39,039 bases of DNA from Alphaproteobacteria bacterium (GTDB lineage: Bacteria > Pseudomonadota > Alphaproteobacteria > SMXQ01), in assembly GCA_030831315.1 (NCBI GenBank), contig JAURLI010000032.1, forward strand, positions 1 to 39,039, in the 5' to 3' direction. The position numbers and the translations under genes are program-made. The notes beneath the pieces were generated by a model. The model saw only the letters and a list, made by a program, of their open reading frames with translations, was not told the origin of the DNA and searched no databases. Of the stretch, positions 1 to 39,039 are shown one piece after another (within the stretch, counting starts at the first letter, position 1; every line of letters starts with the position of its first letter).

Positions 1-488
1 CCGAAACCGCCATTGCCGTCGGCGACGATGATGGAGACATCCTTGGCGAGGCTCGGGTCCTGATAGCCGTCGTCGAGCACCAGTGTGCGCGCACCCGCCG
101 CGACGGCGGCTTTGGCGCCGGCGACCCGGTCGCGCGCCACCCACGCGGGGCCGCTGCGGGCCAGCAACAGCGGCTCGTCACCGACCTCGGCCGCGCCATG
201 GATGGCGGCATCGACCCTGAGCGGGCCGGCGGCGCTGCCGCCGTAGCCGCGGCTCAGAAAATGGGGAACACGGCCCGCGCCCGTGAGCGCACGCGCGACG
301 GCGATGGCGACCGGCGTCTTGCCGTTGCCGCCCGCGGTCAGGTTGCCGATGCAGATGACGGGAATACCCGTCGCGACGGGGCGGGCGAGCGCCCGCTCAA
401 TCCGGCCGCCAAGGGCGTAGAGGCATCCCAAGGGGGCCAGCAACAGTGGCCAGGCATCACCTTCGCGCCAGAAATCCGGGGCCTTCAC
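1..488 (-). CDS. lpxK: Tetraacyldisaccharide 4'-kinase, N-terminal part (cut by window edge)
   Basis: LpxK phosphorylates the 4' position of the lipid A disaccharide at the inner membrane. About 162 codons are present; the C-terminal half lies beyond position 1. Visible family features, in order: a hydrophobic N-terminal anchor region (WPLLLAPLGCLYALGG), a Walker A-like GNLTAGGNGKTP loop, RGYGG, GDEPLLLA, and LDDGYQDPSLAKD followed by a GNGGFG segment. The start is GTG at 488, immediately after the waaA stop codon (TGA then GTG), so the two genes are probably translationally coupled. It is the last visible gene of an msbA-waaA-lpxK run, consistent with lipid A and Kdo assembly. Family assignment is firm; the GTG start follows from the adjacency. 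Confidence 0.93.
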   Translation of the reverse strand, partial: MKAPDFWREGDAWPLLLAPLGCLYALGGRIERALARPVATGIPVICIGNLTAGGNGKTPVAIAVARALTGAGRVPHFLSRGYGGSAAGPLRVDAAIHGAAEVGDEPLLLARSGPAWVARDRVAGAKAAVAAGARTLVLDDGYQDPSLAKDVSIIVADGNGGF

Positions 489-1847
489 TCAGGTGTTTCC
501 CTGATCGGCGTTGGCGGCAAGGGCATCGTGACGATTGCGCAGGCCGCTGCCGGCGAGGACCGGCTCCAGCTGGCCGAGCACCGCTTCGAGGATGCCGTCC
601 TTGGCGGTGGCGATGCGCTGAGCGGTGTCGGCGACCTCGCGGCGCAATTCGCCGTTGCCGAGCAGGCTGTGCAATGCCTTGACCAGCTCTTCGGCGTCGG
701 CCACTTCGTGGGAGGCGCCCTTCGCCGACATCTCCTCGACGATGGCGCGGAAATTTTCCATGTGGGGGCCGTGCAGCACGGCGACACCGAGGCGTGCGGG
801 CTCCAGCAAGTTCTGTCCGCCATGGGGAATGAGCGATCCGCCGATGAAGGCCACCTGCGCCGCCCTGTAGAACAGGCCAAGCTCGCCCAACGTGTCGGCG
901 ATGTAGATTTCGGTTTTTTCCGTGATCGGCTCGTCGGCATCGCGACGGGCGACGTCGAAGCCCTGCGCGCGCAATTTGGTCGCGATGTCGACGCCGCGCG
1001 CGGGATGGCGCGGCACGATGACCGTCAGCAGCCCGTTGACGTCTGCCGTCAGCCGCCGATGGACATAGGCGCAGATTTCTTCCTCGCCTTCATGGGTGGA
1101 GGATGCAACCCAGACCAGGCGTCCGCGGGCGATATTGAAAAAAGCCCTCAGGTCACGCTCGTCGTAAGGCAGCGGGCCGGCAGCGAACTTGAGGTTGCCC
1201 GGCACGGTGACCGGGTCGGCACCAAGTGCGCGCAGGCGTTCGGCTTCGGCCTCGTCCTGGGCCATCGTCAGGGCGAAGCCGCCGAGCAGCCTCGCGCCCA
1301 GTCCGGGCATGCGGCGGCGCCAGCGGGTGAAGGAGCGTGCCGACATGCGCGCGTTCAGCAGCACCATGGGAATGCCGCGCGCCTGGGTGGCGAGCACGAG
1401 GTTCGGCCACAGTTCCGATTCGACCCACAGGGCGACGTCGGGACGCCAGTGATCGAGAAAACGCCTGACCCAGGCCGGACGATCGACAGGCACGTATTGG
1501 TGCATTGCACGGGCGGGCAGCCGTTCGGCAAGCAGCCGCGCCGAGGTGACAGTGCCCGTCGTCACCAGGATGTTCAGCGTCGGATAGCGCGCCAGCAACC
1601 GGTCGATCAGGCGCAGGACCGACAAGGCCTCGCCGATGGAGGCCGCGTGTATCCATGCGAGTGAGCCGTGCGGCCGCGGACGCCCCGGGATGCCCCGGCG
1701 CTCGCCGATGCGCGCCGCGTCTTCGCGTCCGCGTGCCAGCCTGCGCGAAAGCAGCGCATTGATCAGCGGCCCGCCGGCGGTGGTCAGGGCCGCATACAGA
1801 TTGCCGCTGAAGCCGCGCCGGATGCGCTTTCGCTTCGCGATCGCCAT
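489..1847 (-). CDS. waaA: 3-deoxy-D-manno-octulosonic acid (Kdo) transferase
   Basis: WaaA/KdtA transfers Kdo from CMP-Kdo to lipid IVA on the cytoplasmic face of the inner membrane. The 452-residue product has the family N-terminus (a GERRG segment and a GSLAWIHAASIGE segment, GT30 hallmarks) and a C-terminal CMP-Kdo-binding half with GGSLIPHGGQNLLEPA. The reading frame stays open upstream to 1919, but that adds 24 residues lying inside msbA; the ATG at 1847 gives a normal N-terminus and sits one base after the msbA stop (TGA C ATG). Its own stop abuts the GTG of lpxK. The spacing implies one msbA-waaA-lpxK transcript read right to left. Confidence 0.95.
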   Translation of the reverse strand: MAIAKRKRIRRGFSGNLYAALTTAGGPLINALLSRRLARGREDAARIGERRGIPGRPRPHGSLAWIHAASIGEALSVLRLIDRLLARYPTLNILVTTGTVTSARLLAERLPARAMHQYVPVDRPAWVRRFLDHWRPDVALWVESELWPNLVLATQARGIPMVLLNARMSARSFTRWRRRMPGLGARLLGGFALTMAQDEAEAERLRALGADPVTVPGNLKFAAGPLPYDERDLRAFFNIARGRLVWVASSTHEGEEEICAYVHRRLTADVNGLLTVIVPRHPARGVDIATKLRAQGFDVARRDADEPITEKTEIYIADTLGELGLFYRAAQVAFIGGSLIPHGGQNLLEPARLGVAVLHGPHMENFRAIVEEMSAKGASHEVADAEELVKALHSLLGNGELRREVADTAQRIATAKDGILEAVLGQLEPVLAGSGLRNRHDALAANADQGNT

Positions 1848-1848
1848 G

Positions 1849-3651
1849 TCAGTTCCCCGCCGCGGCTGCGACCGCCGGGTGTCCTTCACCTTCGAACTGG
1901 ATGCGGTAGAGCCGCGCATAGGCGCCGTTTCGCGCCATCAGTTCCCCGTGGCTGCCGCTTTCGACGACGCGGCCGTTTTCCAGGTAATAGATCAGGTCGG
2001 CGCCAATGATGGTCGCCAGTCGGTGCGCGATGACCAGCGTCGTCCGGCCTTCCATCAGCCGCTCGAGGCCGGCCTGTACCAGCCGTTCGGATTCGCTGTC
2101 GAGCGCGCTTGTCGCTTCGTCCAGCAGCAGGATCGGCGCGTTCTTCAGCATGGCGCGCGCGATTGCCACACGCTGGCGCTGCCCGCCCGAGAGCGTCATG
2201 CCCTTTTCGCCGACCATCGTGTCAAAACCCTGGGGCAGGGCCTCGATGAAGATGCGTGCCGCGGCGCCATCGGCCGCCGCGATCACCTCTTCGCGGGAGG
2301 CACCGGGCCGCCCGTAGGCAATATTGGCCGCAATCGTGTCGTTGAACAGCGATACGTCCTGGCTCACCAGCGCGATGGCCTTGCGCAAGGAGGCAATGGT
2401 GACATCGCGGATGTCGATGCCGTCGATGCGCACCGAGCCCGAGGAAACATCGAAGAAGCGCGGGATGAGGTTGAGCACCGTCGACTTGCCGCCGCCGGAC
2501 GGGCCGACCAGTGCGACGGTTTTCCCTGCCGGGATGTCGAGGCTCAGGCCATTGAGGGCCGCCTTGCCCGCCTCGTAGGAGAACCCGACATGATCGAAGG
2601 AGATTCCCCCTTCCTTGAGTTCGAGCGTCTGCGCGCCCGGCCGGTCGGTGACCGTCGGCGCCGTGTCGAGCACGCCGTAGATGCGCTGGGCAGCGGCGAG
2701 GCCTTCCTGCAGGTTGGCGTTCATCGCCGCGAGCCGCTTCATGGGTTCGTAGGCGAGCAGCAGTGCCGTGATGAAGGACATCAGGTCGCCCGCCGTGCGC
2801 GCGCCAGCGATCACCTGCCAGCCGCCATAGAGAATGACCACCAAAACGGCGATGCCGCCGAGCGTTTCCATGATCGGCGCCGACAGGCCGCGCGTGATGT
2901 GGGACTTGACGTTGAGGCGGAAGATGCCGTTCGAGGCGTCGCGGGCGCGCTTGCTTTCATGACCTTCCATGCCGTAGGCCTTGACATGGCGCACGCCGGC
3001 GAAGGTTTCTTCCAGCAGGGTGGCGAGCCGCCCCCATTCGGTTTGCGTGCTGGCTGACACACGACGCATGCGTTTGCCGATCTTGATGATGGGCACGACG
3101 GCCAGCGGAAAAATGAAAAAGCTGCAGAGCGCCAGGATCCAGTCGCGCTCGAACATCACCGCGATCAGTGCGATCAAGGTGATCAGGTCCTTGCCCATGC
3201 CGACGAAAAGATGTCCGGCAGCTCCGCGCAAAAGATTTACATCATTCGTGAAGCGCGAAATCAGGCTGCCCGTGTGATTCTTCATGTAATAGGCAAGATC
3301 GGACAGCATCAGATGATCGAACATGCGGATTTGCATGTCGGCGATCACGCGCTGGCCGACATAGGCCATAATCAGGGTCTGTCCGAAGGTGGCAAGCCCC
3401 TTGATCACGAAAATGCAAAGGATCGCTACAGACACGACGATCAGCATGCTGCGGTCGCGGGCGACGAACACTTCGTCGATGACCGGCTGCATGACGTAGG
3501 CCATCGCCGCGGTCGCGAGCGCGATCAACGCCATGCAAAGGATCGCGGCGAACAGACGCCCTTTGTAATGGCGGATGTGGTCGCGCCACAGTCTGCCGAG
3601 CAACCTGCGGCTCGACTCGTCGAGTGGTTTCAGGGGCAGGGTGGCGGTCAA
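1849..3651 (-). CDS. msbA: ABC transporter, MsbA-type lipid A/phospholipid exporter (fused permease-ATPase)
   Basis: A 600-residue half transporter with an N-terminal six-helix ABC exporter domain (about residues 30-315) fused to an ATPase. Walker A is GPSGGGKST (383-391), the signature LSGGQ (487-491) and Walker B ILLLDE (507-512). Length and its place directly before waaA and lpxK suggest lipid A-core flipping, although sequence alone does not prove the substrate. The only in-frame start that keeps the full N-terminus is TTG at 3651; the frame closes upstream with a TAA at 3697-3699 and no ATG or GTG lies between. A 12-codon ATG ORF overlaps this TTG (see separate entry), so either the start is coupled or one base has been lost. 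Family firm, start uncertain. Confidence 0.88.
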   Translation of the reverse strand: MTATLPLKPLDESSRRLLGRLWRDHIRHYKGRLFAAILCMALIALATAAMAYVMQPVIDEVFVARDRSMLIVVSVAILCIFVIKGLATFGQTLIMAYVGQRVIADMQIRMFDHLMLSDLAYYMKNHTGSLISRFTNDVNLLRGAAGHLFVGMGKDLITLIALIAVMFERDWILALCSFFIFPLAVVPIIKIGKRMRRVSASTQTEWGRLATLLEETFAGVRHVKAYGMEGHESKRARDASNGIFRLNVKSHITRGLSAPIMETLGGIAVLVVILYGGWQVIAGARTAGDLMSFITALLLAYEPMKRLAAMNANLQEGLAAAQRIYGVLDTAPTVTDRPGAQTLELKEGGISFDHVGFSYEAGKAALNGLSLDIPAGKTVALVGPSGGGKSTVLNLIPRFFDVSSGSVRIDGIDIRDVTIASLRKAIALVSQDVSLFNDTIAANIAYGRPGASREEVIAAADGAAARIFIEALPQGFDTMVGEKGMTLSGGQRQRVAIARAMLKNAPILLLDEATSALDSESERLVQAGLERLMEGRTTLVIAHRLATIIGADLIYYLENGRVVESGSHGELMARNGAYARLYRIQFEGEGHPAVAAAAGN

Positions 3652-3686
3652 ACCTCTGGAATCCCGAATGTTTGCGCGCTTTTCAT
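3648..3686 (-). CDS. Possible 12-residue leader peptide overlapping the msbA start
   Basis: An ATG at 3686 opens a 12-codon frame (MKSAQTFGIPEV) whose TGA stop overlaps the msbA TTG start as TTGA. An AAGG element lies about eight bases upstream of the ATG, whereas the msbA TTG has only an AGAGG two bases away, too close for a normal ribosome-binding site. Two readings are possible: a translated leader coupled to msbA, or the true ATG-initiated N-terminus of MsbA separated by a one-base deletion in the GTTTG run. No homology can be judged at this length. Confidence 0.3.
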   Translation of the reverse strand: MKSAQTFGIPEV

Positions 3687-3746
3687 GGGGCGGACCTTAG
3701 CACGGCGGCGAATCCGCCCGCCAGCCTTCCGGTAGCCGGGAAACCG

Positions 3747-5081
3747 CTATTTTCCGGCCACCGTCATCGCCTCGATGCGCAGGCTGGGCGCATCGGTGCC
3801 GGCGCGGAAGACGAGATCGGAGGCCGGTTCCAGCGTACGGAACATGTCCTTCAGGTTGGACGCTATGGTAATCTCGCTTACGGGGTAGGCGATCTCGCCG
3901 TTTTCGATCCAGAACCCGGCGGCACCCTGCGAATAGTCGCCGGTGACGCCGTTGACCCCCATGCCCATCAGTTCGGTCACCAGCAGGCCCTGCCGGATGT
4001 CGCCGATAAGGTCTTTGAACGTCTTTGCCCCGGCTTCCATGTAGAAGTTGCTGGGCGAGGGCGAGGGCGGCGATGCCGTGCCGCGTGCCGCATGTCCGGT
4101 GGAGGCGAGGCCGAGCTGGCGCGCGGAAGACGAATCGAGCAGCCAGGTGGTCAGCACGCCCTTGTCGATGACGGCGCGGCGCGCGTTGGCGACGCCTTCG
4201 CCGTCGAAGGGCTTGGAGCCGAGGCCGCGGCGCCGGTGCGGATCGTCGATGATGCTGATACCCGGCGCGAACACGGCCGTGCCGAGCGCGGATTTCAGGA
4301 AGCTGGTGCCGCGGGCGATGGCGGGGCCGCTGATGGCACCGGCAAGGGCGCGCAGGAGGCGGCCGCTCAGCCGGTTCTCGAACACGACAGGCAGTTTCGC
4401 GGTCGACGCCTTGCGTGGGTTGAGCTTGCGCACGGCGCGTTCGCCCGCCGTACGTCCGACGTTGCCGGGGGCGGCAAGGCCGTCGCGGTGGGTGGCGGCG
4501 GAATAATCGTAATCGGTTTCCATCAGCGTGCCGCTGCCGGCCAGTACCGATGCCGACAGGCCGTAGCGTGTCGCGGCATAACTGCCGGCAAATCCGCCGC
4601 TCGTCGCGAGCGCGATATGGCGGCGCGACCAGCCGGCCTCGGCGCCCTCGGAATTGGTGACCCCCTTGACGGCGCGCGCCGCGTCTTCGGCTTCCGCTGC
4701 CATCATCGCGAGGTCGTCGGCTGTCGGTTCGCCCGCCTCGGCAATGTCGAGCTCGGGAATGTCTTTGGCGAGCAGCGCCGGATCGGCGAGACCGCACCAG
4801 GGGTCTTCCGGCGCGATGCGGGCCATCGTCAGGACCTGATCTACGAGGCGCGCGCGGCCGTCTTCGGAAAGGTCCGTGGTCGAGGCCATGGCCTGGCGGC
4901 GTCCGATCATGACCCGCAGGCCGAGATCGGCGCTTTCGGCGCGCTCGATCCCTTCGGGCTTGCCGAGACGGTGGGCGACGGAAATCGCCGTCGCCGCCAC
5001 GGCCACCGCATCGGCGGTATCGGCGCCTTCGCGACGGGCGCGGGCAAGCAGGTCGTCGAGAAGGTCGAGATGATCGGTCAC
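3747..5081 (-). CDS. pmbA: TldE/PmbA-type subunit of the TldD-TldE protease
   Basis: PmbA (TldE) is the partner of TldD; in other bacteria the pair matures ribosomally made modified peptides such as microcins. The 444-residue product has the family layout: an N-terminal half with GLRVMIGRRQAMASTTDLS, a middle NRLSGRLLRALAGAISGPA segment, and a C-terminal half with NFYMEAG, GVTGDYSQGAAGFWIENG and YPVSEITIA. It lacks the HExxxH motif of TldD, as expected for this subunit. Its TldD partner is in the same window at 16002-17435, not in this operon. It starts at ATG 5081 and ends with TAG. It is read in the same direction as the msbA block after a 95-base gap and diverges from the permease at 5229. 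Confidence 0.92.
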   Translation of the reverse strand: MTDHLDLLDDLLARARREGADTADAVAVAATAISVAHRLGKPEGIERAESADLGLRVMIGRRQAMASTTDLSEDGRARLVDQVLTMARIAPEDPWCGLADPALLAKDIPELDIAEAGEPTADDLAMMAAEAEDAARAVKGVTNSEGAEAGWSRRHIALATSGGFAGSYAATRYGLSASVLAGSGTLMETDYDYSAATHRDGLAAPGNVGRTAGERAVRKLNPRKASTAKLPVVFENRLSGRLLRALAGAISGPAIARGTSFLKSALGTAVFAPGISIIDDPHRRRGLGSKPFDGEGVANARRAVIDKGVLTTWLLDSSSARQLGLASTGHAARGTASPPSPSPSNFYMEAGAKTFKDLIGDIRQGLLVTELMGMGVNGVTGDYSQGAAGFWIENGEIAYPVSEITIASNLKDMFRTLEPASDLVFRAGTDAPSLRIEAMTVAGK

Positions 5082-5124
5082 GGAGCTATCCTCGGGCGGC
5101 GGTCGGGCCGGAACTGGCCTGCCT

Positions 5125-5153
5125 TATATAGTGTGCGGCGGGCCTCCAATAAA
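5125..5153 (-). promoter_or_regulatory. Candidate sigma70 promoter for pmbA
   Basis: On the minus strand TTTATT (5148-5153) and TATATA (5125-5130) are separated by 17 bases, placing a start site near 5118, about 35 bases before the pmbA ATG. This is the most AT-rich patch of the 147-base divergent spacer between pmbA and the permease. The -35 match is weak. Confidence 0.35.
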
Positions 5154-5174
5154 GGGGCGGGAAGCCTCGGTTTG

Positions 5175-5191
5175 GCGCGGGCGGCCCGCGC
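5175..5191 (+). promoter_or_regulatory. GC-rich hairpin in the permease leader
   Basis: GCGCGGG (5175-5181) and CCCGCGC (5185-5191) form a perfect seven-pair stem with a CGG loop, ending 37 bases before the permease ATG. No T-run follows, so it is not a canonical terminator. In a GC-rich genome it could be chance. Confidence 0.3.
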
Positions 5192-5228
5192 ATGGTACCA
5201 ATCTGCCTACCCCGGTTCGAGGCGAACG

Positions 5229-6470
5229 ATGCCCCAAGAGTCCCTATCCGCTCTGCAAGACCCGAACGCGCCTGCAACGCTGCGCCGCGTGCTCGGCCTC
5301 TGGCTGCTGGTGTTCTACGGTCTCGGCAGCATCATCGGGGCGGGCATTTATGTGCTGATCGGCGTGGTTGCCGATACCGCAGGCTATGCGGCGCCGGTTG
5401 CCTTCGTCCTTGCGGGCGTCCTCGCCGCGCTGACGGGCCTGAGTTACGCCGAACTTTCGGCGCGCTACCCGGAGGCCGCCGGGGCGGCCGCCTATGTCCA
5501 GGAAGCTTTCGGCAAGCCGTGGCTGTCGCGCGCCATCGGTCTTGCCGTCGTCGCCGTCGGAATTTTTCTGTCGTCCAGCCTCGCGCGCGGCGTCGTCGGT
5601 TACATCGATTCGTTCGTCACCGTTCCTGAAATGCCGGTGGCGCTCGGCATCATCGTGTTTTTCACCGTCGTCGCCTGTCTCGGCGTCGGTTTCGCCATGC
5701 GCCTTGCGGCATGGATGACCATTGTCGAAATCGGCGGGTTGGTCATCGTCATCGCTGCCGGGGCGCCGGCGCTCGAAAGACTGGGCGAGATCGCGCCGCT
5801 GATGATGCCTGACGGCTTGGCCGGCTGGAGCGGCGTCGTCGCCGGGGCCTTCTTCGCCTTCTTCGCTTTCCTGGGGTTTGAGGACATCGTCAACATGGCC
5901 GAGGAGGCGCGGGAGCCGGAAAAGACCCTGCCGCGCGCCATCGTTCTCGTCATCATCCTGTCGACGGCGATCTATTTCGTCGTCACCCTGATCGCCGTCG
6001 CCGCGGTGCCGATGGAAACCCTCGCCGGTTCGCGCGCGCCGCTCGAACTGGTGACCCAGGCCGTGTCCTGGGTCCCCGCCGGGACGCTCTCGGCGATTGC
6101 CATCATTGCCATTCCAAACGGCATCCTGATCACGCTGGTGATGTTGGGCCGCATCATCTACGGCATGGCGCGTCGTGGCTGGTTTCCTGCCGCGCTTGGC
6201 GCCGTTCATCCCGTGACGCGCACGCCTGTGCGCGCCACCGTTGCCGCAGGCATCGTGGTGTTCGTGTTTACCGCGCTGGTGCCGTTCATCGGGCTGGTGA
6301 CCCTGACAAGCGCCGTCAATCTCTGTGTTTTCGCGACCGTCAATCTCGCGCTGATGCGCCTGCAGCGCTTGCGCCGGCGCAGCGATCTCGCTTTCGCGGC
6401 GAAGCGCTGGTGCCCGCCGCTGGCGGCAGGCATCTGCGTTGCGCTTCTGGTGCTGGAGATGTTGCGCTAG
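5229..6470 (+). CDS. APC-superfamily amino acid permease
   Basis: A 413-residue integral membrane protein with about 12 hydrophobic segments. The start of helix 1, YGLGSIIGAGIYVLIG, is the glycine-rich substrate-binding signature of the APC superfamily. Later marks are SYAELSARYPEAAGAAAYV and FFAFLGFEDIVNMAEEAREPEKTLPRAI, which is typical of cationic amino acid transporter (CAT/YfnA)-like members. The substrate cannot be fixed from sequence. ATG 5229 was chosen because the family N-terminus starts shortly after it; the same frame is open far upstream only because it runs antisense through pmbA. It is divergent from pmbA and its stop lies nine bases from the end of the convergent YbjN pseudogene. 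Confidence 0.9.
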   Translation: MPQESLSALQDPNAPATLRRVLGLWLLVFYGLGSIIGAGIYVLIGVVADTAGYAAPVAFVLAGVLAALTGLSYAELSARYPEAAGAAAYVQEAFGKPWLSRAIGLAVVAVGIFLSSSLARGVVGYIDSFVTVPEMPVALGIIVFFTVVACLGVGFAMRLAAWMTIVEIGGLVIVIAAGAPALERLGEIAPLMMPDGLAGWSGVVAGAFFAFFAFLGFEDIVNMAEEAREPEKTLPRAIVLVIILSTAIYFVVTLIAVAAVPMETLAGSRAPLELVTQAVSWVPAGTLSAIAIIAIPNGILITLVMLGRIIYGMARRGWFPAALGAVHPVTRTPVRATVAAGIVVFVFTALVPFIGLVTLTSAVNLCVFATVNLALMRLQRLRRRSDLAFAAKRWCPPLAAGICVALLVLEMLR

Positions 6471-6479
6471 GGCAGCGCG

Positions 6480-6980
6480 TCAGTTCCGCGGCACGACCCT
6501 GCCGAAAGACGTGACGAGGGTTTCCCAGGCCTGGACCCAGTTGAACAGGTTCTGGCGCGTGATGCCGTCATCGGCAATCAGCGACATCTTCAGATTGACG
6601 TATTTCTTGTCGTCCACCTAGGCATTGCCGATGAGGGTGTTGTTGTTGAAATTTGAGACGATGATGTCGATATCCGGCGCGTCCGATTTCCCAAAATGCG
6701 TGTAGAAACGCACGGTACCGCAGCGCTTGGCGCCATCGCGCTCGGCGCAGTTGTAAAGCCCCACCGAGTAGCGCTTCACCAGTTTGCCCTTGGCCTTGAA
6801 CGTCGTGCCTTAGAGCGCGTGGCCCTTTAGCTCCATCGGCCGGCCGAACAGCGGCATCGCTTTGCTGAATTCTTCGGTGGTAAAGCCCCGGAACAGGTCG
6901 TTCTTGTCGGCGGCGGCGGCGGGGAACACGAAAAGGGAGGCCGCAAACACGGCGGCCCTCGCGGTGATGGGGAAAGACAT
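6480..6980 (-). pseudogene. YbjN-domain secreted protein, broken by two in-frame stops
   Basis: From ATG 6980 the frame reads 166 codons with a signal peptide (hydrophobic core then PAAAA before DKND) and a YbjN-like domain: a GLYNC segment, RCGTVRFYTHFG, IDIIVSNFNNNTLIGNA, VNLKMSLIADDGITRQNLFNWVQAWETLVTSF. The two cysteines (LYNC and RC) fit secreted alphaproteobacterial members. The frame is interrupted by TAA at codon 57 (6810-6812) and TAG at codon 121 (6618-6620); the second falls where related proteins usually carry tyrosine before the acidic VDD/LDD. There is no frameshift and the normal TGA stop is at 6480-6482. Inactivation therefore looks recent, or the two substitutions are assembly errors. 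TAA and TAG end neighbouring genes, so recoding is unlikely. Function of the family here is unknown. Confidence 0.75.
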
Positions 6981-7088
6981 GGGACTGCTCCTGACTGGAC
7001 CCCAAGGGGGACGAACGCTTCATGCTAGGTCGCGGTCCGGTCGGATTCAAGCATCCGCACCGCATCACTTGCAGGGCAGGCCACCGAG

Positions 7089-7997
7089 TTAGGGTTGTGC
7101 CGGCTCGAACAAAACATCAAAAAACGGGTGGTCCGTATTATTCAGGAAGTGCGCCAAATCGCGGTAACTGTATACGGTCATTTTCGCCCTGTCGGCCGCA
7201 AAGAGATGTGGAACATATCGATATTTTTCAAAAAAATTCAGCAGCGGTTCGCAGTTTCCATGCCGTTTTTCCAGAACCTTGGGCGTCACCTCGCAAAGGA
7301 TGTAGGGCCGGTCGCGCGCCACCGTTTTTTCGGCCCCCTGCAGCACATCGAGTTCGAATCCCTGAACATCGATTTTCAGAAGGCAGAGCTTCTTGCCGGG
7401 GACTCTCGAAGCCAGGAACGCGTCCAGAGTCATGACAGGCACTTGGTGCGCGCCGCCGTCAACGCCTTCCCTGTTCCATTGCAGAAATGAATGTCCGCCC
7501 GGGTTCTTGTCGTCCGCGAATAAAGTCATCTCGCCATTGGTGGCGGCAAGGCCGGCATTGACCGGATGGACGTTCGGCAGCTGGTTGAGCTCGACGTTCC
7601 TCACCAAGTCGCCATAGATGACGGGATGAGGTTCAAAGGAGAAAATATCGGTGCCTTGATTTGATATTGCCGCGGCGGACAGCGAGTAATGTCCGAAATT
7701 GGCGCCGGCATCCACGACAACCGACATTTGGTCGGGCGAGATTTTGCGGATGACGTCCACGAATACCTCGCTGACGAATTTCTCCCAATAGCCGCGTCTT
7801 ATGAGTACCCGCGTCAAGGAAGCCTTTTCCGGTTTTACGAGGCATTTGTAATTCGCAAGCCGCATGACGAAAGGCTTGGTTGGACGCAACGCGTAAAACA
7901 GCATGCGAAAGATGAAGGCCAGATATTCCCGTTCGGACATGCGGTCCGTCGGGTACAGCCGTGCGAAGGTTTGAAAAATTTTCTGACGCAATTCCAT
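7089..7997 (-). CDS. FkbM-family SAM-dependent methyltransferase
   Basis: A class I methyltransferase of the FkbM family, whose members O-methylate sugars, polyketides or glycolipids. In the 302-residue form, motif I VVVDAGANFGHYS is near residue 93, an FSFEPHP acidic loop near 120, and the family hallmark LLKIDVQGFELDVLQGAEKTV near 206. The start could be ATG 7997 (chosen) or TTG 8024, nine codons earlier; neither has a strong Shine-Dalgarno. The coding region is visibly more AT-rich than its neighbours (for example 7201-7260 is about 37 percent GC), suggesting acquisition by transfer. It lies downstream of ubiD in the same direction after a 63-base gap. The acceptor is unknown; a surface polysaccharide is a guess. 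Confidence 0.85.
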   Translation of the reverse strand: MELRQKIFQTFARLYPTDRMSEREYLAFIFRMLFYALRPTKPFVMRLANYKCLVKPEKASLTRVLIRRGYWEKFVSEVFVDVIRKISPDQMSVVVDAGANFGHYSLSAAAISNQGTDIFSFEPHPVIYGDLVRNVELNQLPNVHPVNAGLAATNGEMTLFADDKNPGGHSFLQWNREGVDGGAHQVPVMTLDAFLASRVPGKKLCLLKIDVQGFELDVLQGAEKTVARDRPYILCEVTPKVLEKRHGNCEPLLNFFEKYRYVPHLFAADRAKMTVYSYRDLAHFLNNTDHPFFDVLFEPAQP

Positions 7998-8060
7998 GCC
8001 CCGGCAATCTATCGCAATAGCCAACGTTTTGCGCGGGGATAATGCATCGAAGCAAGCTCG

Positions 8061-9560
8061 TTAGTCGAGATTAGGCAGGCCGTAGTCGCCCCATTTGCGC
8101 GTGACCAGTTCGACGATGTTGTCGGCCATGCGGATCGGCTGGCCCCATTCGCGGCTGGTTTCAGGGCCGATCTTGTCGGTTGCATCGAGCCCCGCCTTGC
8201 CGCCGAGGCCGGGCTGGGGCGAGGCAAAGTCGAGGTAATCGATCGGCGTGTCGTTAATGATGGTGATGTCGCGGCCCGGATCCATCTTGGTGGAGACCGC
8301 CCACATGACGTCCGACCAGTCGCGCACATCGATGCCTTCGTCCACGACGATGATGTACTTGGTGTAGAGGAACTGTCGCAGGAACGACCAGATGCCCATC
8401 ATCACGCGCTTGGCGTGGCCGGGGTAGGCCTTGCGGATCGAGACGACGGCGATGCGATAGCTGCAGGCCTCGGGCGGCAGGTAGAAGTCGACGATTTCGG
8501 GAAACTGGCGGCGCAGCATCGGCACGAAGACGTCATTCAGCGCCTGGGCCAGCACCGAGGGTTCGTCGGGCGGGCGGCCGGTGAAGGTGGTGTGGTAGAT
8601 CGGATCTTCGCGCATGGTGATGGCCGAAACCGTGAACACCGGGAAGCGTTCGACAGAATTGTAGTAGCCGGTGTGATCGCCGTAGGGGCCCTCGGCGCCG
8701 GTCTCGCTCAGGCTTACGTGGCCTTCGATCACCATTTCGGCGTTGGCCGGCACCTTGAGCGGCACGCTCACGCAATCGGTGAGCACCGTGCGCTTGCCCC
8801 GGATCAGTCCGGCAAAAGCGTATTCGGAAACCTTTTCCGGAATCGGCGTCACCGCGGCGATGGTGGTGGCCGGATCGGCGCCGATGACGCAGGCGACAGG
8901 CAGCGGTGCCGATGATGCCTTGCCCTGTTGCGCCATATGCTGGGCGCCGCCGCGGTGCTGGAGCCAGCGCATCAGCGTGCGGTCGCGCCCGATCACCTGC
9001 ATGCGGTAGATGCCGAGGTTGGCATCTTCGGGCTTGCCGCCCGGCGCCGCGGTAACGACGAGGGGGAAGGTGACGAGCGGGGCGGGTTCCCCCGGCCAGC
9101 AGGTCTGGATCGGAATTCTGGCGAGATCGATGTCGCTGCCCTTCAGCACCACCTGCTGGCAGGGTGCATTCGATACGGTGCGCGGATTCTTGGCGAGCGC
9201 CATGCGCAGGCTGGGCAGCATGGCGATGGCGTCCTTGAGGCTGGCGGGCGGTTCGGGGTGATGCAGAAAGGCGAGTGCTTCACCCAGCGTCGGCAGTTCC
9301 GCGCGCTCGCGTCCCATCGCCCAGGCGACCCGCTCGGTGGTGCCGAACAGGTTGGCAAGCACGCGCCGCGGCCAGGGAGCCGTATAGGGGGCGCCGGGGC
9401 CGGACAGGTTTTCGAACAGGGTGGCCGGGCCGCCATTTGCAATAAGCCGCTTACCGATTTCGGTCATTTCAAGGGCCGGGGAAACCGGCGCGCCGACGTG
9501 GGCAAGGGCGCGGCGGCTCTCTAGGAACTTCAGGAATTCGCGGAGGTCGGTGTGTTTCAT
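8061..9560 (-). CDS. ubiD: UbiD-family decarboxylase (3-octaprenyl-4-hydroxybenzoate carboxy-lyase)
   Basis: UbiD uses prenylated FMN to decarboxylate the polyprenyl-hydroxybenzoate intermediate of ubiquinone synthesis. The 499 residues match the usual length of about 490-500. Visible cofactor and catalytic segments are NLGIYRMQVIGRDR (181-194) with the following RWLQHRGGAQH, and EGPYGDHTGYY starting with Glu290. The C-terminal half has TKYIIVVDEGIDVRDWSDVMWA. The ATG at 9560 gives the full N-terminus (MKHTDLREFLKFLE). No ubiX, which makes the cofactor, is in the window, while ubiA is at 12007-12990. Ubiquinone synthesis is the likely role; other aromatic decarboxylases share this family. Confidence 0.9.
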   Translation of the reverse strand: MKHTDLREFLKFLESRRALAHVGAPVSPALEMTEIGKRLIANGGPATLFENLSGPGAPYTAPWPRRVLANLFGTTERVAWAMGRERAELPTLGEALAFLHHPEPPASLKDAIAMLPSLRMALAKNPRTVSNAPCQQVVLKGSDIDLARIPIQTCWPGEPAPLVTFPLVVTAAPGGKPEDANLGIYRMQVIGRDRTLMRWLQHRGGAQHMAQQGKASSAPLPVACVIGADPATTIAAVTPIPEKVSEYAFAGLIRGKRTVLTDCVSVPLKVPANAEMVIEGHVSLSETGAEGPYGDHTGYYNSVERFPVFTVSAITMREDPIYHTTFTGRPPDEPSVLAQALNDVFVPMLRRQFPEIVDFYLPPEACSYRIAVVSIRKAYPGHAKRVMMGIWSFLRQFLYTKYIIVVDEGIDVRDWSDVMWAVSTKMDPGRDITIINDTPIDYLDFASPQPGLGGKAGLDATDKIGPETSREWGQPIRMADNIVELVTRKWGDYGLPNLD

Positions 9561-9655
9561 GGGGAGTGATTTTACGTTATCTTAATGGCGACGCAGCTAG
9601 CTTTTCGGGTAGGCCGCGCACCCGGGTTGGGGAGCTTGCGTCCGTGGCCCTTGGG

Positions 9656-9676
9656 GCGGGAACAGCCGGTTCCCGC
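9656..9676 (+). promoter_or_regulatory. Perfect hairpin in the leader of the DUF4170 gene
   Basis: GCGGGAAC (9656-9663) pairs perfectly with GTTCCCGC (9669-9676) around a five-base loop, followed by TTTC. It lies in the 161-base divergent spacer between ubiD and the DUF4170 ATG. It could be a weak attenuator, a leader structure or a protein-binding palindrome; no known motif is recognised. Confidence 0.4.
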
Positions 9677-9721
9677 TTTCAGGTTTGCGAAGGTCCTTGT
9701 CGAAGGCAGGAGACAGTAACT

Positions 9722-9928
9722 ATGGCGCAGTATTGGGTCGTTGGCGGCGAATACGATTCGACCAAGTTCCAGCATATCGCGGGCAACGGCAAGCCGTTCC
9801 GCGCGGGTCCGTTCCGTTCCTATGAGGACGCGTTGCAGAAATGGGCGGAACTTGCCTGGAAGTCCGTCGATTCGTGCAACGTACGCTTCCATATCGAAAC
9901 CGAAGAAGCCGACAGCCGCGCCGCCTGA
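9722..9928 (+). CDS. DUF4170 family small protein
   Basis: A 68-residue soluble protein beginning MAQYWVVGGEYDSTKF, with GPFRSYEDALQKWAELAWKSVDSCNVRFHI; this is the DUF4170 family, which I know as small alphaproteobacterial proteins often encoded beside kdtA, msbA or pmbA. The function is unknown. The ATG at 9722 follows a good ribosome-binding site (CAGGAGAC). In this window the LPS block ends at 5081, so the gene is separated from its usual neighbours by the permease, the YbjN pseudogene, fkbM and ubiD. It is a short single gene followed by a 102-base spacer. Confidence 0.85.
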   Translation: MAQYWVVGGEYDSTKFQHIAGNGKPFRAGPFRSYEDALQKWAELAWKSVDSCNVRFHIETEEADSRAA

Positions 9929-9949
9929 ACCCGCGGCGTCGCTGATGTC

Positions 9950-9975
9950 TTGCGCGCAGGGTTCTGGGCGCGCAA
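9950..9975 (+). promoter_or_regulatory. Stem-loop after the DUF4170 gene
   Basis: TTGCGCGC (9950-9957) and GCGCGCAA (9968-9975) form a perfect eight-pair stem with a ten-base loop, 21 bases after the DUF4170 stop. No T-run follows on either strand, so it is a poor intrinsic terminator; it may protect an mRNA end or be chance. Confidence 0.3.
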
Positions 9976-10030
9976 AATCCGTCATGGCGGGGCCATGATA
10001 CGGACAGGCCACCCTTGCCCCGGCGGATGG

Positions 10031-10609
10031 ATGATGCGCGGACTTCTTTGCAGCCTGATGCTTGTCTTCGCAGTGCTCGTGTCCGGCTGCACGCCCGAGG
10101 CGGCGCGGCCCTTGCCGGATTCGATGCGCGTGACGGCAGACGAGCGGCTGGTGGGAACGTGGCGCGCCGAAATTCTGGGCAACATTCACACGGTTACGAT
10201 TACGCGCGGCAGCACGGCGGGCACATTGGTTGCCGAAATGACCACGCGCACCGCCGCGGGCGGTTCGCGGCAGGCTATCGCCTCGCGCCATGTGCTGTCC
10301 TTTTACGATTTTCGCGGCACGCGCCTGATCGTCGAGCATGGCCCGAGTGCCGTCGACCACCGGCTGGTCTATCGCTATGCCGCCTATGATATCGGTGCCG
10401 ACGGCGCCGTAACCCTGCGCTTTACCAGCGAGCCCGAAATCGATCGCTGGGCTTCCCCGCTTCGCATCAATGCCTCCATCCGTGGCATCGATCCGAACTT
10501 TCGTTTCATTTATGTGCTTGCGGACAGAGATACGATTGCTGCGGTTCTGGCCTCCAAGCCTGCGTCCGAGATGTTCAACGTTGCTTTCGGTCCGTTCGCC
10601 CGCCAATGA
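10031..10609 (+). CDS. Putative lipoprotein of unknown function
   Basis: A 192-residue product with a lipoprotein signal: MMRG, a hydrophobic run, then the lipobox VLVSGC with the cysteine near residue 20. The mature part is rich in beta-strand-like segments (ERLVGTWRAEILGNIHTVTITRG; GTLVAEMTTRTAAG; FYDFRGTRLIVEH; ADGAVTLRFTSEP) and resembles a lipocalin-like or META-like small barrel, although no family is recognised with certainty. The start may be 10031 or the adjacent ATG 10034; an upstream ATG at 9995 would push the signal peptide inward. Its TGA overlaps the ATG of the next gene (ATGA), so the two are probably co-translated and may work together. Confidence 0.7.
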   Translation: MMRGLLCSLMLVFAVLVSGCTPEAARPLPDSMRVTADERLVGTWRAEILGNIHTVTITRGSTAGTLVAEMTTRTAAGGSRQAIASRHVLSFYDFRGTRLIVEHGPSAVDHRLVYRYAAYDIGADGAVTLRFTSEPEIDRWASPLRINASIRGIDPNFRFIYVLADRDTIAAVLASKPASEMFNVAFGPFARQ

Positions 10610-11364
10610 TGATTCCTGACGATCCCGCGGCGCGCATCGCCCGCGCGCGGTCTTATCCCTTCGATCCACCGCGCGAGTCCTACCTGTTCGGGGGCGGGCG
10701 CGTTCAGCCGCTCGAAGACGCCAAGCGCGCCGTCGAGGGCCGCACGCCGGTGCTGGCCTCTGGCTCGAACGCATCGCCCGCCCAGCTTGCGCGCAAATAC
10801 GCGGCTCATGGCGAAGCCGTCGCCATCCCCGTCACCCGCGCCGATCTCGCCGGGTTCGATTCGGTCTACAACGCGCATATCGCCGCTTACGGATCGGTGC
10901 CGGCGACGCTGTTCCCGTCGCCCGGCACCGTGCTCGAAACCTTCATCACCTGGCTCGACGACGACCAGCTCGCGGTCATGCATGCGACCGAGCAGCCCGG
11001 CATCAACTATCACTATGCCGAGCTTGCGGGCATTGCCGTCGCAGTCGAAGGGGTGGGGGAGCTGGACGCTGCTTTCGCCTACATCTCCGTCGCCGGATGC
11101 CTGATCCGTGAGGGTTCACCCGTGGCGCTCGCCGAGGTGCCGGCGCGCGGGCGTGCGTTTCCCGCCCTTGCCCAGCCCGACATGCTCGCCCATGTGCGCG
11201 ACGTCACCGCACCCGGGTGCGATATCGAGGCCTTCATCCTCGAAACCGTCGCCGATGCGCGCTTGCGCGAAGCCCGCGGCCGGGCGCTCGCCGCCAGGGC
11301 GCGCCGATTTGCCCATGCAGGCTTCCGCCCGCTTGTTGTCGGCGGTCAGCCGGTCAGCCGGTAG
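10606..11364 (+). CDS. Unknown protein, possibly gamma-glutamylcyclotransferase-like fold
   Basis: A 252-residue soluble protein overlapping the lipoprotein gene by four bases. A segment near residues 50-61 (LASGSNASPAQL) recalls the YGSN substrate loop of gamma-glutamylcyclotransferase-like proteins, and PATLFPSPGTVLETFITWLDDDQLAVMHATEQPG followed by INYHYAEL has the spacing of the same fold with a candidate acidic residue at Glu129. The tyrosine of the usual YGSN is replaced by serine or alanine, so an active cyclotransferase is uncertain. The 3' end overlaps the convergent methyltransferase gene by 19 bases. I do not recognise a named family. Confidence 0.7.
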   Translation: MMIPDDPAARIARARSYPFDPPRESYLFGGGRVQPLEDAKRAVEGRTPVLASGSNASPAQLARKYAAHGEAVAIPVTRADLAGFDSVYNAHIAAYGSVPATLFPSPGTVLETFITWLDDDQLAVMHATEQPGINYHYAELAGIAVAVEGVGELDAAFAYISVAGCLIREGSPVALAEVPARGRAFPALAQPDMLAHVRDVTAPGCDIEAFILETVADARLREARGRALAARARRFAHAGFRPLVVGGQPVSR

Positions 11365-12002
11365 AGAACGGTTTCCCTGAAATTCCGGTCTTCGAGTTCG
11401 AGACTGGTGGGCACGCCGATGCGCGCCATCTCGGCAAGACCGGTTTTCGGCAGGTAGGCGCGGCCCGGATCGGCGAGCCAGACTTCCGAGCCCGCCGCGC
11501 GCGCGCGATGCAGCCATGCCAGCACGCGCTCGGCCATGTCGCGCTGGTAGCAGACATCGCCCGCAAGGATCAGGGTATCGCCGGGCGGTGCGCCGGCCAG
11601 CGGATCGCCCTCGCTGATACCGAGGGCAACGTCGTTGAGTGCGGCATTGAGGGCGATGGCCGCCCGTGCGCTCGCGTCTATCTCGGCGGCAGTGACGGAT
11701 GCCGCCCCCGCCATCGCCGCGGCGATGGCGGCGATGCCCGATCCGGCGGCAAGGTCGAGAACCGGGCGCCCTGATACCAGTTCCGGCCGGTCGAGGATGA
11801 AGCGCGCCGTCGCCGCGCCGCCCGGCCAGACGAAGGCCCAGTAGGGCGGCTCGATGCCGATTTCCTCGAGCGCCTGTTCGCTCGCCGTCCAGATCGGCGT
11901 GATCTTGTCGGCAAGGTGCAGGCGGATTTCGGGTACCAGCACATGGGACTGCACAAGCGTATTGGCGCGGATGAAGGCGGCGGGATCGTGGGCTGCGGTC
12001 AT
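11346..12002 (-). CDS. Class I SAM methyltransferase, ETF-beta lysine methyltransferase-like
   Basis: A 218-residue Rossmann methyltransferase with PYWAFVWPGG before motif I (VLDLAAGSGIAAIAAAMAG), ASVTAAEID as motif II, and ILAGDVCYQRDMAERVLAW. This arrangement is characteristic of the METTL20/EtfBKMT group, which methylates lysines on the electron-transfer flavoprotein beta subunit and has been characterised in mitochondria and in Agrobacterium. The same folds occur in other lysine methyltransferases, so the substrate is inferred. It starts at ATG 12002, four bases after the ubiA stop, and is read with ubiA; its last 19 bases overlap the convergent unknown gene. Confidence 0.75.
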   Translation of the reverse strand: MTAAHDPAAFIRANTLVQSHVLVPEIRLHLADKITPIWTASEQALEEIGIEPPYWAFVWPGGAATARFILDRPELVSGRPVLDLAAGSGIAAIAAAMAGAASVTAAEIDASARAAIALNAALNDVALGISEGDPLAGAPPGDTLILAGDVCYQRDMAERVLAWLHRARAAGSEVWLADPGRAYLPKTGLAEMARIGVPTSLELEDRNFRETVLYRLTG

Positions 12003-12006
12003 CGCG

Positions 12007-12990
12007 CTAGTCGGGCCTTGCCCATTGACCGGCGACGATGGCGGCGAGCAACAGCCAGCCGAAGATGCGTGTGGCGCGGAATTTCCTCATGCAGTCGGCG
12101 GGATCATCGAGATCGACCGCCCAGGCCTGCCACAAGAGGAACAGGTAGACCGCGCCAAGCAGCGGCCAGAACGGCCAGTCGAGCCCGGCGACGACGCCCA
12201 TGGCCGCGAACAGGGCGACGGCGATCGTATAGAAGGCCGTGAACCAGGGCTTGGCGCCGGCACCGAGCCAGATGGCGAGGGTCTTTGCGCCCGCCGCCTT
12301 GTCGTCCTCGACATCGGCATAGGCATAGATCGTGTCGTAGCCGAGCGTCCAGAAGAAGGCGCCTGCGTAGAGCAGGAATGCCTCGGGCAGCAGGGTGCCG
12401 CGCACGGCGGCAAATCCCACCAGTGCGCCGAAGGTCATGGTCAGACCGAGCCATGCCTGCGGCCAGTAGGTGATGCGCTTCATGAACGGATAGGCGACGA
12501 CGAGGGCGAGCGAGGACGCCGCCAGCACGATGGTGAAGGTGTTGAACACGGACAGGATGGCGAGGCCGATCGCCAGAAGCACACCAAGAAAGACGAGGGC
12601 GGCGCGCACCGAAATCTCGCCAGAGGCGACGGGGCGCAGCGCCGTGCGTGCCACCTTGCGGTCGATGTCTCGGTCGATGATGTCGTTGATGACACAGCCC
12701 GCGCCACGCATGACGACGGCGCCCGCGGCGAAAAGGGCGGCAATGGCGAGCAGTTCGTCCCAGCCGGTAAGCCCGGGTGCGGCCAGCGCCACCGACCACC
12801 AGCACGGGAAGACCAGCGTCCAGAAACCGATCAGGCGGTCGAAGCGGGCAAGACGGATGTAGGGTAATACCCGGGGCGGCGCGTAGCGTGCCGCCCAGCC
12901 CGCGGTCGGGATGTCGCTTGCCGCGCGGACGCGCGTTTCGGGTAGGTCCGCGGGGCCCTGCGATCGGGGATTTGTATCGCTGCCGTTCAT
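12007..12990 (-). CDS. ubiA: 4-hydroxybenzoate polyprenyltransferase
   Basis: UbiA attaches the polyprenyl tail to 4-hydroxybenzoate in ubiquinone synthesis, in the inner membrane. The 327-residue product has about eight hydrophobic helices and both Asp-rich prenyl-diphosphate sites: NDIIDRDIDRKVART and YADVEDDKAAGAKT. RLARFDRLIGFWTLVFPCWW is typical of the first helix. The frame is open to 13344, but that stretch is antisense to rsmE; ATG 12990 leaves a 46-base spacer to divergent rsmE and a roughly 40-residue polar N-terminal tail, common in alphaproteobacteria. The methyltransferase at 11346-12002 follows after four bases. Confidence 0.94.
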   Translation of the reverse strand: MNGSDTNPRSQGPADLPETRVRAASDIPTAGWAARYAPPRVLPYIRLARFDRLIGFWTLVFPCWWSVALAAPGLTGWDELLAIAALFAAGAVVMRGAGCVINDIIDRDIDRKVARTALRPVASGEISVRAALVFLGVLLAIGLAILSVFNTFTIVLAASSLALVVAYPFMKRITYWPQAWLGLTMTFGALVGFAAVRGTLLPEAFLLYAGAFFWTLGYDTIYAYADVEDDKAAGAKTLAIWLGAGAKPWFTAFYTIAVALFAAMGVVAGLDWPFWPLLGAVYLFLLWQAWAVDLDDPADCMRKFRATRIFGWLLLAAIVAGQWARPD

Positions 12991-13035
12991 GCCTGTAGTC
13001 TTATCCTTGGCGAAGAGAGGCCACAAGGAAGGACC

Positions 13036-13830
13036 ATGAGCGGACCGCGCAACAGGGAATTTGAGCCGGCAGGGGCGGGCGGTACCCGTACCCGGCTTTT
13101 CGTTGGCGAAGCGCTGGCGGCGGGCGGGGTCGTCGGGCTTTCGGCCAATCAGGCCCATTACCTGCGCCATGTCCTGCGTCTCGAAAAGGGTGCGCGCGTC
13201 GCCCTGTTCAACGGTGCCGACGGCGAATGGACCGGCGTCATCGAAGGCTTCGGCAAGGGTTGGGCCTCGGTCGCCCTTGAGGCCCAGTCGCGCCCGCAGA
13301 AGGTCGAACCCGACCTGTCGCTCCTGTTCGCGCCGATCAAGCACGGGCGCATCGATTACCTGGTGCAGAAGGCGGCCGAGCTCGGCGCCGCGCGCCTGTT
13401 GCCGGTGCTGACCGAGTTTACCCAGGTCGCCCGCGTCAATACCGAGCGCCTCGCAGCCAATGCCCAGGAGGCGGCCGAGCAGACCGGTCGCCTCTCCGTG
13501 CCCGAGGTGGCGGAACCGCGCCGCCTGATGGACGCGCTCGCCGGCTGGGATTCATCGCGCCGCATCATGCTGTGCGATGAAAGCGGACATGGGCGGCCGG
13601 TGATGGAGGTCCTGTCGGACCTGCCCCGGGGTCAACCCTGGGCGGTGCTGATCGGCCCCGAGGGCGGCTTTTCGGAGGCCGAGCTTGACGCCTTGCGTAA
13701 ACTGCCTTTTGTTACGTCGGTCTCGCTTGGTCCGCGCCTGTTGCGGGCCGATACGGCCGCTGTGGCGGCGCTGGCCTGCTGGCAGGCGGCGCTTGGCGAC
13801 TGGCCCGACGAGACGCCCGGCGCCGGCTAA
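13036..13830 (+). CDS. rsmE: 16S rRNA (uracil-1498-N3)-methyltransferase
   Basis: RsmE is a SPOUT-class enzyme that methylates U1498 of 16S rRNA. The 264-residue product has the N-terminal PUA-like part ([31 protein letters not shown]) and the knotted SAM-binding part with [36 protein letters not shown] and [23 protein letters not shown] ribosome-binding site precedes ATG 13036. It is divergent from ubiA and followed in the same direction by gshA after 82 bases. Confidence 0.95.
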
Positions 13831-13893
13831 TTCCGGTCGGGTTGCGAAAGTTGTTGAGTTCACGACGGGACCCCGGTGCAGGGTTCCGCAACA

Positions 13894-13909
13894 CGTTTTC
13901 AGGAAAACG
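13894..13909 (+). promoter_or_regulatory. Small hairpin covering the gshA ribosome-binding site
   Basis: CGTTTT (13894-13899) can pair with AAAACG (13904-13909) around the four-base loop CAGG. The AGGAAAA that serves as ribosome-binding site for the ATG at 13913 lies in this loop and 3' arm. The stem is short and mostly A-U, so it would be marginal in stability; control of gshA translation is only a possibility. Confidence 0.35.
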
Positions 13910-13912
13910 CTT

Positions 13913-15277
13913 ATGTCCGGTCCTCCCAAAGCCTCGGGCGAGGTGATCGCTTCGAAAGCGCAGCTCGTCGAATACATCGCTGGCGGTTGCAAGCCGCGCG
14001 ACGCATGGCGCATCGGCACCGAACACGAAAAATTCGCCTTCGACCTCAAGACGCTCCGTCCGCTGCCCTATGACGGGCCGTGCTCGATCCGTGCCATGCT
14101 CGAGGGCCTGACGCGTTTCGGCTGGCAGGCGGTCGAGGAAAACGGCAATCCCATCGCGCTCACCAAGGGCGGCGCCTCGATCACGCTGGAGCCGGGCGGC
14201 CAGTTCGAACTGTCGGGCGACGCGCTCGACAACCTGCACCAGACCTGTCGCGAAGTGCATGAGCACCTCGCCCAGGTCAAGGAAGTGGCGGGTGAAATCG
14301 GTGCCGGCTTCATCGGCGTCGGCTTCAACCCGAAATGGCGGCGCGACGATATTCCGTGGATGCCCAAGGGCCGCTACGGGATCATGAAGGCTTACATGCC
14401 GAAGAGGGGCAGCCTCGGCCTCGACATGATGCTGCGCACCTGCACCATTCAGGTGAACCTCGATTTCTCGTCCGAAGCCGACATGGTGAAGAAGTTCCGC
14501 GTCGGGTTGGCACTCCAGCCGATCGCGACCGCGCTGTTTGCCAATTCGCCCTTCACCGAAGGCAAGCCCAACGGCTTTCTCAGCTACCGCAGCCACGTCT
14601 GGACCGACACCGATCCCGACCGTTGCGGCGTGCTGCCTTTCGTCTTCGAAGACGGCTTCGGCTTCGAGCGCTACGTTGATTACATGCTCGACGTGCCGAT
14701 GTACTTCGTCTACCGCGACGGCAAGTACATCGATGCCTCGGGCCAGTCCTTCCGCGACTTCATGGCGCGCAAGCTGCCCGCGCGCCCGGGCGAGGCGCCG
14801 ACCATGGGCGACTGGACCGATCACATGACGACGGTCTTTCCGGAAGTCCGTCTCAAGCGGTACCTGGAAATGCGCGGGGCCGACGGCGGCCCGTGGCGGC
14901 GCATCTGCGCGCTGCCCGCCCTGTGGACGGGGCTTCTCTACGATCAGGGCGCCCTCGATGCGGCATGGGACCTGTGCAAGGACTTCGCCGCCGAAGACCA
15001 CGATTACCTGCGCCGCGAAGTTCCGAAGCGCGCGCTCGCGACGGAATTCCGCGGCCGCCCGCTGATCGAAATGGCACGCGAAGTGGTCAGGCTGGCGCGT
15101 GCCGGGCTGACGGCGCGCGAACGCCTCGATGGCACCGGCACCAACGAGGCCCATCATCTGGCGACGCTGGAAGACATCCTGCGCCGCGGCACGACGCCGG
15201 CGGAAGTGAAGCTCGAGCGCTTCCACGGCGCGTGGAACGGCTCGGTCGATCCGCTTTATTCCGAATACGCCTACTGA
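13913..15277 (+). CDS. gshA: Glutamate-cysteine ligase, plant/alphaproteobacterial (GCS2-like) type
   Basis: Catalyses the first step of glutathione synthesis, ATP-dependent joining of glutamate and cysteine. The 454-residue length and the motifs [56 protein letters not shown] and [22 protein letters not shown] are those of the plant and alphaproteobacterial type, not the gamma-proteobacterial GshA. The ORF is open upstream into rsmE, but ATG 13913 follows an AGGAAA site and begins with normal N-terminal residues ([22 protein letters not shown]). It lies 82 bases after rsmE and converges with the protease gene, leaving six bases between stops. No gshB is in the window. Confidence 0.95.
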
Positions 15278-15283
15278 CGGCTG

Positions 15284-15991
15284 TCAGTATTCCAGCACCA
15301 GCCGGTCGCGTTCGGCGCGCCAGCCCCTGAACTTGTTCAGCGTGTTGATGCCGAGCAGCGACGTGCCGATGCGCGCGCCATTGACCAGCATGGCGGCATC
15401 GGCAAACCCGGTCGGCCCGAAATCGAGCCGCGCCGCCGTCACCGGTGCCGCGCGCACGACGCCGTTGGCGGTGCGCAGGCGTTGATAGAAGGACAGGCGC
15501 TGGAGATTGAAGCCGGCGCGTTCCGCATCGCGCGGATCGAGCACCGTCGATGTCGCCCCCGTATCGACGAGGAAGCGCACCGGCACGCCGTTGACCCGCG
15601 CGTCTATATAGAAGTGTCCGTCGCGCGCCCGGCGCACCTCGATGGCGCGCTCGCCCGCCACCATCGCTTGCCCCGGGACCAGTTCGCCCTTGATGCGCCG
15701 CCAGGCGTCCTCGGCCTCGAAGCGGAACGAATAGGCAAGCACGAGGACGGCGCCGATGGCGAGCCAGGCGAAGGCCGCGCCGAGCGCGCCCTGCCAGCGC
15801 AGGCGGCGGCCGTGGATCAGCCCGGCGCCGATCAGCGCGCCGAGAAGGACGAGATAGACGAGCCGTGGCCCGTCGCCGTTGAAGTTTGCAATGCTCCCCG
15901 AACCGGTCGCGAGCCACGCCACCAGCGCGGCGAGGGCCGCGAGCAGGATGAAGAACCAGGTCCAGGGCCCAAGAGGGCGTCGCGGGCGCAT
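15284..15991 (-). CDS. Membrane-anchored retropepsin-like aspartic protease (TIGR02281-like)
   Basis: A 235-residue protein with three hydrophobic helices in its first 90 residues (about 12-28, 44-60 and 68-88), then a single retropepsin-like domain. The catalytic motif is LVDTGATSTV with Asp143; the flanking HFYIDARVNGVPVRFL and the late LLGINTLNKFRGW segment fit clan AA TIGR02281 proteins, which act as dimers and are predicted to face the periplasm. The substrate is unknown. ATG 15991 was chosen because upstream codons read antisense through tldD. It follows tldD by ten bases in the same direction, so the two are likely cotranscribed. Confidence 0.85.
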   Translation of the reverse strand: MRPRRPLGPWTWFFILLAALAALVAWLATGSGSIANFNGDGPRLVYLVLLGALIGAGLIHGRRLRWQGALGAAFAWLAIGAVLVLAYSFRFEAEDAWRRIKGELVPGQAMVAGERAIEVRRARDGHFYIDARVNGVPVRFLVDTGATSTVLDPRDAERAGFNLQRLSFYQRLRTANGVVRAAPVTAARLDFGPTGFADAAMLVNGARIGTSLLGINTLNKFRGWRAERDRLVLEY

Positions 15992-16001
15992 GGGGCCTCG
16001 A

Positions 16002-17435
16002 TCAGGCGGCGGTGCCGCCGACGGTGAGCGCGCCGATCTTGAGCGTCGGCTGGCCGACGCCCACGGGTACACCTTGTCCGTCCTTGCCGCAGGTGCCGAT
16101 GCCGGGGTCGAGCGCCATGTCGTTGCCGACCATGGTGATGCGCTTGAGCGCATCGGCGCCGTTGCCGATCAGCGTCGCACCCTTGACCGCGGGGCCGAGC
16201 TTGCCGTTTTCGACCAGATAGGCTTCCGAGGCCGAGAACACGAACTTGCCCGAGGTGATATCGACCTGGCCGCCGCCGAAGTTGACGGCATAAAGGCCTT
16301 TCTTCACGGAGGAGAGGATCTCGTCCTTATCGTGGCCGCCGTTCAGCATGTAGGTATTGGTCATGCGCGGCATGGGGCGGTGCGCGAAATCCTGGCGCCG
16401 TCCGTTGCCGGTCGCTTTCACACCCATCAGGCGCGCGTTCATGCGGTCCTGCATATAGCCGACCAGGATGCCATTCTCGATCAGGGTGGTGGCGGAGGTG
16501 GGCGTGCCTTCGTCGTCGATGGTGAGCGAGCCGCGCCGGTCGGCAAGGGTGCCGTCGTCGATGACGGTAACACCGGGGGCCGCCACCCGTTCGCCCATCA
16601 GGCCCGAAAACACCGAGGTCTTCTTGCGGTTGAAATCGCCCTCCAGCCCGTGGCCGACCGCTTCGTGCAGAAGGATTCCGGGCCAGCCGGGGCCGAGCAC
16701 GACTTCCATCTCGCCCGCAGGTGCCGGCACGGCGTCGAGCTTGACCAGCGCCTGGCGCAGCGCCTCGTCGGCGCCCTTGCGCCAGTTGCCCGCTTCGATG
16801 AACCGGGTATAGCCCTCGCGCCCGCCGGTGCCGTGGCTGCCGGTTTCCTGTTTGTCGCCATCGGCGACCATGACCTGGATGTTGAGGCGCACCAGCGGGC
16901 GCACGTCGGCCACGCGGTTGCCGTCGGCGCGCAGGATTTCGACGACCCGCCATTCGCCCGCCAGTGACACCATGACCTGACGCACGCGCGGGTCCTTTGC
17001 GCGCAGGTAAGCATCGATATCGGCGAGCAAGCCGGTCTTGGTCTCGAACGCGACCTCGGCCAGCGGATTGACGGTGCCGTAGAGGGCGCGGTTGGTGCCC
17101 GAAGGCGGCAGGGCAAGTGTGCCCTTGTGGCCGCGCGTCACCGCGCAGACGGTGTCGGCGGCGCGCTTCAGCGCCGCATCGGACAGTTCCGAGGCATGGG
17201 CGTAACCCGTCGCCTCGTCGGCGATGGCGCGCAGGCCGAAGCCCTGGGCGGTATCGGAGGAAGCAGCGCGCAGCCTTCCATCGTCCCAGGCGAAGCTCTC
17301 GGAAACCGCATATTCGAGGAACAATTCACCGTCATCGGCGCCGTCGAGGGCGCGGGTCAGCTGGCCTTGCGCGCCGGAGAGGGTGAGGGCGTCGCCGCCG
17401 AAGAACAGCTTGTCTGCGGTATCGAGGTTCGACAT
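16002..17435 (-). CDS. tldD: Metalloprotease TldD
   Basis: TldD is the zinc-bearing subunit of the TldD-TldE protease. The 477-residue product contains HEAVGH (His257, Glu258, His262) followed by GLEGDFNRKKTSVFSG, the family zinc site, and the C-terminal GIGTCGKDGQGVPVGVGQPTLKIGALTVGGT with its conserved cysteine. A CGGGAGTAAC ribosome-binding site precedes ATG 17435. Its partner pmbA is 11 kb away on the same strand. The gene is divergent from the coxB cluster, a linkage I recall as common in alphaproteobacteria, and is followed by the aspartic protease. Confidence 0.95.
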   Translation of the reverse strand: MSNLDTADKLFFGGDALTLSGAQGQLTRALDGADDGELFLEYAVSESFAWDDGRLRAASSDTAQGFGLRAIADEATGYAHASELSDAALKRAADTVCAVTRGHKGTLALPPSGTNRALYGTVNPLAEVAFETKTGLLADIDAYLRAKDPRVRQVMVSLAGEWRVVEILRADGNRVADVRPLVRLNIQVMVADGDKQETGSHGTGGREGYTRFIEAGNWRKGADEALRQALVKLDAVPAPAGEMEVVLGPGWPGILLHEAVGHGLEGDFNRKKTSVFSGLMGERVAAPGVTVIDDGTLADRRGSLTIDDEGTPTSATTLIENGILVGYMQDRMNARLMGVKATGNGRRQDFAHRPMPRMTNTYMLNGGHDKDEILSSVKKGLYAVNFGGGQVDITSGKFVFSASEAYLVENGKLGPAVKGATLIGNGADALKRITMVGNDMALDPGIGTCGKDGQGVPVGVGQPTLKIGALTVGGTAA

Positions 17436-17705
17436 CGGTTACTCCCGTATAAAAACAGTCGCTTCGGCGCGGATCGGCACAGAGTAGCAACATAGGTGCA
17501 TGCGGCCCCGTTTTTTAGTGCCCGAGCGAACGGCGAGACCGATGGTGCAGCGGGCGATTGCGAGACTTTCTCAAAGCCAAGGTTTTGCCATATTCTTCGG
17601 TTGTTCACCCCCGCGTCGGTAGTGTAGTTTGCGCGTGCCTGACGGGAATATCCCTTTTAAAGTTGAGTGCTTTTTTCCATCGGTTTTCAAGACGGGAAAT
17701 ACAGA
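17436..17705. other. 270-base divergent spacer between tldD and coxB
   Basis: No convincing gene is seen here. The region must hold divergent promoters. On the plus strand TTGTTC (17601-17606) and TGTAGT (17623-17628) are 16 bases apart, a weak sigma70-like match that would leave a coxB leader of about 70 bases. A GGGA-ATA-TCCC partial palindrome lies at about 17644-17654 and a T-run at 17670-17675. No FNR/FixK-type TTGAT-N4-ATCAA box was found. Confidence 0.4.
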
Positions 17706-18572
17706 ATGCTGTTTCACCGGATACTCGCCTCGGTTGCCGCTGTCGCCCCCGGGGTCATGGCCTTCCTTTCCGGCGCAGCCACGCCGGCCTTTGCCCAGCA
17801 GCCGACGCCCTGGCAGCTGAACTTCCAGCCGGCTGCAAGCCCGGTCGCCGAACGGATTCACAGCTTCCACGACATGCTGCTGGTCCTGATAACGGTGATC
17901 ACAGCCTTCGTGCTGCTGCTGCTGCTTTACGTCATGGTCCGGTTCAACGCCAAGGCCAACCCGACGCCGTCACGCACCACGCACAACACGACGATCGAGG
18001 TGCTCTGGACGGTGGTCCCCATCCTCATCCTCGTGGGCATCGCAGTCCCGTCCTTTAAGCTTCTCTATTTCGGGGACCGACATCCTAACCCCGACATGAC
18101 GCTCAAGGTCATGGGCTACCAGTGGTACTGGGGCTACGCCTATCCTGATCAGGGCAACATCATCTTCGAGAGCCGCATGGTCGAGACGCAGGACCTGAAG
18201 CCCGGCCAGCCGCGCCTGCTCGCGACCGACAATCCGGTTGTCGTCCCGGTCGACACCAACATCCGCGTGCTGTTGTCCACCGACAACGTGCTGCATTCCT
18301 GGGCTGTGCCGTCGTTCGGCATCAAGACCGATACTACCAATGGCCGCCTGAACGAAACCTGGTTTCGTGCCACCAAGACTGGCACGTTCTACGGCCAGTG
18401 CTCGGAACTGTGCGGCGTGAACCATGGCTTCATGCCCGTCGAGGTCAAGGTCGTGTCGAAAGCGGAGTTCGCCCAGTGGGTCGCCTCCAAGAAGAAGGCC
18501 GCTGCGCTGACGGCGCCGGCCTCCACCATCGAATTGGCCGGTCGCGCGGATACCTCCGCGCGCGGCAACTGA
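17706..18572 (+). CDS. coxB: Cytochrome c oxidase subunit II
   Basis: Subunit II of the aa3-type oxidase, which receives electrons from cytochrome c through CuA. The 288 residues comprise an N-terminal signal-like helix ending in TPAFA, two membrane helices (about 56-80 and 98-120), the aromatic YQWYWGYAYP loop (138-147), and the CuA ligands His197, Cys232, Glu234, Cys236, His240 and Met243 in GQCSELCGVNHGFMP. There is no fused cytochrome c domain. An upstream in-frame ATG at 17667 is possible, but ATG 17706 gives a normal signal sequence. It heads the cox cluster, 20 bases before coxA. Confidence 0.97.
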   Translation: MLFHRILASVAAVAPGVMAFLSGAATPAFAQQPTPWQLNFQPAASPVAERIHSFHDMLLVLITVITAFVLLLLLYVMVRFNAKANPTPSRTTHNTTIEVLWTVVPILILVGIAVPSFKLLYFGDRHPNPDMTLKVMGYQWYWGYAYPDQGNIIFESRMVETQDLKPGQPRLLATDNPVVVPVDTNIRVLLSTDNVLHSWAVPSFGIKTDTTNGRLNETWFRATKTGTFYGQCSELCGVNHGFMPVEVKVVSKAEFAQWVASKKKAAALTAPASTIELAGRADTSARGN

Positions 18573-18577
18573 TTTAA

Positions 18578-20176
<1,599 letters not shown>

Positions 20177-20199
20177 CGGAACGCGACGGGCAAGACGCG

Positions 20200-21132
20200 G
20201 TGTTACAGACGACCATAGAGATGAGGGAAGCGGCGGTCCCCGGGGCGGGAGGATTCTCGCCCTCCGTCGCCGACTTCATTGCGCTGCTGAAGCCGCGGGT
20301 CATGTCGCTCGTGGTCTTCACGGGGCTTGCCGGTCTGATCGCGGCGCCGGGCCATATCCACCCGGTGCTGGCGGGTGTCGCCCTTCTGTGCATCGCCATC
20401 GGCGCAGGTGCGTCCGGTGCGATCAACATGTGGTACGACCGCGACATCGACGCGGGCATGACGCGTACCCAGGATCGCCCCCTGCCTGCCGGCCGCATGG
20501 ACCCGTCGTCGGCGCTCGGCTTCGGGGTGACGCTGTCGGTCGGCTCGGTCACGGTCATGGGACTCGGCGTCCACTGGGCTGCCGCCGGTCTCCTGGCGCT
20601 GACCATCGCCTTCTACGTTTTCGTCTACACCATGTGGCTCAAGCGCCGCACGCCGCAGAACATCGTCATCGGCGGCGCGGCCGGGGCTTTCCCGCCGATG
20701 ATCGGCTGGGCGGCGGTGACCGGCGACGTGTCGTTGATGCCGGTGCTGCTGTTTGCCATCGTCTTCTTCTGGACGCCGCCGCATTTCTGGGCGCTCGCAC
20801 TCTACAAGGCGGGCGAATACGCCAAGGTCGGCGTACCCATGCTGCCGGTGGTGGCGGGCAAGGCCGAAACGCGCCGCCAGATCGTCATCTACTCGCTGAT
20901 TCTCGTGCCGCTGACGCTGGCGCCTTGGGCGCTTGGTCTTGCCTCCGCGATCTACGGCGCGCCGGCGGCGGTGCTCGGCCTCGTGTTTCTCGCGGGTGCC
21001 CTCCGCGTCGCGGTGGCCAAGACCGATGCGGCGGCGAAAGGCCTGTTCGCCTATTCGATCCTCTATCTATTCCTGCTGTTCGCGCTGGTTATCGCCGATG
21101 CGCTGCTGGCGGCACCGAGCAGGGGGCTGTAG
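20200..21132 (+). CDS. ctaB: Protoheme IX farnesyltransferase (haem O synthase)
   Basis: Farnesylates haem b to haem O, the precursor of the haem a needed by the oxidase encoded just upstream. The 310-residue product has about nine membrane helices and the prenyltransferase motif [21 protein letters not shown], plus [28 protein letters not shown]. The family N-terminal segment [13 protein letters not shown] begins about 30 residues in. The start is GTG at 20200 or ATG at 20221, seven codons later; neither has a strong ribosome-binding site and I keep the longer form. It is 23 bases after ctaD. Confidence 0.95.
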
Positions 21133-21135
21133 GCA

Positions 21136-21273
21136 ATGGCGGATGAACGCAACGACGCATCCGACGTGCACAAGAAGCGCCGCGGCCGCAATATCGCCAT
21201 GCTGGTGGCGCTTGCCGGCCTCGTCGTGCTGTTTTACGTGATCACCATCGTCAAGCTGGGCGGGGGCAACTGA
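21136..21273 (+). CDS. Small CoxF-like single-helix protein
   Basis: A 45-residue ORF in the three-base gap after ctaB: MADERNDASDVHKKRRGRN, then one membrane helix (IAMLVALAGLVVLFYVITIV) and KLGGGN. Its TGA overlaps the ctaG ATG by one base (TGATG). Position between ctaB and ctaG, charged N-terminus and single helix match the small CoxF-type proteins found at this place in alphaproteobacterial cox operons. A role in oxidase assembly or as a small subunit is inferred from context only. Confidence 0.8.
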   Translation: MADERNDASDVHKKRRGRNIAMLVALAGLVVLFYVITIVKLGGGN

Positions 21274-21848
21274 TGGCCGGCCGCGCGCGCAACGCAATCG
21301 TAGCATGGTCCGTCGTCGGCGTCGTCGCCGGCATGGTCGGCCTGTCCTATGCGGCGGTGCCGCTCTACCAGCTGTTCTGCCAGGTCACGGGCTTCGGCGG
21401 TACCACGAGGGTTGCAACGGCGCCCGCCTCGGCGTCCAGGGCTGACGCCCGCGTCGTGCGCGTCACCTTCGATGCCAATGTCGCTTCCGGCCTGCCGTGG
21501 TCTTTCGTGCCGGAACAGCGTTACGTCGACGTCAAGGTCGGCGAGCAGGTGCTGATTCATTATCGCGCAACGAACCTGTCGCAGGAGCTGGTCACCGGCA
21601 CCTCCAGCTTTAACGTGACGCCGCACAAGGTCGGCGGCTATTTCAACAAGGTCCAGTGCTTCTGCTTCACCGAGCAGACGCTGAAACCTGGTGAAAGTAT
21701 CGACATGCCGGTGGTGTTTTTCGTTGATCCCGAGATGGTGAAAGATCGCAACACTTCTGAAGTCGGCGATATCGTTCTGTCTTATACGTTCTACCGGGTG
21801 GACAAGCCGGATACCGGCCGCCGCTCGGCCAGTGTTATTAACCGTTGA
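21273..21848 (+). CDS. ctaG: Cytochrome c oxidase assembly protein CtaG/Cox11
   Basis: Cox11-type copper chaperone that delivers copper to the CuB site of subunit I. The 191 residues have one N-terminal membrane helix (about 10-30), a conserved Cys36 in LYQLFCQVTGFGGTT, and a periplasmic immunoglobulin-like domain with the copper motif CFCF (Cys129, Cys131) in YFNKVQCFCFTEQ. It overlaps the preceding small ORF by one base and is followed by coxC after 30 bases. Confidence 0.97.
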   Translation: MAGRARNAIVAWSVVGVVAGMVGLSYAAVPLYQLFCQVTGFGGTTRVATAPASASRADARVVRVTFDANVASGLPWSFVPEQRYVDVKVGEQVLIHYRATNLSQELVTGTSSFNVTPHKVGGYFNKVQCFCFTEQTLKPGESIDMPVVFFVDPEMVKDRNTSEVGDIVLSYTFYRVDKPDTGRRSASVINR

Positions 21849-21878
21849 ACGACTGTTGAGGATTCGGGGGTAAACATC

Positions 21879-22685
21879 ATGGCCAACGCACACGACGCAC
21901 ACGCGCAAAAGCATCCGTATCATCTGGTCGACCCGAGCCCGTGGCCGCTGGTCGGCTCCATCGCCGCCCTGTTTCTTACCGGCGGCGCCGTCTACTGGAT
22001 GCACGGCGGCAACCCGTGGTTCATGGTCGCCGGTTTCGTCGGCATCCTTTACGTCATGATCCGCTGGTGGATCGATGTCGTCGATGAAGGCGAGCGCCAG
22101 GGCCACCACAACAAGGTGGTGCAGATCGGCCTGCGCTACGGCATGGCGCTGTTCATCGCCTCCGAGGTGATGTTCTTCGCCGCCTTCTTCTGGGCCTTCT
22201 TCACCGCCAGCCTGTTCCCGACCGAAGCGATCGGCAAGGTGTGGCCGCCCGCCAGCGTCAAGACCTTCGATCCGTGGGATCTGCCGTTCCTCAACACGCT
22301 GATCCTGCTGACCTCGGGCGCGACCCTGACCTGGGCGCACCATGCGCTGATGGCCAACAACCGTCGCGACGTGATCCGCGGCCTGGTGCTGACCATCGCG
22401 CTCGGCGCCACCTTTACGGCGGTCCAGGCCTACGAATATTCCCATGCCGCCTTCGGCTTCAAGGACGGCATCTACTCGTCGGTCTTCTACATGGCCACGG
22501 GCTTCCACGGCTTCCACGTTCTGGTCGGCACGACCTTCCTGTGCGTCTGCCTCGGCCGCGTGATGAAGGGTCACTTCAAGCCCGACCATCATGTCGGCTT
22601 CGAGGCTGCCGCCTGGTACTGGCACTTCGTCGACGTGGTGTGGCTGTTCCTGTTCGTCTGCGTCTATTGGCTCGGCGGCAAGTAA
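21879..22685 (+). CDS. coxC: Cytochrome c oxidase subunit III
   Basis: Subunit III, a seven-helix membrane subunit that stabilises the oxidase. The 268-residue product begins with a HDAHAQKHPYHLVDPSPWP head and contains RYGMALFIASEVMFFAAFFWAFF, LNTLILLTSGATLTWAHHAL, YSSVFYMATGFHGFHVLVGT and the final EAAAWYWHFVDVVWLFLFVCVYWLGGK, all hallmarks. A GGGGG run lies upstream of ATG 21879. It follows ctaG and precedes the DUF983 gene by 27 bases. Confidence 0.97.
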   Translation: MANAHDAHAQKHPYHLVDPSPWPLVGSIAALFLTGGAVYWMHGGNPWFMVAGFVGILYVMIRWWIDVVDEGERQGHHNKVVQIGLRYGMALFIASEVMFFAAFFWAFFTASLFPTEAIGKVWPPASVKTFDPWDLPFLNTLILLTSGATLTWAHHALMANNRRDVIRGLVLTIALGATFTAVQAYEYSHAAFGFKDGIYSSVFYMATGFHGFHVLVGTTFLCVCLGRVMKGHFKPDHHVGFEAAAWYWHFVDVVWLFLFVCVYWLGGK

Positions 22686-22712
22686 CGGCCTGCGTTTTCG
22701 GGGACGGGCGCG

Positions 22713-23084
22713 ATGCGTGAAGCACCGCGCCCGTCTTCCGTTTCGCCGGCCCTCGCCGGGTTGCTCTGCCGCTGTCCGGCCTGCGGCAAGGGGCGGCTGT
22801 TCAAGGGCTTTCTCTCCATTGCGCCCCGCTGCGATGCCTGCGGCGAAGATCTCTCGACGCTGGAGCAGGGCGATGGCCCCGCCGTTTTCATCATCCTCAT
22901 CCTCGGCTTCATCGTTACGGCGGGTGCCCTCATCGTCGAGGTGAAGCTGGCGCCACCCTTCTGGGTCCATGCCGTGATCTGGCCGCCGATCATCCTCGGC
23001 GGATCGCTCGGCATGCTGCGCCCCCTCAAGGGCCTGATGGCGGCGATGCATTACCGCCATCGCAGGGGACATGGTGAAGGCTAG
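22713..23084 (+). CDS. DUF983 membrane protein with zinc-ribbon-like cysteines
   Basis: A 123-residue protein with two CxxC pairs (Cys21/Cys24 and Cys40/Cys43) in CPACGKGRLFKGFLSIAPRCDACGEDLS, followed by two hydrophobic helices. This is the DUF983 family, often encoded between coxC and surf1 in alphaproteobacteria; its function is not established, and metal binding or oxidase assembly is inferred from cysteines and context. The last 14 bases overlap surf1. Confidence 0.88.
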   Translation: MREAPRPSSVSPALAGLLCRCPACGKGRLFKGFLSIAPRCDACGEDLSTLEQGDGPAVFIILILGFIVTAGALIVEVKLAPPFWVHAVIWPPIILGGSLGMLRPLKGLMAAMHYRHRRGHGEG

Positions 23085-23784
23085 GCCCCTGATCGCTGCA
23101 GGCGCGGTGATCGCGGCTCTCGCCGTGCTGCTCAGCCTCGGCAGCTGGCAGATGCTGCGCCGCGCCGAAAAGCACGTCCTGATCGCCCGTATCGAGGTGC
23201 AGATGCAGGCGCCACCCGTCGTTCTTCCCGCCGCCATCAATGATCCCGCTGCCTTTGACTATCGCCGCGTGACGGTGCGCGGGCGTTACCTGCATGGGCG
23301 CGAGATGCTGCTGCTCAACCGCGTACGCAACGGCGTTGCTGGCATTCATGTCATCACGCCGCTGGTGCGCGAGGACGGTCCGACGGTGCTGGTCGACCGC
23401 GGCTGGGCGCCGCTGGCGCGGCCCGCCGATGACCCGGCTTTTGTCGGCCAGCCGCCGGGACCCGTGACGATTTCGGGTGTCGCCCGTGTGCCCGTAAAAA
23501 CCGGCGCCTTTACACCCGACAACGAACCTGCGCGCGGGTTGTGGTTCAGCGTCGATCTGGCCGCGATGGCCGCGGCCAAGGGCATCGGGCCGGTGGCGCC
23601 CGTCCTCGTCGTCGCCGATACGCGCCCTGACGGTATCCGCAAATACCCGATCCCCGTGCCGGTGCGCGCGGGGCTGCGCGACGATCATCTGCAATATGCC
23701 GTGACATGGTATTCTCTCGCCCTCGTGCTGGTGGGCGTTGTCATTGCTGCCCGCCGCCGCCGGAGACCCGCAAGCGAGCCATGA
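23071..23784 (+). CDS. surf1: SURF1 family oxidase assembly protein
   Basis: Surf1 helps insert haem a into subunit I. The 237 residues show the family plan: an N-terminal membrane helix ending in LGSWQMLRR, a periplasmic domain with DYRRVTVRGRYLHGREMLLLNR and VLVDRGWAP, and a C-terminal helix (YAVTWYSLALVLVGVVIAARRR). It overlaps the DUF983 gene by 14 bases at its start and the M32 peptidase by four bases (ATGA) at its end, so it is translationally embedded in the cluster. Confidence 0.95.
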   Translation: MVKARPLIAAGAVIAALAVLLSLGSWQMLRRAEKHVLIARIEVQMQAPPVVLPAAINDPAAFDYRRVTVRGRYLHGREMLLLNRVRNGVAGIHVITPLVREDGPTVLVDRGWAPLARPADDPAFVGQPPGPVTISGVARVPVKTGAFTPDNEPARGLWFSVDLAAMAAAKGIGPVAPVLVVADTRPDGIRKYPIPVPVRAGLRDDHLQYAVTWYSLALVLVGVVIAARRRRRPASEP

Positions 23785-25280
23785 CCGACACGCCCACCGC
23801 CTACCGCGAGCTTGAAACCCGTTTCGCACGCTATGCGAAGCTGCGCGACGCCATCGAACTGCTGCACTGGGACATGGCCACCATGATGCCCGACGGCGGG
23901 GCCGAGGCGCGGGCGGGACAGCTTGCCGTGCTCAAGGGCCTTGCCCACGACATGATGACCGATCCGGCGCTCGGTGATTTCCTCGCTGCCGCAGCCGAGG
24001 ACCGCACTCTCGATCCGTGGCAGCAGGCGAACCTTGTGGAGATGCGCCACGGCTGGCTGCGGTCGAACGCCGTCGACAAGCGGCTGGTCGAGGCGTTGTC
24101 GGATGCCAACCTGCGCTGCGAAATGATCTGGCGCGAAGCCAAGGCCAAGGCCGACTACGCCATGGTGCGCCCGGCCCTCGAAACGGTATTGGGCCTCGTG
24201 CGCGAACGCGCGGGCCAGATGGCGGATGCCCTCAAGCTCGATGCCTATGACGCGCTGCTCGACGGTTACGAGCCGGGCGGGCGGGCGGCGGACATCGACA
24301 TGGTCTTCGCGGAACTGGCGAAATTCCTGCCCGGCTTCATCGACCGCGTGCTCGAACACCAGGCGAAGAAACCGGCGCCGATGGCGATCGAGGGACCCTT
24401 CGATCTTGCCGCCCAGCGCGGCCTGTGCCGCCGCCTGATGCAGGCGGTCGGCTTCGACTTCAAGCACGGGCGGCTCGATGAAAGCCACCACCCGTTCTGC
24501 GGCGGCGTGCCCGACGACGTGCGCCTGACGACGCGCTACGACGAAAACGACTTCATGCAGGGCATCATGGGGGTGCTGCATGAAACGGGACACGCGCTCT
24601 ACGATCAGGGCCTGCCCGCCGAATGGCGGCACCAGCCGGTGGGTGAAGCGCGCGGCATGTCCGTGCATGAAAGCCAGTCCCTGATGATCGAGATGCAGGC
24701 CTCGCGCTCGCGCGAGTTCATCGAATACCTGGCGCCGCTCCTGCGCGAAACCTTCAATGGTTCCGGCCCCGCCTGGGATGCCGACAACATCCATGCCCAT
24801 TACATCCGGGTGGAGCGCTCCTTCATCCGCGTCGATGCCGATGAAGTGACCTATCCCGCCCATGTCATCCTGCGCTACCGGCTCGAGCGCGCGCTGATTG
24901 CAGGCGACATGACGCTGGCCGAATTACCCGCGGCGTGGAACGACGGCATGAAGGAACTGCTCGGCATCGTTCCGCCCAACGATGCGCTGGGCTGCCTGCA
25001 GGACCTGCACTGGTACGCGGGCTCCTGGGGCTATTTCCCGACCTATACCCTCGGCGCCATGACCGCGGCCCAGCTGTTCCGAAGCGCCCGGGCGGCGGTA
25101 CCGGAAATCCCGTCGGCACTCGGCAAAGGCGATTTCCGGCCCTTGATGGGCTGGCTCAGGGCCAACGTCCATGCCATGGGCTCGCGCCATTCGGCCCGCG
25201 AAATCCTTGAAAAAGCGACCGGCCGGGCGCTCTACGCCCCCGCTTTCGAGGCCCACCTGACCGAGCGTTACCTTGCCTGA
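23781..25280 (+). CDS. M32 family metallocarboxypeptidase (carboxypeptidase Taq type)
   Basis: A 499-residue zinc carboxypeptidase, the usual size of the family. HETGH gives His267, Glu268 and His271, and Glu297 in MSVHESQSLMIE is the third ligand. Other family segments are IELLHWDMATMMPDGG near the N-terminus, HPFCGGVPDDVRLTTRYDENDF, and DLHWYAGSWGYFPTYTLGAMTAAQLF. It is cytoplasmic, with no signal peptide. It overlaps surf1 as ATGA, although no link to oxidase function is known; general peptide turnover is likely. Confidence 0.95.
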   Translation: MTDTPTAYRELETRFARYAKLRDAIELLHWDMATMMPDGGAEARAGQLAVLKGLAHDMMTDPALGDFLAAAAEDRTLDPWQQANLVEMRHGWLRSNAVDKRLVEALSDANLRCEMIWREAKAKADYAMVRPALETVLGLVRERAGQMADALKLDAYDALLDGYEPGGRAADIDMVFAELAKFLPGFIDRVLEHQAKKPAPMAIEGPFDLAAQRGLCRRLMQAVGFDFKHGRLDESHHPFCGGVPDDVRLTTRYDENDFMQGIMGVLHETGHALYDQGLPAEWRHQPVGEARGMSVHESQSLMIEMQASRSREFIEYLAPLLRETFNGSGPAWDADNIHAHYIRVERSFIRVDADEVTYPAHVILRYRLERALIAGDMTLAELPAAWNDGMKELLGIVPPNDALGCLQDLHWYAGSWGYFPTYTLGAMTAAQLFRSARAAVPEIPSALGKGDFRPLMGWLRANVHAMGSRHSAREILEKATGRALYAPAFEAHLTERYLA

Positions 25281-25356
25281 TCCGGCCTCAAAAGCTAGTC
25301 TCTGGGCCTGATTTTCCCGTATTTCCAAGGCCTCGCGGCCGGCTGGAGGCAGTTCG

Positions 25357-26763
25357 TTGCGTTACGTATCCACCCGTGGGCAGGCGCCCGTCGTCGATTT
25401 TGCCGATGCTCTTCTGGCGGGTCTTGCCCGTGACGGCGGCCTCTACGTGCCCGAAAGCTGGCCGGCGCTTGCCGCCGACGAGATCCGCGCGCTTTCCGGC
25501 GTGCCTTATGCCGAGGCCGCCTACCGCGTGACCCGGCCCTTCGTCGGCGATTCGATCCCCGATGCCACCTACCGGGCCATCATCGAGGACACCTACGCCC
25601 GTTTCGACCATGCGGCGACGGCGCCGCTCGTCCAGCTCGCTCCCAACCACTGGCTGCTCGAGCTGTTCCACGGCCCGACCATCGCGTTCAAGGATTACGC
25701 GATGCAGCTGCTGGGCAACCTGTTCAATCACGTACTCGGCGAGCGCGGCGAGCGCGTCACCATCGTTGGTGCCACTTCGGGCGATACCGGCTCGGCGGCC
25801 ATCGAGGCGTGCAAGGACCGCGATGCCATCGACGTCTTCATCCTTTACCCGCACAACCGTGTGTCGGAAGTGCAGCGCCGCCAGATGACCACCGTCGCCT
25901 CGGCCAATGTCCATGCTTTCGCCGTCGAAGGCACCTTCGACGATTGCCAGGCGATGCTGAAGGCGCTGTTCAACGATGCGGCCTTCCGCGACGACGTGCG
26001 CCTGACCGGTGTCAATTCGATCAACTGGGCGCGCATCCTGGGGCAGGTCGTCTATTACTTCGTCGGCGCCGCTGCGCTCGGCGCACCGGACCGCAAGGTG
26101 TCGTTCGCCGTGCCGACAGGCAATTTCGGCAATATCTATGCGGGCTACGTGGCGCGCCGCATGGGCCTGCCGGTATCCCAGCTGGTGCTCGCCACCAACG
26201 CCAACGACATCCTGTCGCGAACCCTAGCGACCGGTACGATGAAGCGCGGCGAGGTGATCCCGTCCCTGTCGCCGTCGATGGATATCCAGGTGGCTTCCAA
26301 CTTCGAGCGCTTCCTGTTCGACCTCCTGGGCCGTGACGGCTCGCGCGTCGCCCAGCAGATGGCCGCCTTCGCCGACACCGGCGAGTTGGCCCTGGCGCCC
26401 GGCCTGTGGCGCGAAGCAACCGCCATGTTCACGGGCTACCGCCTCGACGATGCGGGCACGATCGAGGAAATCCGCGACTCGCTTGCGCGCACGGGCCAGG
26501 TTCTTGATCCCCATTCGGCCATCGGCGTTGCCGGCGGCCGTGCAGCGCGGGCCGATGCGTCGGTGCCCATGGTGTCGCTGGCGACGGCGCACCCGGCCAA
26601 GTTCCCCGATGCGGTCAAACAGGCAACCGGCCGCATACCGGAACTGCCGCCGCACATGGCGGACATCTATTCGCGCAAGGAACGCTTCGACGTGCTCAAG
26701 AACGACGTCGCCGCGGTCAAGGCGGCGATCCGGGCACGTCTTGCCCAGAAGGTGCAGGCATGA
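25357..26763 (+). CDS. thrC: Threonine synthase
   Basis: PLP-dependent last step of threonine synthesis, from phosphohomoserine. The 468-residue product has the N-terminus RYVSTRGQAPVVDFADALLAGLARDGGLYVPE and the PLP lysine Lys112 in HGPTIAFKDYAMQLLG, with GATSGDTGSAA as a phosphate-binding loop. The start is TTG at 25357, supported by a strong CTGGAGGC ribosome-binding site nine bases upstream; no in-frame ATG exists near it. It overlaps the M16 peptidase gene as ATGA. thrB lies at 32525-33493 on the other strand, so the pathway is split within the window. Confidence 0.96.
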   Translation: MRYVSTRGQAPVVDFADALLAGLARDGGLYVPESWPALAADEIRALSGVPYAEAAYRVTRPFVGDSIPDATYRAIIEDTYARFDHAATAPLVQLAPNHWLLELFHGPTIAFKDYAMQLLGNLFNHVLGERGERVTIVGATSGDTGSAAIEACKDRDAIDVFILYPHNRVSEVQRRQMTTVASANVHAFAVEGTFDDCQAMLKALFNDAAFRDDVRLTGVNSINWARILGQVVYYFVGAAALGAPDRKVSFAVPTGNFGNIYAGYVARRMGLPVSQLVLATNANDILSRTLATGTMKRGEVIPSLSPSMDIQVASNFERFLFDLLGRDGSRVAQQMAAFADTGELALAPGLWREATAMFTGYRLDDAGTIEEIRDSLARTGQVLDPHSAIGVAGGRAARADASVPMVSLATAHPAKFPDAVKQATGRIPELPPHMADIYSRKERFDVLKNDVAAVKAAIRARLAQKVQA

Positions 26764-28025
26764 CGGTCGAGGTCACGAAACTGGCCAATGGCATGACGGT
26801 CGCCACCGACGTGGTGTCGGGGGTCGAGACGGCGGCCGTCGGCGTCTGGGTCGCGGTCGGCGCCCGCCACGAGACGGCGGACGTCAACGGCGTTTCGCAC
26901 ATGCTCGAACACATGGCCTTCAAGGGCACCAAGCGGCGCACCGCGCTCGATATCGTCGAAGAGGTCGAGGACGTGGGCGGGCAGATCAACGCCTATACCT
27001 CGCGCGAGAATACCGCCTATTACCTGCGGGTGATGGCGGCCGACGTGCCGATGGCCGTCGATATCCTTGCCGATATCCTGCAGAACTCGACCTTCGATCC
27101 GGAGGAGCTTGAGCGCGAGCGCGCCGTCATCATCCAGGAAATCGGGCAGTGCGACGACACCCCCGACGACGTCATCTTCGATTATTTCCAGGAAACCGCG
27201 TTTCCCGCCCAGGCGCTGGGACGGCCGATCCTCGGTTCCCACGACCTTGTCTCCGGCATGACGCGCGAGGCGGTTGCGGGCTACATGTCCGGCCATTACG
27301 GTGCCGACCGCATGGTGCTGGCGGCGGCGGGCAAGGTCGATCACGCGGCGCTTGTCAGGCTGGCCGAGGAGGCCTTCGCGGGCCTGCCGAAGCGGGGCCC
27401 GACCTCGCCCGATCCCGCCCGTTATTCGGGCGGCGACCGGCTGGTGGAGCGCGATCTCGAGCAGGTGCACCTTGTCCTCGGATTCGACGGGGTGCCTTAC
27501 GATCATCCCGACTACTACACGATCAGCGTGCTTTCTTCGCTGCTTGGCGGGGGCATGTCGTCGCGCCTGTTCCAGGAAGTGCGCGAGAAGCGCGGCCTCG
27601 TCTATTCAATCTACACGTTCGCATCGTCGTACCGCGATGGCGGCTTGTTCGGCATCTATGCGGGTACCGGTGCCGGGGAAATTCCCACCCTGATGCCGGT
27701 GCTGTCGGAAGAACTTCGCAAGGTCGGTGGCACTGTGACAGAGGTCGAGTTGAAGCGCACCAAGGCCCAGCTCAAGGCGGGGCTTCTGATGGCGCTCGAA
27801 CACACGCGGGGCCGCGCCGAACGCATCGCCCAGCAGATGCTGATCTACGGCCGCCCGGTCCCCGCGGAGGAAATCGTCGCGCGCATCGATGCCGTCGATA
27901 TCGCCGCCATTTCCCGGCTGGCGGGCCGCATCTTTTCCGGCCGGCCGACGGTCACGGCGCTCGGCCGCACCGAAGCTTTCGGGCGCCTGCCGTCCTTCGC
28001 CCAGTCCATGAGCGCGGCGGAGTAA
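26760..28025 (+). CDS. M16 family zinc peptidase (mitochondrial processing peptidase-like)
   Basis: A 421-residue M16B peptidase. The inverted zinc motif HMLEH (His47, Glu50, His51) is present, with the third ligand region ERERAVIIQEIGQ, and the C-terminal domain has SSRLFQEVREKRGLVYSIY. Single-domain-pair enzymes of this size are the bacterial relatives of the mitochondrial processing peptidase beta subunit. Substrate unknown. There is no signal peptide. It overlaps thrC by four bases and is followed by the acetyltransferase after five bases. Confidence 0.94.
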   Translation: MTVEVTKLANGMTVATDVVSGVETAAVGVWVAVGARHETADVNGVSHMLEHMAFKGTKRRTALDIVEEVEDVGGQINAYTSRENTAYYLRVMAADVPMAVDILADILQNSTFDPEELERERAVIIQEIGQCDDTPDDVIFDYFQETAFPAQALGRPILGSHDLVSGMTREAVAGYMSGHYGADRMVLAAAGKVDHAALVRLAEEAFAGLPKRGPTSPDPARYSGGDRLVERDLEQVHLVLGFDGVPYDHPDYYTISVLSSLLGGGMSSRLFQEVREKRGLVYSIYTFASSYRDGGLFGIYAGTGAGEIPTLMPVLSEELRKVGGTVTEVELKRTKAQLKAGLLMALEHTRGRAERIAQQMLIYGRPVPAEEIVARIDAVDIAAISRLAGRIFSGRPTVTALGRTEAFGRLPSFAQSMSAAE

Positions 28026-28030
28026 CGGCG

Positions 28031-28657
28031 ATGTTCGAGCTGTTCAAGGGAAGCACGGGATTGCCTCTTGATGAACGGATCGACGGCCGCCGTGTCTATA
28101 TTCGCCCGCCTGCCGAGGAAGACTGGACGGCCTGGGCGCGCCTGCGCGAGGAAAGCCGCGATTTTCTCGTGCCGTGGGAGCCGACCTGGCCGGCCGACTG
28201 TCTGACCCATGCCGCCTATCGCCGCCGCCTGCGTCATTACGGGGACGAATGGCAGTCCGGCATCGGGTACGCCTTCTTCATCTTTTCCCGCATGGGCGAT
28301 CACCTGCAGGGTGGTATCACCCTTTCCAACGTGCGTCGCGGCGTCGCCCAGACCGGAACCCTTGGCTACTGGGTGGGCAAGCCCTTCGCGCGACAGGGCG
28401 TAATGTCGGACGGGATCCGCTGCATGCTGCGCTTCTGTTTCGAAACCCTGCGCCTGCACCGCGTCGAGGCGGCATGTTTGCCACGCAACGCTGCCAGCCG
28501 CGGTGTTCTCGCCCGTGCCGGTTTTCGTGAGGAGGGCTTTGCGCCCAAGTACCTGCGCATCAATGGCGAGTGGGAGGATCACCTGCTGTTCGCCATGCTC
28601 GAGGAAGACGGCGCGAAACTGCGTGCCCGTGACGGGCTTATCCCGCGCGAGGGATAG
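28031..28657 (+). CDS. GNAT N-acetyltransferase, RimJ/RimL-like
   Basis: A 208-residue acetyltransferase. IRPPAEEDWTAWARLREESRDFLVPWEPTWP starts the domain; the acetyl-CoA-binding stretch GYWVGKPFARQGVMSDGIRCMLRFCFE and RVEAACLPRNAASRGVLARAGFREEGFAPKYLRINGEWEDHLLF are typical of enzymes that acetylate protein N-termini such as ribosomal S5. The target here is unknown. The frame is open far upstream, antiparallel to nothing but overlapping the M16 gene; ATG 28031 is five bases after that gene. It ends the long cox-thrC cluster and converges with yqgE, 12 bases apart. Confidence 0.92.
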   Translation: MFELFKGSTGLPLDERIDGRRVYIRPPAEEDWTAWARLREESRDFLVPWEPTWPADCLTHAAYRRRLRHYGDEWQSGIGYAFFIFSRMGDHLQGGITLSNVRRGVAQTGTLGYWVGKPFARQGVMSDGIRCMLRFCFETLRLHRVEAACLPRNAASRGVLARAGFREEGFAPKYLRINGEWEDHLLFAMLEEDGAKLRARDGLIPREG

Positions 28658-28669
28658 CAGACCGGAATG

Positions 28670-29266
28670 TCAGGCGTGGCCCGCCTGGCCCGAGAGAAGT
28701 CCGGCCGACACGCCGAGACCCGCCAGCGCCGCATCCCATTTCGCATCGAGATCGTGGCCGAAGATGATGTTTTCGTCCGCCGGCGCGATCAGCCAGCCGT
28801 TGTCCTGTATCTCCGTATCCAGCTGGCCCGGCCCCCAGCCCGCGTAGCCGAGCGCCAGCAGGCTGCGGCGCGGGCCCGTTCCCTGTGCCAGGTCGCGCAG
28901 GATATCCAGCGTCGCCGTCAGGCCGACGTGACCGACCTGAAGGGTCGAGTCCTGCTTGTAGTCCGACGAATGCAGCACGAAGCCGCGGCCGGTTTCGACC
29001 GGACCGCCGAACATGACGCGGATTTCCGCGCCCGGCGATGCCGCTTCGATCTTTAGCTGCGTCAGAAGGTCGGGAAAGGTCAGGCTTTCGATCTGGCGGT
29101 TGACCACCAGGCCCATCGCGCCATCCTTCGTGTGGGCGCAGATATAGACGACCGTGCGCGCGAAGCGCGGGTCCTGCATCTGCGGCATCGCGATCAGGAG
29201 CTTGCCGGTCAGGTAGCCGTCCCCGGCGGGCTTGTCGGTGGGGGATTTGTCGGTCAAATCGTTCAT
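28670..29266 (-). CDS. yqgE: YqgE/AlgH family protein (DUF179)
   Basis: A 198-residue YqgE/AlgH protein, a widespread family of uncertain function. Marks are YLTGKLLIAMPQMQDPRFARTVVYICAH, GAMGLVVNRQ, VMFGGPVETGRGFVLHS and LALGYAGWGPGQLDTEIQDNGWL. ATG 29266 has a good ribosome-binding site (GAGGTGA); an in-frame ATG at 29323 would add 19 residues with no such signal. It is divergent from dsbD. Confidence 0.95.
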   Translation of the reverse strand: MNDLTDKSPTDKPAGDGYLTGKLLIAMPQMQDPRFARTVVYICAHTKDGAMGLVVNRQIESLTFPDLLTQLKIEAASPGAEIRVMFGGPVETGRGFVLHSSDYKQDSTLQVGHVGLTATLDILRDLAQGTGPRRSLLALGYAGWGPGQLDTEIQDNGWLIAPADENIIFGHDLDAKWDAALAGLGVSAGLLSGQAGHA

Positions 29267-29398
29267 GGCACTCACCTCGGCGCTTGAAGCTGGGAATGCG
29301 TTACGACTTTTCAAGTCTATCATAACAATCCCGTGACGATAATTGATGTGATCCGGACGCCCGGACTTGGTAAAACCTGCGGGCGGACGGAAACGGCC
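29267..29398. other. Divergent spacer between yqgE and dsbD
   Basis: A 132-base AT-richer spacer that must hold promoters for both genes. AT-rich words such as TCATAACAAT and GATAATTGATG occur near 29320-29347, but no -35/-10 pair with good spacing stands out on either strand. No gene is seen. Confidence 0.35.
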
Positions 29399-31372
29399 AT
29401 GACATTAACCAAAATCAGGCATGCCCTTGTTGCGGCGCTGGCGATCTTGCTGGCGACGGCGGCTCACGCCTTTGCAGGGTCGACCGATTGGGCACGCAAT
29501 GACCATGCCGAAGTGCGGCTGATCGCGGGCAGCGCCGGGGCTTCGGGCGCGCTCGACCTCGGCCTTGAATTCAGGCTCAAGCCGGGCTGGCACATCTACT
29601 GGCGCGCGCCGGGCGATGCCGGCCTGCCGCCCACCATCGACTGGGCGGGCTCGGCCAACCTGCAACCGCCCGCGATGGCCTGGCCGATGCCCGAACGCTA
29701 CAGCATCTTCGGGCTCACCACCTTCGTCTATGGCGGGCAGGTTGTGCTGCCGATCGATGCGCGCGCCGCCGATGCTTCGGTGCCTGTGCGCCTGCGCGCC
29801 AAGGTCAATTACCTGGCCTGTGAAAAGATCTGCGTACCTTACGAGGCCGCCTTCGCCCTCGATCTCGCACCGGGCATGAGTGCACCTGTTGAAACGGCCG
29901 CCATCGCCGCGTTTCGCGCGCGCGTACCGCAGCGCAAGGCTGCCGACGATGCGACCGCGCCGCTCATGGTGACGCGTGCCGGTTTCGTTTCCGACCGCGC
30001 GGGATTGTGGCTCGAGGTTCTGTCCAGAAGCGCCGCGCCGCTCGGACGTCCTGAAATCATGGTCGAAGGGCCACCCGCATTGCGGTTCGGCGCACCCCGC
30101 ATCGATATCGCAGCGGACCGGCGCTCGGTCCTTTACCGGCTGCCCGCGGCAGTGATCGGGCAGGGTGGTGCGGTACCAAAAGATCCCCGTCTTACGATCA
30201 CCCTCGCTGATTTGGGGGCCGACCTTAAGGCCGGTGGCGTGCTTGCGGCGGTGGAGCAGGTGGTCACCGCCGACAGTCGCGCGGCGGTGGAAGCGGGAAC
30301 GGGTCTCGGCTGGATACTGCTGCTCGCGTTTCTGGGCGGTCTCGTTCTCAATCTCATGCCCTGCGTGCTGCCGGTCCTCTCGCTCAAACTTTTGTCGGTG
30401 GTCGGTCACGGCGGCGAGCGGGCTGCGGTGCGGCGCGGCTTCCTCGCCACCGCGGCGGGCATCGTGTTTTCCTTTCTGGTGCTGGCGGCGGGCGCGCTCG
30501 GGCTCAAGGCGGCGGGGCTCGCGGTCGGCTGGGGCATCCAGTTCCAGTCGCCGGTCTTCCTCGGCTTCATGGCGGTGCTGTTGACGCTGTTCGCGCTCAG
30601 CCTGTTCGGGGTCATTCACATACCGCTGCCCGGAATTGCGGGCACCCTCGCCACGCGCGCGCCACAGGACGTTACGGCGGAAGGCAAGACGTCGTTGGTG
30701 GGTGCCTTCGCCACCGGCGCCTTCGCCACGCTGCTGGCGACGCCGTGTTCGGCGCCGTTCCTCGGTACCGCGCTCGGTTTCGCCCTGACCCGCGGCGCGC
30801 AGGAGATCGTCACCGTCTTTGCCGTGTTGGGCCTGGGCCTCGCGGCACCCTATCTGGCGGTCGCCGCTTTCCCCGCACTCGCCGCCAGCCTGCCGCGCCC
30901 GGGTGCCTGGATGAAGCGGCTGCGCATCGGCCTCGGCGTGGCGCTGCTTGCCACGGTAGCCTGGCTCGGCACCGTCATGTGGACGGTGAGCGGGGCGGGC
31001 GCCCCCACCCGCATGGAGGCCAACTGGCGGCCTTTCGACAAGGTCCAGCTCTACAATCTGGTGGCCGAGGGCCGGGTGGTGCTGGTCGATGTCACCGCCG
31101 ACTGGTGCGTCACCTGCAAGGCCAACAAGGCGCTGGTGCTGGAGCGGGGGCCGGTGGCGGCGGAACTGGCCTCGGGCCGGGTGGTGGCGATGCGGGCCGA
31201 CTGGACCCGCCCTGACCCCCGCATAACCGGGTATTTACGCAGTTTTGGCCGCTTCGGGATTCCGTTCAATGCGGTCTACGGACCAGCTAGGCCGGATGGC
31301 CTAGCGCTGCCGGAAATTCTAACGGAATCAGCGGTTTCGGCCGCTTTCCGGGCGGCCGGACAGGGTAAATAA
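29399..31372 (+). CDS. dsbD: DsbD/ScsB-type thiol:disulfide interchange protein
   Basis: A 657-residue inner-membrane protein that carries reducing power to the periplasm. Order: signal peptide (cut near AHAFA), periplasmic DsbD-alpha-like domain with Cys141 and Cys145 in LACEKICVPYEA, a membrane domain from about residue 303 with the transport cysteines Cys322 (NLMPCVLP) and Cys450 (ATPCSAPFLG), and a C-terminal thioredoxin-like domain with DWCVTC (Cys570, Cys573). All three redox centres are present. The larger N-terminal domain suggests the ScsB branch. ATG 29399 fits the signal peptide; the frame is open to 29333. The peroxiredoxin gene follows after 115 bases. Confidence 0.92.
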   Translation: MTLTKIRHALVAALAILLATAAHAFAGSTDWARNDHAEVRLIAGSAGASGALDLGLEFRLKPGWHIYWRAPGDAGLPPTIDWAGSANLQPPAMAWPMPERYSIFGLTTFVYGGQVVLPIDARAADASVPVRLRAKVNYLACEKICVPYEAAFALDLAPGMSAPVETAAIAAFRARVPQRKAADDATAPLMVTRAGFVSDRAGLWLEVLSRSAAPLGRPEIMVEGPPALRFGAPRIDIAADRRSVLYRLPAAVIGQGGAVPKDPRLTITLADLGADLKAGGVLAAVEQVVTADSRAAVEAGTGLGWILLLAFLGGLVLNLMPCVLPVLSLKLLSVVGHGGERAAVRRGFLATAAGIVFSFLVLAAGALGLKAAGLAVGWGIQFQSPVFLGFMAVLLTLFALSLFGVIHIPLPGIAGTLATRAPQDVTAEGKTSLVGAFATGAFATLLATPCSAPFLGTALGFALTRGAQEIVTVFAVLGLGLAAPYLAVAAFPALAASLPRPGAWMKRLRIGLGVALLATVAWLGTVMWTVSGAGAPTRMEANWRPFDKVQLYNLVAEGRVVLVDVTADWCVTCKANKALVLERGPVAAELASGRVVAMRADWTRPDPRITGYLRSFGRFGIPFNAVYGPARPDGLALPEILTESAVSAAFRAAGQGK

Positions 31373-31487
31373 CCCTACATCCCGGGGGGTGGATTCCCAC
31401 CCGCCAATAGCCGAAAATAGGCGCACAAAACAGCTCGGTGCCTTTTCTGCCGGGCCAAAAATTCGACATTCAGGAGAACCCCCCGCA

Positions 31488-31970
31488 ATGGCCATCAAGG
31501 TCGGCGAAAAAATTCCGTCCGTTACGCTGCAGCACAAGACCGCTGACGGCGTGCAGTCCGTCAGCACCGACGACTTCTTCAAGGGCAAGAAGGTCGTGGT
31601 TTTCGCCGTGCCCGGCGCGTTTACGCCGACCTGTTCGGCCAAGCATTTGCCCGGTTTCGTCAAGAACGCCGATGCCATCAAGGGCAAGGGCGTCAATGAA
31701 ATCGCCTGCGTTGCGGTCAACGATGCCTTTGTCATGGATGCCTGGGGCAAGGATCAGAAAGCCGACGGCAAGGTCACCATGCTGGCCGACGGTTCGGCCA
31801 AGCTTGCCAAGGCTCTGGGGCTCGACCTGGATCTGACTGAACGCGGCCTCGGCGTGCGCTCCCAGCGCTACGCGATGGTCGTGGACAACGGCACCGTAAA
31901 GTTACTGAACGTCGAGGAAGCGGGCGCATTCGACAAGTCGAGCGCCGAAACGATCCTCGCCGCCCTGTAG
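31488..31970 (+). CDS. Peroxiredoxin, Prx5 type
   Basis: A 160-residue thiol peroxidase of the Prx5 group. The peroxidatic Cys49 lies in AVPGAFTPTCSAKHLPGF, a diagnostic motif; the only other cysteine is Cys74 or so in EIACVAV, and there is no C-terminal resolving cysteine, so it may use glutathione or glutaredoxin. ATG 31488 follows a CAGGAG ribosome-binding site. The frame extends upstream to 31389 without support. It sits after dsbD, giving a small thiol-redox pair, and ends before the bidirectional terminator. Confidence 0.94.
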   Translation: MAIKVGEKIPSVTLQHKTADGVQSVSTDDFFKGKKVVVFAVPGAFTPTCSAKHLPGFVKNADAIKGKGVNEIACVAVNDAFVMDAWGKDQKADGKVTMLADGSAKLAKALGLDLDLTERGLGVRSQRYAMVVDNGTVKLLNVEEAGAFDKSSAETILAAL

Positions 31971-32034
31971 CGATTTTTGCCGCACCGTAGCTTCGGTTTT
32001 TCGCAGGACCGGGCTTCTTCGCAGGCGGCAGAAA

Positions 32035-32070
32035 AGAGGCCGCGCGTTCATCGCGCGGCCTCTGCCTTTT
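32035..32070. terminator. Bidirectional intrinsic terminator
   Basis: AGAGGCCGCGCG (32035-32046) and CGCGCGGCCTCT (32052-32063) form a perfect 12-pair stem with the five-base loop TTCAT. On the plus strand GCCTTTT follows; on the minus strand the stem is followed by TTT from the AAAA at 32032-32035. It lies between the convergent peroxiredoxin and rnhA genes and can stop transcripts from both. Confidence 0.85.
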
Positions 32071-32082
32071 CCGGACATCGCC

Positions 32083-32517
32083 TCAACGCGGGACGGCGTC
32101 GCGGGCCAGCTTGTCGACCCGCTCGTTTTCCGGGTGGCCGTCATGACCGCGCACCCAGTGCCAGCTCACCTGATGGCGTTCGCGCGCCGCATCCAGCCGC
32201 TTCCACAGGTCGTCGTTCTTGACCGGCTTCCTGGCGGCCGTGCGCCAGCCGTTCCTTTTCCAGCCCTGAATCCACTGGGTGATGCCGTCCTTCACGTACT
32301 GGCTGTCGGTATGAAGCCGTACCGTCACAGGCCGCGTCAGGCTTTCCAGCGCCATGATGGCGGCCATCAGTTCCATGCGGTTGTTGGTGGTCTCGCTCTC
32401 GCCGCCCGACAGTTCCTTTTCCGAACCGTTCCAGCGCAGGATTGCACCCCAGCCGCCCGGGCCCGGATTGCCCGAGCACGCCCCGTCGGTGAAGATATCG
32501 ACGACATTGTCGCTCAT
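32083..32517 (-). CDS. rnhA: Ribonuclease HI
   Basis: Degrades RNA in RNA-DNA hybrids. The 144-residue product has the full catalytic set: Asp11 ([11 protein letters not shown]), Glu49 ([10 protein letters not shown]), Asp71 (HTDSQYV) and Asp135 (VDKLARD), with the basic handle [24 protein letters not shown] 32517 is used; upstream extension to 32649 lies within thrB. It follows thrB by seven bases in an ispH-thrB-rnhA order seen in other alphaproteobacteria. Confidence 0.97.
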
Positions 32518-32524
32518 GTACGCT

Positions 32525-33493
32525 TCAACCGAGATCAAGCCCGTAAGACGCAGCCGAGGCGAGGCCCTGGTGGAAGCGCAGCTTGGCGAGGTATTCGCGC
32601 GGATCCTTGCGCGTGACCTGTGCGCCTTCGGGATGGTTGAACCAGTCATACAGCCGGGTCAGCAGGAAGCGCATGGCGGCGCCGCGCGCCAGGCGGGTCA
32701 GTGCCGCCAGCTCAGCTTCCTCCAGCGGGCGCACCTTCTGGTAGCCCGCGAACATCAGCCGCGCCTTGGTGATGTTGAAGGAACAGTCCGCCTCGAAGCA
32801 CCAGGCATTCAGGCAGATGGCGAGCTCGTAGGCATAGGCATCGGTGCAGGCGAAGTAGTAATCAATGATGCCGGAGAACTTTTCGCCGATGAAGAACACG
32901 TTGTCGGGGAAGAGATCCGCGTGGATCACCCCGGTCGGCAGGCCTTGCGGCCATTCGGCATCGAGCGCATCGAGTTCGCGCCCGATCAGCGCGGCAAGGC
33001 CCGGTGCGATGCCGTCGGCCCGCTGACCGATCTCGGCAAACAGCGGCCGCCAGCGCGCAAGACCCAGATCGTTGGCGCGCCGCTGACCGAAGCTCGCTCC
33101 CGCCTGATGCATGCGCGCCATGGCCTCGCCGAGCTGGGCGGTGTGAAAGCTCTGGATGCGCCTGGGCCAGACGCCGTTGAGGAAGCTGACGATGGCGGCG
33201 GGCCGGCCCGCTAGGCGGCCGAGCGCGCGTCCCGCACGGTCGTGGATCGGCGTCGGGCAGGGGAAGCCCTTGGCGGCAAGGTGATCCATCAGGCCAAGGA
33301 AGAAAGGCAGGTCCTCGGGGCGGGTGCGCTTCTCGTAGAGCGTCAGGATGTAGCTGCCCGTATCGGTCTGCAGCAGGAAATTGGAATTCTCGACCCCTTC
33401 GGCGATGCCCTTGTAGGACATCAGGCGGCCCAGATCGTAGCCCGCGAGGAAGGCTTCCAGTTCGTCGTCGCCGACTTCCGTATAGACCGCCAT
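32525..33493 (-). CDS. thrB: Homoserine kinase, aminoglycoside phosphotransferase-like type
   Basis: Phosphorylates homoserine, giving the substrate for ThrC. The 322-residue protein belongs to the APH-fold ThrB found in alphaproteobacteria and Pseudomonas, not the GHMP kinase of enterics. Marks are [42 protein letters not shown], the catalytic loop [14 protein letters not shown], and [19 protein letters not shown]. It is 14 bases after ispH and seven before rnhA, implying cotranscription. Confidence 0.95.
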
Positions 33494-33507
33494 ACGCCCG
33501 CCCGGTC

Positions 33508-34473
33508 CTAAACTGCGAGCGCCCGGGGCAGCGAGAACACGACGTTTTCCTCGCGCACCACGACGTTTTCAACGGTAACGGCAAAGCGCCGCCCGAGCGC
33601 TTCGATCACTTCCTGAACCAGCACTTCCGGCGCCGAGGCACCGGCGGTGATGCCCACGGTCGATACCCGGTCGAGGGAATCCCAGGCGATGTCGCTGGCG
33701 CGCTCGATCAGCACGGCGCGCTTGCAACCGGCAGCCGCTGCGACCTCGACCAGGCGGCGCGAATTGGACGAATTGGGCGCGCCGATCACCATGATGGCAT
33801 CGCATCGGGAAGCGATGGCCTTGACCGCATCCTGGCGGTTGGTGGTGGCGTAGCAGATATCGGCCTTGGCCGGTGCCGCAAGGGCGGGAAAGCGGGACTG
33901 CAACGTGGCGATGATTGCCGTCGTATCGTCGACCGAAAGCGTCGTCTGGGTCGTGTAGGCAACGCGCCCGGGATCGGGGACGGTGACGGCCTCGGCATCG
34001 GCAACCGACTGGACGAGGGTGATCGCGCCCTTTGGTACCTGGCCAAGGGTGCCTTCGACCTCCGGGTGGCCGGCATGGCCGATCAGGATGACGTGATAGC
34101 CCTGGCGTACGCGGCTTGCCGCCTCGGCATGGACCTTGTTGACCAGCGGGCAGGTGGCATCGAGATATTGCAGGTGCCGTCCCTCGGTCTCGTCCACAAC
34201 GGCACGGGCGACACCGTGGGCCGAGAAAATGACCCTGGCGCCGTCAGGTACGTCGGCGATCTCGTCGACGAAGACGGCCCCCTTGGCTTCCAGTTCCTCG
34301 ACCACGTGGCGGTTATGGACGATCTCGTGGCGCACGTACACGGGATCGTCGCTCGTTTCCAGCGCCGCTTCGACGATCTGTATGGCGCGCTCCACCCCGG
34401 CGCAGTAGCCCCTGGGCGAGGCCAGCAGCACCCGCAGCGGGCGGCGGTCGGTCGATGGTGCGTCGTCGGTCAT
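33508..34473 (-). CDS. ispH: 4-hydroxy-3-methylbut-2-enyl diphosphate reductase
   Basis: IspH (LytB) is the last enzyme of the MEP isoprenoid pathway, an iron-sulfur reductase. The 321-residue product has the three cluster cysteines, Cys24 ([12 protein letters not shown]), Cys108 ([11 protein letters not shown]) and Cys207 ([12 protein letters not shown]), and also FSAHGV and [14 protein letters not shown] 34473 gives the usual N-terminus; the frame is open to 34581 into the divergent promoter region. IspH feeds the isoprenoids used by UbiA and CtaB in this window. It is divergent from the CDGSH gene. Confidence 0.97.
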
Positions 34474-34506
34474 GGGTCTTGGGCAAAGCCTCTGTTCGGG
34501 GGCCAC

Positions 34507-34534
34507 AGTACATGGGATTTGCCCTGTTTTCCAA
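34507..34534 (-). promoter_or_regulatory. Candidate promoter for ispH-thrB-rnhA
   Basis: On the minus strand TTGGAA (34529-34534) and TGTACT (34507-34512) are 16 bases apart, giving a start near 34500, about 27 bases before the ispH ATG. The -10 match is moderate. Confidence 0.3.
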
Positions 34535-34553
34535 TGGCCGCGGGGGGTAATAT
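34525..34553 (+). promoter_or_regulatory. Candidate promoter for the CDGSH-lipoprotein pair
   Basis: TGTTTT (34525-34530) and TAATAT (34548-34553) are 17 bases apart, with a start expected near 34560, about 42 bases before ATG 34602. The -10 box is good and the -35 weak. It overlaps the proposed ispH promoter on the other strand. Confidence 0.4.
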
Positions 34554-34601
34554 CGGCCCGCCCGTAACCCCCGGTCAGCAAAGGGACCCAGGAACCGCGT
34601 C

Positions 34602-34841
34602 ATGTCCGAACCCGTCATCGCCCGCAAGAACTACTACGAAGTCGATCTCGATGGCGGCAAGGAATACTGGTGGTGCTCCTGCGGGCATTCACAGACGCAG
34701 CCCTTCTGCGATCAATCGCACAAGGGCACCGAATTCCGCCCCAAGCTGATCAAGGTCGAACAGGATCTTCGCCTGTACCTGTGCGGCTGCAAGAAGACCA
34801 CCGATGCTCCCTATTGCGACGGTACCCATGCGGGCCTTTAG
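34602..34841 (+). CDS. Dual CDGSH iron-sulfur domain protein
   Basis: A 79-residue protein with two CDGSH-type 2Fe-2S motifs: CSCGHSQTQPFCDQSH and CGCKKTTDAPYCDGTH, each with the three-cysteine one-histidine set. The first has DQSH instead of DGSH. Tandem-CDGSH proteins relate to the MiNT/CISD3 group of mitochondria; they are redox or cluster-transfer proteins. No signal peptide, so probably cytoplasmic. It starts at ATG 34602 and its last 14 bases overlap the lipoprotein gene. Confidence 0.93.
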   Translation: MSEPVIARKNYYEVDLDGGKEYWWCSCGHSQTQPFCDQSHKGTEFRPKLIKVEQDLRLYLCGCKKTTDAPYCDGTHAGL

Positions 34842-35454
34842 CCGGATTTTCGTCGTCGCGGCGCTGGCCGTCGCGGTTTCGGGCTGCGCCAATCCCTTCA
34901 AGAAGAAGGATCCGCTGCCCTGTCCGTCCGCCGCCATCGTCAAGGATGCCTCGCGCATGGTTGTCTTCCGGCCCGGCCCGGGACGCGACGTCACCGATAT
35001 CGTGGTGGAGGCGCGCCTGCCGCGCATCCTCGTGTCCTGCGAATATAACGACCGCGGCGTTGAAGTAACCACGGTGGTCAATATCGTCGCTGCGCGCGGC
35101 CCCGCCGACACCACGCGCCGGGCATCGATCCGCTATTTCGTCGCGGTCATCAATCCGCAGACCCAGATCATCGGCAAGCGCGAATTTGAATCGGAGCTGC
35201 AGTTCCCGATCAACATCGACCGCGGCTTCACCAGCGAGGAGCTGGTGCAGATGATCCCGGTCGGCAAGGACGTCGCCGCCGACGGCTATGCGATCGCCAT
35301 CGGCTTCCAGCTGACGCGTGAGGAACTGGAAGCGAACCGGCGCGGCACCGGCGTATCGCTGATTTCGCCTGCCGGCGTGCAGCCGAGCCTGCCGGCCCCT
35401 GCGGTGCCGGCGGCGGATCCCTATCCGCAAAGCCAGGGCAAGGGCTTCCAGTAA
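34828..35454 (+). CDS. Putative lipoprotein of unknown function
   Basis: A 208-residue product with a lipoprotein signal: MRAFSR, a hydrophobic run, lipobox VAVSGC, then ANPFKKKDPLPCPSA. The mature domain (about 40-175) is beta-rich with ILVSCEYNDRGVEVTTVVNIVAARGP, IRYFVAVINPQTQIIGKREFESELQFP and a final VAADGYAIAIGFQLTREELEANR; the tail is proline-rich. Two mature cysteines (in PCPSA and VSCEY) may pair. It resembles hypothetical alphaproteobacterial lipoproteins I cannot name. ATG 34828 fits the signal peptide and overlaps the CDGSH gene by 14 bases; a start at 34804 is open but would bury the signal. Confidence 0.8.
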   Translation: MRAFSRIFVVAALAVAVSGCANPFKKKDPLPCPSAAIVKDASRMVVFRPGPGRDVTDIVVEARLPRILVSCEYNDRGVEVTTVVNIVAARGPADTTRRASIRYFVAVINPQTQIIGKREFESELQFPINIDRGFTSEELVQMIPVGKDVAADGYAIAIGFQLTREELEANRRGTGVSLISPAGVQPSLPAPAVPAADPYPQSQGKGFQ

Positions 35455-35513
35455 CTTATCCACAAAGGCCGACTTCCCGACTTCGATCCGCACCGAAATC
35501 GCTGTGGATAAGT
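35454..35513. promoter_or_regulatory. Inverted pair of perfect DnaA boxes
   Basis: TTATCCACA (35456-35464) and its complement TGTGGATAA (35503-35511) both match the consensus DnaA box exactly. They are the cores of an 11-base perfect inverted repeat, ACTTATCCACA and TGTGGATAAGT, with 38 bases between arms. The second arm ends 12 bases before the proposed -35 box of the gcv promoter. I found no other exact copy in the window. A stem with a 38-base loop and no T-run is unlikely to be a terminator. Protein binding is an inference. Confidence 0.6.
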
Positions 35514-35525
35514 GGTGGGCTTCGG

Positions 35526-35553
35526 TTGACCGTCTACCCCCCACCGCTAAGAT
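35526..35553 (+). promoter_or_regulatory. Sigma70-like promoter for the gcv operon
   Basis: TTGACC (35526-35531) and TAAGAT (35548-35553) are separated by 16 bases. The predicted start, near 35560, would place the glycine riboswitch about 20 bases into the leader, which is the expected arrangement. Confidence 0.6.
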
Positions 35554-35582
35554 GCCTTTGCCAATAGGACACGTCATGTGAT

Positions 35583-35773
35583 CCCTGCGGGAGAGATCGG
35601 CCGGGCCCAGCCCGTCCGGCGCCGAAGGAGCAACCGCCCCGGAAACTCTCAGGCAAAAGGACCGCAGGGGGATGGCACTCTGGAAAGCAGGCGCGGGGGT
35701 TTGCCGCGTCTCACCGAAGATGTAAGCCGGGCCGTTTTTCCCCGGTGATTCTTTCAGGTTCTGGGACAGATGG
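35583..35773 (+). ncRNA. Tandem glycine riboswitch (two aptamers)
   Basis: Aptamer 1 is closed by P1 CCCTGCGG (35583-35590) with CCGCAGGG (35662-35669) and contains the conserved GGGAGAG, GCGCCGAAGGAGCAA and GGAAACTCTCAGGCAAAAGGACC. Aptamer 2 begins with GGCACTCTGGAAAGC, contains CACCGAAGATGTAAGCC, and ends with TTCTTTCAGGTTCTGGGACAGA near 35770. Joined aptamers with a short linker are the standard glycine-sensing form. It lies in the leader of gcvT, so glycine is expected to switch on glycine cleavage, the usual role of this class upstream of gcv genes. Confidence 0.95.
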
Positions 35774-35809
35774 GGCGCGGGCAGCGGTCATGTGGCCGTT
35801 TGCGCGCCC
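35773..35809 (+). promoter_or_regulatory. Possible expression-platform stem after the glycine riboswitch
   Basis: GGGCGCG (35773-35779) and CGCGCCC (35803-35809) form a perfect seven-pair stem right after aptamer 2 and five bases before the gcvT ribosome-binding site GGGAGA (35815-35820). There is no T-run, so control, if any, would be at translation initiation. The role is inferred. Confidence 0.4.
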
Positions 35810-35826
35810 TCGACGGGAGACCCAGA

Positions 35827-36951
35827 GTGCCGAGTGCCGATACTGTCCCTGCCAAGCTTTTGCGCACGCCGCTGCACGCCCTTCATGTCGAACTGGGGGC
35901 CAAGATGGTGCCTTTCGCCGGCTACGACATGCCGGTGCAGTATCCTGACGGCATTCTCAAGGAACACCTGCACTGCCGCGCCGCGGCAGGGCTGTTCGAC
36001 GTTTCTCACATGGGCCAGGCGCGCATCGACGGTGACGGCGCCATCGCCGCCTTCGAGGCGCTGGTTCCGGGCGACATCGCCGCCCTTGCGCCCGGGCGCA
36101 TGCGCTACACCATGTTCACCAATGATGCGGGCGGCATCCTCGACGACCTGATGGTGACGGCGCGCGCCGACGGCGGCCTGTTCGTGGTGCTGAATGCCGC
36201 CTGCAAGACGGCGGACATGAAGCACCTGCGCGCAGGGCTGTCGGGCGCTGCCAAGGCGACGCTGATGGAAGACAAGGCGCTTCTCGCCCTGCAGGGCCCC
36301 GCTGCCGTCGCTGTCATGGCGCGGCTTGCGCCGGGGGCGGAAAAGATGGCCTTCATGTCGGCGGCGGCGATGGACGTCGCGGGCATCGGCTGTTTCGTGT
36401 CGCGTTCGGGCTACACCGGCGATGACGGTTACGAGATTTCGGTACCCGCAGCGCGGGCCGAGGAGCTTGCCCGCAGGCTGCTGGGCGAGCCGGAGGTGGC
36501 GCCGATTGGTCTCGGCGCCCGCGACACGCTCCGTCTTGAAGCCGGGCTCTGTCTTTACGGCCACGACATCGACACCACGACCAGCCCGATCGAAGCCGGC
36601 CTTGCCTGGACCATATCGAAGCGCCGCCGCGCTGAAGGGGGCTTTCCGGGTGCTGCGCGCATCCAGGGCGAACTGGCCTCCGGACCCATCCGCAAGCGCG
36701 TCGGCATCCGCCCCGAAGGCCGGGCACCTGCGCGCGAGGGCACGGCCATCGCCGATGGCGCGGGCAAGCCCGTCGGCGCCGTCACCTCGGGCGGTTTTTC
36801 GCCGACGCTTTCGGCCCCCATCGCCATGGGCTACGTCGCCGCCGCCCAGGCCGCCGCCGATACGGCGCTGGCGCTCGATGTGCGCGGCAAGGCCCTGCCG
36901 GCCCGCGTCGTGCCGATGCCTTTCGTTCCTCACCGCTATCACAAATCCTGA
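35827..36951 (+). CDS. gcvT: Aminomethyltransferase (glycine cleavage T protein)
   Basis: The T protein releases ammonia and passes the one-carbon unit to tetrahydrofolate. The 374-residue product starts with LLRTPLHALHVELGAKMVPFAGYDMPVQYPDG and contains GLFDVSHMGQ, YTMFTNDAGGILDDLMV, GYTGDDGYEISVP, LGARDTLRLEAGLCLYGHDID and TSGGFSPTLSAPIAMGYV. The start is GTG at 35827, with GGGAGA upstream; the ATG at 35770 in the same frame lies inside the riboswitch and is rejected. It is the first gene of the gcv operon, 19 bases before gcvH. Confidence 0.96.
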   Translation: MPSADTVPAKLLRTPLHALHVELGAKMVPFAGYDMPVQYPDGILKEHLHCRAAAGLFDVSHMGQARIDGDGAIAAFEALVPGDIAALAPGRMRYTMFTNDAGGILDDLMVTARADGGLFVVLNAACKTADMKHLRAGLSGAAKATLMEDKALLALQGPAAVAVMARLAPGAEKMAFMSAAAMDVAGIGCFVSRSGYTGDDGYEISVPAARAEELARRLLGEPEVAPIGLGARDTLRLEAGLCLYGHDIDTTTSPIEAGLAWTISKRRRAEGGFPGAARIQGELASGPIRKRVGIRPEGRAPAREGTAIADGAGKPVGAVTSGGFSPTLSAPIAMGYVAAAQAAADTALALDVRGKALPARVVPMPFVPHRYHKS

Positions 36952-36970
36952 CCCCAGCACGGAGCCCGTC

Positions 36971-37348
36971 ATGGCCGAGACCCGCTATACAACAGAACAC
37001 GAATGGATCCGCCTCGATGGCGGCGTCGCCACCGTCGGCATTTCCGAATATGCCCAGTCGCAACTGGGCGACGTCGTTTACGTCGAACTGCCCGAGGTCG
37101 GGCGCAAGGTCGCGCCCGGCGACGACATGGCGGTGGTCGAATCGGTCAAGGCCGCGAGCGAGGTCTACGCCCCGGTCGCGGGCGAGGTCGCCGAAGTGAA
37201 CCCGGCCCTTGCCGACAAGCCCGAAACCATCAACGACGACGCCGAAGGCGACGGCTGGTTCGTCAAGCTCGCGGGCGTCGATGCCGGCGCGCTCGGCGGC
37301 CTGATGGATGCCGACGCTTATCGCAAGTACGTCGAAACCCTCGCCTGA
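36971..37348 (+). CDS. gcvH: Glycine cleavage H protein
   Basis: The lipoyl carrier of the glycine cleavage complex; 125 residues. The lipoylated Lys60 is in [19 protein letters not shown], and [37 protein letters not shown] and the C-terminal GWFVKLA segment match the family. ATG 36971 follows a GGAG site. It lies between gcvT and gcvPA. Confidence 0.98.
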
Positions 37349-37364
37349 GCAAGGACGGACCCCC

Positions 37365-38711
37365 ATGCGCTACCTGCCGCTCACCGCCGCCGACCGCGCC
37401 AGCATGCTGGCCGTGATCGGCGCCAAGGAGGTCGACGACCTGTTCGTCGACGTGCCGCGCTCGGCGCGCCTTTCCGCCCCCGTGGACCTGCCCGCCCACG
37501 CGGGCGAGATCGAGGTCGAGCGCGCGCTGCGCGCCCTTGCGGGCCGGAACACGCCGGCGGGCGATGCGGCGAGCTTTCTCGGCGCCGGCGCCTACCGTCA
37601 TTTCATCCCGGCCGCCGTCGATCACCTGATCCAGCGCGGCGAGTTTCTGACGTCCTACACGCCCTACCAGCCCGAAATCAGTCAGGGCACCCTGCAATAC
37701 CTGTTCGAGTTCCAGACCCAGGTGGCGATGATCTCGGGCATGGAAATCGCCAATGCGTCCCTTTACGACGGCGCTTCGGGCGCGGCGGAAGCGGCGCTGA
37801 TGGCGCGCCGCGTCACCCGGCGCTCAGGCGTGATCGCTTCGGGCGGGCTGCACCCGCACTGGCGCGACACGGTGGCGACCCACCTGCACTGGTCCGACGC
37901 GGCGCTGACGGCGGCCCCCGCCGATGCGGAAGGCCGCGAAGACCTCGCCGCCATGATCACCGACGACACTGCCTGCGTCATCGTCCAGAACCCCGATGTC
38001 TTCGGCCATGTGCGCGATCTGTCGCCGCTGGCGGCCGCCTGCCAGGCGAAGGGGGCGCTGCTCGTCGTCTGCGTCGCCGAAGTGGCGTCGCTTGGCCTCG
38101 TCACCCCGCCGGGCGAGATGGGCTGCGATATTTTCGTGGGCGAGGGGCAGGGGCTTGGCCCCGGCCTCAATTTTGGCGGGCCGTACCTCGGCCTGTTCGC
38201 CACCCGCGAACGCTTCGTGCGCCAGATGCCCGGGCGCATCGCGGGCGAAACCCTGGACGCCGACGGCAAGCGCGGCTGGGTGCTGACGCTGTCGACGCGC
38301 GAACAGCATATCCGCCGCGAAAAGGCGACCAGCAACATCTGCACCAATTCCGGTCTCTGCGCGCTGGCCTTCACCATTCACATGTCGCTCTTGGGCGAGG
38401 AAGGCTTCAGGCGTCTTGCAAGGCTGAACCACGCCAATGCCTGCCGCATGGCGGACCGCTTCGCGGCGGTAAAGGGTGTCACCGTCCTGAACGATGCCTT
38501 CTTCAACGAGGTGACGGTGCGCTTGCCCGTCGCCGCCGGGCCGCTGGTCGATAGGCTCGCCCGCGACAAGGTTTTCGCGGGCGTGCCCGCAAGCCGTCTT
38601 TATCCCGGTGTCGCCGGCATGGAAAACCTGCTGATTTCGTGTGCCAGCGAAACCACGACTGAGGCCGATATCGAAGCCCTGGGCCGCGCCCTCGAAGGAG
38701 CCCTGCGATGA
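37365..38711 (+). CDS. gcvPA: Glycine dehydrogenase (decarboxylating) subunit 1
   Basis: The N-terminal half of the PLP-dependent P protein, encoded separately here as in many bacteria. The 448 residues contain [83 protein letters not shown] and [20 protein letters not shown]. The PLP lysine is on the other subunit. ATG 37365 lies 16 bases after gcvH, and the end overlaps gcvPB as ATGA. Confidence 0.97.
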
Positions 38712-39039
38712 GCGACACCAAGCCGACCGGCCCGCGCCGCGCCTCGGGCACCGTGGAAGCCGCCGTTGTGCCCACGGACGGCGGCCTCACCGGGACCGTT
38801 TCGGGCAACCGCGCCTTGGCTATCGAGGAATCGCTGATTTTCGAACAGGGAGAGGCCGGGCGCTGCGGCGTCGATCTGCCGGAGCCCGAAAACTTCAAGC
38901 CACGTTTGGGCGGTCTTGAACGCAAGGGCGCCATCGGCCTGCCCGGCCTGTCGGAGCCCGAAGTGGTGCGCCACTTCACCCGCCTGTCGCAGAAGAACTA
39001 CGCCATCGACGCAGGCCTGTTCCCGCTCGGCTCCTGCAC
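38708..39039 (+). CDS. gcvPB: Glycine dehydrogenase (decarboxylating) subunit 2, N-terminal part (cut by window edge)
   Basis: The C-terminal half of the split P protein, which carries the PLP lysine, begins here; 110 codons are present. [46 protein letters not shown] is diagnostic of subunit 2. It starts at ATG 38708, overlapping gcvPA by four bases, so equal synthesis of the two subunits is expected. The catalytic lysine lies beyond the window. Confidence 0.96.

Follow-up and report, generated by a model that had tools for sequence, protein, structure and literature searches.

Two DnaA boxes ahead of a glycine-riboswitch operon

The window, a 39,039-nucleotide stretch of an alphaproteobacterial genome (2.7 Mb in 89 contigs), carries a gcv operon preceded by a predicted sigma-70-type promoter and, upstream of that, by a lipoprotein-like gene whose product had no NCBIfam or Pfam match (Table 1). 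The promoter search returned this one promoter against 0.1 expected. Tandem RF00504 aptamers lie between the promoter and gcvT, which makes this a glycine-riboswitch operon, as an earlier sequence-only reading of the window had it; the true start of gcvT is probably near position 35830.

Table 1. Features around the gcv promoter, numbered from the first base of the window
Feature	Position	Strand	Basis or remark
Upstream lipoprotein-like gene, 216 aa	34804..35454	+	Stop codon abuts distal box
Distal exact DnaA box	35456..35464, extended to 35454 as ACTTATCCACA	+	Exact match; this genome alone
Proximal exact DnaA box	35503..35511, extended to 35513 as TGTGGATAAGT	-	Exact match; conserved in relatives
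Predicted sigma-70-type gcv promoter	35526..35553	+	-35 TTGACC 35526-35531, -10 TAAGAT 35548-35553, spacer 16
Glycine riboswitch aptamer 1	35578..35674	+	RF00504, 74 bits
Glycine riboswitch aptamer 2	35679..35770	+	RF00504, 35.7 bits
gcvT	35770..36951	+	NF010093 GcvT, 562 bits; ORF 393 aa
gcvH, approximate limits	36965..37348	+	C-terminal part of ORF 36326-37348; named by position and sequence
gcvPA, glycine dehydrogenase subunit 1	37308..38711	+	NF001696, 573 bits

The exact DnaA box TTATCCACA occurs only twice in the window, as an inverted pair with starts 47 bases apart, and no additional match with 0 or 1 mismatch was found anywhere in it. Both boxes extend to 11-base arms, the left one starting on the last base of the stop codon that ends the upstream gene, and the -35 element TTGACC follows 14 bases after the proximal 9-mer and 12 bases after its arm. 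This geometry bears out the sequence-only reading in every part, as does the GC content of 65.5%, which it had put at about 65 percent. Its estimate that well under one exact box would arise by chance also holds: from base composition, 39 kb should hold 0.07 exact boxes, and a distance within 60 bp between some two of the genome's 18 exact boxes is itself improbable (P ~0.007). Counted with up to one mismatch, the two boxes compare with 2.3 expected from shuffling, and the unusual feature is that both are exact and close together, not their total number.

The proximal box is an exact consensus box whose centre lies at about -53 from the predicted gcv transcription start, with no overlap with the promoter hexamers. 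It lacks a neighbour, the best partner box reaching 4/9, which is chance level. DnaA of E. coli favours two boxes 2-3 bp apart in vivo, where it occupied only 13 of 32 single boxes of exact sequence (PMC11317965); the gcv site differs from such tandem double boxes in standing without a partner.

Conservation of the gcv box among relatives

The window genome belongs to an uncultured alphaproteobacterial family, in which a second species of the same genus (G001) and genomes from other genera allowed the gcv upstream regions to be aligned. The proximal (-) box stands exactly 14 bp before TTGACC in the window, in G001 and in G005 (another genus), while G003 and G007 (a third genus) have a one-mismatch copy, TGTGGATGA, 24 bp before TTGACC, so that the spacings in the family read 14, 14, 14, 24 and 24. 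No box precedes gcv in G002 and G006 (a fourth genus). The proximal box is thereby conserved before orthologous gcv genes in three of the four testable genera, and the distal box is not conserved. The promoter itself is steadier still, with TTGACC invariant across seven aligned relatives and the -10 element TAAGAT or close to it.

The comparison between the window and G001 separates the two boxes: identity is 12/13 for the proximal box and its flanks and 6/6 for each of the -35 and -10 elements, against 1/9 for the distal box and 8/37 for the stretch between the boxes. Because of this difference the pair is not the conserved unit, and the idea of the inverted pair as a unit, put forward from the sequence alone, falls already within the genus, although the alignment of relatives that it called for did uphold the proximal box. 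Judged from these alignments, the conserved element is one box, the proximal, and the inverted pair is particular to the window genome, the distal box probably being a lineage-specific second site. As a conserved unit the exact inverted pair was also sought in the order's 10 other genomes and was absent from them. In G001 the region ahead of the gcv promoter, where the window has the gene at 34804-35454, is different in sequence.

A second family (f30) has TTATCCACA before the same gcv promoter in four genomes (G039, G155, G308 and G303), in the opposite orientation and at 20, 20 and 20 bp from TTGAC in genus g34 and 30 bp in G303; the riboswitch downstream was confirmed for all four. Spacing differs by 10-bp steps, one helical turn, in the window family (14/24) as in f30 (20/30), which is as expected for a protein obliged to face RNA polymerase, a pattern with few independent events behind it.

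Beyond these two families the arrangement was not recovered. Among 387 genomes of the class, a box before gcv in the window orientation gave true matches only in the window's family; a match in G147 was rejected as a tRNA locus and one in G381 as lacking a riboswitch. In a separate set of gcvT loci, none showed an exact box at any gcv promoter that could be recognised, the exact box at one of them (L081) lying 493 bases upstream of the match, and a box before gcv was rejected as a class-wide feature. Class-wide, the phase of boxes relative to TTGAC showed no clustering by eye among the spacings listed, most TTGAC occurrences not being promoters. Tandem RF00504 aptamers before gcvT are what the window operon shares with other alphaproteobacterial gcv riboswitch operons (RF00504 was present in 34 of 61 sampled genomes), and the exact upstream box, seen in the window family and f30 only, is where it differs from them.

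These comparisons weigh on another proposal of the sequence-only reading, a DnaA-titrating locus. Taken further, the boxes would bind DnaA as titration or timing sites, comparable to datA or DARS, and leave gcv transcription unaffected. The two perfect boxes within 60 bp would suit such a role, as would a genome-wide total of 18, at which each box takes a noticeable share of DnaA, but the conserved single box tracks the gcv promoter despite differing upstream sequence and a different neighbour gene, and at a fixed helical phase that titration does not need. Nor is there a dense datA-like cluster, only a pair with a single conserved member, and I consider this explanation unlikely.

Boxes across the genome and the family

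Pattern searches of the whole genome returned the exact word TTATCCACA 18 times and its reversed control 12 times, so that the raw counts say little. The positions differ sharply. Eleven boxes are intergenic and five lie within 120 bases of a gene's first possible start codon; of the remaining two, one sits at a stop codon and one is truly within a gene. Intergenic or gene-edge placement accordingly applies to 17/18 boxes and to 0/12 reversed words, all of which are inside genes (Fisher P 1.5e-7), in stretches with a coding fraction of 88%. Many copies in unrelated places, which would have counted against the original proposal, were therefore not what was found: the 18 exact 9-mers in 2.7 Mb are nearly all at gene starts or in intergenic positions. 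The genes beside them include dnaG, dnaE, an adenosylcobalamin-dependent ribonucleotide reductase, gcvT and class II DAHP synthase, as well as bioB, transketolase, a cell-wall amidase and lgt. Class II DAHP synthase occurs twice, at contig edges (G000:C2:1027, L001; G000:C86:564, L018), in copies that are about 90% identical, each with a box 10 bp before TTGAC, and these are either paralogues or a sign that the assembly contains strain variation.

For the family, exact boxes were listed, most of their neighbourhoods fetched (G009 was left out) and the adjoining genes clustered. A box precedes ribonucleotide reductase in seven family genomes and also in the f30 genome G039. In genus g2 the reductase is of another subfamily (NF005736 as against NrdJ_Z), with 35% identity to that of the window genome, and it keeps the box, 24 bp before TTGAC. 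The reductase box has one orientation throughout (G000:C79:50851-50859, L013, six other family genomes and L304 in G039). Seven genomes have a box before dnaE, three of them as an inverted pair with a 6-bp gap; this pair (G000:C81:7674-7697, L016/L017; G002:C151:59897-59920; G006:C83:4682-4705) lies ~77-109 bp before dnaE and is kept in two genera, with a single box in other genera. A box stands beside ybjN in seven genomes, before DAHP synthase in four, clpX in four and uvrC in three, and before dnaG, bioB, dnaX, purC and P-II in two genomes each, so that the relatives add dnaX, purC, uvrC and clpX to the targets of the window genome. The ybjN-side box is intergenic (G000:C42:52567, L008, and six other family genomes), with lgt on its opposite side in the window genome. 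This target set is close to known DnaA regulation of ribonucleotide reductase, purine genes and parts of the replisome in other organisms (PMC11317965; PMC8203912).

The window genome encodes one DnaA C-terminal domain. Its domain IV, the part that reads the box, aligns over its full length with that of E. coli (1J1V, E 2e-26), and the segment GGRDHTTV, which contacts the DnaA box, is identical. A candidate origin was noticed between a SelT/W/H-like gene and sdhC (G000:C80:8046-8106, L014/L015), where TTATCCACC and TTATCCACA stand in tandem 3 bp apart together with TTATACACA; the tandem boxes and their one-mismatch neighbours are conserved in the congener (G001:C112, L198). This region is the probable replication origin, and its boxes are consistent with TTATCCACA being the site of DnaA in this genome.

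The targets could instead belong to another regulator with a TTATCCACA-like site, a thought encouraged by genes outside the usual remit of DnaA (ybjN/lgt, bioB, DAHP synthase and P-II). Such a regulator would have to share the exact DnaA consensus, act on dnaE, dnaG, dnaX and ribonucleotide reductase, and have its site in the probable origin in a tandem with the DnaA-typical spacing of 3 bp, in a genome whose DnaA has an E. coli-like reading domain, and I regard this as improbable. Boxes without function, present by chance, are more improbable again: the window indeed has no excess of one-mismatch boxes, and the gcv site is missing in one family genus, but box and position are conserved in the family and recur in a second one, and the exact boxes as a whole show a strong intergenic and functional bias. 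A hairpin built from the arms, in RNA or DNA, that serves as terminator or attenuator after the upstream gene is scarcely credible. The arms are perfect 11-base inverted arms starting at a stop codon, but no terminator-like site was found, predicted folding is unremarkable (z -1.57), and the best fold does not pair one arm with the other. The distal arm also lacks conservation, and the whole element precedes the gcv transcript.

DnaA and the gcv promoter

The sequence evidence for a constrained DnaA site at the gcv promoter is strong, and the proximal box is probably the DnaA site of that promoter within a family regulon for replication and precursor supply. Of the three options in the sequence-only reading, the first, DnaA control of one-carbon supply, thus gains support from the conserved position of the proximal box, the second family and the other targets, and a titration locus loses ground as the site follows the gcv promoter past different upstream neighbours. 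The putative regulon would comprise dnaE, dnaG, dnaX, ribonucleotide reductase, purC, uvrC and clpX together with precursor-supplying metabolism. At gcv, DnaA would sit ~53 bp upstream of the start (or ~63 bp, one turn further) on a fixed face of the helix adjoining RNA polymerase, and there it would most likely activate transcription; activation fits better than repression by blocking because the box is just upstream of -35 and leaves the hexamers free. The glycine riboswitch downstream would then set whether the gcv transcript gets used, and the two jointly may adjust the output of 5,10-methylene-tetrahydrofolate, which goes into dTMP and purines, to both glycine and the state of replication. 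That DnaA binds the site in living cells, that it activates and does not repress, and that gcv expression is timed to the cell cycle are what I infer from this arrangement.

Several points weigh against the reading of the proximal box as a DnaA site: it stands alone where DnaA of E. coli prefers double boxes, the box is missing before gcv in one family genus, its arrangement is confined to the family within the 387 genomes of the class, and ybjN/lgt, bioB and P-II are targets outside replication. The fullest version of the proposal is that DnaA directly activates the glycine-riboswitch operon, with one-carbon supply gated by replication state and glycine, that a lineage-specific regulon directly controls replicative polymerase, primase, clamp loader and ribonucleotide reductase, and that the gcv site arose independently, in the opposite orientation, in another family. 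This I put forward tentatively, as falling somewhat short of an even chance.

Known systems offer partial precedents. The single-box promoters of gcrA and mipZ in Caulobacter crescentus are activated by DnaA (PMC3193534), and gcrA, mipZ, ftsZ and hdaA resemble the gcv case as alphaproteobacterial promoters with one or few boxes and activation by DnaA. The Caulobacter DnaA regulon numbers ~40 genes including nucleotide biogenesis and cell division (PMC2877005); the gcv operon differs in not being named among the Caulobacter DnaA targets in the available excerpts. The E. coli regulon (nrdA, nrdD, purH, polA, uvrB and dnaA) is similar in having the same 9-mer before reductase and purine genes (PMC11317965). 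Literature searches gave no link of DnaA to gcv, DnaA with glycine cleavage returning only genome papers and similar, and in the literature searched the gcv operon is a new target under regulation of a familiar sort. If the proposed DnaA control of gcv holds, DnaA would act as a transcription factor not only on reductase and purine genes but also on the source of one-carbon units for making dTMP and purines, and the making of DNA precursors may be coupled to replication start.

DnaA sites were poorly conserved in a previous comparison of the promoters of cell-cycle genes across alphaproteobacteria (PMC2877005). Within the present family, footprinting of exact boxes recovered coherent targets from mainly uncultured assemblies. 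The same comparison lists primase and DNA polymerase III of Caulobacter under GcrA, whereas here dnaE and dnaG carry boxes themselves, and the family is one in which the replisome genes themselves have conserved DnaA boxes.
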